Part shown: one piece after another, positions 1 to 64,000 of the stretch | Numbering within the stretch: position 1 is the stretch's first letter | Layout: every line of letters begins with the position of its first letter | NCBI GenBank assembly: GCA_029238175.1 | Contig: JAQWGO010000015.1 | Span: forward strand, 1 to 64,000 | DNA: 64,000 nt | From: Henriciella sp. | Lineage (GTDB): Bacteria > Pseudomonadota > Alphaproteobacteria > Caulobacterales > Hyphomonadaceae | Direction: 5' to 3' | The notes under the pieces: generated by a model | Told to the model about the DNA's origin: nothing | What the model saw: the letters and a program-made list of their open reading frames with translations, nothing else | Database searches by the model: none | Translations under genes and position numbers: made by a program

Positions 1-744
1 GGCAAGCGAAACCGCCTCTTCAAGAACGTCGGCAAGATCGACAGATCTCATGTCGAGTTCGCCGCGCGAAACATAATCGCGAAGGCGGCGCACAATCTGT
101 CCCGCCCGAATAGATTGCGTCGCAGCAGCAGCAAGTGCCTCTTGAACCATCGCAACGGTTTCAGGGTCAGGCGTATCCAACAGGTCGCGCGCCGCCTCTA
201 AATAGTTAGCAACCGCAGTAAGCGGCTGGTTTAACTCATGCGCCATCGCTGAGGCCATCGTCCCGACCGCACTTAGGCGAGAGAAATTGGCCAACTCAAC
301 CTGCATCTGAGCGAGCTTGTGGGCATTCGCCTGCTGTTCCGAGATGTCACGAATATATCCGGTAAACAGACGGCGACCGTCAATATTAGCCTCACCAATC
401 TTTAGTTCGACTGGAATCCTGTCGCCGTTCGCAAGCTTGGCATGAACGATGCGTCCAATCCCAATGATTTGCTTCTCACCCGTCTCCAGGTAATTATCGA
501 TATAAGTGTCGTGGTGCGCTTTATCTGCGCCATCCATCAACATGGATACATTTTTCCCTGCGATATCACTTGCATCATAGCCAAACAGCTTCTCAGCAGC
601 CGCACTGATGGCGAGCATCTTGCCGCGATCATCAATCACGATCATCGCATCGGGCACAGATGCGAGGATAGAGCGCATCAGTGTTTCCATCGATTGCTGG
701 TCGCCGATGGAATCTTGAAGGAGAGGATACTGGCTTTTAGACAT
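1..744 (-). CDS. PAS-domain sensor histidine kinase, FixL-like (3' part beyond window)
   Basis: Minus frame open from ATG at 744 to the window edge: MSKSQYPLLQDSIGDQQSMETLMRSILASVPDAMIVIDDRGKMLAISAAAEKLFGYDASDIAG...RRLFTGYIRDISEQQ...MAHELNQPLTAVANYLEAAR; PAS domain plus HisKA H-box. Adjacent to the cbb3 operon. Confidence 0.9.
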   Translation of the reverse strand, partial: MSKSQYPLLQDSIGDQQSMETLMRSILASVPDAMIVIDDRGKMLAISAAAEKLFGYDASDIAGKNVSMLMDGADKAHHDTYIDNYLETGEKQIIGIGRIVHAKLANGDRIPVELKIGEANIDGRRLFTGYIRDISEQQANAHKLAQMQVELANFSRLSAVGTMASAMAHELNQPLTAVANYLEAARDLLDTPDPETVAMVQEALAAAATQSIRAGQIVRRLRDYVSRGELDMRSVDLADVLEEAVSLA

Positions 745-777
745 GAGCCAGCCTTTGTAATGTGCGTCAGGCACAGA

Positions 778-1053
778 TCAATCCACTAATGAGGCGATAC
801 CGCGCCGCTGTTGCCACATGTCGTAAAGTCCAGTGGCTACCAAAATCAGACCCGCAACGGCAACATAACACCCCCAACAATGAGCGCGTTCAAAAAAGCT
901 GCCATTGCTGACTGAAATGAGCACATTCTTACCGGTGCATATGGGTAGAGACAGCACTGAACTGGCCGTGATGTGCATCCACGCCTTAATTGAGCCGATC
1001 AAAAACAAGGCTACGCCAGCGAGTGTTTGCATTAAAGCGGTCATATCTGACAA
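778..1053 (-). CDS. Small membrane protein with HCWGCY motif, unknown function
   Basis: 91 aa ORF with two hydrophobic segments and CTGK / HCWGC cysteines; upstream of and co-oriented with the FixL-like gene. Confidence 0.65.
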   Translation of the reverse strand: MSDMTALMQTLAGVALFLIGSIKAWMHITASSVLSLPICTGKNVLISVSNGSFFERAHCWGCYVAVAGLILVATGLYDMWQQRRGIASLVD

Positions 1054-1100
1054 TTCCTCTTAAGTTCGATCCCGTTCTAAAAAGTGCGGCGCGCAAGCAC

Positions 1101-1118
1101 ATAGGGGTTTTCCCTTAT
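1101..1118. promoter_or_regulatory. Candidate operator ATAGGGGTTTTCCCTTAT upstream of ccoN
   Basis: Imperfect dyad ATAGGGG-N4-CCCTTAT; 17/18 identical to the copy at 15109-15126; similar distance to the start codon. Confidence 0.5.
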
Positions 1119-1199
1119 ACAGCGGCGAAGAGACCAAAGCTAAGCAACGCTTAAGGCTGAAATGACCCCATTCCGGGGTTCAGGCGGAGGTAGCCCGCA

Positions 1200-2885
1200 A
1201 TGACATTTAACCAACTCACCACCCGGCAAAGCAATAATTCCAGTATCTTTGCTGTCGGGGCATTTTTAAGCGTATTCCTATTGCTGGGGCTGTTAATGGC
1301 GTCGTTTGCCAAAGATGCCGCAATAGGCCATCAGGCGATGACGTTCCTGTTCTTAGGAGGCGCATTCTTCGTTGGCCTCTGCATGTGGGCCGGTAACCTG
1401 ATTGACCGTGACCCATTTGATGAAAGCGAATACGAAAACACGCTGGTGAAATGGGGCGTATTTGCTTCAATATTCTGGGGCTTGGCGGGTTTACTTGTCG
1501 GGGTTGTTATCGCCCTGCAGCTAACTTTTCCAAATGTCTTTTACTTCCCGGAATTAGGCTGGACAAACTTTGGACGCCTGCGCCCACTGCACACAAGTGC
1601 GGTGATCTTTGCGTTCGGCGGAAATGTTCTGCTAGCGACCAGTTTCTACGTCGTTCAACGCACATGCCGAACCCGTCTAGCGGGGGGTATGTGGCCTTGG
1701 TTTGTCTTCTGGGGATATCAGATTTTCATCGTTCTTGCGGCGACCGGCTACCTACTCGGCGTGACGCAATCGAAAGAATATGCTGAGCCTGAATGGTATG
1801 TTGATCTATGGCTGACCATTGTTTGGGTGGCTTATCTGTTAGTCTTCCTAGGCACACTCTGGAAGCGTAAAGAGCCACACATTTATGTAGCCAACTGGTT
1901 CTACCTGTCTTTCATCGTAACGATTGCGATGCTGCACATCGTCAACAACCTATCAATTCCGGTAAACCTGACCGGCTCAAAATCGGTACAGGTCTTTAGC
2001 GGCGTTCAAGATGCGATGACGCAGTGGTGGTATGGCCACAATGCGGTTGGGTTCTTCCTAACCACAGGCTTCCTGGCCATCATGTATTACTTCATCCCGA
2101 AGCGCGTTGATCGTCCGGTCTATTCCTACCGTCTTTCGATCGTTCACTTCTGGTCGCTGATCTTCATCTATATCTGGGCTGGCCCGCACCACTTGCATTA
2201 TACCGCATTGCCGCAATGGGCACAGACTTTGGGTATGACCTTCTCAATCATGCTATGGATGCCAAGCTGGGGCGGTATGATTAACGGCGTAATGACGCTG
2301 TCCGGCGCGTGGGATAAGCTACGCACTGATCCGGTTGTTCGAATGATGGTTGTGTCGCTCGCCTTCTATGGCATGTCGACATTTGAAGGCCCGCTTATGT
2401 CGGTCCGCGCTGTCAATTCGCTGTCGCACTATACTGAATGGGGCATTGGCCACGTTCATTCCGGCGCGCTTGGCTGGGTTGGTTATATCAGCTTCGGGGC
2501 GCTGTATTGCCTAACCCCATGGCTATGGAAGAAGACCCGTCTTTATTCCAAATCCCTTGTGGAGTGGCATTTCTGGATCTCGACCATTGGTATCCTGTTC
2601 TACATGATCTCCATGTGGTTCGCAGGGATCATGGAAGGCCTGATGTGGCGCGCCTATAACGAGTTTGGTTTCCTTGAGTACAGCTTCGTTGAAACTGTTG
2701 AGGCCAAGCATATCAGTTACATGATCCGTGCTCTTGGTGGTCTGCTTTACTTTAGCGGCGCTGCGATCATGGCTTACAATCTGGTCCGCACGGCCCTTGG
2801 CCACGGCGAGGCGACAAGCCTTGATGAAGCCAATGATCCCCTCAAAACACCAGAGCCGCGCACTGCGCTGGCCCCAGCTGAATAG
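1200..2885 (+). CDS. ccoN: cbb3-type cytochrome c oxidase subunit I
   Basis: 561 aa; heme-copper oxidase segments ([44 protein letters not shown]). Confidence 0.97.
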
Positions 2886-2896
2886 GAGACGTTCTC

Positions 2897-3667
2897 ATGG
2901 GACTGATGAATAATCACGGCGTCCTAGAACGCCACTCGCTTCTCCTGACGATCGGCATTCTAGTCGTCGTTTCCATTGGTGGGATCATCCAGATGGCACC
3001 GCTAATGTATATGGAAAACACGATCGAAAAAGTGGATGGGATGCGTCCTTACACACCGCTGGAGCTGTCTGGCCGTGACATCTATATTCGTGAAGGTTGC
3101 TATGTTTGCCACAGCCAAATGGTGCGTCCATTGCGCGACGAAGTTGAACGCTATGGCCACTACTCACTCGCGGCGGAAAGCATGTATGATCACCCGTTCC
3201 AGTGGGGATCAAAGCGTACCGGGCCAGACTTGGCGCGGGTTGGCGGAAAGTACTCTGCTGAATGGCAGGTTGATCATTTGAAAGATCCACGTGCGCTTGT
3301 ACCTGAATCGGTCATGCCGCCTTACGCCTTCCTCGCGAAGAAAAAGCTGAAATTCGACCAGATTGAAGACCGCCTTAAGGTCGAGCGCATGGTCGGTGTT
3401 CCCTACACTGATGAGATGATCGCTAATGCGAAGGGCCACATCTACGCTCAAGCTGACCCTGATAATAAGGGCTTCGATTACTATGACAGCTTGATGGCTG
3501 AGTATGAAGCTGCGGCTGGGCGCGAAAAAACTGTCGAAGCACGCGACTATGATGGTGACCCAACCACAATCACAGAAATGGATGCCTTGGTCGCATACCT
3601 TCAAATGACCGGAACACTGGTCGATTTCTCAACTTACGAAGCTGATGACCTCAGCAACCGTCGATAG
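2897..3667 (+). CDS. ccoO: cbb3-type cytochrome c oxidase subunit II
   Basis: [11 protein letters not shown] heme c motif, position after ccoN. Confidence 0.97.
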
Positions 3668-3678
3668 GAGGGCTCGCT

Positions 3679-3861
3679 ATGTATGAAATGCTATCAAGCT
3701 TCGCTCAAACAGGTGGTCTTGTTTACTTCGTGCTGATGTTTGCTGGGGCCCTGCTCTACGCCCTTTGGCCGCGCAATCAGGAACTGTTCGATCACGCATC
3801 GCGCCTGCCCCTGAATGATGACAAACCCTTTTACCAAGATGGAGAGCCATCTGATGAGTAA
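3679..3861 (+). CDS. ccoQ: cbb3-type cytochrome oxidase subunit 3
   Basis: 60 aa single-TM protein between ccoO and ccoP (ALLYALWPRNQELFDHASRLPL). Confidence 0.9.
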   Translation: MYEMLSSFAQTGGLVYFVLMFAGALLYALWPRNQELFDHASRLPLNDDKPFYQDGEPSDE

Positions 3862-4738
3862 CGAACATAAAGACATCGACGATCACAGCGGCATCGAAAC
3901 AACGGGTCATAGCTGGGACGGGATTAAAGAGCTGAACAACCCGCTTCCAAGATGGTGGTTGATCACGTGGTACATCACGATTGTATGGGCCGTCATCTAT
4001 ATGATTTTGATGCCCGCGATCCCGGCTTTGCCTGGCATGGGCACGAATACAAAGGGACTTCGAAATCACTCTGATCGTGATCTCGTGGCCGCTGCTGTGG
4101 TTGAATTAAAAGAAGCACGAACCGAACAATCTGCAACCCTGCTTGACGCTTCATTAGAAGAGATTGAGACCAATCGCGATCTACAACAGTTTGCACTGGC
4201 CATGGGTGAAAGCCTATTCGGCGATAATTGCGCAACCTGTCATGGCGCAGGCGGCCGCGGTGCGATCGGATACCCAATCCTCGCCGATGATGTTTGGCTG
4301 TGGGATGGTACGCTAGACGGTATTGAATACACTCTTCGTCACGGTATTCGCCACGATGCAGACGATGACACACGCTTCTCTTTGATGCCAAGTTTTGGAC
4401 GCGATAAACTTCTATCTGCAACCGAAATCGACAACCTGACGGAGTATGTGCTGCGGGCTTCTGGCCAAGAGCATGACACCGAAGAAGCTGATATGGCTGC
4501 AGAATTGTTTCAGCAGCAATGTGCATCCTGCCACGGCGCCGACGCAAAGGGCGACCGCCTTCAAGGCGCGCCGAACCTAACAGATCAGGAATGGCTGTAT
4601 GGTAGCACGCGTCAGGCGATCCACGATACGATCTACAATGCGCGCAACTCGCATATGCCCGCATGGCAGGATCGTCTGGATGACGCATCAATCAAAGCTT
4701 TGGCTGTGTACGTCCACACCCTTGGCGGCGGCGAGTAG
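3854..4738 (+). CDS. ccoP: cbb3-type cytochrome c oxidase subunit III, diheme
   Basis: Internal start MSNEHKDIDDHSGIETTGHSWDGI; two CXXCH motifs (CATCHG, CASCHG). Confidence 0.96.
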   Translation: MSNEHKDIDDHSGIETTGHSWDGIKELNNPLPRWWLITWYITIVWAVIYMILMPAIPALPGMGTNTKGLRNHSDRDLVAAAVVELKEARTEQSATLLDASLEEIETNRDLQQFALAMGESLFGDNCATCHGAGGRGAIGYPILADDVWLWDGTLDGIEYTLRHGIRHDADDDTRFSLMPSFGRDKLLSATEIDNLTEYVLRASGQEHDTEEADMAAELFQQQCASCHGADAKGDRLQGAPNLTDQEWLYGSTRQAIHDTIYNARNSHMPAWQDRLDDASIKALAVYVHTLGGGE

Positions 4739-4750
4739 AGGCCGCAAACC

Positions 4751-6220
4751 ATGGGTCAAACCACACTCAATATTCACCCTTCTGCAGGCAAGGGCGGCCC
4801 AACGCCGCCCCCGCCTAAGGACCTTTATGCTAAACGCCAGCAAATCTATCCAAAGCTAGCGCACGGTAATTTCAGGCTGGTGAAATGGGCGGTGATGGCC
4901 GTGACCTTAGGGATCTATTACGTCTTGCCTTGGATTCGCTGGGATCGCGGTGAAGGCATCCCAGACCAAGCCGTTCTTGCTGATTTTCAGAGCGAGAAAT
5001 TCTACTTTTTCTTCATCGAAATTTGGCCGCAGGATATTCATTATCTCGCTGGCCTTTTGATTTTAGCTGCGCTGGGCTTGTTCCTCGTGACCTCCCTATT
5101 GGGGCGGGTCTGGTGCGGCTATACCTGCCCGCAAACGGTTTGGACCGATCTATTCATCTGGGTTGAACGTGCCTTCGAAGGCGACCGCGCGGCTCGGAAA
5201 CGGCTGGATAACCAGCCCATGAGCGTTAACAAACTGGCGCGAAAATTAGGCAAGCATACGGTCTGGCTCATCATCGCTTTCTGGACGGGCGGGGCCTTCA
5301 TTCTGTACTGGCATGACGCGCCAACGATTGCGCGCGGTTGGTTCACAGGGGACGTGCCTTTATCGGCCTATTGGTTTGCTGGCATCCTCACCCTTACAAC
5401 TTACTTTTTAGCTGGTTGGATGCGTGAACAGGTCTGCACCTATATGTGCCCATGGCCGCGCATTCAGGCCGCACTGACAGATGAGCATGCGCTCAACGTC
5501 ACCTATCGCTATGATCGCGGCGAACCTCGCGGTCCTAAGCGCAAAACCGAAAGCTGGGACGAGCGCGGCGACTGTATCGATTGCGACCAGTGCGTACAGG
5601 TTTGCCCAATGGGTATTGATATACGTGACGGTGAACAGCTGGAATGTATCCATTGCGCGCTTTGCATTGATGCGTGCGATCAAATGATGACGAAGATTGA
5701 CCGCCCAACCGGGCTAATCGCTTATGATACTGAGGTCGCGGTTGCTGCGCGCAATGAAGGGACCACGCCGCCAAAGTATCGTCTGATCCGGTCGCGCACA
5801 GTTCTCTATGCCGTCTTGATGATTGCCATTGCCGCTTTGATGACGTGGGGCTTCATGACCAAAGCGACGATTGAAGCAAATGTGCTGAAAGACCGCTCAC
5901 CGCCATATGTGCAGCTTTCAAATGGTAGTATACAAAATGGTTATACGCTAAAATTGATCAACAAAGTCGCTGAACCGCGAACAATGATCGTCAGCATCAC
6001 CGGGCTTGAAGATCTTTCATTCTCAGTCATCGGGTTTGAGCATACCGGCTCACCAACCCAACCGATTGAGCTGCCTGTCGAAGCGTTTGGCGTTGATCGC
6101 TACCGTATTCTCGTCAGCGTTCCTGCAGGCGCAACACAGCGACAAATCACGATCACCGTCACTGACAAAGACAGTGGCGAGGCCGATACAAACCGCGCAT
6201 CCTTTAGAGGACCAAACTGA
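4751..6220 (+). CDS. ccoG: cytochrome c oxidase accessory protein CcoG (RdxA/FixG)
   Basis: GRVWCGYTCPQTVWTDLF, ferredoxin motifs CIDCDQCVQVCPMGIDIR / CIHCALCIDACD. Confidence 0.96.
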   Translation: MGQTTLNIHPSAGKGGPTPPPPKDLYAKRQQIYPKLAHGNFRLVKWAVMAVTLGIYYVLPWIRWDRGEGIPDQAVLADFQSEKFYFFFIEIWPQDIHYLAGLLILAALGLFLVTSLLGRVWCGYTCPQTVWTDLFIWVERAFEGDRAARKRLDNQPMSVNKLARKLGKHTVWLIIAFWTGGAFILYWHDAPTIARGWFTGDVPLSAYWFAGILTLTTYFLAGWMREQVCTYMCPWPRIQAALTDEHALNVTYRYDRGEPRGPKRKTESWDERGDCIDCDQCVQVCPMGIDIRDGEQLECIHCALCIDACDQMMTKIDRPTGLIAYDTEVAVAARNEGTTPPKYRLIRSRTVLYAVLMIAIAALMTWGFMTKATIEANVLKDRSPPYVQLSNGSIQNGYTLKLINKVAEPRTMIVSITGLEDLSFSVIGFEHTGSPTQPIELPVEAFGVDRYRILVSVPAGATQRQITITVTDKDSGEADTNRASFRGPN

Positions 6221-6729
6221 TGACTGATTATGCAATGACATCTGAGACTGAGACATCGCAAAAAAGACTGACCGGATGGCATGTCCTTTTCATCATGCTG
6301 GGCTTCTTCGGCGTGATTTTCGCGGTCAACGGCGTGTTTCTATATCATGCTATAACCAGCTTCCCCGGTGAAGACGTAAAGAAGTCCTATGTTCAAGGCT
6401 TGAACTATAACCAGACCCTCAACGCCCGCGCGGCAGAGGCAGCACTTGGCTGGAAAGCGCAAATGGGCGTTCAAGACGACGCATTGATCGTCCGCTTGCA
6501 GGACGCAGAGGACATGCCGTTAACCGGCTATACTGTTATCGTCGAAGCACGCCGCCTGACCAATGACGCTGAGGATCACGTCCTAACGCTGAACGCCGAA
6601 AGTGAAGGCACATATAGTGTTGCCACTTCCGAACTTAGCGAAGGCCAGTGGCGACTGAAGGCAAGTGTTCTGAATTTCAACGCAGATGAAACACTATTCA
6701 CGGCACACAAACAGGTCCGCATCAAGTGA
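6220..6729 (+). CDS. ccoH: FixH family protein
   Basis: N-terminal TM, position between ccoG and ccoI. Confidence 0.9.
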   Translation: MTDYAMTSETETSQKRLTGWHVLFIMLGFFGVIFAVNGVFLYHAITSFPGEDVKKSYVQGLNYNQTLNARAAEAALGWKAQMGVQDDALIVRLQDAEDMPLTGYTVIVEARRLTNDAEDHVLTLNAESEGTYSVATSELSEGQWRLKASVLNFNADETLFTAHKQVRIK

Positions 6730-8924
6730 CCAGCGCCGACCTCACCCTCGATAAAGGTTGCCCCTCAGGGCTCGCCCCGGCAAGTAGAGCGGCCAGCGGC
6801 AACCTTTCCGCGTTTATGAAACGCAAGGGTGACTTAAACACACTCACGCTCTCGATCAGCGGCGCAAAGTGCGGTGGATGCCTGTCAAAGATTGAGAACG
6901 CCCTGAACGCCCTACCCGGCATGGTCATTGCCCGCCTCAATCTGTCATCGGGAAAACTTGAAGCGCAATGGCGCGGCGAGCTTTCACCTGAAACGGTTTC
7001 AACAACGATCAGCAATCTTGGATATGGCGTTTCGGGTTACTCCGAAGACGCGGCCGCAAGCAAAACAAAGAGTGAAGAACGCTCTCTCCTCATCGCTTTA
7101 GGCGTTGCTGGATTTGCGGCCGCAAACATCATGCTACTGTCAGTCTCCATCTGGGCGGGTCATGGTGAGATGGGGGAAACCACACGCCGGACGATGCATC
7201 TCCTCTCGGGCCTAATCGCTTTGCCGGTCTTAGTATTTAGTGGCCAACACTTTTTCAAATCGGCATTTGGCGCGCTAAGGAATGGTCATGCGAATATGGA
7301 TGTGCCGATTTCCTTGGCCCTCATACTCGCTTTCTCTGTCAGCGTATTTGAGACCCTGAATGGCGGCGAGCATGCCTATTTTGATGCGGTTGTGATGCTG
7401 CTCTTCTTCCTCTTAATCGGCAGGTTCCTAGACGCGCGGTTACGGCGGCAAGCCTATGCCGCCGCGCATGATCTTGCCGCGCTACGTGGACGATCAGTCA
7501 ACCGGATCAATGCCGACGGCCAAACAGAGGCGGTGCGTGCCGATGACATCAAAGAGGGCGACCACATCCTTCTGGCCGCAGGAGAGCGCGCCGTCATAGA
7601 CGTCAAAGTTCTAAGCGGGATGAGCACGATTGATGAAAGCTTGGTCACTGGCGAAAGCCTGCCGCGCACAATTAATGCTGGTCAGAAACTATATGCAGGC
7701 ACGGTCAACATAGATCAGCCGATCCAAGGCATCGCGCTGGGCGCGGCGTCAGATTCCTTGCTTTCGGACATTTCTGATATGCTCGAAGCAGGTGAGCAGA
7801 AACGCTCCGCCTACCGCAAGATCGCGGACAAGGCCGTCTCCCTATACGTCCCCTTCGTTCATACGACCGCGGCACTGACCTTCATCGCGTGGTTGTATTT
7901 GGGGGCAAATGTGCGTGAAGCCACAATGGTCGCTGTCACGACACTGATCATAACCTGCCCGTGTGCTTTGGCGCTAGCTGCGCCAGTTGCACAGGTCGTG
8001 GCATCGGGACGTTTGTTCAAGAAAGGTGTATTCCTGCGATCCGGCGATGCGTTAGAGCGTTTAGCGGAAATAGATCATGTTGTATTTGATAAGACGGGCA
8101 CGCTAACACTTGGCATGCCAGTCCTGATTTCAGAAGACATGGCTGAGCTTCAAATCGCAGCGCAGCTGGCACGCGCGAGCCATCACCCGCTTTCACGCGC
8201 AATCGCCGCCGCCGCTGGGCCCGGCCCCGTCGCACAATCCGTGACAGAGCACCCCGGACTAGGCCTGGAGTCAGAGATTGAAGGCATCGTCTACCGCTTG
8301 GGATCGGCAGAATGGGTTGAAAGCTCCGGCACGCCTGTCACCACTGGGCCAGCGCTATGGTTCTGCCGATTGGGCGAGGCTCCTGTTTTATTTGAATTTG
8401 AAGACCAAGTGCGCAGCGACGCCTCACAAACCGTGCGGGCATTATCAGCGCTGGGCATTGAATCCGAAATCTTATCTGGAGACCGAGCCGGCGCAGTCGA
8501 ACGGGCCGCCAGAACGCTTTCAATATCCGCATGGACAGCCGGGGTCTCCCCTGCTCAAAAAGCTGAAAGACTCGAAGCGCTTACAAAGGCAGGCAAGAAA
8601 CCTTTGATGATTGGCGACGGCCTGAACGATGCAGGCGCATTATCACTCGCGCATGCTTCACTTGCACCCGGCGGCGCTATTGATGTGTCGCAATCGGCCT
8701 CCGACGCTGTTTTCTCTGGCGGTCTTGAGTCCATACTGACGATTTTGAAAGTCTCAAAGTCGGCAAAACGGACGATGCTACAAAACTTCGGATTAGCGGC
8801 GGGATATAACTTAATCGCGGTTCCCATTGCGGTCTGCGGTCTTGTAACGCCCCTCATCGCGGCAATTGCTATGTCAGCTTCATCACTTATCGTAACTTTG
8901 AACGCTTTACGGATCAGAGGATAA
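6726..8924 (+). CDS. ccoI: Copper-translocating P-type ATPase CcoI/FixI
   Basis: GTG start overlapping ccoH; CPC (TCPCALAL), DKTGTLT, GDGLNDAGAL, N-terminal GAKCGGC HMA domain. Confidence 0.95.
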   Translation: MTSADLTLDKGCPSGLAPASRAASGNLSAFMKRKGDLNTLTLSISGAKCGGCLSKIENALNALPGMVIARLNLSSGKLEAQWRGELSPETVSTTISNLGYGVSGYSEDAAASKTKSEERSLLIALGVAGFAAANIMLLSVSIWAGHGEMGETTRRTMHLLSGLIALPVLVFSGQHFFKSAFGALRNGHANMDVPISLALILAFSVSVFETLNGGEHAYFDAVVMLLFFLLIGRFLDARLRRQAYAAAHDLAALRGRSVNRINADGQTEAVRADDIKEGDHILLAAGERAVIDVKVLSGMSTIDESLVTGESLPRTINAGQKLYAGTVNIDQPIQGIALGAASDSLLSDISDMLEAGEQKRSAYRKIADKAVSLYVPFVHTTAALTFIAWLYLGANVREATMVAVTTLIITCPCALALAAPVAQVVASGRLFKKGVFLRSGDALERLAEIDHVVFDKTGTLTLGMPVLISEDMAELQIAAQLARASHHPLSRAIAAAAGPGPVAQSVTEHPGLGLESEIEGIVYRLGSAEWVESSGTPVTTGPALWFCRLGEAPVLFEFEDQVRSDASQTVRALSALGIESEILSGDRAGAVERAARTLSISAWTAGVSPAQKAERLEALTKAGKKPLMIGDGLNDAGALSLAHASLAPGGAIDVSQSASDAVFSGGLESILTILKVSKSAKRTMLQNFGLAAGYNLIAVPIAVCGLVTPLIAAIAMSASSLIVTLNALRIRG

Positions 8925-8936
8925 AGGAGCCCGCGT

Positions 8937-9086
8937 ATGAGCATTATCATTTATCTGATCCCCGTCGCCCTTGGGCTTGGCTTGGTCGGTCTTGGCGCTT
9001 TCCTTTGGTCTGTGAATTCGGGGCAGTATGAGGATATGGACGGCGCCGCCGTGCGCATCTTAACCAGTGATGACGAGCCGCTTTGA
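8937..9086 (+). CDS. ccoS: cbb3-type cytochrome oxidase assembly protein CcoS (49 aa)
   Basis: Not in ORF track; translated directly: MSIIIYLIPVALGLGLVGLGAFLWSVNSGQYEDMDGAAVRILTSDDEPL; position after ccoI. Confidence 0.93.
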   Translation: MSIIIYLIPVALGLGLVGLGAFLWSVNSGQYEDMDGAAVRILTSDDEPL

Positions 9087-9165
9087 ACGCCCGCAATCTG
9101 TAAAACCAGTTCCCAATCTCTCCCTGATGCCCTATCTCGACTAAAAAGGGCCTGAGGAGCACAAA

Positions 9166-10062
9166 ATGACTGAAGTAACTGACACCCCAAAAGCAGGCTG
9201 GCGCATGAAAGTTGCGGCCTTCGCACTTTGCGTTTCGATCTTTGCGATCCTTTGGCTGGCTGTTGCCGCCCTTGGAACCAAGTGGGGCTGGTGGCCATGG
9301 CAAGTTGGCCTTGGCCAAATGACGATTGGGATTGCGCCTTTGATCTTGATGTTTGCGGGTGGTTTAGCCGTCATCGCTCAAATTATCGCCCTCATCAAAG
9401 CGCCGCGTTTTCAGCCCTTCGTCATCGCATTACTCGCAACACTTATTGCCGCTTTGGGACTTTTCCGCCTTATGGGTATGGGTGCGCAAACAGCGGCCTT
9501 GCCGCCGATCCACGACATTCAAACCGACTGGTCTGACTCTATTCAGTTCAGCGATGCGATCATCTCTGCGCGCGCTGCTGACGGTGAAACGAATCCAATC
9601 GCGGATGATACACGCATCCCTGAGGGCGAAGGCATTGAAGCGCGCTGGCCGGGCATGGGCGGCATGCTGGTGTCTACAGCTCAGGAAAAAGCAGAATTGG
9701 AAAAGTCAGGCAAAGGTACTGTTCTACCGAACATTGAACCGCTTTACTTCGATCAACCGCCTGCGGAACTCGCAGCCGTTGTTCAGCGCATCATAGAGAA
9801 AAAAGGCTGGGATATCGTCACACCTGCTCCGGCAAACGGCGATACCGGCGAAGAGATTCTGATTGAAGCGACAGCCACCTCTGGCTGGTATGGATTTAAG
9901 GATGACGTTGCCATCCGTATCCGCCCGGTCGAAGGCGCAACCCGTATTGATATGCGTTCGATCAGCCGCGTGGGTCTGTCAGACCTCGGCGCGAACTCAA
10001 CGCGCGTCTATGGCGTTATGATGGAACTGCAAGACCGCGCCGACGGCCGCACGGCGCCGTAG
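9166..10062 (+). CDS. DUF1499 domain-containing membrane protein
   Basis: TM N-terminus; C-terminal ATSGWYGFKDDVAIRIRP...RIDMRSISRVGLSDLGANSTRV is DUF1499-like. Confidence 0.8.
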   Translation: MTEVTDTPKAGWRMKVAAFALCVSIFAILWLAVAALGTKWGWWPWQVGLGQMTIGIAPLILMFAGGLAVIAQIIALIKAPRFQPFVIALLATLIAALGLFRLMGMGAQTAALPPIHDIQTDWSDSIQFSDAIISARAADGETNPIADDTRIPEGEGIEARWPGMGGMLVSTAQEKAELEKSGKGTVLPNIEPLYFDQPPAELAAVVQRIIEKKGWDIVTPAPANGDTGEEILIEATATSGWYGFKDDVAIRIRPVEGATRIDMRSISRVGLSDLGANSTRVYGVMMELQDRADGRTAP

Positions 10063-10092
10063 CGGAACCTCTGGACAATACATAATCCTCTC

Positions 10093-10127
10093 GTCACTCT
10101 CCCGACAAAACAAATCGGGAGAGTGAT
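10093..10127 (+). promoter_or_regulatory. Perfect inverted repeat overlapping RBS of the cyclase-family gene
   Basis: TCACTCTCCCGA-CAAAACAAA-TCGGGAGAGTGA immediately before ATG at 10128. Confidence 0.65.
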
Positions 10128-11075
10128 ATGAAATTAGCCGTATTGATGATGGGGGCCATTGCGCTCGCAGGCACAGCAATCGCGGATGGTCACGGCGAAG
10201 ATAAATCGCACGGCTGGTATCCGTCGAAATATGGCGGCGCTGACCGCCTCGGCGCAATGAATAATCTCTCCGACGCTAAAACTGCTGAAGCGGCAAAACT
10301 CATTATACGCGGAAAGACATTCAGCCTCGGCATGGTGACTGGCCGGGATACCCCCGCCTACGGCCCACGCGAATATGACGTGACTGTCCTACAGCTTTCT
10401 GACGGATCAGGTACGCCGCTTGGCGCGAACCAAGCCGTTGGGAATGACGACATCGTGGATACATCTGTCGGTATCGGCAGTCAGATTGACGGGCTGGGCC
10501 ATATGGGCATCAATCATCGCTACTATAACGGTGTCCCCGTCGCGGACTTTGTGACGACCGCAGGGCTGACCCAGTTTGGCACCCACAATCTGCCCCCCAT
10601 CGCAACGCGCGGTATCCTGCTCGACATGACAAAAAGCTTTGAGGCACCTGTCCCGATTGGTACGGCCTTCAACAAAGCTGAGATTGACGCCGCCGCCGCG
10701 CGTGCGGATGTCACGATTGGTAAAGGCGATGTCGTGCTCTTCCACACGGGCACAATGAAGGCGCGCGAGGATGACACCGCGCTCAACCCAACATCGCCGG
10801 GCCTTGGCGTAGAAGGTGCGCAATACCTTGCTGATTTGGGCGTTGTCGCGATTGGCGCCGACACATGGGCATTAGAAGTTGTGCCATTTGAGAATGAAGC
10901 GCGCCCATTCGATGTTCACCTAACACTACTGGCGAAGAATGGCGTCTATATCCTTGAAAACATGGCAACAGATGAACTCGCCGCTGATGGCGAAGGCGCG
11001 TTTTTCTTCTCCCTCGGCGTCCCCAAATTAGAGGGCACCGTCCAAGCCATAATCAATCCATTGGCTATTCGATAA
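10128..11075 (+). CDS. Cyclase family protein (kynurenine-formamidase-like metal hydrolase), exported
   Basis: Signal peptide; QIDGLGHMGINHRYYNG (HxGxxxD-related region), KGDVVLFHTG, IGADTWALE. Confidence 0.82.
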   Translation: MKLAVLMMGAIALAGTAIADGHGEDKSHGWYPSKYGGADRLGAMNNLSDAKTAEAAKLIIRGKTFSLGMVTGRDTPAYGPREYDVTVLQLSDGSGTPLGANQAVGNDDIVDTSVGIGSQIDGLGHMGINHRYYNGVPVADFVTTAGLTQFGTHNLPPIATRGILLDMTKSFEAPVPIGTAFNKAEIDAAAARADVTIGKGDVVLFHTGTMKAREDDTALNPTSPGLGVEGAQYLADLGVVAIGADTWALEVVPFENEARPFDVHLTLLAKNGVYILENMATDELAADGEGAFFFSLGVPKLEGTVQAIINPLAIR

Positions 11076-11186
11076 ATCAAATACCCTGCCCCGGCGAAAA
11101 GACTTGCACCGGGGCACGGTCTGGTTAGCGTACGTAAAATTACGGATTCAGCGTGAAGACACGCGGATGGTTTTTGGAGGAAGAGT

Positions 11187-12662
11187 ATGAGCGACACTGC
11201 AGCAGCAGCGACGGACGGACATATCAACGGATATCGTTCGAAAGGCTACAGAACCTATGTTCTGCTAGTCCTCATGGTGGTCTACACGCTCAACTTTATT
11301 GATCGAAACCTGATCGGCGTTTTAGCAGAGCCAATCATCACAACGTTCAACCTTAGTGATACTCAATTTGGACTGCTCGCAAGTTGGCCATTTGCTTTAT
11401 TCTATGCCGTCATGGGCCTGCCCATTGCGATTGCGGCGGATCGATTTAACCGCGTCAACATCATCGTTATATGTATCGTGCTTTGGTCGGTGATGACCGC
11501 GCTTTGTGGCATCGCCGCAGGCTTCATAACGCTTATGCTCTTCCGGATTGGTGTCGCTGTCGGGGAGGCAGGCTGCACACCTCCAGCGAACTCCATCATT
11601 GGCGATTATTATCCCGCAAAGAGCCGCGCAACGGCGCTCGGCATATACTCAATGGGTGTTACCCTTGGCGGTGTTTTGGCCTACCTATTCGGTGGACCTA
11701 TTGCTGCGATTAGTGGTGCTGACTTTGAAGTCTTCCTTAATAGCGTTGGCGTTGGCGGACTGTTCTCGGGTATCGAGTGGAGCACGGTTGAGGGCTGGCG
11801 CATCGCCTTTGTTGTCATCGGCTTGCCTGGCGTACTTATTGGTCTGCTCTTAATGCTGACGATAAAAGAACCTCCGCGGGGCTATTCTGACCCACCCGGT
11901 TCACAATCCCTTTTGCGATCTTCAACTAAAGAGACATTCAAAGAGCTAGCATCCAAGCCTAGCTTCTGGTGGATGGCAATGGGCGCAGCCCTTGTTGCTT
12001 TCGTCGGCTACGGCCTCTTCACATTCCAGATACCGTTCCTGATGCGGGAGCATGGTTTGGGTGTGCGTGAAGCTTCTGTAAATTACGGCGCGCCATTGTC
12101 GGCCGTCGCCGCTGTCGGAACATTCCTTGGCGGTTATCTCACAGACAAATTCTCGTCGCGCTTCAGCACAGCTGTCGCAATCATTCCAGCGATCGGCCTA
12201 CTACTGGCTGTTCCGCTTTACATCTTCGCATTCTACTCAACCAATTTAACAGTGCTGTTTATCACTTGGGCCTTAGCCGCAGTATGTCATTATGCTTATC
12301 TAGGTGCGCAATATAATATCGGACAGGGTGTTGTATCGGCTCGGTCACGCGCGACAGCGATTGCGATCCTTCTGATCATCGTTTCGATAATCGGTAATGG
12401 TATTGGGCCGCAATTCGTTGGCATTATGAGTGACGTCTTCACAGGCGCAAACCTCGGTGGAACCGATCTTAGCGTCGGTATCTGCGCCGCGGGTGAAGGC
12501 TTAACTGAAGCCCAAGTCGCAAGCTGTGCCGCAGCCAAGTCATCAGGCCTCAAGCAATCAATCTCTGTAACAACACTCTGGTTCATCGTCGCGGCGTTCT
12601 GTTTCTACATGTCATCGCGCCACTTGAAGAATGATCTGGTCGCAAAAGTGGAGACAGCATAA
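11187..12662 (+). CDS. MFS transporter (spinster-like)
   Basis: 12-TM pattern; YTLNFIDRNLIGVLAEPI, VGEAGCTPPANSIIGDYYPAKSRATALGIYSMGV. Confidence 0.92.
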   Translation: MSDTAAAATDGHINGYRSKGYRTYVLLVLMVVYTLNFIDRNLIGVLAEPIITTFNLSDTQFGLLASWPFALFYAVMGLPIAIAADRFNRVNIIVICIVLWSVMTALCGIAAGFITLMLFRIGVAVGEAGCTPPANSIIGDYYPAKSRATALGIYSMGVTLGGVLAYLFGGPIAAISGADFEVFLNSVGVGGLFSGIEWSTVEGWRIAFVVIGLPGVLIGLLLMLTIKEPPRGYSDPPGSQSLLRSSTKETFKELASKPSFWWMAMGAALVAFVGYGLFTFQIPFLMREHGLGVREASVNYGAPLSAVAAVGTFLGGYLTDKFSSRFSTAVAIIPAIGLLLAVPLYIFAFYSTNLTVLFITWALAAVCHYAYLGAQYNIGQGVVSARSRATAIAILLIIVSIIGNGIGPQFVGIMSDVFTGANLGGTDLSVGICAAGEGLTEAQVASCAAAKSSGLKQSISVTTLWFIVAAFCFYMSSRHLKNDLVAKVETA

Positions 12663-14137
12663 TGAGCGTCGCAGCCACAGAAACCGTCGCATCACCGTCA
12701 CTTGGGTACAGCACAAAGCCATACCGGGCCTACGTGCTTGGCTCCTTGCTGCTGGTATATATTTTCAACTTCATTGATCGGACAATCATCAACATCCTAA
12801 CGGAGCCAATCAAAGAATCGTTCCAAGTTGAGGATTGGCAAATGGGCCTGCTGGGCGGCATCGCCTTTGCCGCGCTCTACACGATGCTGGGTATTCCCTT
12901 GGCGCGAATATCTGAACGCGTGAACCGCGTTTTTGTCATTACTTGCTCTGTCGCTGTTTGGAGCCTTTTCACGGTCTTGTGCGGATTTGCGAGCAGCTTC
13001 ATCATGCTGTTCATCATGCGCGTCTGCGTTGGTATCGGCGAAGCTGGCTGCACGCCGCCTGCACAATCACTTATTGCTGATTATTTCGCCCCAAAAAGCC
13101 GCGCAACCGCAGTGTCCATTTACGCAATGGGTGTTCCCTTGGGCGGCATGATTGCGGGTCTATCGGGTGGTATAATCACTGAGCAGCTAACCGGGGACAA
13201 TGTCGAAAGCTTCCTGACGTCTATTGGCCTTATAGGCCTGTTTGGCGGCATTGACTGGTCCACGGTCGAAGGCTGGCGCATCGCTTTTGTTGTCGTTGGC
13301 CTGCCCGGCATGCTGTTGGCTTTGGTCTTTAACAGAACAGTCAAAGAGCCTCCAAGAGGCTTCACCGATCCTGAGAGCGCCCAAAAGCAAGAACGTGTGA
13401 CATTTGGTGAAGCGCTGAAAGTGCTCGCTGGAAAACCAACATATTGGCATGTGGTAATCGGCGCGACGATCGCATCATTCATCGGCTACGGTGTTGGGCA
13501 GTTTACAACGTCATTCCTTATCAGAACACACGGATTGAGCCTAACTGAAGCGGCGCTGTTATTTAGTCTCATCTTGGGTCTGATGGCGGCGATTGGCGTA
13601 TGGTCGTCTGGCTTTCTAGCCGACAGGTTCGCTAAACGTCACCCAACCGCTCTCTCATGGATTCCAGCTTTAGGTATGCTTTTCTCCGTACCACTTTATG
13701 TCTTTGGATATTCCTCATCGAACCTATGGATTGCGATGCCACCGCTCATGATCGCAGCGATGATCCACTACTACTATCTAGGCCCGATGTACGCTGTTAG
13801 CGGCGGTGTTGCAGACAGCCGTATGCGGGCGACATCTGTTGCGATCACTCTTCTCGTGGTAAATATTATTGGGCTTGGTTTAGGGCCACCAGCAATGGGT
13901 TTCTTATCGACGTTCCTGAAGTCTATGTACCTTTCAGGTTCTGACCTGAATCTTACACTAGAGGCTTGTAAAGCAGCTGATTTGGGCGAGGCGGCCAGTG
14001 CTGCGTGCTCCAGCGCAAATGCTCGTGGACTACAGACAGCAATTATCGCGTTCTGTTGCCTCTACGCGTGGGCTGCCCTGCACTACTTGCTGGCGGGACG
14101 GACAATGAAGCGCGACATGGTAGCTATGGCAGGCTAA
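12662..14137 (+). CDS. MFS transporter (spinster-like), paralogue of upstream gene
   Basis: Overlaps the preceding stop; strong similarity to 11187-12662 product. Confidence 0.92.
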   Translation: MSVAATETVASPSLGYSTKPYRAYVLGSLLLVYIFNFIDRTIINILTEPIKESFQVEDWQMGLLGGIAFAALYTMLGIPLARISERVNRVFVITCSVAVWSLFTVLCGFASSFIMLFIMRVCVGIGEAGCTPPAQSLIADYFAPKSRATAVSIYAMGVPLGGMIAGLSGGIITEQLTGDNVESFLTSIGLIGLFGGIDWSTVEGWRIAFVVVGLPGMLLALVFNRTVKEPPRGFTDPESAQKQERVTFGEALKVLAGKPTYWHVVIGATIASFIGYGVGQFTTSFLIRTHGLSLTEAALLFSLILGLMAAIGVWSSGFLADRFAKRHPTALSWIPALGMLFSVPLYVFGYSSSNLWIAMPPLMIAAMIHYYYLGPMYAVSGGVADSRMRATSVAITLLVVNIIGLGLGPPAMGFLSTFLKSMYLSGSDLNLTLEACKAADLGEAASAACSSANARGLQTAIIAFCCLYAWAALHYLLAGRTMKRDMVAMAG

Positions 14138-14146
14138 ACACCCTGT

Positions 14147-15112
14147 ATGGCAGTCTATACTTCAGTCACAGACGATGAGCTTAATGCGTTCCTCGCCGAG
14201 TATAATCTCGGCGAGGCGCTTTCGTTTAAAGGTATCGCGGAGGGCGTTGAGAACTCGAACTATTATCTCGAAACGACGGCCGGGCGGTACATTCTAACCC
14301 TGTTTGAAAAGCGGGCCGACCCGAAGGACCTGCCCTATTTCATCAATCTGAAAAAGCATTTGGCGGCGAATGGATTTTCATGTCCGCTGCCGGTTGAAGC
14401 AAAAGACGGCGATGCTTTGCGCACACTTGCCGGACGCCCAGCCGTCATCGTTACCTTCCTCAATGGTTTGTCACCGCGCGTCCCGAATGCACGCCAATGC
14501 AAACAGCTTGGGACAGGACTTGCGCAGCTTCATGCCGCTTCTGCTGACTTTCAGGAAACACGCGCCAATGGGCTGGGCCCAAACAGCTGGCCAAAACTTT
14601 GGGCAGGAAGACAAAGCAGCGCCGAAACGCTTCAAACTGGCATCGCAGATTTGATTGATAATGATCTGGCGCAAGTAGAAGCAGTAAAACACCTGAGCGC
14701 CGACCTGCCGCGCGGCACAATCCATGCCGACTTATTTCCCGACAACGCCTTCTTTCTTGGCGACACGTTTACGGGCGCAATCGACTTCTATTTCGCATGC
14801 ACCGATGCTCTCGCCTATGACTTGGCAGTTTGCATCAATGCATGGGCGTTTGAACCGGATGGATCTTTCAACTACTCCAAAAGCGCCAACCTGATCGGGG
14901 GCTATGAAAGCATACGGCCGCTCACCGAGAAAGAACGAAAAGCGCTGCCAATTCTCTGTCTTGGCGCGGCTTTACGCTTCTTCTTAACGCGATTGGTCGA
15001 CTGGACCGACACGCCCGCAGACGCGTTAGTGAAACCCAAAAACCCGCTTGATTATGCGGCTCGCCTTCGCTTCCACCGCGCCGTGAAAAGCGCAGCGGAC
15101 TATGGCGCATAG
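14147..15112 (+). CDS. thrB: Homoserine kinase (ThrB type II, APH fold)
   Basis: MAVYTSVTDDELNAFLAEYNLGEALSFKGIAEGVENSNYYLETTAGRYILTLFE; HADLFPDNAFF. Confidence 0.95.
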   Translation: MAVYTSVTDDELNAFLAEYNLGEALSFKGIAEGVENSNYYLETTAGRYILTLFEKRADPKDLPYFINLKKHLAANGFSCPLPVEAKDGDALRTLAGRPAVIVTFLNGLSPRVPNARQCKQLGTGLAQLHAASADFQETRANGLGPNSWPKLWAGRQSSAETLQTGIADLIDNDLAQVEAVKHLSADLPRGTIHADLFPDNAFFLGDTFTGAIDFYFACTDALAYDLAVCINAWAFEPDGSFNYSKSANLIGGYESIRPLTEKERKALPILCLGAALRFFLTRLVDWTDTPADALVKPKNPLDYAARLRFHRAVKSAADYGA

Positions 15113-15126
15113 GGGATTTCCCTTAT
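15109..15126. promoter_or_regulatory. Candidate operator ATAGGGGATTTCCCTTAT upstream of DUF2189 gene
   Basis: 17/18 match to 1101-1118 upstream of ccoN. Confidence 0.5.
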
Positions 15127-15200
15127 CGCCAACCTTAGCAGATACTCCAAAACTAAATCCCAAATCAGCTGCACTTGAATGCAGCCTTAGGAGGGATGCA

Positions 15201-15974
15201 ATGCCAGAGGAAACCCCGTTTCGACTGCCCGATGTAGCTAAAGTAACAATGGGCGCTCCGCTTCGATGGTTACAGCTTGGGTGGCAGGATTTTCAGCGCG
15301 CTGCGCTACCCTGTATGATCTATGGCATCCTACTTGCGGCGATCAGTGCCATGATCGCTTGGGCCCTCGTCTTTAGCGGCGCGTTCGCTTGGGTCTTTGT
15401 CTTGGCGGGCGGGTTTTTCTTAATCGCCCCGGTGCTCGCCATGGGATTTTATGAAGCCGCCAGACTGCTTGAAAGTGAAACCCAGCCTAATCTGACAGAT
15501 ATGATTCTTGTCCGCGGAGCTCTGCGGCTTGATCTTGCTTATCTTGGGTTCGCCTTATTGATGATCTACCTGTTTTGGACCAGGCTTGCGCAAATCGTGT
15601 ATGCCCTCTCCACCAGCCAGCTTCATAAAACGCCTCAAGCCTTCTTGGAGTTCATGCTCACAACGCCAGACGGGCTGGTCATGTCCTTGGTCGGAACAGC
15701 AATTGGCGGGGTGATTGCGTTTCTTGCATTCTCATTGATCGTCATCTCCGCGCCTATGCTACTGGACCGGAAAACTGATGTGTTCATCGCGACAATTACC
15801 AGCTTTAGGGCGGTCACAAAAAACCCCGGGCCAATGCTGATCTGGGCACTGATGATCGCGGCCCTCACCACAATCGGCATCGTCACAGCTTTCTTTGGAC
15901 TGATCCTTGTATTTCCCTTGATCGGGCTGGCCAGCTGGCATGCATATCGCGACCTGGTTCCAACTTCACCCTAA
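15201..15974 (+). CDS. DUF2189 domain-containing integral membrane protein
   Basis: AGGAGG RBS then MPEETPFRLPDVAKVTMGAPLRWLQLGWQDFQRAALPCMIYG; multiple TMs; C-terminal PLIGLASWHAYRDLV. Confidence 0.88.
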   Translation: MPEETPFRLPDVAKVTMGAPLRWLQLGWQDFQRAALPCMIYGILLAAISAMIAWALVFSGAFAWVFVLAGGFFLIAPVLAMGFYEAARLLESETQPNLTDMILVRGALRLDLAYLGFALLMIYLFWTRLAQIVYALSTSQLHKTPQAFLEFMLTTPDGLVMSLVGTAIGGVIAFLAFSLIVISAPMLLDRKTDVFIATITSFRAVTKNPGPMLIWALMIAALTTIGIVTAFFGLILVFPLIGLASWHAYRDLVPTSP

Positions 15975-16061
15975 GTCAGCAATGGACAGGGGTGGCTCGG
16001 TTGATAGTCTCACAAGCAAGGACGTTGCCCGATAGAGGTTACGCTTTGAGGAGACGACAAG

Positions 16062-17609
16062 ATGCACCCTAGCCACCATGCCGCCACCCATCCCGATAAA
16101 GCCGCCTACATAATGGCCGGCTCCGGAGAGACCGTAACTTTCAAACAACTTGAAGATCGCTCGAACCAAATCGCTCATGCGTTCAGGACACTCGGCCTGA
16201 AAGCGGGCGACACGATCGCAATGTTCGCGGAAAACTCACCACGTTTCTTTGAAATATGTTGGGCGGCTCAGCGTTCAGGGTTGTATTATGTCGCTATCTC
16301 ATCGCGCCTGACGACGCCTGAAGTCGATTACATTCTCAATGATAGCGGCGCACGCCTCTTAATTGCATCGCATAGCCTTCGCACCGTTGCTGAAGAGGTG
16401 AAAGCGTTTACCAGTCTCGATGCCTACTGGTCCATCGATGGCAAAATCACCGGGTTTGAACCACTAGAAGGTGTTCGCGCTGGCATGCCGGAAACCCGCA
16501 TCAGTGACGAACGCGCTGGCACAGATATGCTCTATTCGTCGGGCACGACCGGTCGTCCAAAAGGCATTCGCCCGCCCTTGCCTGAAGATCCCGCGATTGA
16601 TGCCAGCAATGCATTGATTATGATCGCCCAAGGGCTTTTCAGAATTATTCCGGATGGAACCTATCTGTCCCCTGCCCCGCTTTATCACGCCGCGCCGCTG
16701 CGCTGGTGCATGAGCATGACAAAGTTTGGCAACACGATCATCATTATGGAGAAGTTTGATCCCGAACAGTATCTGGCTCTGATAGAGAAATACCAAGTCA
16801 CACACACGCAAACTGTACCGACCATGTTCGTTAAAATGTTGAAACTGCCCGAAGCAGTTCGGTCCAAATATGATGTGTCCAGCCTCAGCGCCTGCGTTCA
16901 TGCTGCCGCGCCTTGCCCCATCCCGGTTAAGGAGCAAATGATCGAATGGTGGGGACCCGTGATTGAGGAATATTATGCAGGTTCCGAAGGCAACGGCATG
17001 ACATGGGCTAATTCAGAGCAATGGCTTGGCCATAAAGGCACAGTCGGCTTTCCAATCTGGGGCGAGTTGCACGTCTGTGACGAGAATGGTGATGAAGTCC
17101 CCATCGGCGAAGAAGGCCAGATTTACTTCGGCGGCACGCCCGTACCCAACTATCATAATGACGAAGAGAAAACGAAGGGCGCGCTCAATCCAAAACGCGC
17201 CGATTGGTCATCTCTTGGTGACGTTGGCAAAGTTGATGAAGACGGGTTCCTTTACCTCACTGATCGAAAGGCCTTCATGATTATCTCCGGCGGCGTAAAT
17301 ATTTATCCGCAAGAAGCCGAAAATATACTCATCACGCATCCAGCCGTCGCCGATGTTGCCGTGATCGGCGTCCCCGATGAAGAGTTTGGCGAAAGCGTCA
17401 AAGCCGTCGTCCAGCCGATGGACGGCGTTGAGGGCACCGAAGAACTCGCCGAAGAATTGCTAGAGTTTTGCCGCAGTCAGCTGGCAAAAATCAAATGCCC
17501 GCGCAGCGTTGATTTCGATCCAGCGCTCCCGCGCCATCCGACCGGAAAGCTCTACAAACGTCTCGTGCGTGATCGCTATTGGGGCAACAAAAATAGCCGG
17601 ATTGTTTGA
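16062..17609 (+). CDS. AMP-binding acyl-CoA synthetase
   Basis: YSSGTTGRPKGI, DRKAFMIISGGVNIYPQEAE, RHPTGKLYKR. Confidence 0.94.
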   Translation: MHPSHHAATHPDKAAYIMAGSGETVTFKQLEDRSNQIAHAFRTLGLKAGDTIAMFAENSPRFFEICWAAQRSGLYYVAISSRLTTPEVDYILNDSGARLLIASHSLRTVAEEVKAFTSLDAYWSIDGKITGFEPLEGVRAGMPETRISDERAGTDMLYSSGTTGRPKGIRPPLPEDPAIDASNALIMIAQGLFRIIPDGTYLSPAPLYHAAPLRWCMSMTKFGNTIIIMEKFDPEQYLALIEKYQVTHTQTVPTMFVKMLKLPEAVRSKYDVSSLSACVHAAAPCPIPVKEQMIEWWGPVIEEYYAGSEGNGMTWANSEQWLGHKGTVGFPIWGELHVCDENGDEVPIGEEGQIYFGGTPVPNYHNDEEKTKGALNPKRADWSSLGDVGKVDEDGFLYLTDRKAFMIISGGVNIYPQEAENILITHPAVADVAVIGVPDEEFGESVKAVVQPMDGVEGTEELAEELLEFCRSQLAKIKCPRSVDFDPALPRHPTGKLYKRLVRDRYWGNKNSRIV

Positions 17610-17678
17610 GGAAGCACTTGCATGGTTCGGTTCCAACCTTCACTACTCAACCCAGAAATAAAACTAGGAGAGACTCAA

Positions 17679-18134
17679 ATGGCTGATCCAAAAGTCGTTC
17701 AATATGCAGACCTTGAAAGCCTTGTTGGCCAAGAGCTTGGACCATCTGACTGGTTCACAGTCGATCAGGACCGCATCAACACATTTGCGGATGCAACTGG
17801 CGATCACCAGTGGATCCACGTGAACGAAGAAATGGCTGGCAAGATGCTCGGCTCAACGATCGCCCATGGCTATCTAACGCTTTCGCTTCTGCCAATGTTC
17901 GGCCCGCAAGTTCTGCGCGTTGACGGCGTTTCACGCGGTATCAACTATGGTGCGAACTCAGTGCGTTTCACGAATATGGTTCCTGTGAACTCAAAGCTTC
18001 GCATGCGTCAGACCGTGAAAGAAGTGAACGAGAAGGCTGGCGGCAAGCAAATGATCTCAACTTGTACGATTGAGATTGAAGGCCAAGAACGTCCAGCCTG
18101 TATCGCAGAAGCGATTACGATCCTTTACGGATAA
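17679..18134 (+). CDS. MaoC family dehydratase
   Basis: FADATGDHQWIHVNEEMA...TIAHGYLTLSLLP hydratase motif; start chosen after GGAGAG. Confidence 0.93.
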   Translation: MADPKVVQYADLESLVGQELGPSDWFTVDQDRINTFADATGDHQWIHVNEEMAGKMLGSTIAHGYLTLSLLPMFGPQVLRVDGVSRGINYGANSVRFTNMVPVNSKLRMRQTVKEVNEKAGGKQMISTCTIEIEGQERPACIAEAITILYG

Positions 18135-18156
18135 GCATTTTTCGAACGTGATTTGA

Positions 18157-18193
18157 GCCCGTTATAGCCCTGTAGGGTTATGACGGGCTTTTT
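18157..18193 (+). terminator. Rho-independent terminator
   Basis: GCCCGTTATAGCCC-TGTA-GGGTTATGACGGGC followed by TTTTTCTTT. Confidence 0.85.
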
Positions 18194-18234
18194 CTTTGGC
18201 GCTACAAGAGCAAACATAGCCAATAGGAATCTCT

Positions 18235-19155
18235 ATGTTAAATCCCATCCGCCTTATGATACTTGCTGCCTCAGTTCTAATGATGGCTACACTTTCCTCG
18301 CTCGGAAAAACGGATGCGCAAAGCCTTTCAAACCTAAGGGCTGACTGCGCCAGAGGTGACGCTGCGGCGTGTAACGACCTTGGTTACAGCCTAAACAAAG
18401 GCGATAAAGGCGAATTGAACTATGAAGCTGCACGCGTCGCGTTCAGCGCCAGTTGCCTGAATGGAAACAGACTTGGCTGTTACGAAAAGGGCGTCATGCA
18501 GCATAAAGCGCGGGGCGGTGCAAAAGATCTTCGCGGCGCGCGGATATCCTACAATAAGGCTTGCGATTTGGGGCTGGCTTCTGCTTGCAGCAACCTCGGG
18601 GTGCTCTACAAAAATGGTTTGGGCGGGCCCGTAGATGTCACCAAAGGCGCAGAACTTTACGGCAAAGCCTGCGCCGGCGGTGAACACTTATCTTGTCACA
18701 ATCTTGGCCTGATGCAGGTGGCTGGAAAAGCCATCCCGGAAAATCTAGCCGGTGCGCGCCAGAACTTTGCGACCGGGTGCAATGGTGGATACGGTGAGTC
18801 CTGCTACATGCTGGGACTGATGCAAACCAGTGGCGAAGGCGGCGCAGAAAACGCGGCAGCTGGCATTGCAAGCTTCAAATTGGCCTGCGAGCGCAATCAC
18901 CGTGAAAGCTGCGTCAACGCTTGGGCTGGCTATTATATGGGCGAAACCGTCACCAAAGACCAAAACACAGCGCGCGTTCTCGCCAAAAAGGGCTGTGACA
19001 TGATGGATGCAACAGCCTGCGGCATCTATGGCTACATGCAAACTGAAGGCGAAGGCGGCGCGAAAGATGTCGCCGCTGGAAAAGCCAGCTTCACACAAGC
19101 CTGCAACCTCGGCGATCAGGAAGCCTGCAGCGCACTGGCGGCAGATGCGGGCTAA
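18235..19155 (+). CDS. Sel1-like repeat protein, exported, cysteine-rich
   Basis: Signal peptide; repeated C(x)nGxxxxC..LGxM..G units, two Cys per repeat. Confidence 0.88.
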   Translation: MLNPIRLMILAASVLMMATLSSLGKTDAQSLSNLRADCARGDAAACNDLGYSLNKGDKGELNYEAARVAFSASCLNGNRLGCYEKGVMQHKARGGAKDLRGARISYNKACDLGLASACSNLGVLYKNGLGGPVDVTKGAELYGKACAGGEHLSCHNLGLMQVAGKAIPENLAGARQNFATGCNGGYGESCYMLGLMQTSGEGGAENAAAGIASFKLACERNHRESCVNAWAGYYMGETVTKDQNTARVLAKKGCDMMDATACGIYGYMQTEGEGGAKDVAAGKASFTQACNLGDQEACSALAADAG

Positions 19156-19212
19156 GTTTGAAGCTTGCCCCTGCTGGCCCTATATTGCCAGTAGAGACAA
19201 GGAGCCTTCCGC

Positions 19213-19620
19213 ATGGCCATTACGAAGATCAAGCGCACAAATGACGAGTGGCGAAAGCTGCTAACACCAGAACAGTTTCAGGTTGGCGTCAAAGAAGGCA
19301 CTGAGCGCCCTTTCACACCCGGCAGTCATGACGATGAAAAACGCCCAGGCGTCTTTCATTGCGTTGGCTGTGATACGCCGCTTTGGTCGATGGACCATAA
19401 GTTCAATAGTGGCACAGGCTGGCCCAGCTTCTTTCAGCCGATCAATGATGAAGTCGTCGAAGTCAAGACTGACTTCAAATTGGTCTACCCGCGCAAAGAA
19501 TGTCACTGCACCACCTGCGGCCTGCACATGGGACACGTCTTCAAAGATGGCCCGCCCCCAACCGGACAGCGTTGGTGCATCAATGGCGTTGTTTTGAAGT
19601 TTGTCCCAAGTGAGGCCTAA
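19213..19620 (+). CDS. msrB: Peptide-methionine (R)-S-oxide reductase
   Basis: GVFHCVGCDTPLWSMDHKFNSGTGWPSFFQP...HCTTCGLHMGHVFKDGP. Confidence 0.96.
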   Translation: MAITKIKRTNDEWRKLLTPEQFQVGVKEGTERPFTPGSHDDEKRPGVFHCVGCDTPLWSMDHKFNSGTGWPSFFQPINDEVVEVKTDFKLVYPRKECHCTTCGLHMGHVFKDGPPPTGQRWCINGVVLKFVPSEA

Positions 19621-19656
19621 TTCACCCTAGACTAATCAGAGCGCATGGTTAACTTG

Positions 19657-19677
19657 CCGCTATTCGATAAATAGCGG
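19657..19677 (+). promoter_or_regulatory. Perfect 8-bp-stem hairpin overlapping RBS of S9 peptidase gene
   Basis: CCGCTATT-CGATA-AATAGCGG, then AG-TTCCCC-ATG. Confidence 0.45.
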
Positions 19678-19685
19678 AGTTCCCC

Positions 19686-21935
19686 ATGCGTCTCTCATTT
19701 TTGCTTGCCAGCGCCGCAAGCGTCGCCTTGATTACAGGCTGTACGACCACCCAAACATCATCAGAACCTCTGGCACCAGCCGTTGCGGATACGCCGCCGC
19801 CGCTTGCCGAAGCGAAAGTAGACACAGTGAAATTAGTCCCGCCTGTCGCCAAACGCGAACTTAAAACAATCGAACAAGTGGGCCGTACGCGCGTCGATCC
19901 TTACAACTGGATGAAGGACGAGAATTGGCAAGACGTTATGAAGGACCCAACCGTCTTGCGCGCCGATATCCGTGAATATCTAGAGGCTGAAAACGCTTTC
20001 ACAAAAACCAAGATGGAAGAGCCGCTAGAGGCCCTAAAGACTGAGCTATTCGAAGAGATGCGCGGCCGCATCAAAGAAGATGACCAGTCCCTGCCGAACG
20101 TTGATGGCCCTTATGCCTATCTAACCCGCTACCGCACAGGCGGTGAATATCCAATCTTCACCCGCAAACCAGCCGCAGAGGTGTACAATACCGAAGCTGA
20201 AGACACGATCCTACTCGACGGTGACGCGATGGGTGAAGGCAAAGCCTATTTCTCCTTCGGTGGTATCGGCCATTCACCAAACCATAAGCTGGTTGCATAT
20301 TCATATGACGATCAGGGTTCTGAAATCTACGACGTAAAATTCCGTGACGTTGAAACCGGAAAAGACCTTCCAGACGTCGTCAAAGGCACGACCGGGGATT
20401 TCACATGGTCTGAAAATAATGACGCGGTCTACTGGGTTGAGCGGGATGAGAATGGTCGCCCCGTCGCCGTTCACCGCTACCAAATTGGCGGTGATGGCAC
20501 ATCTACTGAAATCTTCCGCGAAGAAGATCCAGGCTTCTTCGTCAATGTCGGAAAATCTCAGTCCGGCAAATATATCTTCATCTCATCGGGATCGCACACA
20601 ACGTCTGAAGTCCGCTTCTTCGCTGCCGATAGCACTGATCCAAAGCCGCAACTGATCTCTGCGCGGGAAACCGATCTTGAGTATAGCGTTGAACATTGGG
20701 GCGATGATTTCGTCATCTCTACCAATGCTGACGACTCAGTCGACTTCAAGATCGTAACAGCGCCGATCGCTAATCCGGGCCGTGAAAACTGGAGCGACCT
20801 GGTTCCGCATGCTTCGGGCACATTGATCTTGGACATGGAAGTGCTTGCTGGGCATCTTGTTCGACTGGAGCGTAATGAAGGCCTGCCGCGGATTGTTGTT
20901 CGTACAACAGATGGCGCTGAAAATACGATCTCATTTGACGAAGCGGCATACGATCTCGGCATGTCGACGGGGTATGATTACGATACGACCAGTATCCGTA
21001 TCGATTATTCATCACCGTCCACACCAGAGCAGGTCTATGACTATGATCTGGTGACCCAAGAACGCGTCCTTCGCAAAGAACAAGAAGTACCGTCTGGCCA
21101 CGACCGCACTGACTATGTCGTTGAGCGTATCATGGCGCCGGCCCGCGACGGCGAAACTGTGCCTGTCACGATCCTCCGCCATAAAGATACGCCCGTCGAT
21201 GGCAGCGCCCCAATGCTGCTTTATGGTTACGGCTCTTATGGCAGCACGATCTCTGCGCGCTTCCGCACAACACCGCTTGCACTGGCCGATCGCGGCATGG
21301 TCTATGCCATCGCTCACCCGCGCGGGTCCATGGCGAAGGGCTATCAATGGTATCTTGATGGCAAGCTGAAGAAGAAAGAAAATACGTTCAACGATTACGT
21401 CGATGCGGGTCATCACCTGATCAAAGAAGGTTACTCATCGCGCGGGAATGTCGTTGGCATGGGCGGCTCAGCAGGCGGCCTATTGATGGGCGCGGTTGTG
21501 AACCAAGATCCAGAAATGTTCGCTGGGATTATTGCGGCTGTCCCGTTCGTAGATGTCATCAATACGATGTCTGACGAAAGCCTACCGCTCACACCGCCAG
21601 AATGGCCAGAATGGGGAAACCCAATCACGAGCGCTGAGGATTATGACACGATCATGGCCTACAGCCCATATGATCAGACAACGAAGATGAACTATCCAGC
21701 CATGCTCATCACGGGCGGCCTTTCTGATCCACGCGTGACCTATTGGGAGCCTAGTAAATGGGCCGCTAAATTGCGCTATGAGGCCCCTGAAGCTGGCCCA
21801 TACTTCCTGCGCATCAACATGGATGCCGGTCATGGCGGCGCATCTGGCCGCTTCGAAGGTCTGAAAGAAACAGCACTTGAGTTTGCATTTGCACTCTCTG
21901 TCGTTGGCAAAGCAGGCGATATCGAACTGGACTAA
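19686..21935 (+). CDS. S9 family prolyl oligopeptidase, lipoprotein signal
   Basis: Lipobox LITGC; VGRTRVDPYNWMKDENW; GMGGSAGGLLMGAV catalytic Ser; DAGHGGASGR. Confidence 0.95.
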   Translation: MRLSFLLASAASVALITGCTTTQTSSEPLAPAVADTPPPLAEAKVDTVKLVPPVAKRELKTIEQVGRTRVDPYNWMKDENWQDVMKDPTVLRADIREYLEAENAFTKTKMEEPLEALKTELFEEMRGRIKEDDQSLPNVDGPYAYLTRYRTGGEYPIFTRKPAAEVYNTEAEDTILLDGDAMGEGKAYFSFGGIGHSPNHKLVAYSYDDQGSEIYDVKFRDVETGKDLPDVVKGTTGDFTWSENNDAVYWVERDENGRPVAVHRYQIGGDGTSTEIFREEDPGFFVNVGKSQSGKYIFISSGSHTTSEVRFFAADSTDPKPQLISARETDLEYSVEHWGDDFVISTNADDSVDFKIVTAPIANPGRENWSDLVPHASGTLILDMEVLAGHLVRLERNEGLPRIVVRTTDGAENTISFDEAAYDLGMSTGYDYDTTSIRIDYSSPSTPEQVYDYDLVTQERVLRKEQEVPSGHDRTDYVVERIMAPARDGETVPVTILRHKDTPVDGSAPMLLYGYGSYGSTISARFRTTPLALADRGMVYAIAHPRGSMAKGYQWYLDGKLKKKENTFNDYVDAGHHLIKEGYSSRGNVVGMGGSAGGLLMGAVVNQDPEMFAGIIAAVPFVDVINTMSDESLPLTPPEWPEWGNPITSAEDYDTIMAYSPYDQTTKMNYPAMLITGGLSDPRVTYWEPSKWAAKLRYEAPEAGPYFLRINMDAGHGGASGRFEGLKETALEFAFALSVVGKAGDIELD

Positions 21936-21962
21936 ACTCCGCGTTTAGAATAACTGACATTA

Positions 21963-21995
21963 GGCCAGCTCCGCACTTTGCGGGGCTGGCCTTTT
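21963..21995 (+). terminator. Rho-independent terminator
   Basis: GGCCAGCTCCGC-ACTTT-GCGGGGCTGGCC-TTTT. Confidence 0.85.
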
Positions 21996-22023
21996 CTTTG
22001 GGCAACCACACGGAACCCGCGCC

Positions 22024-23139
22024 ATGACCCACACGATGTCCGGTATTCTAGACAGCCACACCGTGGCCACCCGCAACTCTGAAACCCGGCTCTGGCTAAT
22101 CGATGCCATGCAACGGATCGAAGCTGACTATAATCGTTCATCCGATACGCACCTGCACAAGCTCGATATTGGCGGCCTAGATGGCATCAACATCTACCTC
22201 AAAGACGAAGCTATTCACCCGACGGGCAGCTTAAAGCACCGCCTAGCGAGATCGCTCATTCTCTATGGCCTTTGCGGCGGTCGGATTGGGCCAAAGACGA
22301 CATTGATCGAAGCCTCGTCCGGCAGCACCGCTGTTTCCGAAAGCTATTTCGCCAAGCTTCTCGGCCTGCCCTTCATCGCTGTCGTTCCGAAAGGGACTTC
22401 ACCTGAAAAGCTATCCGAAATCACCCGCTATGGCGGGCGCGCCGTCGAGGTCGAACCGGGTGAAATTTACACTGAAGCTGCGCGCCTAGAGGCTGAAACA
22501 GGTGGCTATTATCTGGACCAGTTCACCAATGCTGAGCGTGCCACTGATTGGCGAAGCAATAACAATATTGCCGAGAGTTTGCTGCAGCAAATGGAGTTGG
22601 AACCGCACCCTGTCCCAGACTGGATCGTCGTTGGCGCTGGAACCGGCGGCACGTCCGCCACAATCGGCCGCTATTTACGCTACCGATCAGAGACTTACGC
22701 AACCACGCGCGTCTGCGTGGCCGATCCAGAAAACTCCGTATTCTTTGAGGGCTTCAAGACCGACGACGAAACCCTCACCGCGTGTTGCCGCTCACGCATT
22801 GAAGGCGTTGGCCGTCCGCGTATGGAGCCATCGTTCATTCGCCCCGTCATTGATCGCATGTTGAAAATTTCAGACGCTGCCAGCATTACAACCATGCGCT
22901 GGCTAAAAGACCGGACGGGTCGCCGCTTTGGCCCGTCTACGGGATTGAACGTCTATGCTTCACTGAAACTCGCGCTCGAAATGCAGCATGAAGGGCGCGA
23001 GGGCAGCATCGTCACGCTGATCTGCGACAATGGTAATCGCTACGAGGACAGCTGCTATAATGATGAGTGGCTAGCATCCCACGGCATAGATATCAGCCCG
23101 CACTTTAATTGCCTCAAGGCTTTCGAACCCAAGCCATAA
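22024..23139 (+). CDS. PLP-dependent cysteine synthase-family protein
   Basis: IYLKDEAIHPTGSLKHRLARSL (PLP Lys), GAGTGGTSATIGRYLRY. Confidence 0.9.
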   Translation: MTHTMSGILDSHTVATRNSETRLWLIDAMQRIEADYNRSSDTHLHKLDIGGLDGINIYLKDEAIHPTGSLKHRLARSLILYGLCGGRIGPKTTLIEASSGSTAVSESYFAKLLGLPFIAVVPKGTSPEKLSEITRYGGRAVEVEPGEIYTEAARLEAETGGYYLDQFTNAERATDWRSNNNIAESLLQQMELEPHPVPDWIVVGAGTGGTSATIGRYLRYRSETYATTRVCVADPENSVFFEGFKTDDETLTACCRSRIEGVGRPRMEPSFIRPVIDRMLKISDAASITTMRWLKDRTGRRFGPSTGLNVYASLKLALEMQHEGREGSIVTLICDNGNRYEDSCYNDEWLASHGIDISPHFNCLKAFEPKP

Positions 23140-23169
23140 AAAAGCCCCGACCAAATGGTCGGGGCTTTT
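23138..23169. terminator. Bidirectional terminator
   Basis: AAAAAAGCCCCGACC-AAAT-GGTCGGGGCTTTT between convergent genes. Confidence 0.9.
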
Positions 23170-23190
23170 CTAATTCAGTTTAGCGTTGGC

Positions 23191-24399
23191 TTAGCTGTAG
23201 ATCTCAAACAGACCTGCTGCGCCCATACCGCCACCGATACACATGGTGACAACGCCCCATTTTGCACCGCGGCGCTTACCTTCAAGAAGGATAGACCCTG
23301 TGCAACGTGCGCCAGTCATACCGAATGGGTGACCGATAGAGATCGATCCGCCGTTCACATTATACTTCTCAGGATCGATACCGAGACGATCACGTGAGTA
23401 GAGGCATTGTGAAGCGAACGCTTCGTTCAGTTCCCAAAGATCAATGTCGTCTACAGTTAGACCGTGACGCTCAAGCAGGCGAGGCACAGCAAACACTGGA
23501 CCGATACCCATTTCGTCAGGATCACAACCCGCGACGTTGAAACCAGCGAAACGGCCAAGCGGCTCAATGTTACGCTTCGCAGCTTCAGCCGCTTCCATCA
23601 CCACAACCGCAGCAGCACCATCAGATAGCTGAGACGCGTTACCGGCCGTGATATACTTGCCTTCTTTGATGACCTGACCGCCATTGAAGACAGGCTTTAG
23701 GCCAGCAAGTGTTTCAGCGGTCGTGCCTGGGCGATTACATTCGTCACGGTCACAAACAACGTCCTGATAAGACTCTTTGCCAGTGGCTTTGTCGAACAAT
23801 TTCATGCGCGTGCTAAGTGGCGCAATCTCTTCAGCCATGTAGCCTTTTTTCTGGAACTCAGCTGTACGGCGCTGTGATTCAGCAGAATACTCATCCTGCG
23901 CTTCACGGCTAACACCGTAACGGTCAGCAACGATTTCAGCCGTTTCGATCATCGTCATCCAAATCGCTGGGTGCATGCTCATCAGCTGGTCTTCTGTGTA
24001 GCGGTGCAGGTTCATGTGACCCGAACGCGATACAAGAGACAGGCTTTCAACGCCGCCGCCGATGGCAACAGAAGCGCCTTCAGCTGTCACAGTGTGCGCC
24101 GCGTTGGCAATTGCCTGCAGACCTGAAGAACAGAAACGGTTGATTGTCGCGCCTGCAGTTGTGGTTGGGCAACCGGCCCAGAGTGCTGCGTTACGCGCCA
24201 CATTGTGACCTGTCGCGCCTTCTGGCTGTGCAGAACCAAGATAAACATCTTCTACTTCGGCGGCTTCGATACCAGCGCGCGCAATGGCGTGCTTGATGGC
24301 GTGACCAGCCATTGTGATACCATGGGTATCGTTGAGCGAGCCGCGGCCCGTCTTTGCAAGGCCCGTGCGGGCGGTGGATACGATTACGGCTTCGCGCAT
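23191..24399 (-). CDS. Acetyl-CoA C-acyltransferase (thiolase)
   Basis: [73 protein letters not shown]. Confidence 0.96.
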
Positions 24400-24466
24400 A
24401 AGTAACTCCCGTTGGTGTGCTATGTTGCGGTGCACCCTACCTGCGCGAGCGGCATCGCGCTAGGGG

Positions 24467-24480
24467 TTACGTTGACGTAA
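24467..24480. promoter_or_regulatory. Palindrome TTACGTTGACGTAA upstream of thiolase
   Basis: 6-bp arms with TG centre, 68 nt upstream of the thiolase start. Confidence 0.35.
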
Positions 24481-24560
24481 GGTGGAACGACGTCGCGGAA
24501 ACCCCTTCACGAATCCGGGAGATATGCTTAGCGTCGCGTTTCACAAAGGGAGAGAAGACT

Positions 24561-25019
24561 ATGGGACTATTCAAATTCGCCATGAAAAAGGGCAAGGAAA
24601 TCATTGCCGACCGTAATACGGTGGCGGCGAAAGCTATCAAAAAAGAGGTTGAAGACCTCGGCCTCGATGATGATCTAGGCGGCGATTTCCGCGTTATCGT
24701 TGATGGCAAAACAGCAAGAATTGAAGGCAAAGTTCCGGATCAGGCGACAAAAGAGAAAATCATTCTTGCCGCTGGCAACATTCACGGCATTGGTGAAGTC
24801 GATGACACGATGAAAGTCGCATCAAAAGCAAAAGTCGAAGAAGCGGTTTTCTATACTGTCAAATCAGGTGACAGCCTGTCAAAAATTGCAAAGAAACACT
24901 ATGGCGACGCCATGCGTTACCCAGACATTTTCGACGCAAACACCCCAATGCTAAAGCATCCAGATAAAATTTACCCGGGCCAAGTCCTTCGAATTCCGGG
25001 CGCAACTATGAAAGCATAA
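24561..25019 (+). CDS. LysM peptidoglycan-binding protein with BON domain (LysM/YgaU-like)
   Basis: MGLFKFAMKKGKEIIADRN; YTVKSGDSLSKIAKKHYGDAMRYPDIFDANTPMLKHPDKIYPGQVLRIP. Confidence 0.93.
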   Translation: MGLFKFAMKKGKEIIADRNTVAAKAIKKEVEDLGLDDDLGGDFRVIVDGKTARIEGKVPDQATKEKIILAAGNIHGIGEVDDTMKVASKAKVEEAVFYTVKSGDSLSKIAKKHYGDAMRYPDIFDANTPMLKHPDKIYPGQVLRIPGATMKA

Positions 25020-25050
25020 CCCCATGTTCACACCCGCCTTTGCCTAGCTG

Positions 25051-25533
25051 ATGGCTCAGTATACACAGTGGCAGAATAACAGTCTTTATACGGCAGCGGG
25101 AACGATAAATGATGAGGCCCGGCGACTCGATCGCGGGGCCTTTTTCAATTCAATCCATGAGACGCTCGCCCACATTGTTTGGGCTGATCAAATCTGGCTT
25201 AGCCGATTTGAGGGCTGCGACGCGCCAGAAGGCGGCATCAACGAGTCAGCTTCCCGGTTTGAGTCTTGGGACGATCTAACCGCTGCTCGTCTAGACATGG
25301 ATCAGCTGATTTTAGCTTGGGCCGACAAACTCACGCCTGACGCACTAACCGGCGACATGACATGGTTTTCAGGGGCGGCAGGAAAAGAGATTACACGCCC
25401 CCGCTGGCTTCTCATCCAACAAATGTTCAATCACGGTACCCATCACCGGGGACAAGTTCACGCCATGTTGACTGCCGCTGGTGCAAAACCAGAAGACACA
25501 GACGTCCCTTTCATGCCATCTCTAGACGCCTGA
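25051..25533 (+). CDS. DinB family protein
   Basis: SIHETLAHIVWADQIWLSRF; MFNHGTHHRGQVHAMLTAAG. Confidence 0.92.
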   Translation: MAQYTQWQNNSLYTAAGTINDEARRLDRGAFFNSIHETLAHIVWADQIWLSRFEGCDAPEGGINESASRFESWDDLTAARLDMDQLILAWADKLTPDALTGDMTWFSGAAGKEITRPRWLLIQQMFNHGTHHRGQVHAMLTAAGAKPEDTDVPFMPSLDA

Positions 25534-25548
25534 CATTAGGAGTTATCG

Positions 25549-26292
25549 ATGCGTTTTGGAATTTTGATCTCAACTTCGTTGATGAGCTTCGCCGCTTGCG
25601 CCCAAGAGACCGTCGACACAGCAGCTGAAACACTTCCACCCGAACCCACACCCATTGTGAGCGAGATTTCTGCCCCAAGCGACACGACCAAAGCAACATA
25701 CTTCATCACGCCAAACATGTCCGTGCCAGACACCGCCGATATGAGCCGCGGAGATGTCCCGCGTGATAAGTATGGCCGCCCCTATACTTATGAGCTTCTA
25801 GGTAAAGCCCTCCCCGCCTTTGCAGGCGATCTCGCGGACGGCCTATCATTCTCCTCCTCCGAGTTAGAGGGAAAGTGGACGGTGATGGAAGTCTGGGGCA
25901 TCTGGTGCCATGATAGCATGAATGACGCGAAGTATGCCGCCGCCTTGGCAACAGCCCTCGCCCAAGACCCCCAAGTCGATTTCATGTCGATCCACACGCC
26001 GCCAAATGCCGCGCAAGCCAACCGCGCGTTAAAGTCATATGTTTCAGTCGCTGCATGGTTTGAAGAGAAAGGCTATTATTTCCCGACTGTGGTTGATGAA
26101 GACGCCGCCATCCGAACAGCGCTCAAAATCAGGTGGACGCCAACCTATATCGTGGTTGCGCCTGACCTCACCGTTCAAGGATTTCGAACCGGCCTAGCGG
26201 ACGCCGATGGTGAGGCGGTTAAAGACTTTGTCCGCGACATTTCGCAGACACGCGCAATTTGGGCCGCAAACGCGCAAACCGCAGAAAAGTAA
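25549..26292 (+). CDS. TlpA-like thioredoxin-fold exported protein
   Basis: Signal peptide; thioredoxin-like WTVMEVWGIWCHDSMNDAKYAAAL; WTPTYIVVAPDLTVQGFRTG. Confidence 0.7.
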   Translation: MRFGILISTSLMSFAACAQETVDTAAETLPPEPTPIVSEISAPSDTTKATYFITPNMSVPDTADMSRGDVPRDKYGRPYTYELLGKALPAFAGDLADGLSFSSSELEGKWTVMEVWGIWCHDSMNDAKYAAALATALAQDPQVDFMSIHTPPNAAQANRALKSYVSVAAWFEEKGYYFPTVVDEDAAIRTALKIRWTPTYIVVAPDLTVQGFRTGLADADGEAVKDFVRDISQTRAIWAANAQTAEK

Positions 26293-26462
26293 CGTTATTC
26301 AAACACCGTGTTAATGCCAGTCGGACGCCCGTCCGAATACACCTGCTAAAACACCGTGCATAACCGTAATTTCATCAGAAAACGGCCCGGATGGCCTTTG
26401 TAAACTCGCCTGATAGAGGGTATTAACGAGGGGTAAACAACTCAACAAGGTGGACCCTTAGA

Positions 26463-27968
26463 ATGCTGCACCCTTCAACCAAAAAGCTGATTGATCGCCT
26501 GGCCGAAATGACAGAGCGCGGCAAACTCAACTGGGAAGAAGGCGAAAACGATGCCGTCGTTTATGCCACCGAGGGATACAGCGTCGCGCTGACCAACGCG
26601 CCCGATGAGCTGATCATTACCAGCAAAGACGGCAAACAGCTTGAGCGCGCTGACGAAGCGGAGCTCGCAGAAGCCACGACCGAAACCGGCGGCAGCTACA
26701 CAGAGGTTGTCGCAAACATGAAGCGCGAAGCCTCTCGTATTGCGCGCGGCACAGAAGCCGCAATTTCAACTCTGCTCGCTGGCATTGACCTCGACGGTGA
26801 TGGCATTCCGGACATTTCTGTTGATGCAGATGATGACGAAACCGAATTGGTCGAAGCCTCCGAACCAGAAGATGTGGCTGATGAAACCTCTGCCGTCAGT
26901 GTTGAAGAGGTTGAGAGCCTTGAGGCGGATGATACGCTTGAAGCAGAAGAAGAAACAGATGCGGCCCCTGCCGACATTGAAGCCCATGACGAAGAGCCGG
27001 ATATGACCGAAGCGGTCGCCCGCCTCGCTGATGAAGTCAACGGCCGCGACGGCGCTGAAGAGATCGCAGCGTCAACACTTACCGCCGCTGCAGGCGGACT
27101 AGCCGCAGCCGTCGCAATGGCCGAAACGAGTGATACAGAAGAAACTGCGGAAGAGGTTGAGACAGTCGAAGTTGAAGCCGAACCGATTGCTACGGAAGCC
27201 GTTGAAACGATCGTCGACACAGATCGCTATGTCCCGTTCGGTTTAGAGACTGCGGAAACAGTCGTAACCGCCGAAGCCGCGCCAGTCGAAGAAGCTTCAG
27301 AACCTGTCGAGCTGGCTGATGCGCCAGCGGAAGATACAATTGCACCGATGGCACTGGCGACAGCATCGGTAACTGAATTTGCCAGCGCGGCTGTCGAAAC
27401 CGTAACCGAGACGACATCTGACGTCGGTGAAGAGCTTGTTGAGACGGTAACCGAAACAGTTTCTAAAACGTCCGAGACGATTACAGAGACAGTCGAAACC
27501 ATTACAACTGATGCGACTGAAGTCGCTGAGGTGATGACAGAAATCGCGGATGAATCGACGGACAATGTCGTTTCATTTGCAGCAGAAACGGCCCCGAAAG
27601 TCGGAGAAACTGTTGAACAGATCACGCCGATAACAGCAAGCCTAGACGAAACACCTGAAGCGGCTTCCGAGGCCCCGCGAAGCTTCAGCTTAAGCGGTAT
27701 CGGCGCAGGCTTTGGCCTCGGCGCGCTATCTGCAACAACCGAAGCCAGCGGCGTTCCGGGCGCAACGGCAGCCCCCGAAAGTGTCGCCGAGAAAATCGTG
27801 ATCGATGCCACTGATGAAGTGCCGATGACAGAACCGTCTGCGCCAGCTGCGGAAGCAGCACCTACGCCCGCACCAGCTGAAACAGTTGTGGAACCAACCG
27901 AAGAAGTTGCTCCAGAAGACAGCGATACGATGCTGAAACCGCGCACGCGTTTCAATCCTTGGGATTGA
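26463..27968 (+). CDS. Highly acidic low-complexity protein of unknown function
   Basis: 501 aa; globular N-terminus, DLDGDGIPDI segment, then long E/T/V/A-rich tract (VETVTETVSKTSETITETVETITTDATEVAE). Confidence 0.75.
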   Translation: MLHPSTKKLIDRLAEMTERGKLNWEEGENDAVVYATEGYSVALTNAPDELIITSKDGKQLERADEAELAEATTETGGSYTEVVANMKREASRIARGTEAAISTLLAGIDLDGDGIPDISVDADDDETELVEASEPEDVADETSAVSVEEVESLEADDTLEAEEETDAAPADIEAHDEEPDMTEAVARLADEVNGRDGAEEIAASTLTAAAGGLAAAVAMAETSDTEETAEEVETVEVEAEPIATEAVETIVDTDRYVPFGLETAETVVTAEAAPVEEASEPVELADAPAEDTIAPMALATASVTEFASAAVETVTETTSDVGEELVETVTETVSKTSETITETVETITTDATEVAEVMTEIADESTDNVVSFAAETAPKVGETVEQITPITASLDETPEAASEAPRSFSLSGIGAGFGLGALSATTEASGVPGATAAPESVAEKIVIDATDEVPMTEPSAPAAEAAPTPAPAETVVEPTEEVAPEDSDTMLKPRTRFNPWD

Positions 27969-27993
27969 TTTCAACACCTCACGAATTCTAAAG

Positions 27994-28019
27994 AGCGCGC
28001 CTCCGTGGCGCGCTTTTTT
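27994..28019 (+). terminator. Rho-independent terminator
   Basis: AGCGCGCC-TCCGT-GGCGCGCT-TTTTT. Confidence 0.88.
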
Positions 28020-28189
28020 ATAGAACTGTCACAATCAGTTGCCCGTCAGCCACAAAGATCATCGATCCGCGAAATAATCGCGGAAACATGCTGAACAGAT
28101 ATTGCTCCGCACCCTGCGCAATCTGTATCCGATACGCAGAGGTGCCTTGCTAGGTAGGTACCCAATAACTGACATAAGGTGATCCGCTA

Positions 28190-30442
28190 ATGTCTCTTCG
28201 AACCTCCCTAAAACTTACAGCTGCTGCCGCGACGATTGCTGCGACTTTGGTTGCCCCTGCCCTTGCCCAGGACGCTGACGAAACAGACGCTCGCCGTCTG
28301 GCTCCAGTCGTGACCACGGCCCAACGTGTTGAGCAAGACGCTCAAGATGTGCCGATCTCAATTACGACGATCGCTGATGAGAAACTCAACAACTTAAAAG
28401 CTGGCGGCGCGGACATTCGTTTCCTGTCGGCACGCGTCCCATCGGTTGTTGCTGAAAGCTCTTTCGGACGGGCATTCCCGCGCTTCTATATCCGCGGCAT
28501 CGGCAATACTGACTTTGATCTAAACGCCTCACAGCCCGTTTCACTTGTCTATGATGATGTGCCGTATGAAAGCCCCATCCTGAAAGGCTTCCCTGTTTTT
28601 GACGTTGAAGGCATTGAGGTTCTTCGTGGACCACAAGGCACATTGTTCGGTCGCAACACACCGGGCGGCATCATCAAGTTTGATAGTGTGAAGCCGGGTG
28701 AAGAGCAAAACGGCTATATCAAAGCCTCTCTTGGCTCTTTTAACACGACTGAGATCGAAGGCGCCTACGGCAACCGCGCTTATGAAGACCTCGCTTATCG
28801 TATATCTGGCCTCTACCAACAGCGCGATGATTTCGTGGACAATACATTCACAGGCGAAAGCGATCAGTATGAAGGTTTTGAGGAATGGGCCGCACGCGCA
28901 CAATTCCTATGGACCCCATTTGCTGACACTGACGTTCTTCTAAACGTTCACGCCCGTAACAATGAAAGCGACGCGCGCTTGTTCCGCGCGAACATCATGA
29001 CACAAGGCCAACGCGGCCTGAATGATGATTTTGATTTTGAAAGCGTTGCTTTCGACGGTGACAACTACCTTGAGCAAGAAACATGGGGCGTTACGCTTCG
29101 TGTTGACCGTGAAATCAATGAAGCGCTCGATCTTACTTACATTTTCGGTCGTGAGTCGGCTGAAGTCGAATCGCGCGGCGATATTGATGGCGGCTTCGGC
29201 GCAGCCTTCCTTGGCGCGGGCAACTTTGGACCGGGCTTCATCCCATTCCCGTCTGAAAGCTCTGGCGCAGTTGATGACCTAACCCAGACAACCAACGAAA
29301 TTCGCCTCGCATTTGACAATGGCGGCGACGTTCGCTGGCAAGCGGGCGCATTCATGTTTGATGAAACGCTTCAGATCACATCGCGCAGCTTCGACACTTT
29401 GGCTCCGGGACGTCCAGAAAACGGACGCGCCACACGGGCCGGCGAAACAAACGCGTTCAGCCTCTTTGCCTCTGCCGCATATGATGTGGCGGATCAGCTT
29501 ACAATTGCTGGCGGCGCGCGTTTCACAGACGAAAAGAAAGACTTCGTCGTTGAACGCCAAGTCGGCCCATTCGGTTCGGGCACATTCGGCCCGATCTCTG
29601 GTAGCGTCGGTGACGAACAGATCAGCTGGGACCTTTCTGCAACCTATGCGGCCAATGACGATCTGTCTTACTATGCCCGCGTTGCAAAAGGCTTCCGTGG
29701 ACCATCTATCCAAGGTCGTTTGGTCTTCGGTAACACAGTGTCTGACGCTGAAAGCGAAACCGTTCTATCATACGAAGCTGGTGTAAAATCTGAACTTCTG
29801 GACAATCGCCTTCGCGCGAACGTCAACGTCTTCTTCTACACTTTGGAAGATCAACAGCTGACCATCGTTGGCGGCACAAACAACACTGTCGCCCTATTCA
29901 ACGCTGATGAAGGCCAAGGCTACGGCTTTGAGGCAGATGTTGAAGCGGCACCGATTGACAATCTGTTGATCACGGCTGGCCTGTCTTATAACAATACTGA
30001 GATCAAAGATGACCTTCTCATCGCGCCGGGTTGCGGTGCGCCATGTACGGTTCTTGATCCAGCGGTCACCGATGTGGGCGGCAATTTCCTAGGCTATAAC
30101 ATCTCTGGAAACAGCTTCCCGAACGCACCAGAATGGATCGGTAACATCACTGGGCGCTACGCCGTACCTATGAATGGCGGCGAACTCTACGCCTACACTG
30201 ACTGGGCCTACAAAGGCGACACAAACTTCTTCCTCTATGAGAGCGTTGAGTTTGGTCAGGACGGCTACTGGCAGGGCGGCCTTCGCGCTGGCTGGCAGGG
30301 CGATAACGGCATCGATGCATCAGTCTTCGTTCGTAACGTCACCGATGAAGTTGTGCTGACCGGCGGTATCGATTTCAACAACCTAACTGGCTTCGTAAAC
30401 GAGCCACGCACTTGGGGTGTTGAAGTGGGTTACAGCTTCTAA
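28190..30442 (+). CDS. TonB-dependent receptor
   Basis: Signal peptide; plug VTTAQRVEQDAQDVPISITTI, GIEVLRGPQGTLFGRNTPGGIIKF; C-terminal aromatic (WGVEVGYSF). Confidence 0.96.
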   Translation: MSLRTSLKLTAAAATIAATLVAPALAQDADETDARRLAPVVTTAQRVEQDAQDVPISITTIADEKLNNLKAGGADIRFLSARVPSVVAESSFGRAFPRFYIRGIGNTDFDLNASQPVSLVYDDVPYESPILKGFPVFDVEGIEVLRGPQGTLFGRNTPGGIIKFDSVKPGEEQNGYIKASLGSFNTTEIEGAYGNRAYEDLAYRISGLYQQRDDFVDNTFTGESDQYEGFEEWAARAQFLWTPFADTDVLLNVHARNNESDARLFRANIMTQGQRGLNDDFDFESVAFDGDNYLEQETWGVTLRVDREINEALDLTYIFGRESAEVESRGDIDGGFGAAFLGAGNFGPGFIPFPSESSGAVDDLTQTTNEIRLAFDNGGDVRWQAGAFMFDETLQITSRSFDTLAPGRPENGRATRAGETNAFSLFASAAYDVADQLTIAGGARFTDEKKDFVVERQVGPFGSGTFGPISGSVGDEQISWDLSATYAANDDLSYYARVAKGFRGPSIQGRLVFGNTVSDAESETVLSYEAGVKSELLDNRLRANVNVFFYTLEDQQLTIVGGTNNTVALFNADEGQGYGFEADVEAAPIDNLLITAGLSYNNTEIKDDLLIAPGCGAPCTVLDPAVTDVGGNFLGYNISGNSFPNAPEWIGNITGRYAVPMNGGELYAYTDWAYKGDTNFFLYESVEFGQDGYWQGGLRAGWQGDNGIDASVFVRNVTDEVVLTGGIDFNNLTGFVNEPRTWGVEVGYSF

Positions 30443-30462
30443 GCTGTACGCCTTCTAAAAGT

Positions 30463-30498
30463 AAAAAAGCCCCTGCGTCTTTCGATGCAGGGGCTTTT
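30463..30498. terminator. Bidirectional terminator
   Basis: AAAAAAGCCCCTGC-GTCTTTCGAT-GCAGGGGCTTTT between convergent genes. Confidence 0.88.
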
Positions 30499-30538
30499 CT
30501 TTGGCCGGGGTTTCGTCCCCGTGCTCTGGGAGGAATTT

Positions 30539-33500
30539 CTATTCGGCGGGTACTCGGTTTGGATGCTCCCAGCCCTTACCTGTCAGCATGCGGTAAATCC
30601 GCTTCATCGGCTTCATCGTCATGATGCGATAGACCGCGGGCGTGAAGTAAAGCGCTAGCAAAGCTGAGCCGGCCACACCGCCAGCAATCGCTGTGGCCAA
30701 CGGCATCCAGAAGACATCGCCCTGCAGAATGATCGGAATGAACCCGCCCATTGTCGTCAGTGTCGTCGCCACGATATGGCGTGTTGCGGCGACGACGATC
30801 TCACGTTGAACAATGACATCATCATTGCGCGCCGCCTCATTCCCAGTCAGTAGCGCCAGCACAACGATCGTGCCGTTAATCGAAATCCCCAGCAGGCCGA
30901 GCGCACCCAATATGGCATTGAACCCAAGTGGCAGATTGAACATCCAGACGCCTGCAAAGGCTAATCCCATCGACATGAAACCAACTGTCATAACCAGAAA
31001 TGCCAACCGGAAAGAATTGAAAACTAAGGTCACCGCGCCCAGCATGACCAGCATTAGAGGGACAGCCAACGAAGCCAAATTCGCCATCGCTTCAGATTGC
31101 TCACTGGCCGTACCACCTTCGATGAGGTCATAGCCCGGCGGCAGTTCGAAATTCGCATCAATCAAACCTTGCTTGAACTCTGCCAAGATCGGATCCGGCA
31201 GGGCGTACGGTTCTACAAAGGCGTAAATCTCATTCACACGCCGACCATCAAGGCGAATAATTGACGCTGTTTGCGGATCAAGCGTGACCTCACCCAGCGC
31301 AGAAATCGGCGTGCCTGTACCGGGCCGTCCATTGCCAATCGTCTTGGAACGCAGGTCAGACAACAGACTACGCCGTTCAGCAGGCGCAATAACGCGGACC
31401 GGAACTTCTTCGATACCTTCAAGGATTGATCCTGCGGGAACGCCTTCAAGTTCCGCCCGAATATCGCTGGCCAATGAGGCGAGGCGCTCACCAGACATCG
31501 CGGTCGCGACTTCATCTGCACGAATTGTCATCACCGGAGCGCCCATTTGAAGCTGGGCCTGCGTGAACGTAACACCGGGCGTTTGGGCTAGTATCCGCCG
31601 GGCCTCGTTGCCATATTGGTTCAGGATCGCAAGATTGTCACCGCGCAGATAGAACGCAATTGGCGCGGGCGTTGGTGGCCCTTGCTCAAATGGTGTCGCA
31701 ATGATCTGCGCCGACGGAAACTCACGGCGAAGCGTTTCTGAAACGTCGCTGACAAGCGCGCGCGCCGTTTCATTGCTTTCTAGTTGAACAAATCCGCTTG
31801 CGAAGCCCGCAACACCCTCTGTGTTGTTGAAAGAGTTATAATAGACGCGGGGCCCCGGTTCACCGACGACGAAATGTACGCCTGTAATCTGTGGGTACTG
31901 ATCTCGCAAAAGCTTGGTGGCGCGATCACTGGCTTCAATCGCTTCGTAAATCGTGGCTTGCTGGTTCAGGCTAATCTCAAGCTGAAACTGATCGCGTTCC
32001 GTCGGCGGAAAGAATTGCGTCGGCAACTGCCCGGCCAAATAGAACCCCGTCATCACGGGAACAATCCCAATCAACAGACCCAAAACAGGGTTGCGTAAAA
32101 CCCGCTCAACACTCCAGCGATAGCCATCTGTGATCGTATCAATCTTAATCCCATCACGCCAAAACCGCTTCTTACGCTGAAGCCGATTTGGATCGTCCAG
32201 CCATCCTGCAATTGCCGGAATAACCGTCATCACAACGATGAAAGACATAATCACAGAGAACATGACCGACATGCCAATCATGCCGATAAACTCACCTGTC
32301 GGACCCGGCTGGAACGCAATCGGCGCGAAGGCCAGCGCCGTTGTTAAGGTCGACGCGAAAAGCGGCCCGAATAGCTTCCCAAGCGCATGCTCAATGGCCT
32401 GTATAACAGTCAGTCCACCTGCTCGCTCTTGCTCATATTCATCAACCACCACGATCGCATTATCGATCAAAAGCCCAAGCGAGATGACCAAGCCTGTTAC
32501 CGACATTTGATGCAGTGGATAATTGAAGAATTTGAAAAGGGTCAGCACCAAAGCAACCGTCAACGGCAAGGCCAAGCCCACCACAATCGCGGCACGCCAC
32601 CCCATCACAAAAAACAGAACCGCAAAGACGATTAGCGCTGAATAAACAAGGTTTTGCGCCAAACCATTCAGCCGCGACTCCGTATACTTGCTCTGATCAA
32701 AAATGATCTCGACGCCAATATCTTCAGGGGACGCTTTAGAAAATTCCGCGACCATGGCACGGGCACTTGCCGCCCATACATCAACGCGCTGGTTTGACTG
32801 AATATACCCCGTAACGAAGACGGCCCGCTTACCATTACTAAAGGCCAGTTTGGTCGGCGGATCTTCAATTCCCTTAACAACTTGGGCAACATCGCCGACG
32901 CGTAGCGCAGACCCATCTGGGCGCTGCAATAAGGGAATGGATCGGATCCGGCTAATCCCGTCAAATTCACCGCTTATCTCTAGTCCAAGATCACTGTTTG
33001 GCCCGCGCATCGATCCCGCCGGCGCTTTAGCATCAGCGGCGCTAATCAGCCTCGCAGCATCATTTAGAGACAGGCCCGCAGCCGCCAAAGCCTCTGGATC
33101 GGCGATAACCCGAACTTCTTCTTCGGGCAGGCCCATTGTATCGGTTTCATCGGTCGCATTAATCGCGCGAAAGCGGTCTTCCAGAATTTCGGACATGCGC
33201 GCCATAACGGCAAGTTCTGGATCACCTTCGCCTTCCCACTTCACGGCCACCGTCATGGTCGCAGCGCCGACAAACACCCGCCTCACAAATGGCTTGCTGA
33301 CGCCCGCGGGTAGATCACCTTCCGCAAGGCTGACCTGCTGCCGGATCAAAGTCCACGCATTATCCACTTCCGCTTCGGACAGGTCTTCCGCAATATTGAT
33401 CGATATCTGTGAAACGTTTGCCCGCGAACTAGAATTGATCTCTTCGACTTCTGGCAATTCGAGCAGCCGCCGTTCAATTGGCTCTGTAATCGTGGCTTCG

Positions 33501-33670
33501 ATACGGGACGCATCCGCGCCCGGCAGTGTTGTCAGGACAAAGCCGAAACGCTCAACCAGCGTCGGGTCTTCCTGCCGACCCAGCGTCAGGATCGCAAAGA
33601 ACCCGCTGATTAGCGCAACAATGATGGTCAGCGCAGTAAGGCGCGGCAAGCGATAGAAGAGCGAGAACAT
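30539..33670 (-). CDS. Efflux RND transporter permease subunit
   Basis: 1043 aa; FVVMTVIPAIAGW, GLVISLGLLIDNAIVVVDEYE, typical AcrB-family architecture. Confidence 0.95.
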   Translation of the reverse strand: MFSLFYRLPRLTALTIIVALISGFFAILTLGRQEDPTLVERFGFVLTTLPGADASRIEATITEPIERRLLELPEVEEINSSSRANVSQISINIAEDLSEAEVDNAWTLIRQQVSLAEGDLPAGVSKPFVRRVFVGAATMTVAVKWEGEGDPELAVMARMSEILEDRFRAINATDETDTMGLPEEEVRVIADPEALAAAGLSLNDAARLISAADAKAPAGSMRGPNSDLGLEISGEFDGISRIRSIPLLQRPDGSALRVGDVAQVVKGIEDPPTKLAFSNGKRAVFVTGYIQSNQRVDVWAASARAMVAEFSKASPEDIGVEIIFDQSKYTESRLNGLAQNLVYSALIVFAVLFFVMGWRAAIVVGLALPLTVALVLTLFKFFNYPLHQMSVTGLVISLGLLIDNAIVVVDEYEQERAGGLTVIQAIEHALGKLFGPLFASTLTTALAFAPIAFQPGPTGEFIGMIGMSVMFSVIMSFIVVMTVIPAIAGWLDDPNRLQRKKRFWRDGIKIDTITDGYRWSVERVLRNPVLGLLIGIVPVMTGFYLAGQLPTQFFPPTERDQFQLEISLNQQATIYEAIEASDRATKLLRDQYPQITGVHFVVGEPGPRVYYNSFNNTEGVAGFASGFVQLESNETARALVSDVSETLRREFPSAQIIATPFEQGPPTPAPIAFYLRGDNLAILNQYGNEARRILAQTPGVTFTQAQLQMGAPVMTIRADEVATAMSGERLASLASDIRAELEGVPAGSILEGIEEVPVRVIAPAERRSLLSDLRSKTIGNGRPGTGTPISALGEVTLDPQTASIIRLDGRRVNEIYAFVEPYALPDPILAEFKQGLIDANFELPPGYDLIEGGTASEQSEAMANLASLAVPLMLVMLGAVTLVFNSFRLAFLVMTVGFMSMGLAFAGVWMFNLPLGFNAILGALGLLGISINGTIVVLALLTGNEAARNDDVIVQREIVVAATRHIVATTLTTMGGFIPIILQGDVFWMPLATAIAGGVAGSALLALYFTPAVYRIMTMKPMKRIYRMLTGKGWEHPNRVPAE

Positions 33671-33676
33671 TAGGCG

Positions 33677-34861
33677 TTATCCCTCTTCGACGTCGGAGCT
33701 AACAAGTTCAATATCTGCTGGCGTAACGGGTTGCCCCGGTGTGATCCGCTGCAAACCATCTAGGATGACGCGGTCTCCGTCACGGACGGCCCCGCGCACG
33801 AAAACACGGTCACCCGCCTGATGCACGATCTCTACAACACCCGGCTGCGCGAGCCATTCACCACCAACTTCACGCGCCACATAGACTGACCATAATCCGT
33901 GATCGCTTTCCAAGAGCGCTGAAACTGGAACCCAGAAACCAGATTCCTCAATCCTTTGCGCCAAGCCAATGCGCACAACGGCGCCAGCTGAGGCTTTCTC
34001 AGGCTCCAGGATATCAAAAATTGTTGTGACCGTTCTTTGGCCGGTATCAATCACACCGGTTACAGATCGCAGTTTCGAAGAAACCTCTCCCTGATCCGTT
34101 GTCAGCTTATAAGTTTGTCCCTTGACCATCGTCGCAGCCAGTTTTGCCGTCAGGCCAATCCGGGCCTCTAAACGTCCAGACTCAACCAACTCAAAGACAA
34201 GCGTACCCGGCCCTGCAATTGCGCCCTCATCGGACATTCGTGCGGTGATCGTGCCAGAATATGGCGCAACGATTTTCGCCAAATCAATCTGCACTCTTAA
34301 TGTGTCTGCATTGGCTTGCGCCGCTGCGATGCGTGCGGCGGCTGTATTTGCTTGCGCCGTCGCTTCATCGACGCGTTGCTGCGAAACATGCCCCTTTTCG
34401 CTTAGCGTGGATTGGCGTTGAACTGTCGCCAATGCAAGCGCGTGCGATGCTTCCGCTTCAGCCACTACCGCCTCGGCAGCCGCCAGCTGCGCCGTCAATC
34501 CGCGAACATCTAGCGTGGCAAGCGTGCGCCCGCTACGAACGCGGTCACCGACATCAGCGGAAAGCGATTCAATACGACCACCCGACGAAAACCCAAGCTG
34601 ACTTGTCCGGCGCGGCGTAATGATCCCTGTGAATTTTTCATCGACAGTGAACGCCTTCTCCAGCGCGACCGTCATCGTCTCAACAGATAGGGGTATCGGC
34701 TTTGCTTCCGCAACTTTCGGCCCCTCCGGTAAGCGATTTCCAACAACGAACGTACCAATAACAACCGCGATCACCGCCAGTAAAAGAACGAATATCAGCC
34801 CCTTCCAGGCGCTGGGTTTCGTCTCACGTTCATAGGCTTTCTGTGCTTCAAGCTCGCTCAT
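33677..34861 (-). CDS. RND efflux periplasmic adaptor
   Basis: GGRIESLSADVGDRVRSGRTLATLD; IVAPYSGTITARMSDEGAIAGPG. Confidence 0.95.
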   Translation of the reverse strand: MSELEAQKAYERETKPSAWKGLIFVLLLAVIAVVIGTFVVGNRLPEGPKVAEAKPIPLSVETMTVALEKAFTVDEKFTGIITPRRTSQLGFSSGGRIESLSADVGDRVRSGRTLATLDVRGLTAQLAAAEAVVAEAEASHALALATVQRQSTLSEKGHVSQQRVDEATAQANTAAARIAAAQANADTLRVQIDLAKIVAPYSGTITARMSDEGAIAGPGTLVFELVESGRLEARIGLTAKLAATMVKGQTYKLTTDQGEVSSKLRSVTGVIDTGQRTVTTIFDILEPEKASAGAVVRIGLAQRIEESGFWVPVSALLESDHGLWSVYVAREVGGEWLAQPGVVEIVHQAGDRVFVRGAVRDGDRVILDGLQRITPGQPVTPADIELVSSDVEEG

Positions 34862-34863
34862 GG

Positions 34864-35511
34864 CTAAGCCTCCATACCGCGAACGATTTGGTCCGCGTGA
34901 AATTCAATAAATTCTGCTCGTGACAGCGTATTTGTGTTTGGCTTAAAGGCCGGGAAAGTTGGCATATGGGCCATCATCATGGCAAGGCCGTGCATCGAAG
35001 CCCAGACCGATTTGGCCGATAGTGTCGGATCAATCTCTTTGCGGAACGTGCCATTCTCTACACCCTCCTCAATCATTGATTTTAGGACCATAAAGGCTTT
35101 GCCCTTCATAGAGTTTTCAAACTCAGGGTCATCCACGTCAATCCCGTTCTGAACGGCCTGGCCTGTAAATGCTGCGGAGTAATGGTGCGGCTTGTCAGCG
35201 GCGATCTCAACATAGGTGCCGACACACGCACGCGCCCGCTGCGCGAACGGCTTAGCACTGTCGAAAATCTCGTGCACATCAATCAGCAGCAGCTCAAAGA
35301 AGCTTTCCTTCAGCTCATCAACCAACTCATCCTTTGACCCGAAATACTTGTAAATTGCAGCAGGTGAATAATCGATCGCCTGCGCCAAGCGCCGGATTGA
35401 CAGCCCCTCCGCGCCCTCACGCGCAAACACACGTTCGGCCGCAGACAAGATCATCTCGCGAACTTTCAGGCGTCGCCGTTCGGCGGGTGTATGGAGAATT
35501 TCAGTAGGCAT
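34864..35511 (-). CDS. TetR/AcrR family regulator
   Basis: MPTEILHTPAERRRLKVREMILSAAERVFAREGAEGLSIRRLAQAIDYSPAAIYKYFGSKDELVDEL HTH. Confidence 0.94.
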   Translation of the reverse strand: MPTEILHTPAERRRLKVREMILSAAERVFAREGAEGLSIRRLAQAIDYSPAAIYKYFGSKDELVDELKESFFELLLIDVHEIFDSAKPFAQRARACVGTYVEIAADKPHHYSAAFTGQAVQNGIDVDDPEFENSMKGKAFMVLKSMIEEGVENGTFRKEIDPTLSAKSVWASMHGLAMMMAHMPTFPAFKPNTNTLSRAEFIEFHADQIVRGMEA

Positions 35512-35561
35512 AGGCCGGAAAGTCCTTTCACTTACACAACAAGTAGGACAACAGTTCAGAA

Positions 35562-35578
35562 AGTAAACACTGTTCACT
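35562..35578. promoter_or_regulatory. Candidate TetR operator
   Basis: AGTAAACA-C-TGTTCACT, 7/8 dyad, 51 nt upstream of tetR start and 59 nt upstream of divergent ORF. Confidence 0.5.
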
Positions 35579-35636
35579 AATTTTTTCTGCGCCATTACCC
35601 TCTGGTGAATGCCAGAAGCATGCCTAGATAGCGGCC

Positions 35637-36266
35637 ATGACGAATCTATTTCCGCCCGCCCCGCCGCTTGGCACGCCAATGCTAGCCGCAAGATCCAGTG
35701 CAGAGGCGCGAAAGACGATCGCGCTACGCCGCTCAAGCAGCAAACGATGCCTAACCGAACCCGGGCCAGACAAAACCGCACTTGATGAGTTGCTCACCGT
35801 GGCTGCGCGCGTCCCCGATCATCGCCGCCTCGCCCCGTGGCGTTTTATCGTATTTGAAGGCAATGCGCGTGATGCATTTAACGCCCGTGCGGTTGAGATT
35901 CAAAAGTCTGAAAACCCCAACGCAACCGAAGTCATGCTCGCCGACACGGCTAGCTTCTTCACCCGCGCGCCCGTCGTCATCGCGGTCGTGTCCAGCCCGA
36001 ACCCCACGCACAAAACCCCGGTCTGGGAACAAGAACTCTCCGCTGGCGCACTTTGCCAAAACCTGTTGCTGGCCGCCAATGCCAGCGGCTGGGCCGGATG
36101 CTGGCTCAGCGAATGGATCGCCTTTAGCCCCGGCATCAACCAACTTCTCGGCTTGACGGTGGATGAGCGCGTTGCCGGATATATCTATCTCGGCACCGCC
36201 ACAGATAACCCGCAAGAACGACTACGCCCGGATGTCAGCTCGAAAATTGAGCGTTGGACGGCTTAG
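35637..36266 (+). CDS. Nitroreductase family protein
   Basis: RRSSSKRCLTEPGPD, RVPDHRRLAPWRFIVF, SGWAGCWLSEW. Confidence 0.92.
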   Translation: MTNLFPPAPPLGTPMLAARSSAEARKTIALRRSSSKRCLTEPGPDKTALDELLTVAARVPDHRRLAPWRFIVFEGNARDAFNARAVEIQKSENPNATEVMLADTASFFTRAPVVIAVVSSPNPTHKTPVWEQELSAGALCQNLLLAANASGWAGCWLSEWIAFSPGINQLLGLTVDERVAGYIYLGTATDNPQERLRPDVSSKIERWTA

Positions 36267-36277
36267 CTGCTAACACA

Positions 36278-36297
36278 AACGGGGCATTCCCCGTTTC
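36278..36297. terminator. Bidirectional hairpin between convergent genes
   Basis: AAACGGGG-CATT-CCCCGTTT. Confidence 0.6.
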
Positions 36298-36751
36298 AAT
36301 TGCGTTCGAACAAGCCGCCGCTTAATTCGTTGAATTTGTGAAGCATCTTATCAGGCTTCATCTTAAACATTCCGCCAATATTCGTCTTCACCACCTTACC
36401 TTCACGAACGTGATGAAGCGTCAAATATTGTTGGGATACAGTCACAGCCTGAATATCTTCCCAACGTATCGGAAATACCTTGCCGAACATCCCCGAGAAA
36501 ACCAGCCCCTGATGCCCAGCAGTTAAGCTGGGCTTCCCACTTAATATGGCCCAGAGACATATTCCCACAAAAGCAGCACAAAACGCCAATAGAATCTCTT
36601 TGCCAAACGGGATCGCTTCTACAAACGCGGCTCGACGCCCGCCATCGCCGTTCTCAAAGTTCATTGTAAAAATAACAACACCACAAGCGCTGAAAAAGAC
36701 CGCGCCCGCAATAATCGTCGAATAGCTTTTGCGAAACTGATAATCGTCCAT
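36296..36751 (-). CDS. Hypothetical membrane protein (PH-like)
   Basis: Two TMs then IRWEDIQAVTVSQQYLTLHHVREGKVV; downstream of glyS. Confidence 0.7.
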   Translation of the reverse strand: MDDYQFRKSYSTIIAGAVFFSACGVVIFTMNFENGDGGRRAAFVEAIPFGKEILLAFCAAFVGICLWAILSGKPSLTAGHQGLVFSGMFGKVFPIRWEDIQAVTVSQQYLTLHHVREGKVVKTNIGGMFKMKPDKMLHKFNELSGGLFERN

Positions 36752-36754
36752 GAA

Positions 36755-39151
36755 CTACCCGCCAATCTTCCCAAAATCAGCAACCGACCCAATTGCCGCG
36801 CGCATCATGTTCAAAAGGTTCAAACGGTTCTCACGAACGCCCGCGTCATCGGCATTGACCATAACGCTGCCCTCGCCCTCAAAGAACGCATCAACAGGCC
36901 CGCGCAGGCTCGCGAGCGCCGACATGGCCGCTGCAAAGTCTTCGGCCTCCAGCCCCGCTTTCGCCGCCGCAACGCCAGTGACAAGCGCCTGATACAGCGC
37001 CTTCTCTGCAGGCGCCTCAAGCAGCGCCGCATCCACGTCGCCATCAAACGTGCGCTTATCTTTCTTCTCTTCCGCCTTCAGAATATTCGCCGCGCGCTTG
37101 TAACCCGCGAGCAAGTTAGCCCCGTCTTCAGTCTCAAGAAACGCGCCCAGTGCCTCAACCCGGCGCGTGATGAGAACGAGGTCATCCTCGCCCAGTGCGA
37201 ATACGGCATCGATCAGATCAGGCCGCTGGCCTTGATCGCGTAGGTATTGCTTCAGGCGATCTGCGAAGAAGGAGAGGAGGCTGGGTAGACCGTCAAAGCC
37301 GGGGATAACCTCAGTTGGTTCTTCGTGCTCTGCAAGTTCTCCCAACGAAACGGTGTAGATCAAAGCACCATCCTCGCTTGTTGAAGTTGGTAGAAATTCA
37401 GCGCCTACCAACGCTATTGGCTCTGTGACGCGAAGTACATTCACCAAGTCTTCGAAATGGCGTGCCGCTTCTTCAATTGATCCAAACACATATTCCGTTT
37501 TATTTGGCCAGACAATTCGGTTCGGGCGCAGATCGATATGTCCCAAGTTTCCTTCTGATGCCTCGAATGGCTCTCCTTTAGACACTGGGAAACGGCAGTT
37601 TTTGATAATCTTATCAACCAACCACTGCTTTCTCAGAGATTGCGCCGGAAATTCTGAAAAACTGTCTAGATTCAACCGAACCCCATTCTCCAAGACAATC
37701 CGCACCACACCCAGCGCCGCGCGCCTTAGCGCAAACGGGTCTTTACTCCCCGTCGGTTTCTCATCAATCGCCCAAAACCCGACCAATGTGTCCAGCTTAT
37801 CGGCCAGTGCGACTGCAATCCCAACCGGGTCAGTCGGCACCGCATCACTCGGCCCTTGCGGCTTATAGTGATCACGGATGGCATCGGCGACAGCGGCAGG
37901 TTCACCCGCCTCCAGCGCATAATAACGCCCCATCACGCCCTGCAATTCAGGAAATTCATAAACCATCTCAGAAACCAGATCGGCCTTCGCAAGCCGCGCC
38001 GCACGCTCGGCCAGATCGGCATCCGCACCAACTTTTGGCGCCAGTTCCCGCGCCAGCGCCGCAACGCGCTCAACCTTATCACCGATAGAGCCAAGCTCAT
38101 CCTTGAACTTGATCGTCCCTAGCTTCGGCACCATCGCCTCAAGGCCCGTCTTCTTGTCATTATCCCAGAAGAAACGCCCATCATCCAGACGCGCTGACAG
38201 AACCTTGCGGTTTCCCTTAGCAATCGCCGTTCCGCCATCGGCTGCTGCAATATTCGCCACCACGACAAAGTTTGGCGCCAGTGCGCCGGTCTTCGGATCA
38301 CGCACGGCAAAATACTTCTGGTGCACCCGCATGGACAGCTGAATAACTTCCGGCGGCAGGCTCAGGAAAGCCGGGTCCATTTCGCCCAGCACAACGTTCG
38401 GCCATTCCGCCAAACCAACCACTTGTTCCAACAGGCCCTTGTCTTCAACCAGTTCCAGACCAACCGCTTCGCAAACCGCTTTCGCCTCGGTTTCAATCTT
38501 CGCCCGGCGCGCGTCGCGCGTCAGCATCACATGCCCTTCACCAGACAGCGCCGCTTCATATTCGGCGGCATTCGTCACGGTAAAAGGTCCGCGTCCGTGA
38601 ACCCGGTGGCCCTCGGTGACATTGCCGCTTTCATGCCCATCAATTTCAAACGGAACGGTTTTGCCATCCAGCACACAAACAATGCGCTGTATCGGTCGAA
38701 CCCAGCGCAATTCGCCGCGCCCTGTCCGCATCGATTTCGGCCAATGGAAGTTTCGAATAATGTTTGGAACAAGCTCAGCAACAATATCGCTCGTGTCCCG
38801 GCCCTCAATCTTTTTCACGGCGACATAGAAGTCACCCTTTTTTGGATCGGTGCGGATTTCAGCCTCAGAAATATCGCTTAAACCTGCCCCGCGCAGGAAA
38901 CCGGCAACCGCTTGCTCTGGCGCGCCGACCTTTGGACCCTTGCGTTCTTCCTCTGTATCAGCGGATCGTACCGGAACCCCGTCCAATACGGTCGTAATCC
39001 GGCGTGGACCCGACATGGATCGGCTCGCTTCGGGCTCCAATCCGGCGTCTTTCAGCCCCTTAAGAACGGCATTTAGCAGATCAGCCTCAGCCTTCGCCTG
39101 CATACGCGCCGGGATTTCTTCGGAGAAAATTTCAAGCAGAAGCTGCGCCAT
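36755..39151 (-). CDS. glyS: Glycine--tRNA ligase subunit beta
   Basis: MAQLLLEIFSEEIPARMQ; KSMRTGRGELRWVRPIQRIVCVLDG; DKLDTLVGFWAIDEKPTGSKDPFALRRAALGV. Confidence 0.97.
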   Translation of the reverse strand: MAQLLLEIFSEEIPARMQAKAEADLLNAVLKGLKDAGLEPEASRSMSGPRRITTVLDGVPVRSADTEEERKGPKVGAPEQAVAGFLRGAGLSDISEAEIRTDPKKGDFYVAVKKIEGRDTSDIVAELVPNIIRNFHWPKSMRTGRGELRWVRPIQRIVCVLDGKTVPFEIDGHESGNVTEGHRVHGRGPFTVTNAAEYEAALSGEGHVMLTRDARRAKIETEAKAVCEAVGLELVEDKGLLEQVVGLAEWPNVVLGEMDPAFLSLPPEVIQLSMRVHQKYFAVRDPKTGALAPNFVVVANIAAADGGTAIAKGNRKVLSARLDDGRFFWDNDKKTGLEAMVPKLGTIKFKDELGSIGDKVERVAALARELAPKVGADADLAERAARLAKADLVSEMVYEFPELQGVMGRYYALEAGEPAAVADAIRDHYKPQGPSDAVPTDPVGIAVALADKLDTLVGFWAIDEKPTGSKDPFALRRAALGVVRIVLENGVRLNLDSFSEFPAQSLRKQWLVDKIIKNCRFPVSKGEPFEASEGNLGHIDLRPNRIVWPNKTEYVFGSIEEAARHFEDLVNVLRVTEPIALVGAEFLPTSTSEDGALIYTVSLGELAEHEEPTEVIPGFDGLPSLLSFFADRLKQYLRDQGQRPDLIDAVFALGEDDLVLITRRVEALGAFLETEDGANLLAGYKRAANILKAEEKKDKRTFDGDVDAALLEAPAEKALYQALVTGVAAAKAGLEAEDFAAAMSALASLRGPVDAFFEGEGSVMVNADDAGVRENRLNLLNMMRAAIGSVADFGKIGG

Positions 39152-39266
39152 AACAGACCATTTCACATCACTAAATCACTAGTTCAGCGGCATAGCCTGA
39201 TGCTGTGATTTTGCAAATGGATCAGCCGGGATTATGCTGCACTAATCTTGCAGCGCCATTCTCAAA

Positions 39267-39632
39267 TTAGATACGGTCCAAGTCCGTAACAGTGCGGTCA
39301 GTCGCGTCGTTCTCGCCAGTGTTTACCGTGCTCGCAGGCTCAAGCAGCATGACGTGACACTCATCACCTACGGAGCCCGGGCGATGCTCAACACCGCGCG
39401 GAACGATAATGAATTCGCCCGCTTCGACGGTCTCAACACGGTCGCGAAACGCCATCCGCATCGTACCTTGGGTGACAAGAAACATCTCATCTTCGTTTTG
39501 GTGCGAGTGCCAGTCAAAATCACCGCGAAACTTAGCCAGCTTCACCTGCATCCCATTCATGTCCCCAACAATTTTTGGCGACCAAGCTTCATCAAATTTC
39601 GCAAGCTTTTCAGAGATATTGACCTTACTCAT
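39267..39632 (-). CDS. Cupin domain-containing protein
   Basis: GDFDWHSHQNEDEMFLVTQGTMRMAFRD...GEFIIVPRGVEHRP. Confidence 0.93.
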   Translation of the reverse strand: MSKVNISEKLAKFDEAWSPKIVGDMNGMQVKLAKFRGDFDWHSHQNEDEMFLVTQGTMRMAFRDRVETVEAGEFIIVPRGVEHRPGSVGDECHVMLLEPASTVNTGENDATDRTVTDLDRI

Positions 39633-40096
39633 TCCCCGCAAACTCCAACAATATCAACCACATCACCGCCTTCAGGCTTGAGAACTTTTATTGTACCAGA
39701 ATAGTCTTGCGACTGCTGCGGCGAAAGTTCACCGCCTTCTGTTTCTGGCGTCAACTCAATCTCAATTTCATATTGCCCGTTTTGAGAGTTAAGCCGCCAA
39801 CCGGTTAGTGAACGCGCGTCAGAAAAGAAAACGCCAAACATCTCCAGCGGCGCACCATCAATTGTCATGGCGCCTTTGCCATTATCGAGATTGCCAAGGA
39901 AATAGGCCAATGCTCTGTCATCCGTGTCAGCCGGGTACAGCGCACACTTGGCTGATTTTTCAGACACACTGATTAAACCTAACTTTCCAACAAGTTGAGC
40001 TTCAATCTCGGCTTCGATCGGCGCTTCAGGTAGTGGCTCACAAGCTGCGATTAAGGCTGCAGACGTCAGTGCGAGTAGTACTTTATTGGCGGCCAT
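39629..40096 (-). CDS. Hypothetical lipoprotein
   Basis: MAANKVLLALTSAALIAACEPLPEAP lipobox-like; between glyQ and cupin. Confidence 0.75.
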   Translation of the reverse strand: MAANKVLLALTSAALIAACEPLPEAPIEAEIEAQLVGKLGLISVSEKSAKCALYPADTDDRALAYFLGNLDNGKGAMTIDGAPLEMFGVFFSDARSLTGWRLNSQNGQYEIEIELTPETEGGELSPQQSQDYSGTIKVLKPEGGDVVDIVGVCGE

Positions 40097-40099
40097 GTT

Positions 40100-41014
40100 T
40101 TAAACCTCGGCTCTGTTCTTTTCTTGTTCGGCCCATTGCTCTGCCGCGCCCCGCGCCAGATCACGAACCCGCGCGATATACGCTTGTCGTTCCGTGGGTG
40201 ATATCGCACCACGTGCGTCAATAAGGTTAAAAGTATGGCTCGCTTTTAAAGCATAATCATACGCTGGCAGCGGTTTCCCCGCGTCACGCAGCGCATTTGA
40301 CTGGCTTTCACAGTCGGCGAACCAGCGCAGAAGCATTTCAACATCGCTATGCTCAAAGTTAAACGCCGATTGTTGGACTTCGTTTTCGTGGAAAACATCA
40401 CCATAGCTCAGTGGAACTTCGCCCGCCGGATCATTGAACGGAAGATCGTAAACATTATCCACACCGAAAACGTACATCGCAAGCCGCTCAAGGCCGTAAG
40501 TCAACTCTCCCGAAACCGGGAATACATCGAGTCCACCAACCTGCTGGAAATATGTGTACTGACTAACTTCCATACCGTCGCACCAGACTTCCCAACCTAG
40601 GCCCCACGCGCCAACCGTTGGATTTTCCCAATCGTCTTCTACAAAACGGATATCGTGGACCAATGGATCAATACCGATTTCGTAAAGTGAATTCAGGTAA
40701 AGATCCTGAAGGTTTGCCGGATTTGGCTTCAGGATGACCTGAAACTGGTAATAATGGCCCAAACGCATTGGGTTTTCACCATACCGCGCATCCGCGGGGC
40801 GGCGGGATGGCTGAACATAAGCTGCGCGCCAGTCTTTAGGCCCCAAGGCCCGAAGCACAGTTGCTGGATGCAGAGTCCCTGCTCCAACTTCCATATCGTA
40901 AGGCTGCAGGATAGCGCAGCCTTGCGCACTCCAGTAGGACTGAAGACGCAGGATCAGTTCCTGAAACGACTTTGGTTTTTCTTTAGCTTGAGGCGCAGAC
41001 ATAGCAGCAGTCAT
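40100..41014 (-). CDS. glyQ: Glycine--tRNA ligase subunit alpha
   Basis: [69 protein letters not shown]. Confidence 0.98.
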
Positions 41015-41082
41015 AAGGGCAGCAGTTCCGAATAGTAAATTGATCTACCACCGCCTACCGCCGACTGCCTTTTTTCGCAACT

Positions 41083-42147
41083 ATGGGGTGCGGCATCATC
41101 CTAAAAACTTGGCGAAACCAGAGCGCCGTGACAGAACCCATCGTGCGAACCAAAGGATGCCGCGCTGTGATTAGAACGATCTCAATAGCCTGTTTGACGT
41201 CAATCATTTCGATCGGACTTGCTTCGGCATCACCTCAGAATTTGAGCGAAACGCCCGCTCGCTCTACGAGTGCGGCGCCAGATGTTTTGACCATATTTGC
41301 AGGACGCTCCTGTGACAGCAATTCGAAACCTGCTGATCTGGCTATACCTACGCCCGTGTGCGGCTGGTTGATGACAAATCATTTTAACGACAGCATTATG
41401 CTTTTTGATCGTTCCGGACGTTCGATTGGAAGTCTCACCATTTTTGGAACAGGACCGGATCGCCGGGTAGAGTGGCGGCAGCCGCCAGGCACCAGCTCTG
41501 ACTACGCTGACGACACAACAGCGATTAAAAACGCCGAGTTGCAAGCGATCGCCAATTGGATACACGAAGCGCCAAACAATAGCGGCGCAGGACTTGCCTT
41601 TGTTGAGTGGGTCCTGACCCTAGATAACCGTCTGACATCAGAAGTCCGCGTTCAATCGAACATGTATTCGACCTTGATCGGACAACCTTTTGCGCTTGTC
41701 GCGGCGTCGGAAGTACCATTTCAACCCAACACCGCAGGCCGTAAGCCGTTTTATGAAAATCTTGATCAACAGAGCGGCTTGATCGGGTATTGGAACGCGT
41801 GGCCGCCCGCAAACGCGGCGTCTAGCGAGACTTCATCTAGTCCAATCGGCGTGACGCTGTTGGTCGCCCCACATGCCGAGCAACCGATCCAGATTGCTAT
41901 GCCGGCTGGCACAATCCTAACAGTCGACGCGACCATGCCTCAGATCAAGACTATTCAAAGCAGCTTCCTTGCTAGGCCGACTTTAGAAGGGTCTGAAGAA
42001 AACGAATTAGCTGTCCCCATGATTGAGCATCAGAGCTTGTGGTCTTGGTTGCGCAAGGGGGGAAAGCCGGCCCCATCAGCTGCGGCCACAGATCAGCCGA
42101 CAGACGATAACTGGGACAAACTTGAGAATGAGGATACCGAGCCATGA
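41083..42147 (+). CDS. Hypothetical exported protein, family not recognised
   Basis: Uninterrupted 354-aa frame; plausible GTG start at 41167 gives signal-like VIRTISIACLTSIISIGLASASPQ. Confidence 0.6.
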   Translation: MGCGIILKTWRNQSAVTEPIVRTKGCRAVIRTISIACLTSIISIGLASASPQNLSETPARSTSAAPDVLTIFAGRSCDSNSKPADLAIPTPVCGWLMTNHFNDSIMLFDRSGRSIGSLTIFGTGPDRRVEWRQPPGTSSDYADDTTAIKNAELQAIANWIHEAPNNSGAGLAFVEWVLTLDNRLTSEVRVQSNMYSTLIGQPFALVAASEVPFQPNTAGRKPFYENLDQQSGLIGYWNAWPPANAASSETSSSPIGVTLLVAPHAEQPIQIAMPAGTILTVDATMPQIKTIQSSFLARPTLEGSEENELAVPMIEHQSLWSWLRKGGKPAPSAAATDQPTDDNWDKLENEDTEP

Positions 42148-42268
42148 AAGCCATCGCTCTGAGTTTCAGCTCCGCCAAGCTTCTTTAATTTCTAATGCAG
42201 TAATAGCATCCGGCACGTGTTTCGCATTTTAGCGCCCGCACATTTGCGCGCTTGGCATTCGTTTTAGA

Positions 42269-42925
42269 TCAGGTCGCACTCACACCCTTCAGGGACAGAA
42301 TTTTTACAGCCGCCGCGCCAAAGACTAGCCCTAATACAGCATCAACAGGTCGGCGAACCGACGCATAAGCTCTGGCCGCCCGCTGTGTCGAAAACAGCAA
42401 CGCATACCCAATAAAGATCGCCATCGAAGACAGGCAGCAAATCAGAATGGCCGCGATCAAGAACCATGCTGGAACGCCGTCACCAACACCAACAGCAAGT
42501 GTCGCCAGCCAAACGAGCGGAGCTTTCGGATTTGTCAGGTGAAGCAGCAAGCCTTTGGTGAAAAACGCTAAAGCGTTGCTTTCAGCGTCGTCATTAGGCG
42601 TAACTTTATGGTCGCCGCGCAACGCTGATCGCCAAGCATTATAAGCAAGATAAAAGAGATACAGCGCGCCAACGATCTTGAATACGGAAAAGAAAAGCGC
42701 CGATGTTTGCAAGATCGCAACTAGCCCTAATCCGGCGACAGCCCCCCAGAACGCAGATCCAGTGACGATGCCAAGGGAAAGCGCCACACTTGCCCTGCGC
42801 CCGCTGGTCACGCCGGTATTAAGAATCATCAGCGTCGCTGGACCGGGGCTCGCCGCGCCGATGATAAAAACTGAAAGAATTAGAAACAGGTTCTGCAGAT
42901 AGGGCGCTAAATTCTCAAAGATCAT
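42269..42925 (-). CDS. LysE/RhtB family translocator
   Basis: FIIGAASPGPATLMILNTGVTSGRRASVALSLGIVTGSAFW; LHLTNPKAPLVW. Confidence 0.93.
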   Translation of the reverse strand: MIFENLAPYLQNLFLILSVFIIGAASPGPATLMILNTGVTSGRRASVALSLGIVTGSAFWGAVAGLGLVAILQTSALFFSVFKIVGALYLFYLAYNAWRSALRGDHKVTPNDDAESNALAFFTKGLLLHLTNPKAPLVWLATLAVGVGDGVPAWFLIAAILICCLSSMAIFIGYALLFSTQRAARAYASVRRPVDAVLGLVFGAAAVKILSLKGVSAT

Positions 42926-43036
42926 TGGACGTCTCCTCGGGATACGATGCTCGCTATGCTACCATCAAAATCACTTAGATGATCACCATAACGAAGACGG
43001 CATTAACAGGGAAACCAAAGAAAGTAAGCCCAAACT

Positions 43037-43786
43037 TTACGAATAGTCTTCGAACTGAATTCCCGATCCTTCGCGCGCAATATTTTGCAAAGCTGGTGTC
43101 GCAGCGCCGCCTTTTGAACCGTGCAAGCTAAAAGGGGCCAGAAGCTTCACAGGCCCCGACCGCAAACCCTTGCGGGCACTGACAATGACCCGTTTTGCAG
43201 ACGCTCCCGGGTAATTTTGGATCGGCAAAATCGAAATATCCCCCGTTTGTCGTTCTATATTTGCAAGAATTCGGGCAAGCTCTGCCGCGCGGTGGATCAT
43301 CACGAGCTGACCTTTGGGGCGCAGCGCAAACAACATGGCATTTATCCACCCCTTCAGAGACAAGCTCTCAAGATATGCTGCCTCTTTGCCAACGCCGGGA
43401 TCTGTAATTTTTCCGGGCTCAAAGAACGGTGGGTTAGAGAACACCAAATCAAATTTATTCTGCCAGTCCTGCGGGAGGCTTGCAGCGTCGCCCTGAATAA
43501 TATCGACACGGGACTGAAGTGCATTCTCAACACCCCCTTTTTCCGCCAGAGAAACCATCTCAGGATCACACTCCAAGCCAGTAAAACTTGCTGCGCTTAA
43601 GCGTGTTGCTGCGGGTAAGAGTGCGCCGCCAGCGCCGCAGCCAACCTCCAGCGCTTGACCCGAAAAGCCAGCATCAAGCGCAGCGGCCAGCAAGACGCTG
43701 TCAGTACCTGCGCGAAACCCTTTGACGGGCTGAAACACATGCACCCGCCCATCAAGAAAGGCGTCTTTTGTGAACTCAACGCTCAT
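43037..43786 (-). CDS. tRNA1(Val) (adenine(37)-N6)-methyltransferase-like
   Basis: KGFRAGTDSVLLAAAL, LEVGCGAGGALLPAA, DLVFSNPPFFEPG. Confidence 0.9.
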   Translation of the reverse strand: MSVEFTKDAFLDGRVHVFQPVKGFRAGTDSVLLAAALDAGFSGQALEVGCGAGGALLPAATRLSAASFTGLECDPEMVSLAEKGGVENALQSRVDIIQGDAASLPQDWQNKFDLVFSNPPFFEPGKITDPGVGKEAAYLESLSLKGWINAMLFALRPKGQLVMIHRAAELARILANIERQTGDISILPIQNYPGASAKRVIVSARKGLRSGPVKLLAPFSLHGSKGGAATPALQNIAREGSGIQFEDYS

Positions 43787-43992
43787 TAGTCGCGGTCGAT
43801 TTCTCTTAGCAGCCAGCGCGCCCGGTCGGCTTGGTCTTCACGGACTGTCACACGGATTGGCACCATCGGTCCGCGTCCATCAATCATGGCTGTATGCTCA
43901 TCAAGCACGAACGGCTCAATCCCATCTTCCGATAGGACATGCCGGATATAAGAGAGTTTGACCAAATCATTGGTTCTAAAAATTTCTTCCAT
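43786..43992 (-). CDS. DUF2007 domain-containing protein
   Basis: 68 aa MEEIFRTNDLVKLSYIRHVLSEDGIEPFVLDEHTA. Confidence 0.9.
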   Translation of the reverse strand: MEEIFRTNDLVKLSYIRHVLSEDGIEPFVLDEHTAMIDGRGPMVPIRVTVREDQADRARWLLREIDRD

Positions 43993-44219
43993 GTGACCTC
44001 TAACGAGCTCCTAGCGGTTTAAATTATTTTCAACTCAGAAGGACTGAGACTGGTGGATGGTACACAACGGTTTCATTTGAAAGAATAATTGAGCCAAGAT
44101 GAACTACCTGAACCATAAATGACCTCCAAAATGTCCTGCGGCGCGGCACCGCAGGGGATATACGTAACTTTTGCGCTATCCTTATGGAAAGACGAGCAAA
44201 AGTGGAATAGGAAACCAGT

Positions 44220-45239
44220 ATGACTGTGACCGCCACCCCCCTTACGAAGAACGACGCTCTAAATGTCGTTGACCGCTTGCAGGTTATGCTGGCTCACGAC
44301 TTAGCTGCAACCGAAACGCTTTTGAAAGAGCGTGCGACCAGCCCAGTTGCAGTTATTCCAGACCTTTCCGGCTATATCGTCTCAGCTGGCGGAAAGCGCT
44401 TACGCCCAATCATTACGCTTGCTGCAGCGCATGCATGTGGCACCGCCAATCACGGCACCCATGCCCTCGCAACGGCGGTAGAGTTTATCCATACGGCGAC
44501 CTTACTGCATGATGATGTCGTTGATGACAGTGATCTGCGTCGCGGGAAGAAGGCCGCCAAGAACGTTTGGGGCAGCAACGCCTCGATCTTGGTGGGTGAT
44601 TTCTTATTCGCCCGCGCCTTCACCCTTATGGTCGAAACGGGCAACATTGAAATTCTGGGTATTCTGTCAGACGCGTCTTCTGTTATTGCTGAAGGTGAAG
44701 TCCGCCAATTGGCTGCGGCGGGTCGAAATGACCTGCCAACGGAAGAGTATTTAGCAATTATTGAAGCCAAAACTGCGGCCCTGTTCGAAGCTGCTGCCCG
44801 TGCCGGCGCGCTGTCTTCAGGCGAAAATTGTGCATCGCACGCTGATGCACTCGCGGCCTATGGCAAAAATTTGGGTTTAGCGTTTCAGATTATTGACGAT
44901 GCTCTCGACTATGGCGGCACGACTTCAGTGATTGGCAAATCTGTTGGCGACGACTTCCGGGAAGGCAAAACGACCCTGCCGATTATTATCGCGCGGCGCC
45001 GGGGCAGTTCGGATGACCAAACCTTCTGGGACCGCGTGATGGATGTTGAACTGCAAAGAGAAGGTGATTTGGCGCATGCCATCCATTTGATCCGCTCAAC
45101 CGGCGCAGCAGAAGCAACACTTGCCGAAGCAGACGCTTATGCCGCGCTCGCCAAAACAGCGCTCAAATCGCTACCGCAAAGTGACTGGACAAAAGCATTG
45201 GCGGACTTGGCAGATTTCTGCGTTAGCCGCGCGCACTAG
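44220..45239 (+). CDS. Polyprenyl diphosphate synthase
   Basis: GGKRLRPIITLAAA, LLHDDVVDDSDLRRGKKAAKNVWG, FQIIDDALDYGG...GDDFREGKTTLPII. Confidence 0.96.
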   Translation: MTVTATPLTKNDALNVVDRLQVMLAHDLAATETLLKERATSPVAVIPDLSGYIVSAGGKRLRPIITLAAAHACGTANHGTHALATAVEFIHTATLLHDDVVDDSDLRRGKKAAKNVWGSNASILVGDFLFARAFTLMVETGNIEILGILSDASSVIAEGEVRQLAAAGRNDLPTEEYLAIIEAKTAALFEAAARAGALSSGENCASHADALAAYGKNLGLAFQIIDDALDYGGTTSVIGKSVGDDFREGKTTLPIIIARRRGSSDDQTFWDRVMDVELQREGDLAHAIHLIRSTGAAEATLAEADAYAALAKTALKSLPQSDWTKALADLADFCVSRAH

Positions 45240-45576
45240 CCGGGCTACCTGCTTCAACCCTTAAGTCTTTAGCATATTGCATAATCAAACTCGCCTCAGC
45301 CGGATGCAGCTCTCGGTCGCATGTCGCCATTTCCCATAGATAATTGATCAGGGTCTCGCGCTCTTCTGTCCATTCCCGGCGAAGACGCGCGATTGCTTCA
45401 TCGACGCGATCACGCAGACCAATGCTGCGCTGCCAATCGTCACCAAAGGCTGCCCGGTCAGAGCCCGCATATCGCGAACTCAATGCCATACCGAACTCGA
45501 TCTCAGAGAGGTGAACAACATTGTCAGCGCGCATGACGCTAGCCAGTAATACGCATCGCGCTTCATTAAGTGTCAC
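45223..45576 (-). CDS. TerB-like protein
   Basis: ARCVLLASVMRADNVVHLSEIEFGMAL...INYLWEMATCDRELHPAEASLIMQYAKDLRV. Confidence 0.75.
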   Translation of the reverse strand: MTLNEARCVLLASVMRADNVVHLSEIEFGMALSSRYAGSDRAAFGDDWQRSIGLRDRVDEAIARLRREWTEERETLINYLWEMATCDRELHPAEASLIMQYAKDLRVEAGSPASARG

Positions 45577-45698
45577 ATCAATCTCCTCGATGTGTTAACC
45601 CTATAAATGTGACATGAACCCGTGATGAAGCCTCTCAATCGAGGCATGTGCGGACATCATGTCTTGCACGAATGCGCGGACACTGAGACAGTGGAGAA

Positions 45699-47444
45699 AT
45701 GATCCGAACGCTTCTCTTCACGACTGCTTGTATCGCTTTGTCCGCTTGCACATCAGGTATTTCTAAAACGCCAATCGCGGCACTTGAAAAAGCAGAATCT
45801 GAAGTCAAACTTCGCAAAGAAATCAATACATTAAGCACGTATGCTATCGCGAAGTATGCAGGCCTCACAGAAGACCCAGCGCGCTCTGCTGACAGTTACA
45901 CGCGGTTATTAAAAACCGTCAAAGATGATCCATGGGTTGCCGAACAGGCGATTTTCTCGGTGCTCCGCATGGGCGATGTTGACCGTGCCGTCGCACTCTC
46001 GAAAAAACTTCCAAAAGCCACGATTGATGCTTCAGAACTACCCAGGTTAACCCTTGCGATTGACACGCTAAAAAGAAACAAGAAGTCCAAAGCGTTGGAT
46101 TACATGAACCAGCCTTGGCGAAACGACTATCACGCGATGTTGGCCCGCAGCCTCGCAGCATGGACAGCTCTGGATGAAGATCCAAACGCCGCCATTGCTC
46201 TCCAAGAAGGGGCAGGAAACAATGACGGCCTCTTCACGCTGATGGGGCAGACGCTTGCCGCACTCATGAAGGTGAATGTCGGCCTAGAGGATGAAGCCCT
46301 TTCTAACTTTGACGCTTTGTGGAGCATCCGTGCGCGCCTCGCGATTGGCGTTGAGACCGAAGCAAGGCTCATGGCCAGCAGAGGTGAGACCGAAGCTGCG
46401 CTAAGGCGTTTACGAGAGTTTCGCTCGGATGTTGGCCGCCACCCCGCTCTCTTGGCGCTCAAAGACGAAATCGAAAGCGGCACCGTCAAACCGCCTCAAA
46501 AACTCACCGCGCAGCAAGGCACGGCACGCGCGATCTATATCGCAACAGCGCCTCAAGCCACACAAGGCTACGGCGATATTCCAAGCGTCTATTTCGCACT
46601 GGCCGACCATCTGGACCCAGACTTCCACGCCATTAAAGCCCTATGGGCCGATAGCCTCGATCAAGCAGACCGCCGTGAAGATGCCATCGCATTGCTGCGT
46701 TCAATTCCTGAAAGCTCGCTGCACCATACAAGCGCGCAAGGTCAGTTGGCATGGGCCCTGCGCCGGGACGGTGACAATGAAGAAGCGCTGCAAATCGCCC
46801 GCGCCACACTTGAAAAGACCGATAATCGGAACATTCGCGTTCAGCTTGCCGATCTGCTTCAATCGCTTGGCCGTGATGGCGAGGCCGAAGACACATTCAA
46901 TGACATAATAACGGCTGACAGTGCAGAAGGTGAATACGATTGGCGCATCTATTATGCGCGCGGCGGTGCAAGAGAGCGCCTCGGCAAGTGGCCACCAGCT
47001 GAGAATGATCTCAAAACAGCGATGAGCCTTAATCCTGAAAGCCCGACAATCATGAACTATCTTGGCTATAGCTGGATAGATCGCGGCATAAATCTGGATG
47101 AAGGTCTGAAACTGATCGAGGATGCGCTTCGGCTAGATCCCGATAATGGCGCAATAACCGACAGCCTCGGTTGGGCGCACTATAAATTAGGCAATTATGA
47201 TCGCGCCATCATTCACCTCGAGCGCGCGACAGAACTTGCCCCGGATATTTCAGAAATTCTCGATCATCTAGGTGACGTATATTGGCAGGTCGGACGGTTC
47301 AAAGAGGCAGGATTCCAGTGGGAACGTGCCCTGAAATATGCCGTGGATGAAGACGAGAAAGACCTGCTACGCAAGAAACTAGACGGCGGCCAGGCGCTCT
47401 TATCGGCCTCTTCTGTCCAATCGACAGCAGCAATATATCCATGA
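45699..47444 (+). CDS. Tetratricopeptide repeat lipoprotein
   Basis: IALSACTSG lipobox; C-terminal TPRs (NYLGYSWIDRGINLDEGLKLIEDALRLDPDNGAITDSLGWAHYKLGNYDRAI). Confidence 0.92.
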   Translation: MIRTLLFTTACIALSACTSGISKTPIAALEKAESEVKLRKEINTLSTYAIAKYAGLTEDPARSADSYTRLLKTVKDDPWVAEQAIFSVLRMGDVDRAVALSKKLPKATIDASELPRLTLAIDTLKRNKKSKALDYMNQPWRNDYHAMLARSLAAWTALDEDPNAAIALQEGAGNNDGLFTLMGQTLAALMKVNVGLEDEALSNFDALWSIRARLAIGVETEARLMASRGETEAALRRLREFRSDVGRHPALLALKDEIESGTVKPPQKLTAQQGTARAIYIATAPQATQGYGDIPSVYFALADHLDPDFHAIKALWADSLDQADRREDAIALLRSIPESSLHHTSAQGQLAWALRRDGDNEEALQIARATLEKTDNRNIRVQLADLLQSLGRDGEAEDTFNDIITADSAEGEYDWRIYYARGGARERLGKWPPAENDLKTAMSLNPESPTIMNYLGYSWIDRGINLDEGLKLIEDALRLDPDNGAITDSLGWAHYKLGNYDRAIIHLERATELAPDISEILDHLGDVYWQVGRFKEAGFQWERALKYAVDEDEKDLLRKKLDGGQALLSASSVQSTAAIYP

Positions 47445-48331
47445 CAGAACTGCGCGAGCTCGCTCCTGCGAAAGTAAACCTTTCACTCCATGTCGGCCCG
47501 CCAAAGCAGAACGGCCGACATGATCTGATGTCATTGGTGACATTCGCAGGAATCGAAGCCGCCGATGTCCTCACCGCTGAACCTGCAAGTACGTTCTGCC
47601 TCGCGGTTGAGGGCCCCTTTGCGCGCGATTCTGGCCCTGCCAAAGACAATCTCGTTCTACAAGCGGCGCGAATGTTGGATGAAGCGCTGGACGGAAATGC
47701 GCCACCGCTGGCGTTTCGCCTACAGAAGAACCTTCCTTGCGCCGCGGGTATTGGCGGCGGATCAGCGGATGCCGCGGCGGCGTTACGCCTGATGATTCGC
47801 GCCCATGGCGGTGATAAGGCAATGACAATGGCCGAGGCCATATCGCCCCTCCTCGGCGGCGACGTGCTTGCCTGCCTACGCGGCGTTCCGGGATTGATGA
47901 GCGGCGAAGGCGAACGTTACGAACCGCTGCTAGGTATACCGCCATTCCCCGCGATCCTCGTAAACCCGCTTACAGAGTGTCCTACAGGACCAGTTTTCAG
48001 CGCTTATGACGCCAATCCACCAAGCGCTGTTCCCGCTCACCCACTGCCACCCGCTGGACGTGCCAGACAAGGTGATTTCGTCGACTGGGTCGCAGACAAC
48101 ACCAATAATGGCCTAGAAGCACCCGCCTCGGCGCTAGTTCCAGATATCAACACCACCTTGTCAGCGCTTCGCAATTTGCAAAATACAAAGCTGGTCCGCA
48201 TGAGCGGCTCTGGCGCCACTTGTTTTGCCTTGTTTCCAGACATGGACTCGGCTGAAAAGGGCAAGGAAGCGTTGAAAGCACTACATCCTGATTGGTGGAT
48301 TTGCTCAACGCTACTCGGAGGCGGGACATGA
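47441..48331 (+). CDS. ispE: 4-diphosphocytidyl-2-C-methyl-D-erythritol kinase
   Basis: APAKVNLSLHVGPPKQNGRHDL; KNLPCAAGIGGGSADAAAALRLM; MSGSGATCFALF. Confidence 0.96.
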   Translation: MTELRELAPAKVNLSLHVGPPKQNGRHDLMSLVTFAGIEAADVLTAEPASTFCLAVEGPFARDSGPAKDNLVLQAARMLDEALDGNAPPLAFRLQKNLPCAAGIGGGSADAAAALRLMIRAHGGDKAMTMAEAISPLLGGDVLACLRGVPGLMSGEGERYEPLLGIPPFPAILVNPLTECPTGPVFSAYDANPPSAVPAHPLPPAGRARQGDFVDWVADNTNNGLEAPASALVPDINTTLSALRNLQNTKLVRMSGSGATCFALFPDMDSAEKGKEALKALHPDWWICSTLLGGGT

Positions 48332-49356
48332 ATTGGGGCTATACTTTGCTGAACGGCGCAATAGCCTTCTCTCTAGCTCTCATCTTATCATATCTGTTTG
48401 GTCTTATCGCGCGACGAAGCAGCATTGTTGATGCACCAGATGAAGCGAGGAAGCAGCAGCCAATTGCAATCCCCAGACTGGGCGGCGTTGCATTTATGCT
48501 GGCAATACTCGTTACGGGACTAGCAACGATAATGCTGATCGGTGGCGGTTTCCGTCCGCTCTCTGGGCCCGCATTGGGCTTCACGATTGTGTGTTTTCTC
48601 GTCGGACTTTGGGACGATATAAAGCCCCCACCAGCTAAGGTAAAACTACTCGTCCTGCTAATTGCTGCAGGCATAGCGGCGTATCTTGGGCTACGGCCAG
48701 CCGCGCTCATGTCGCCGTTTGGAGACATTACCTCACTCGGTCCGATCGTGATTGGTTCGGCGCTGTGGTTATTGGTTTTCACCAACGCCGCGAATTTTAT
48801 GGATGGGTCGAATGGCCTATCAATCGGATCAGTGGCGGTCATGCTCGCGGGCCTTTGTGCCGCCATGATCGGCGTCGAACAATCGGCAGTGTCACTCCTG
48901 CCGCTTCACCTTGTTTTTACCGGCGCAGTCGCTGGCTTCCTGATCCACAATCTACGCGGCAAACTCTATGCAGGTGACGCAGGTGCTCTCGGCCTCGGCG
49001 CGCTCTTTGCCAGCCTAGGATTGGTCTCAGGCCTCGAAGTTTGGACCGTCGCCACGCTCGCGCTACCCTTCCTCGTCGACGTCTTGATGACGCTTATCTG
49101 GCGAGCAAAGCACAAACGATCATGGCTAGAAGCCCATCTCGATCACGCCTACCAACGCCTGCGCAAAAATGGTTGGAGCCACCTAGAAACAGCTGTCCTC
49201 TATTGGGGGCTCACGGCAACGTGCGCAGCAGCAGCCGTTATCGCAGCCAAAGCTGGCGGCGAGGCCCCTTTCATCGTGTTCTGGACATTATGCTTGGCAG
49301 GTATCGCGCTTTGGACAGCCCATCGCCGCAGCGTATCAGCTGACGAGCTTCAATAG
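48328..49356 (+). CDS. Glycosyltransferase family 4 / undecaprenyl-phosphate sugar-phosphotransferase-like
   Basis: VDAPDEARKQQPIAIPRLGGVAF; NAANFMDGSNGLSIGS; HLDHAYQRLRKNGWSH. Confidence 0.92.
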   Translation: MNWGYTLLNGAIAFSLALILSYLFGLIARRSSIVDAPDEARKQQPIAIPRLGGVAFMLAILVTGLATIMLIGGGFRPLSGPALGFTIVCFLVGLWDDIKPPPAKVKLLVLLIAAGIAAYLGLRPAALMSPFGDITSLGPIVIGSALWLLVFTNAANFMDGSNGLSIGSVAVMLAGLCAAMIGVEQSAVSLLPLHLVFTGAVAGFLIHNLRGKLYAGDAGALGLGALFASLGLVSGLEVWTVATLALPFLVDVLMTLIWRAKHKRSWLEAHLDHAYQRLRKNGWSHLETAVLYWGLTATCAAAAVIAAKAGGEAPFIVFWTLCLAGIALWTAHRRSVSADELQ

Positions 49357-49875
49357 CTCGCTTGGTGTGACTGTCGTTCCCGTTCGCCACGGCGCAAATG
49401 ACCATGCCATGTAAAGCAGGCTCCCCGCCATCAGCAAGCCGAACAGGATTGCAAATCCCTCGCTGCGTTTAACCAGTCCCATCACGCCGGCATAGACAAA
49501 GAACAGCCCAAACAACCCGCCAAAGAGGCCGATCAAAAATAGCGACCACTGAAAGGCCGTCCCGCCACCTGTCTTCACTGGCAATTGAGGATTCACAGTT
49601 TCCAACTCATGCGCAATCGCCGCAACTAATGACCGAAACGATGCCAGCTCCGGCCCCTCCATCATATTGCACGCCAGCTTTGTCACGTCGTCTGGCCCCT
49701 GCAGGTACAACCATTCGGACTGCGTTCCGCGATATGCAAAATTCCCCCAAGTCGCGCCCGTAAGCTCCGCCAGCTTCAACGCATTTTCACCGCCGCGCTT
49801 TAGCAAGTGACCGTCCTTGATCGTCCAGACTTGTTCCTTCGCCAGTAGTGCGGGCTTGAAGCTATATTCGCGCAT
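49336..49875 (-). CDS. Hypothetical membrane protein
   Basis: MREYSFKPALLAKEQVWTIKDGHLLKRGGENALKLAELTGATWG; two C-terminal TMs. Confidence 0.75.
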   Translation of the reverse strand: MREYSFKPALLAKEQVWTIKDGHLLKRGGENALKLAELTGATWGNFAYRGTQSEWLYLQGPDDVTKLACNMMEGPELASFRSLVAAIAHELETVNPQLPVKTGGGTAFQWSLFLIGLFGGLFGLFFVYAGVMGLVKRSEGFAILFGLLMAGSLLYMAWSFAPWRTGTTVTPSELLKLVS

Positions 49876-49881
49876 AAAAAA

Positions 49882-49913
49882 ATCCCCGAAACTCAAACTG
49901 TTCCGGGGACCTT
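49882..49913 (-). terminator. Probable terminator after ETF-QO
   Basis: Minus strand GTCCCCGGAACAGTTTGAGTTTCGGGGATTTTTTT. Confidence 0.7.
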
Positions 49914-49956
49914 AGAATGTAATCGATAGGCTCGCCTACCCCTTAGGGGCTAGAGC

Positions 49957-51636
49957 CTACATATTTGGATAGGCTGGACCGCCGCCGCCTTCTGGCGTTT
50001 CCCAATTGATGTTCTGGTTCGGGTCTTTGATATCGCACGTTTTACAGTGAATGCAGTTTTGCGAGTTGATTTGGAAGCGAGGCGCTTTGCCTTCTTCCTC
50101 AACCCACTCATACACACCTGCCGGGCAATAACGCGCCGATGGGCCAGCGAACACATCAAGCTCAGACAATTTCTGAAGATCGAGGTCAGCCACTTTCAAG
50201 TGAATAGGCTGATCTTCAGCATGATACGTGTTCGTGAAAGAGACGTTTGTCAGCTTATCGAAGCTCAGAACACCGTCCGGTTTTTCATACTCAATCGGCT
50301 TAAACTGATCGGCAGGCTTCAGATATTTATGATCGGCTTTACCGTGCTTGAGCTGCGGAATGTAACCAAAACCAACCAAATAGCGCAGCCACATATCAGG
50401 CATGCCCAAAACAGCGCCCGCAAGCGTACCAAAGCGGCTCATCAACGGCTTGACGTTGCGAACACGCGCCAGATCCGTCCAGACCCAGCTATCCTTGACC
50501 GCCTGCTCATAGCTATCCAACTCGTCATACGAGCGACCAGCGCGAATGGCTTCAACAGCCTGCTCCGCCGCCAGCATGCCTGTCTTGATCGCGTTATGCG
50601 TACCCTTAATCCGCGGTAGATTCACGAAACCAGCTGAACAACCGATCAGCGCGCCGCCCGGGAAAGACAGTTTCGGGATAGATTGAATGCCGCCAGACGT
50701 GATCGCACGCGCGCCATAGGCTTCGCGCTTACCGCCTTTCAGGAATTTCGAAATATCGTCGTGATGCTTGTAACGCTGGAACTCTTCATAAGGTGCCAGA
50801 TGTGGGTTCTTATAGTTCAAGTGAACCACGTACCCGACAGAAACATAATTCTCACCGCCCTCAGAGAAGTGATAGAGGAAACCGCCGCCATTCCCGTCAG
50901 CGTCTTTCACTGGCCAGCCAAATGTATGCTGCGTGTAACCAGCGCTAAACTCAGGATGGTCCGCCGGGACCTTCCAAACCTCTTTCAAGCCAATGCCGTA
51001 CTTTTGCGGATCGCAATTGGCTTCAAGATCGTATTTCGCTTTAACCGTCTTAGTTAGAGAACCGCGCGCGCCCTCAGCAAAGAATGTGTATTTACCCAAC
51101 AGTTCCATGCCCGGCTCGTAATCGCCTTTATGGCTGCCATCTTCGGCAATACCCATAACGCCAGCGACAACGCCGCGAACTTCGCCATTCTCACCGTAAA
51201 CAACTTCAGATGCGGCAAAGCCTGGGAAGACTTGTACTTCCAACTCTTCAGCGCGCTCACCCAGCCAACGGCAAACATTTGCCAGCGAGCCGATATAGCA
51301 GCCGTGATTATGCATGAATGGCGGGAATGCAAAGGTGGGCATCGGCATAGAGCCATGCGAACCTAACAGCTTATATTTATCCGCTGAGACCTCAGTTTTA
51401 ATCGGGCGGTCATCGCGTGTCCGCCAGCCGGGAATCAGTTCGTCCATCGCCACCGGGTCAAGAACAAGGCCAGACAGGATGTGCGCGCCAATTTCGCCGC
51501 CTTTTTCCAGCACCACAACTTCCAGCTCTTCACCGGCTTCATTGGCCAATTGTTTCGCCCGAATAGCTGCGGATAGACCAGCAGGGCCACCACCAACGAT
51601 GACCAGATCAAATTCCATAGATTCGCGTTCGCTCAT
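49957..51636 (-). CDS. Electron transfer flavoprotein-ubiquinone oxidoreductase
   Basis: DLVIVGGGPAGLSAAIRAKQL; LIGCSAGFVNLPRIKGTHNAIKTGMLAAE; FQINSQNCIHCKTCDIKDPNQNINWETPEGGGGPAYPNM. Confidence 0.98.
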   Translation of the reverse strand: MSERESMEFDLVIVGGGPAGLSAAIRAKQLANEAGEELEVVVLEKGGEIGAHILSGLVLDPVAMDELIPGWRTRDDRPIKTEVSADKYKLLGSHGSMPMPTFAFPPFMHNHGCYIGSLANVCRWLGERAEELEVQVFPGFAASEVVYGENGEVRGVVAGVMGIAEDGSHKGDYEPGMELLGKYTFFAEGARGSLTKTVKAKYDLEANCDPQKYGIGLKEVWKVPADHPEFSAGYTQHTFGWPVKDADGNGGGFLYHFSEGGENYVSVGYVVHLNYKNPHLAPYEEFQRYKHHDDISKFLKGGKREAYGARAITSGGIQSIPKLSFPGGALIGCSAGFVNLPRIKGTHNAIKTGMLAAEQAVEAIRAGRSYDELDSYEQAVKDSWVWTDLARVRNVKPLMSRFGTLAGAVLGMPDMWLRYLVGFGYIPQLKHGKADHKYLKPADQFKPIEYEKPDGVLSFDKLTNVSFTNTYHAEDQPIHLKVADLDLQKLSELDVFAGPSARYCPAGVYEWVEEEGKAPRFQINSQNCIHCKTCDIKDPNQNINWETPEGGGGPAYPNM

Positions 51637-51735
51637 CAAACTCTCTCCCAAAAGGTGGCGGCACCCTAGCGCCTGCACTATACCTGTGTACGTATCTGTT
51701 CAGAATTGGGTTTAACGCAAGTTTACAAGGTCACA

Positions 51736-52587
51736 ATGCCCCAAAATGCCCCTGCCGTAGCATTAAAGGCTCTCACCGAATGGTGGGAAGAAATGGGCGT
51801 GGACGTTGATCAGGCTGAAATGAAGGCTTTATTGGCCAATAACAGCCCTATCACGACCGCTCAAAACAGTGCCCCGTCACAGCCAGTTCAGCCGGAAGCG
51901 ACTGAACAAACATCGAATCAACCACAGGCGAAACGCACCTCACGGCGCAATAAAGCCAAGACAACTGACGATTGGGTCAGTGAAGCGGCAGCATCGGCTG
52001 CGGCTGCGACGGATATTCCGTCCCTGAAAGCGGCGATCGAATCGTTTGAAGGCTCTGAGCTAAAGAAGCTTTGTGAGAATACAGTTGTCTATGACGGTGT
52101 CATTGGCGCACCTGTCATGGTGCTTGGCGAAGGCCCCGGCCCACAAGAGGACCGTTTAGGACTTCCATTCGTTGGCGCGGCGGGCCAATTCCTAGACAAG
52201 ATGTTGGCAACCATCAGTCTGGACCGCAAAACCAATACATTCATTTCTAACGTCAATTTCTGGCGCCCACCCGGTAACCGAAACCCTGACGCTGACGAGC
52301 TCGCGATTTGCCGCCCGTTCGTTGACCGCATGGTCGACCTTGCCCAGCCGAAAATCATCATTGCTTCTGGCGGCGTTGCGGCCAAATCTCTATTGGACAG
52401 CAAGACAGGTATCATGCGCTTGCGAGGCTCTGAACGCCCCTTCACAACGGCAGCAGGCACCGAAGTCCCGATGGTGCCGATGTTCCATCCCGCCTACCTG
52501 CTTCGCCGCCCTGCCGACAAAAGCCGCGCATGGCGCGATTTATTGTTAGTTCAGGCAAGGCTCGCAGAGATGGGGATCTCACTCTAA
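51736..52587 (+). CDS. Uracil-DNA glycosylase family protein (type 4/5-like)
   Basis: VLGEGPGPQEDRLGLPFVGAAGQFLDKML; NVNFWRPPGNRNPDADE; MFHPAYLLRRP. Confidence 0.94.
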   Translation: MPQNAPAVALKALTEWWEEMGVDVDQAEMKALLANNSPITTAQNSAPSQPVQPEATEQTSNQPQAKRTSRRNKAKTTDDWVSEAAASAAAATDIPSLKAAIESFEGSELKKLCENTVVYDGVIGAPVMVLGEGPGPQEDRLGLPFVGAAGQFLDKMLATISLDRKTNTFISNVNFWRPPGNRNPDADELAICRPFVDRMVDLAQPKIIIASGGVAAKSLLDSKTGIMRLRGSERPFTTAAGTEVPMVPMFHPAYLLRRPADKSRAWRDLLLVQARLAEMGISL

Positions 52588-53274
52588 TTGCCCGCCCCTC
52601 TCTCCATCATCATTCCAGCTTACAACGCTGAAGCGAATCTTCCGCTTTGCCTGGCAAGCCTTATGCCCGGACTGGAATCCGGCCTCATCCGCGAAGTCAT
52701 TCTCGTCGATGGCGGTAGCGACGATCAAACACGCCGCATCGCCGAAGGCACAGGCGCAACCGTCCTGACCTCCCCCCAAAAGGGCCGCGCCGCGCAGCTT
52801 CGTCACGGCGCCGAAAACGCCCGCGGCGATTGGCTTCTCTTCCTCCATGCCGACACTGCCCTATCCCGCGACTGGGCTGAACGCAGCCAAGCCCATATCG
52901 CCGAACGACCACAGCATGCCGCCGTCTTCACCCTCGCTTATCGCAGTGATGCCCCGATGGCGAAAGTCGTTGCGCGGCGGGCAAACTGGCGCGCCAGAAC
53001 ACTTGGCCTGCCCTATGGCGATCAAGGTTTGCTCGTCTCGCGCAAACTCTACGACCAAGTTGGCGGCTTCCCCGAAGTGCCACTGATGGAAGACGTTAAA
53101 ATCGTCCAAGCTATCGGCAAGAAACGCCTCAACTTCCTAAGCGCCGAAGCCCGCACAGATGCCTCCAAATACGAACGCGATGGCTGGCGCAAGCGCGGCT
53201 GGCACAATGCTTGGCTGATCACGCGCTATTTGCTCGGCGCAAGCCCGGAAAAACTCGCAAAGGCCTACTCGTGA
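52588..53274 (+). CDS. TIGR04283-type family 2 glycosyltransferase
   Basis: TTG start; LSIIIPAYNAEANLPLCLASL...VDGGSDDQTRRIAE; LPYGDQGLLVSRKLYDQVGGFPEVPLMEDV. Confidence 0.93.
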   Translation: MPAPLSIIIPAYNAEANLPLCLASLMPGLESGLIREVILVDGGSDDQTRRIAEGTGATVLTSPQKGRAAQLRHGAENARGDWLLFLHADTALSRDWAERSQAHIAERPQHAAVFTLAYRSDAPMAKVVARRANWRARTLGLPYGDQGLLVSRKLYDQVGGFPEVPLMEDVKIVQAIGKKRLNFLSAEARTDASKYERDGWRKRGWHNAWLITRYLLGASPEKLAKAYS

Positions 53275-53876
53275 AACGCGCGACCCTCCTCATCTATGCC
53301 AAACCACCACGCATGGGTCTATCAAAGACAAGGCTCGCCCGCAGCTTGGGCTCCCCAACACAGGCACGCCGTATCGCAATGATGACGCTCAGCAAAACAG
53401 TTCGCGCCAGCCTTTCCGGCGCATGGAACACAATCCTCTACGCCGCGCCCGACAAGGCACTTTGCCAATCTATTGGGATTGTGTGGCCAGATCACCTTGA
53501 ACGCCGCTCACAAGGGCGCGGCGACATCACCGACCGATTAAACAAGGGCCTTAACGAAGCCCCCGCCGGGCCGGTTATGTTTATCGGCGCTGATGCGCCC
53601 GACATTTCGCCAGCCTTGATCCGCCGCGCCATTCGCGGCCTACACAGAAGTGACGCCATCTTCGGCCCTGCACTCGATGGCGGATTTTGGCTGTTCGGAC
53701 TTAACAAACAGGCTCGCACAAAAAGCCCGTTCCACAATGTGCGGTGGTCCAGCCCGCACGCAATGCAAGATGTCTGGGCGAACCTACCCAATCACGCAAA
53801 GGTTGGCATACTTCCACAGCTTATCGACATTGATGACGCCGATGATTGGGATATTTGGAGAGCTAGCAAGAAGTAG
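53271..53876 (+). CDS. TIGR04282-type glycosyltransferase (DUF2064)
   Basis: GTG start overlapping upstream stop; YAKPPRMGLSKTRLARSLG; FIGADAPDISPALI; PALDGGFWLFGL. Confidence 0.92.
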   Translation: MKRATLLIYAKPPRMGLSKTRLARSLGSPTQARRIAMMTLSKTVRASLSGAWNTILYAAPDKALCQSIGIVWPDHLERRSQGRGDITDRLNKGLNEAPAGPVMFIGADAPDISPALIRRAIRGLHRSDAIFGPALDGGFWLFGLNKQARTKSPFHNVRWSSPHAMQDVWANLPNHAKVGILPQLIDIDDADDWDIWRASKK

Positions 53877-53878
53877 CA

Positions 53879-54319
53879 TCAGTCTGATTTGATGTTATTT
53901 TTGATAATCCGTAGCAAGCTTACGATCGACACCAGAGCGATCATAATCGCGGAAATCGTTAGCACGGCATAGAGGATAATCGGAAATACCCATCCCACGA
54001 AACCTCCCTGCGTTGGAGGGTTGATGGAATAGTCTTCGCGAAGCTCAACCCAGCCAGCTATGTCGCCAAGCCAACTGGTGACACCAGTGAAAAACAACAG
54101 CACGAGCATACTTAACCCAACGACAAGAAGCACAAAAAGACCAAGCTTCTGCGCCCAAGACCTATCACTGCCCGGTGTAAAAGTGACGGGACCATACTCC
54201 GCCCAACTTGTCTCTGATGTCCCTGAATTCGCACGCGGTTTCCGAGACCTATTTCGTCTGCGCAGGATGCTAGCGATCGCTGCACGGCGGCGTTCTTCTT
54301 TTTTGTCTACTTCCGACAT
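53879..54319 (-). CDS. Hypothetical membrane protein
   Basis: Two long hydrophobic segments; no recognised family. Confidence 0.6.
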   Translation of the reverse strand: MSEVDKKEERRRAAIASILRRRNRSRKPRANSGTSETSWAEYGPVTFTPGSDRSWAQKLGLFVLLVVGLSMLVLLFFTGVTSWLGDIAGWVELREDYSINPPTQGGFVGWVFPIILYAVLTISAIMIALVSIVSLLRIIKNNIKSD

Positions 54320-54371
54320 ATCATCTCCTCTACGATATATCGGAAGCAGAGAAGAAGCTTACAAGAGACGA

Positions 54372-55415
54372 CTAAGGAAACAGCGCCTGCATATGTCCAA
54401 GGCCTAGCGTCTCATCCCAGCCCATCATCAGGTTCAGGTTCTGAATGGCTTGGCCGCTCGAGCCCTTAATCAAATTATCGATCACCGCGATAACAATCGC
54501 GCGTCCCGGAACGCGGTCACGATAGACGCCAATCCGGCATCTATTCGTCCCGCGCACATGGCGTGTATCAGGCGGCGGACTGCCATACGGCAGAACATCA
54601 ATGAAAGGAGAGTCCGCATATTTACTGGCGAGCGCAGCCAATATTTGGTCGGCGTCGCCGCGCACATGACAAGTTACCAGCTCACCGCGCGTCATCGGAA
54701 TCAAATGGGGCGTAAAAGTTACACCAATATCTCTACGTCCAGATTGCAGATTTAGCTCTTGCTCAATCTCTGGCGCATGCCTGTGCGTACCAACACCATA
54801 GGCGCGAACACCCTCTGCCGACTCGCTGAACAGGTTACCTTCTTTCAAGCCGCGACCCGCGCCAGATACACCTGACTTCGCATCAATAATGATATGGTCT
54901 GCATCAATCGTATTCTCCACCAGCGGCAGCAATGCCAGAAGTGTCGCCGTTGGATAACAGCCCGGACAAGCCACAAGTGATTCGCCCGCCAATTCTGCGC
55001 CCCGCCATTCTGGTAGACCATATTTCACAGCCGCCGTGCGCGCGGGATTTAGGTGAGAGCGTCCATAAGTTTCGGCATACAGATCGGCGCTACGCAAACG
55101 ATAATCCGCCGATAAATCAACAATCTTGATTCGCTGCGGAAGGGTTTCGATCAGGTCTTGGCTCGTCCCGTGCGGCAGGCAGCTGAATGCGACATCAATG
55201 CCATCCCAAGCCACATCATCCGCTTTCACAACAGGCAAATCTGTTGGGCCAGCAAGATGGGGGAAGATTGTGGAAAGCTGCTTTCCGGCAAGCGAATGTC
55301 CGGTAGCCGCAACAGCTTCAACTTTTGGATGCGCTGCAAGCAAACGAACTGTTTCAGCACCCGTATATCCAGATGCACCAAGTACGGCGGCTTTGAGCTT
55401 TGTCTCAACAGTCAT
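54372..55415 (-). CDS. argC: N-acetyl-gamma-glutamyl-phosphate reductase
   Basis: KAAVLGASGYTGAETVRLLAAHP; ACPGCYPTATLLALLPLVE; SGVSGAGRG. Confidence 0.97.
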   Translation of the reverse strand: MTVETKLKAAVLGASGYTGAETVRLLAAHPKVEAVAATGHSLAGKQLSTIFPHLAGPTDLPVVKADDVAWDGIDVAFSCLPHGTSQDLIETLPQRIKIVDLSADYRLRSADLYAETYGRSHLNPARTAAVKYGLPEWRGAELAGESLVACPGCYPTATLLALLPLVENTIDADHIIIDAKSGVSGAGRGLKEGNLFSESAEGVRAYGVGTHRHAPEIEQELNLQSGRRDIGVTFTPHLIPMTRGELVTCHVRGDADQILAALASKYADSPFIDVLPYGSPPPDTRHVRGTNRCRIGVYRDRVPGRAIVIAVIDNLIKGSSGQAIQNLNLMMGWDETLGLGHMQALFP

Positions 55416-55437
55416 ATCCAAACCCCTGTTTTAGGTA

Positions 55438-55472
55438 AGAAAAAAGGCGCCTCGTTCCCGAAGCGCCTTCTC
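55438..55472 (-). terminator. Terminator downstream of rpsI
   Basis: Minus strand AAGGCGCTTCGGGAACGAGGCGCCTTTTT. Confidence 0.8.
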
Positions 55473-55496
55473 GAAATTGATAAGTCCCGTAAAAGA

Positions 55497-55991
55497 CTAG
55501 CGCTTAGAGAACTGGAAGCTACGACGGGCTTTCGCACGGCCATACTTCTTACGCTCAACAACACGCGGGTCACGTGTCATGAAGCCGAATGGCTTAAGAA
55601 CGCGGCGTAGTTCAGGCTCACGTGCAACAAGCGCCCGTGAAATACCGTGACGAACAGCGCCAGCTTGACCAGAAAGACCAGAACCTTTGACTGTCGCAAT
55701 CACATCATACTGTGTACGACGATCAGATTCGATCAGCGGCTGTTCCAGAACCATACGAAGAACCGGGCGAGCGAAGTACTCTTCCTGATCCTTACCGTTG
55801 ATTGTGACTTTACCAGTACCCGGCTTCAGCCAGACACGAGCAGTGGCACACTTACGGCGACCTGTGCCGTATGAACGACCATGCTCATCAATCTTTGGTT
55901 CAACATTGATCGGCTCAAGCTCAATAGTTGTGCCTTCACCAGTTGTGACTGATTTCAGATCTTCAAGGGATTGTGCAGTAGTCTCAGACAT
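55497..55991 (-). CDS. rpsI: 30S ribosomal protein S9
   Basis: [26 protein letters not shown]...[24 protein letters not shown]. Confidence 0.99.
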
Positions 55992-55993
55992 AC

Positions 55994-56458
55994 TTAAGCA
56001 ACCTTTGTGTTTTTGGTGTTCATCGCCGCAAAATCAACAGCTTCAGGCTGTTGAGCCTCATGCGGGTGCTCAGCACCGGCATAAACACGCAACTTAGAGA
56101 GCTGCTTGCGAGCCAGTGAGCTTTCCTTAGGCATCATGCGCTTAACTGCCATTTCAATGGCACGCTCAGGAAAACGACCGGACATAATTTTTCCGGCTGT
56201 CGTTTCCTTGATACCGCCCGGATGACCCGTGTGGCGATAATAGATTTTGTCCTTGAGCTTATTGCCCGTGAACTTTGCTTTTTCAGCATTGATTACAACG
56301 ATAAAATCGCCGGTATCAATGTGCGGTGTGAAGTCAGCGCGGTGCTTGCCACGCAGGCGTTTGGCGACGTAGGAAGCAAGGCGACCCACAACGACATCGC
56401 TTGCGTCGATAATGACCCACTTGTTCTCAACGTCGGCTGGTGCGTTATATGTTTTCAT
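55994..56458 (-). CDS. rplM: 50S ribosomal protein L13
   Basis: [47 protein letters not shown]. Confidence 0.99.
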
Positions 56459-56495
56459 TGCTCCGTCGGAGCCTCTTCATCGGAGTTATTGGATA

Positions 56496-57494
56496 ATGTT
56501 CAAGCGCCCGCGTTTAAGCACCAGAAATAGCCTTGTCAACGCGAGTCCGGCCCTCGCCCTGCTTTTCCTGGCAGTATCTTGCAGCCAATCTAACGATACA
56601 GTCGAGCGTGACCCGCAAGTCACACCTGAGACCGTAGCGCCACAGGGGCTGGTTCTACCCGCCGTGTGGCAGTCAGAAGATTTAGGGGCGCCCCTAAATA
56701 GTGTCGCTGTCGCTGGCGAACTCGGCTCGACCGTCGCCGTGACCTTCGAGGATGGAGGTTTGCAATTTTTGAATTTTGAAGGCGACCGCATCACACAGAA
56801 AGCTGACCTTGGCGTTTCACAGGTCGCTGATGGGCGCTACACTCTATTGTCCGGCACGCCTGTCACGCTGTTTCCGGGAATCAGCGAGCGCGGCGACATA
56901 ACTCTCTATATACATGGCGGCGAACTACCCGAGCCACTTGCCTACCCTTTAGACGTCGGAACAGATGAATATGCTCTGGGCCTCTGCACAGCAGCGCCAA
57001 AAATTGAAAGTGACGGCGTTGTACGGCTCGGCTTCTGGACAGAAGGCGACAAGCGCAAATTAAGATCCGGTCGAATTGTCCAAGTCGCGGACGAACTCGT
57101 ATTCCTGCCTGACGAACCAGTGACGACCAATGTCGATATAACTGCTTGTGTTCTTGAGGACACGGGCGCGACAGTCTTCTCCGCACCCGCGATTGCGTCC
57201 GCGCGGCTGGAGCGCAGGAATTTCACATATACAATGACGCTCGATTCGTCTGGCGGCTATCTACTCACCGATACAGAGGGCGGCGTTACGCCATTCACCG
57301 TCAGCGACGGCATTACAGTGCGCGTCCCGCCGCTTCCGGTTGACATTGCAGGGACCGGCGACGCACGCGGCGGAGGCTATTCAGCAGGCGTCGTTGTGAT
57401 TGCCGGGGAATCATCCGGCGGCAAGCATGCAGTCACCTATATTGACCCAAGCATCGTCACTCTGAAACCGTTTGGCTATCAAGCTGACCAGTAG
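56496..57494 (+). CDS. Hypothetical lipoprotein
   Basis: Start MFKRPRLSTRNSLVNASPALALLFLAVSCSQSND, lipobox-like; no recognised family. Confidence 0.7.
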   Translation: MFKRPRLSTRNSLVNASPALALLFLAVSCSQSNDTVERDPQVTPETVAPQGLVLPAVWQSEDLGAPLNSVAVAGELGSTVAVTFEDGGLQFLNFEGDRITQKADLGVSQVADGRYTLLSGTPVTLFPGISERGDITLYIHGGELPEPLAYPLDVGTDEYALGLCTAAPKIESDGVVRLGFWTEGDKRKLRSGRIVQVADELVFLPDEPVTTNVDITACVLEDTGATVFSAPAIASARLERRNFTYTMTLDSSGGYLLTDTEGGVTPFTVSDGITVRVPPLPVDIAGTGDARGGGYSAGVVVIAGESSGGKHAVTYIDPSIVTLKPFGYQADQ

Positions 57495-58512
57495 TTCGCG
57501 TCAGCCAAGTTAAACGGACAGCGGCAAGCAGGACGACCACGCCCAGCCCTTGGTGGATGAGCGCTAGTCCGAGTGGGGCGGCACTAACAAGCGTTAAAAT
57601 GCCCCACAATGCTTGCGCCGTGACGAGTGCGGCCAGCACGCCAAAGCTACCGCCTAATGCTTGGCCTCTGAACTTAAATGCGGCGAACAGTGCCAATGCC
57701 CAAAGCACATACGCCAGAAACCGGTGATTGAACTGCGTCGCGGCCCGGCCTTCGAACAAGCTGCGAATACCAAGGTCGGGATAAATATAGTTTGATGGAA
57801 ACAGCTCTCCGGCCATCAATGGCCAATCTGTATAAGTGCGCCCAGCATCTAGCCCAGCCACCAGTGCGCCCCCAAGCATTTGAGCACTCGTCAGGATCAG
57901 AAGCGCCAGGGCCATCATCTTTGCAACGCCAGAGACTTCAACTGCTTTCTGCTTTCCAAGGTCGAACCAGAACCAAGCGGTGATGCCAATAATCAGCAGC
58001 GCCAAACCAAAATGTGTCATCAAGCGATATGGCGCGACATCTACACGCGCGGTCTCGCCAATGCCACTTGCAACCATCCACCAGCCGATCGCGCCCTGCA
58101 GTCCGCCAAGCCCAATCAACACCAATAGACGCATTTTCCACTTACGGCTCAGCCACTTTTTAGCCGCGAACCAAACGAAACCAGCAATCGCGACCAATCC
58201 GATCAAGCGACCAAACAAGCGATGTCCCCACTCCCACCAATAAATAAACTGGAACTCGGACATGGTCATATTGTAATTGACCTGCTGGAATTCTGTCGTG
58301 CCCTTATATTTCTCAAACTCGATCAGCCATGCAGCATCCCCAAGCGGCGGCAACGCCCCTTTGATCGGGTCCCATTCGGTAATCGACAATCCGCTATCGG
58401 TTAGACGGGTTGCGCCGCCGATCAGGATCATTGCATAGACCATAAGTCCGATCAGGATCAGCCAGCGGCGGATCCAACGTGCGGCAACGGGGGAGATTGT
58501 GCTTGATGTCAT
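57457..58512 (-). CDS. ctaA: Heme A synthase (COX15/CtaA)
   Basis: GGATRLTDSGLSITEWDPIKGALPPL; FIYWWEWGHRLFGRLIG; ATQFNHRFLAYVLW. Confidence 0.97.
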   Translation of the reverse strand: MTSSTISPVAARWIRRWLILIGLMVYAMILIGGATRLTDSGLSITEWDPIKGALPPLGDAAWLIEFEKYKGTTEFQQVNYNMTMSEFQFIYWWEWGHRLFGRLIGLVAIAGFVWFAAKKWLSRKWKMRLLVLIGLGGLQGAIGWWMVASGIGETARVDVAPYRLMTHFGLALLIIGITAWFWFDLGKQKAVEVSGVAKMMALALLILTSAQMLGGALVAGLDAGRTYTDWPLMAGELFPSNYIYPDLGIRSLFEGRAATQFNHRFLAYVLWALALFAAFKFRGQALGGSFGVLAALVTAQALWGILTLVSAAPLGLALIHQGLGVVVLLAAVRLTWLTRTTGQLDSQTVSE

Positions 58513-58581
58513 GCGCTCTATTTGTCTCGTGATACACTTTCAGCAAGCCCCCAAGGCGTCGCAGGTAAAAAGGAATACAGT

Positions 58582-58788
58582 ATGAAGCGGTCACAACGCA
58601 GACTGGTTGCCAGCATCACTGTCATCTTATTCTTGGTATTCTGGGCGTGGGCAGCCACCACGATTGGTGGATATCTCGCGGACGCCCCGAAATGGCTAAC
58701 AATGATCTATTTCATCGTAGCCGGCATCGGATGGGCACTGCCTTTGAAGCCAGTGTTTGGCTGGATGAACTCTGGACCAGAAGAATAA
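58582..58788 (+). CDS. DUF2842 domain-containing protein
   Basis: 68 aa, two TMs, ends YFIVAGIGWALPLKPVFGWMN. Confidence 0.88.
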   Translation: MKRSQRRLVASITVILFLVFWAWAATTIGGYLADAPKWLTMIYFIVAGIGWALPLKPVFGWMNSGPEE

Positions 58789-59028
58789 ATTTATCGAAAT
58801 TCGGCTAAAAGTTGAATTCTACCTTGCGTTGCGCTGTGTTTTATGCGACTAAAAATCACAAGCATTTATTGGTGGTTCAGCGATTCTTTGCACCACTTCT
58901 GATAGGTAGATAAAATTTCATCTATCCATTTAGGAACAAATAAATCCCAATTTTCTACTTCTGATTGCGTTCCAAGGCTGATGGTGGCTCGAGGGACACC
59001 AAAAAACTATCAATCAGAAAGATCGAAA

Positions 59029-59475
59029 AAAATGAAAAACCTCAAAATCCTCGCAATGGCTTCTGCCGCCGCTCTTCTTGCCGCTCCAGCTTTCGCTGCT
59101 GATGCGAGCTCTACAGCGGGTGCTGATATTATTGCGCCGCTTCAGGTCAGCAACACTGCACCATTGTACTTCGGTACAATCGCACCGAGCACGACTGCTA
59201 GCGACACAGTTATCGTAAACGCAGCAGGCGCCAAAACTTGTGGTTCTGAACTAACATGTTTGACAACTGATCACACTGCAGCGGCATTCGATGTTGCTGG
59301 CGAGGCTGACTATTCTTACGCAATCACGCTTCCGTCTTCTGTGAACATCTCAAACGGTTCTGGTGGTACGATGGCTGTGAACAACTTCACTGTCGGTGGC
59401 ACACTGACTGTTGCTGCGAACCAAGCGTCTGGTGAGTACACAGGTACTTTCGCAATCACTGTTGAGTATCAGTAG
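59029..59475 (+). CDS. DUF4402 domain-containing exported protein (putative major fibre subunit)
   Basis: Signal peptide ...AAPAFAADA; LYFGTIAPSTTASDTVIV; CGSELTC; C-terminal YTGTFAITVEYQ. Confidence 0.88.
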   Translation, partial: KMKNLKILAMASAAALLAAPAFAADASSTAGADIIAPLQVSNTAPLYFGTIAPSTTASDTVIVNAAGAKTCGSELTCLTTDHTAAAFDVAGEADYSYAITLPSSVNISNGSGGTMAVNNFTVGGTLTVAANQASGEYTGTFAITVEYQ

Positions 59476-59486
59476 GCATCCCCCCG

Positions 59487-59512
59487 GTTCCGGCGGGCTC
59501 ACCCGCCGGAGC
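59487..59512 (+). promoter_or_regulatory. Strong intercistronic stem-loop
   Basis: GTTCCGGCGGG-CTCA-CCCGCCGGAGC; 11 pairs including one G-U; no adjacent U-tract. Confidence 0.7.
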
Positions 59513-59546
59513 ACCCTTTATCTTATCAAGTTTCAAGGAGGCTGGG

Positions 59547-60122
59547 ATGCCCATTACAATTAAGCCTCTATCGGCCCTTATCTTGGCCTTGGCATTATCC
59601 GCACCGGCAGCCTTCGCTCAAGTTGGCGATGACGATATTGGCGGCGGCGGTGCTGACCCTGATTTCATCGGCAATACTGGCACAATCATTATTAACGGCC
59701 TCGGTATCACAAACTATCAAGATCTCTATTTCGGCGTTATCGCACCAAGCATGACAGAATTTGGCGTCGTCCAAGTCAAACGTGGTAGCAACAACAACTC
59801 TGTTTGTGACGCTAATCTGGTTTGCCTGCAAAATGGCACACGCGCCCGTTATAAAGTGATCGGGACGCCCCGTCTTTACATCAACATATCTGACCCGGGC
59901 TCAATCACCGTTAGTGATGGCTCCGGAAACACGATGACCGTCGACTCCTTCTCCGGCGCAGGTAGCGGAAACGATACCGCTTGGCGCGGCTGGCAACGTC
60001 TGCGTTCAACCGGAATTTCACGCTTCAACGTTGGCGCAAACTTGCACGTGAAACCGAACCAGCCCCCGGCCATTATACGGGGACATTTGTTGTCTCTGTT
60101 GACTATCAGTAATCCCAAATAG
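59547..60122 (+). CDS. DUF4402 domain-containing exported protein, C-terminus apparently frameshifted
   Basis: LYFGVIAPSMTEFGVVQV, CDANLVC parallel to the upstream paralogue; the expected GHYTGTFVVSVDYQ* lies in another frame after the CCCCC run 60063-60067 (stop 60110-60112). Confidence 0.8.
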   Translation: MPITIKPLSALILALALSAPAAFAQVGDDDIGGGGADPDFIGNTGTIIINGLGITNYQDLYFGVIAPSMTEFGVVQVKRGSNNNSVCDANLVCLQNGTRARYKVIGTPRLYINISDPGSITVSDGSGNTMTVDSFSGAGSGNDTAWRGWQRLRSTGISRFNVGANLHVKPNQPPAIIRGHLLSLLTISNPK

Positions 60123-60132
60123 GACGCTTAGA

Positions 60133-60960
60133 ATGCTTCGGACCCTTACAGCTCTTGCCATAATGGCTTCTGCTCAATTCGCTCTGCCCACGCCCGCCTC
60201 CGCAGAGCTACTGATCGCGCCAACCCGTGTTGTGCTTGATCGCAGTGACCGCTCAACCGAACTGGTCGTGGTCAATAAAGGGGCCGAAGAAGCAGCTTTC
60301 AGAATTAGCATCGAAAACCGCCGGATGAACCTTGATGGCTCCATGGAAGAGGTCACTGAAGCGATCGATGACGAGCTGTTTGCCAAGGACTTTATCCGCT
60401 ACTCCCCGCGCCGCATCGTTCTAAAGCCCGGAGAGCGCCAAACCGTTCGTGTTTCAGCGCGCTTAAACGGCGACATGGCAGAAGGCGAGTACCGCTCCCA
60501 CCTTCGCCTTCAAGGCGCACCGCTCAGTGCTGGCCGAACCCTCCAAAGCGCGACGTCCACCGACAGCGGCGACCTATCCATCCAACTGATCGCGATACGT
60601 TCAATCACAATCCCGGTCATCATGCGCCTTGGCCAACTTGACGCCGATGTCGATATTGAAAGCATCAATCTTCAAGAGAATGATGCCGAAGACGAAACAC
60701 TTCTTGTTGCCCGCATGACCAGAACGGGCAGCCGCTCAACCTATGGCGATATCAAAATATATGCGCCGGATCAGGTCGAGCCTGTCTACTTTGCCAGAGG
60801 TATTGCGCTCTACACTCCCAATACGGAACGCGACCTTATTTTACCGCTACCGAGTGAACTTCGCGCCGCCCTAACGGGTAAAGACATTCGCATTGAATAT
60901 GTCTCATCCGACCCGCAAGCGCCCGGCGTCATTGCAAACCTAACGACGCGCCTGCCGTAA
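60133..60960 (+). CDS. Periplasmic fimbrial/pilus chaperone (PapD-like)
   Basis: Signal peptide; ELLIAPTRVVLDRSDRSTELVVVNKGAEEAAFRISIENRRM...RYSPRRIVLKPGERQTVRVSAR. Confidence 0.85.
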   Translation: MLRTLTALAIMASAQFALPTPASAELLIAPTRVVLDRSDRSTELVVVNKGAEEAAFRISIENRRMNLDGSMEEVTEAIDDELFAKDFIRYSPRRIVLKPGERQTVRVSARLNGDMAEGEYRSHLRLQGAPLSAGRTLQSATSTDSGDLSIQLIAIRSITIPVIMRLGQLDADVDIESINLQENDAEDETLLVARMTRTGSRSTYGDIKIYAPDQVEPVYFARGIALYTPNTERDLILPLPSELRAALTGKDIRIEYVSSDPQAPGVIANLTTRLP

Positions 60961-60987
60961 CCACACCCTCTCCTGAAAGCGATACTG

Positions 60988-63660
60988 ATGCGATCCCTCC
61001 TGCTCGCCACACTCGGACTGTATCTGTCCTTCAGTGCCAGCGCGCAGGAGGCCGATCCATTCGACATCCTATTTGGCGGTGCAGACACCGTACAGACAAG
61101 CACATCCGATCAAACCGGACAGGATGACCTCAGTATTGTCCGCGTGCGCTTGCGAAAGTTCACATTGAACAATTCCGTTCCTGCCTACGATACTGAAGCC
61201 GGGCTTTGCCTGCCACTTCAAACAATCGTCGATGCGTTAGAGTTTCCCGTTAAAGTCGACGGTGATCGCGTCTCAGGTTGGTTTATCTCTAGCGATCAAA
61301 AGGTGGACATCAATCTGATGGACCAAGGCGGCGATTTTGCGAAAACTGCTGATGGATGGTGCGCCACCCTCGGCGCATTAAACACCTTGTTCAACTTCGA
61401 TATTTCTTACGATCAACGCACGCTGGATGTGGATATCACGCCAAGCGCAATCCTTCCGATTGAAGCACGGCTAGAACGAGAAGCCATTCGCGACGAAATG
61501 GAAAGAACAGGCAACGTTTCACGTCCAGATTATCAGTTCGTCGAAAACCCATATCGCTGGCTAAGTGTCCCGGTCGGAGATTTTGGGCTTGAGGTGAATT
61601 CCAACTCCGGAGGCAAAGCCGAAGCCCGAGCATCAATCGAACTAGCTGGCGACGTCCTAAAAACCACGGGCCGATTACGCTCAGTCTCCGGCACTGAAAA
61701 GATGTTAGACGGGCTACGGCTCACCTTTGATCGCGGCAACGCGAAAGGGACAGATCTCGGCCCTCTCAAAGCGAAACAAATGGCGTTCGGGGATATCTCC
61801 GCGCCCTCCATGCCGCTCATATCGAAAGGCACCAACGGCGCTGGCGTGATTATCTCCAACAAATCTGCTTTGGCAGCCGACCTCTTCGACACAACCGAAA
61901 TTCGCGGGCCATTGCGGGAAGGCTGGGAAGCGGAGCTGTATGATGCCGGACAACTCGTCGCTTTCGTTACCAAGCCTGATAGCAATGGCGACTATGTGTT
62001 CGATCAAGTCACACTGCGCCCCGGCTTCAACCGTTTTGAAGTACGCTTATTCGGCCCGTATGGCGAAACCGAAACACGTAGCGTCAGCTACATGATCGGC
62101 TCTGAACTTAATCCTGAAAACGAAACCACTTACACATTGGGCGTCATCAATAATAGCCGCACTCTATTCGGTGAATTGCTAGAGGAAAACACATCCGAAG
62201 AAGACCTTATAACCCTGCCAGAGGCGGGCCCACGCGCGTTTGCAACGCTTGCCCACGGACTGACGGACCGGCTAACATTTCGTTTGGACGGCCAAGGGGA
62301 ACTGGGTGAAATTAGCGCCCTTACAAGCAGTCTTCTCTACGCCGCTGACAGATCCTACGCCGCAATCCGGCTCGCGTCAGATGGCGGCCCTTCAACGGCG
62401 GTGCAGGCGTCCTACCAAAGGCGCATCGGCGAACGCAGCAGCTTTTCTGTAAACGCTGTTGACTATGGCGCGCTGGAGAACACCGTCACAGGCCTAGGTG
62501 CAAACCGCCTACAACGCGGCGCGAACATCCGCTTGGATACGATGCTCACAAATTCTCGTTTCGATTTACCCCTTCAAGGACAACTGCGATGGCGAGAGTT
62601 AGAGTCAGGCCTTCAAAGCCTTGACTTACTTGGCCGGATTTCCGGCGCGCTGCGGGTCTATCGATGGACGAATACGCTGCGCTATTCACAAACAAAAAGC
62701 GGTGGCAGCAATTCGCAGTCGCTTGAAGGTGAGTTCTTGGCCGCACGCTCCATCCGAAAGCTCCGCGTAAGGTCTAGCCTGACATATGACATGACCAATG
62801 GCTTTGAGCCGACAGGTGCGCTCGTGGGAATACAGCGATCCATGGAGGGCGGCAGCTCCGCTCAACTCAACGTCTCGCACGACTTCAAAAGCGGCGGCAC
62901 CAACAGCCAAGCCAGTTGGTCTAAGCAGTTTGAAAAGTTCGCGCTGTCTGCCAACGCAAACCTTACCGATCAGGGGACATGGTCAACTGGGTTGAGGCTA
63001 TCTTTCGCGCTGTTCAGAGACAAGGATCGCGGCAAAATCGGCCTCGCAGCACCGGGCCTCAGCCGCTCTGGCACCATACGCCAGCATGTCTTTCACGACC
63101 TCAACGCGAATGGCCAGTTCGACGCCGGCGAACCGGGCATAAAAGGCGCGCAGTTCATTGTCGGGAACTCTCTGCGCTCTGAAACAACTGATGCGAACGG
63201 TTTTGTCGTTCTATCAGGACTGCCAGCAGGATCAGACATTGATGTCGAATTTCAGATGGCCAGCCTCGACGACCCGTTTTTACGCCCGCTCTTCATTGGC
63301 CGAAAAACAATCGTCAGGCCCGGACAAGTTGTTGAGATTTCAACACCCATTCAGTCAACCGGAGAAGCCGAAGGCATACTGCTTGTGCAAAACGGCGAGC
63401 ACAAAACCCCGGTGGCGGGTGTGACAGTGGAATTTGTCGACGCGATAGGACAGGTCACCGCGACCACCGTCACCGAATTTGACGGCTATTTTTATGCCGA
63501 TGGTTTGCCAATGGATGACCTAACAATGCGGGTAAGCGAAAAAGCCCTCAACGCCACGAACACCTATGCCGCAGAACAATCGCTCCGCCTCACGATTGAT
63601 GAGCCATCCGTGTTTGGGTTGAGCCTTCTAGTCATCCCAAATGGCGAAGCCGCAAGCTAG
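60988..63660 (+). CDS. Atypical fimbrial outer-membrane usher with C-terminal SdrD/CarboxypepD-like domains
   Basis: 890 aa; signal peptide; usher-like middle (DLFDTTEIRGPLREGWEAELYDAGQLVAFVTKPDSNGDYVFDQVTLRPGFNRFEVRLFGPYGETE); C-terminal HVFHDLNANGQFDAGEPGIKGAQFIVGNSLRSETTDANGFVVLSGLP. Confidence 0.8.
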   Translation: MRSLLLATLGLYLSFSASAQEADPFDILFGGADTVQTSTSDQTGQDDLSIVRVRLRKFTLNNSVPAYDTEAGLCLPLQTIVDALEFPVKVDGDRVSGWFISSDQKVDINLMDQGGDFAKTADGWCATLGALNTLFNFDISYDQRTLDVDITPSAILPIEARLEREAIRDEMERTGNVSRPDYQFVENPYRWLSVPVGDFGLEVNSNSGGKAEARASIELAGDVLKTTGRLRSVSGTEKMLDGLRLTFDRGNAKGTDLGPLKAKQMAFGDISAPSMPLISKGTNGAGVIISNKSALAADLFDTTEIRGPLREGWEAELYDAGQLVAFVTKPDSNGDYVFDQVTLRPGFNRFEVRLFGPYGETETRSVSYMIGSELNPENETTYTLGVINNSRTLFGELLEENTSEEDLITLPEAGPRAFATLAHGLTDRLTFRLDGQGELGEISALTSSLLYAADRSYAAIRLASDGGPSTAVQASYQRRIGERSSFSVNAVDYGALENTVTGLGANRLQRGANIRLDTMLTNSRFDLPLQGQLRWRELESGLQSLDLLGRISGALRVYRWTNTLRYSQTKSGGSNSQSLEGEFLAARSIRKLRVRSSLTYDMTNGFEPTGALVGIQRSMEGGSSAQLNVSHDFKSGGTNSQASWSKQFEKFALSANANLTDQGTWSTGLRLSFALFRDKDRGKIGLAAPGLSRSGTIRQHVFHDLNANGQFDAGEPGIKGAQFIVGNSLRSETTDANGFVVLSGLPAGSDIDVEFQMASLDDPFLRPLFIGRKTIVRPGQVVEISTPIQSTGEAEGILLVQNGEHKTPVAGVTVEFVDAIGQVTATTVTEFDGYFYADGLPMDDLTMRVSEKALNATNTYAAEQSLRLTIDEPSVFGLSLLVIPNGEAAS

Positions 63661-63666
63661 CGAAAG

Positions 63667-63996
63667 TTAGTCGTCACCCTCATAGGTTTTCCGCGCTTCC
63701 TTGCGCAGGCGCTCAAACATTTGAGACACGTCTTCTTCCTCGCCTTCATCTGCAACGTCCGCAGATGATACAGCTCCAGCGATCTTCTCTAGTGTCAGGG
63801 CATCTTCAGCGTCATTTGGTGTTGGCGTCTCGATCGTTTCAACCACTGTCTCTTGAACAGGTGCCGCTTGCACAGGATTTGCAGCCATTGGCGGCGCAGC
63901 CTCTTCAACATCCCGGTCAAACAGGTGCTCTGCCAGCCCACCAAACCGGCCTAGAACCGTCTCTGACCCAATCAGTGTCTGACCCACTGCAGGCAT
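63667..63996 (-). CDS. Acidic hypothetical protein, probably truncated by the window edge
   Basis: ORF open toward the edge; ends VSQMFERLRKEARKTYEGDD; the true start may lie outside. Confidence 0.55.
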   Translation of the reverse strand: MPAVGQTLIGSETVLGRFGGLAEHLFDRDVEEAAPPMAANPVQAAPVQETVVETIETPTPNDAEDALTLEKIAGAVSSADVADEGEEEDVSQMFERLRKEARKTYEGDD

Positions 63997-64000
63997 AATA

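Follow-up and report, generated by a model that had tools for sequence, protein, structure and literature searches.

What do four neighbouring genes of a Henriciella sp. genome, two of them coding for proteins of the DUF4402 family, build at the cell surface, and do they belong to a known chaperone-usher system? The genes lie in a stretch of 64,000 nucleotides (contig JAQWGO010000015.1, positions 1 to 64,000 of the forward strand), hereafter called the window. We consider it very probable that they form a self-contained chaperone-usher cassette which builds a DUF4402 surface fibre, with an usher lineage distinct from the three known ones (classical, archaic, alternative).

Gene order and state of the window copy

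Subunit A, subunit B, a chaperone and an 890-aa protein are encoded one after the other on the + strand, at 59032-63660 (Table 1), and this gene order is far above chance expectation. The preliminary description of four consecutive same-strand exported proteins was confirmed, except that it had the locus begin at 59029; subunit A is taken here to start at 59032, at the first ATG followed by a signal peptide. The base composition of the cassette is unremarkable (G+C 54.1% vs 53.6%), and sigma-70 promoters and T-run terminators did not occur above chance frequency. The hairpin between A and B could possibly act as a transcript-end or attenuator element that raises A over B. Its signal is weak and not consistently significant: just 29% of the relatives reach z below -2.

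Table 1. Features of the DUF4402 chaperone-usher locus, in window coordinates.
Feature	Position	Strand	Basis
Subunit A, probable main subunit of the fibre; exported, DUF4402, 147 aa	59032..59475	+	PF14352, E 1.7e-27; signal peptide 1-22
Putative N-terminal donor-strand extension of subunit A	59098..59139	+	Low-confidence, strand-free N-terminus of the model; analogy with SCPU pilins
A-B intergenic G+C-rich hairpin, 11-bp	59487..59512	+	71-nt intergenic region folds at -28.9, z about -2.2
Subunit B, exported, DUF4402; frameshifted 191-aa ORF	59547..60122	+	PF14352, E 1.7e-16
PapD-like periplasmic chaperone, 275 aa	60133..60960	+	PapD_N, E 9e-4; hhalign to archaic chaperones
Chaperone strand SIQLIAIRSITIPVI with alternating hydrophobic residues, probable G1 donor	60577..60621	+	Conserved in relatives; role by PapD-like analogy
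Outer-membrane usher, 890 aa	60988..63660	+	AF2 pLDDT 85.9; Foldseek to FimD/PapC
Usher N-terminal domain, aa 47-152	61126..61443	+	DSSP of the model; Cu_amine_oxidN1-like in some relatives, not PapC_N
Usher beta-barrel, aa 196-678, 6 + 18 strands around the plug	61573..63021	+	DSSP; aa 361-370 counted with the plug
Usher plug domain, aa 302-370, between barrel strands 6 and 7	61891..62097	+	Model; hhalign against FimD
Usher C-terminal domain 1, aa 695-790, SdrD_B-like	63070..63357	+	PF17210, E 1.1e-12; aligns with C-terminal domains of classical ushers
Usher C-terminal domain 2, aa 794-885, CarboxypepD_reg/transthyretin-like	63367..63642	+	PF13620, E 7.6e-7; model

Both subunit genes of the window deviate from their relatives. 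In subunit B, the reading frame is lost near a run of C (60063-60067), just before the last beta-strand, and the missing end, GHYTGTFVVSVDYQ followed by the stop, is encoded in another frame (60068-60112); the relatives in the loci L011 and L153 are intact. Subunit A lacks about 20 residues that its closest relatives have, apparently in a loop between two strands. These changes may reflect decay, phase variation or assembly errors. It is conceivable, though on balance doubtful, that the machinery is real in relatives while the window copy is decaying and makes no normal fibre. Besides the two altered subunits, an orphan DUF4402 gene in another part of the genome, with an apparently incomplete signal peptide, would fit such decay. 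Nonetheless, the reading frames of the chaperone and the usher are fully open, the stretch missing from subunit A resembles a loop, and a frameshift in a run of C can equally be an assembly error, in a genome of 181 contigs, or a phase-variable site.

Strong usher matches within the genus were confined to the window genome and one other Henriciella genome (G022). In five other genomes of the genus the site is empty: a small gene of the left flank lies 31-54 bases from the homologue of the right-flank gene (aligned ends). Gain or loss therefore concerned the cassette as a whole. The corresponding region in the window is 58788-63667, between convergent genes, and in G022 the cassette is found on a different contig from the neighbourhood of the empty site.

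Relationships and predicted folds of the usher, chaperone and subunits

Standard domain models say little about the 890-aa protein. At E<=1 it gave no match to the usher-family models of Pfam (PF00577, PapC_N, PapC_C, CooC_C); SdrD_B and CarboxypepD_reg-type domains, at the protein end, are all that was recognised, and a Pfam search of its own genome found no PF00577. Among 23 usher relatives, PF00577 was weakly matched in two, TcfC in one (E 0.046) and PF07833 (Cu_amine_oxidN1) in five. On annotated plasmids, the usher relatives carry NCBI names such as 'carboxypeptidase regulatory-like domain-containing protein', 'carboxypeptidase-like regulatory domain-containing protein' and 'SdrD B-like domain-containing protein', and the chaperone relatives are called 'molecular chaperone', 'fimbria/pilus periplasmic chaperone' or 'hypothetical protein'. 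Given these gene names and the missing usher-model matches, the system is hidden from standard annotation.

Structure prediction gives a clearer picture. The AlphaFold model of the protein (57-sequence alignment, pLDDT 85.9) proceeds from a small N-terminal domain through six long barrel strands, an insert at aa 302-370 and 18 further strands to two C-terminal beta domains. A naive DSSP count yields 25 barrel strands; it becomes 24 when aa 361-370 are assigned to the plug, as we did because hhalign aligns these residues to the final part of the FimD plug. The plug of FimD and PapC likewise sits after barrel strand six. When the model was searched against the PDB with Foldseek, all 18 best matches were FimD or PapC, the top one being 3rfz_B (E 1.9e-30, 903 columns). 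We identify the 890-aa protein as an usher with a predicted plugged 24-strand barrel and N- and C-terminal periplasmic domains. This bears out its first description as usher-like, against which the absence of a 24-strand barrel would have spoken.

The chaperone had been described as PapD-like, and profile comparison agrees. In the window protein PapD_N stays below the Pfam cut-off, and it is matched in 20 of 22 relatives; hhalign places the protein nearest to archaic chaperones (97.2%, E 4.6e-11), followed by alternative (96.1%) and classical ones (85%).

Both subunits match Pfam DUF4402 (Table 1), and each has one CX5C pair and the IAPS motif noted earlier, the latter as FG-x-IAPS. These are traits of a branch comprising Hyphomonadaceae, Parvularculaceae and Erythrobacter rather than of the whole family; CX5C occurs in 16/70 subunits. 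Subunit A is 76% identical to its counterpart in G022, and its AF2 model is all-beta (pLDDT 88.5), apart from an N-terminal end of roughly 36 residues, signal peptide included, that has no strand. By analogy with known pilins, this end might serve as a donor-strand extension. Foldseek matches of the model in the PDB were statistically insignificant (best E 0.9); many among the top 50 were chaperone-usher pilins (Saf, Pap, Fim, Csu), with Csu chains giving the highest TM-scores among the matches listed. The DUF4402 and SCPU profiles matched at 96.5% (E 7e-10) in the 55 C-terminal columns only, and both families carry the FG motif as well as a terminal strand with GxYxxT (GxYxGT/GxYxDT). These resemblances weakly support the view that DUF4402 is a pilin-like domain with an Ig-like, complementable fold. 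SCPU itself (PF05229) was absent from the window proteins, the genome they come from and 70 relatives.

Two further DUF4402 genes deserve mention. The orphan of the window genome (L010 9606-10163; G000:C65:26788-27156) is 45% identical to subunit A and has no chaperone or usher nearby. In the closest relative, Henriciella L011, a third DUF4402 gene (6005-6502) lies directly 3' of the usher, a position where the window has none; it is a candidate tip or accessory subunit.

Place among chaperone-usher families

Three usher families are distinguished, the classical, the alternative and the archaic (PMC4654587; PMC9238391), and the archaic one is the known family that has been reported in alphaproteobacteria (PMC4654587). 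For comparison, archaic ushers were taken from alphaproteobacteria and classical ones from E. coli K-12; alternative ones were found via CooC_C plus EcpC. In an unrooted tree with long branches (27 DUF4402-type, 7 alternative, 5 archaic and 5 classical ushers), each family formed one clade at bootstrap 100; the DUF4402-type ushers were monophyletic (100/99) and sat on a long inner branch (1.46). Comparison of single sequences with FimD or FimC by hhalign was uninformative, and multi-sequence profiles were needed. With these, the DUF4402-type usher is about equally distant from archaic (E 2e-10), alternative (96.6%, E 6e-10) and classical ushers (96.5%, E 9e-10), and the known families are closer to each other (archaic-classical 3e-45, alternative-classical 4e-18, alternative-archaic 4e-13). 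A similarity to EcpC was dropped after its apparent 42% fell to 2.5% in a deeper alignment.

Each known family resembles the cassette in some respects and differs in others. The classical ushers FimD and PapC provide the best full-length structural matches and share the plugged barrel, but in the window PF00577, PapC_N, PapC_C and Fimbrial domains are not matched at E<=1, and the cassette has no separate adhesin gene. Alternative (alpha) systems of the EcpC/CooC type have a homologous usher and a homologous chaperone; the DUF4402-type usher, however, has no CooC_C (PF15976) match and no significant TcfC (PF16967) match, and it forms a separate clade. Archaic (sigma) Csu/SCPU pili follow the same logic of usher, chaperone and small subunits.

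Could the cassette be a fast-evolving archaic offshoot, in which SCPU diverged to DUF4402 and no separate family is needed? The archaic profile is the one nearest to the window chaperone, SCPU and DUF4402 share C-terminal motifs and a partial profile match, and both occur in alphaproteobacteria, where the archaic family is the one already reported. The usher points elsewhere: it lies outside the archaic clade, archaic and classical ushers group without the DUF4402-type at 100/97, archaic ushers are far nearer to classical ones than to it, and its terminal domains and its subunits are different. Moreover, none of the 11 SCPU-positive genomes of the class is among those with a DUF4402-type usher. 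We regard an archaic origin of this kind as improbable.

We lean, with some reserve, towards a fourth, previously undescribed chaperone-usher family that is deeply separate from the three known ones, has DUF4402 for a pilin domain and escapes present-day usher annotation. The preliminary description had suggested a poorly characterised assembly class in which DUF4402 replaces the canonical subunits, and had asked whether the locus might fall in a clade already characterised; both the tree and the hhalign distances place its usher outside the known clades. A search limited to open-licence PMC articles, in which a control DUF term turned up once, found no paper naming DUF4402; this is weak evidence of novelty. 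If a fourth usher family exists, present in roughly 7% of the alphaproteobacterial genomes sampled (23/337) and also in other phyla, the diversity of bacterial fibres would be wider than the three families suggest. DUF4402 (PF14352), a family without an assigned function and tied here to an usher, would gain one, and a small two-subunit system would become available together with a possible outgroup for the evolution of usher assembly.

Spread of the cassette and proposed mode of assembly

A contig scan with the window usher as query gave zero matches, and a scan with the chaperone alignment worked: it yielded 70 named loci, distributed over Alpha-, Beta- and Gammaproteobacteria, Myxococcota, Krumholzibacteriota and Eiseniibacteriota. 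A DUF4402-type usher adjoins the chaperone in 67 of them. The neighbourhood survey proposed at the outset thus found a recurring unit, since the full cassette, with one to three DUF4402 genes directly upstream of chaperone and usher, is present in 62/70 loci, most of the others being truncated at contig ends. All 70 subunits used for the profile contain DUF4402, a figure that is partly built in, as they were picked beside the chaperone with the DUF4402 model. In 200 genomes of the order, DUF4402 was found in 13 and the usher in 13/13 of those (Fisher p 1.6e-19, assuming that at most 14 genomes of the sample carry the usher). Overall, the usher is present in 23/348 genomes of the order and in 23/337 of the class, a few matches being partial or weak.

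Assembly could be comparable to that of other chaperone-usher fibres. The Sec pathway would most likely export all four proteins. In the periplasm, the PapD-like chaperone would lend a strand, probably SIQLIAIRSITIPVI, to each DUF4402 subunit and hold it; the usher would then take up the chaperone-subunit complex, where the strand of the chaperone could be swapped for the N-terminal extension of the next subunit, and the fibre would leave through the plugged usher pore. Subunit A is the probable main subunit and would be the repeated unit, with subunit B as a minor unit at the tip or the base; its placement at the tip is a guess.

A surface coat or short oligomers of DUF4402, instead of a long fibre, might be suspected from the presence of one to three small subunits, often just one or two, and from the lack of a conserved downstream adhesin, but we find this unlikely given that both subunits have an N-terminal extension and that some established chaperone-usher fibres, e.g. 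Caf1, are built of very few subunits.

The tip adhesin gene missing from the first description of the window is missing more generally: across the loci, no conserved downstream adhesin was found, and the neighbours form small unrelated groups. A chaperone relative on a contig labelled Euryarchaeota archaeon (L144), with no usher found nearby, possibly reflects mis-binning of that contig. Downstream neighbours include a flavoprotein in Massilia and, directly 3' of the usher in three loci, a response regulator (L093 9918-10535, L153 11398-12021 and L130 11354-13000), which may control the cassette.
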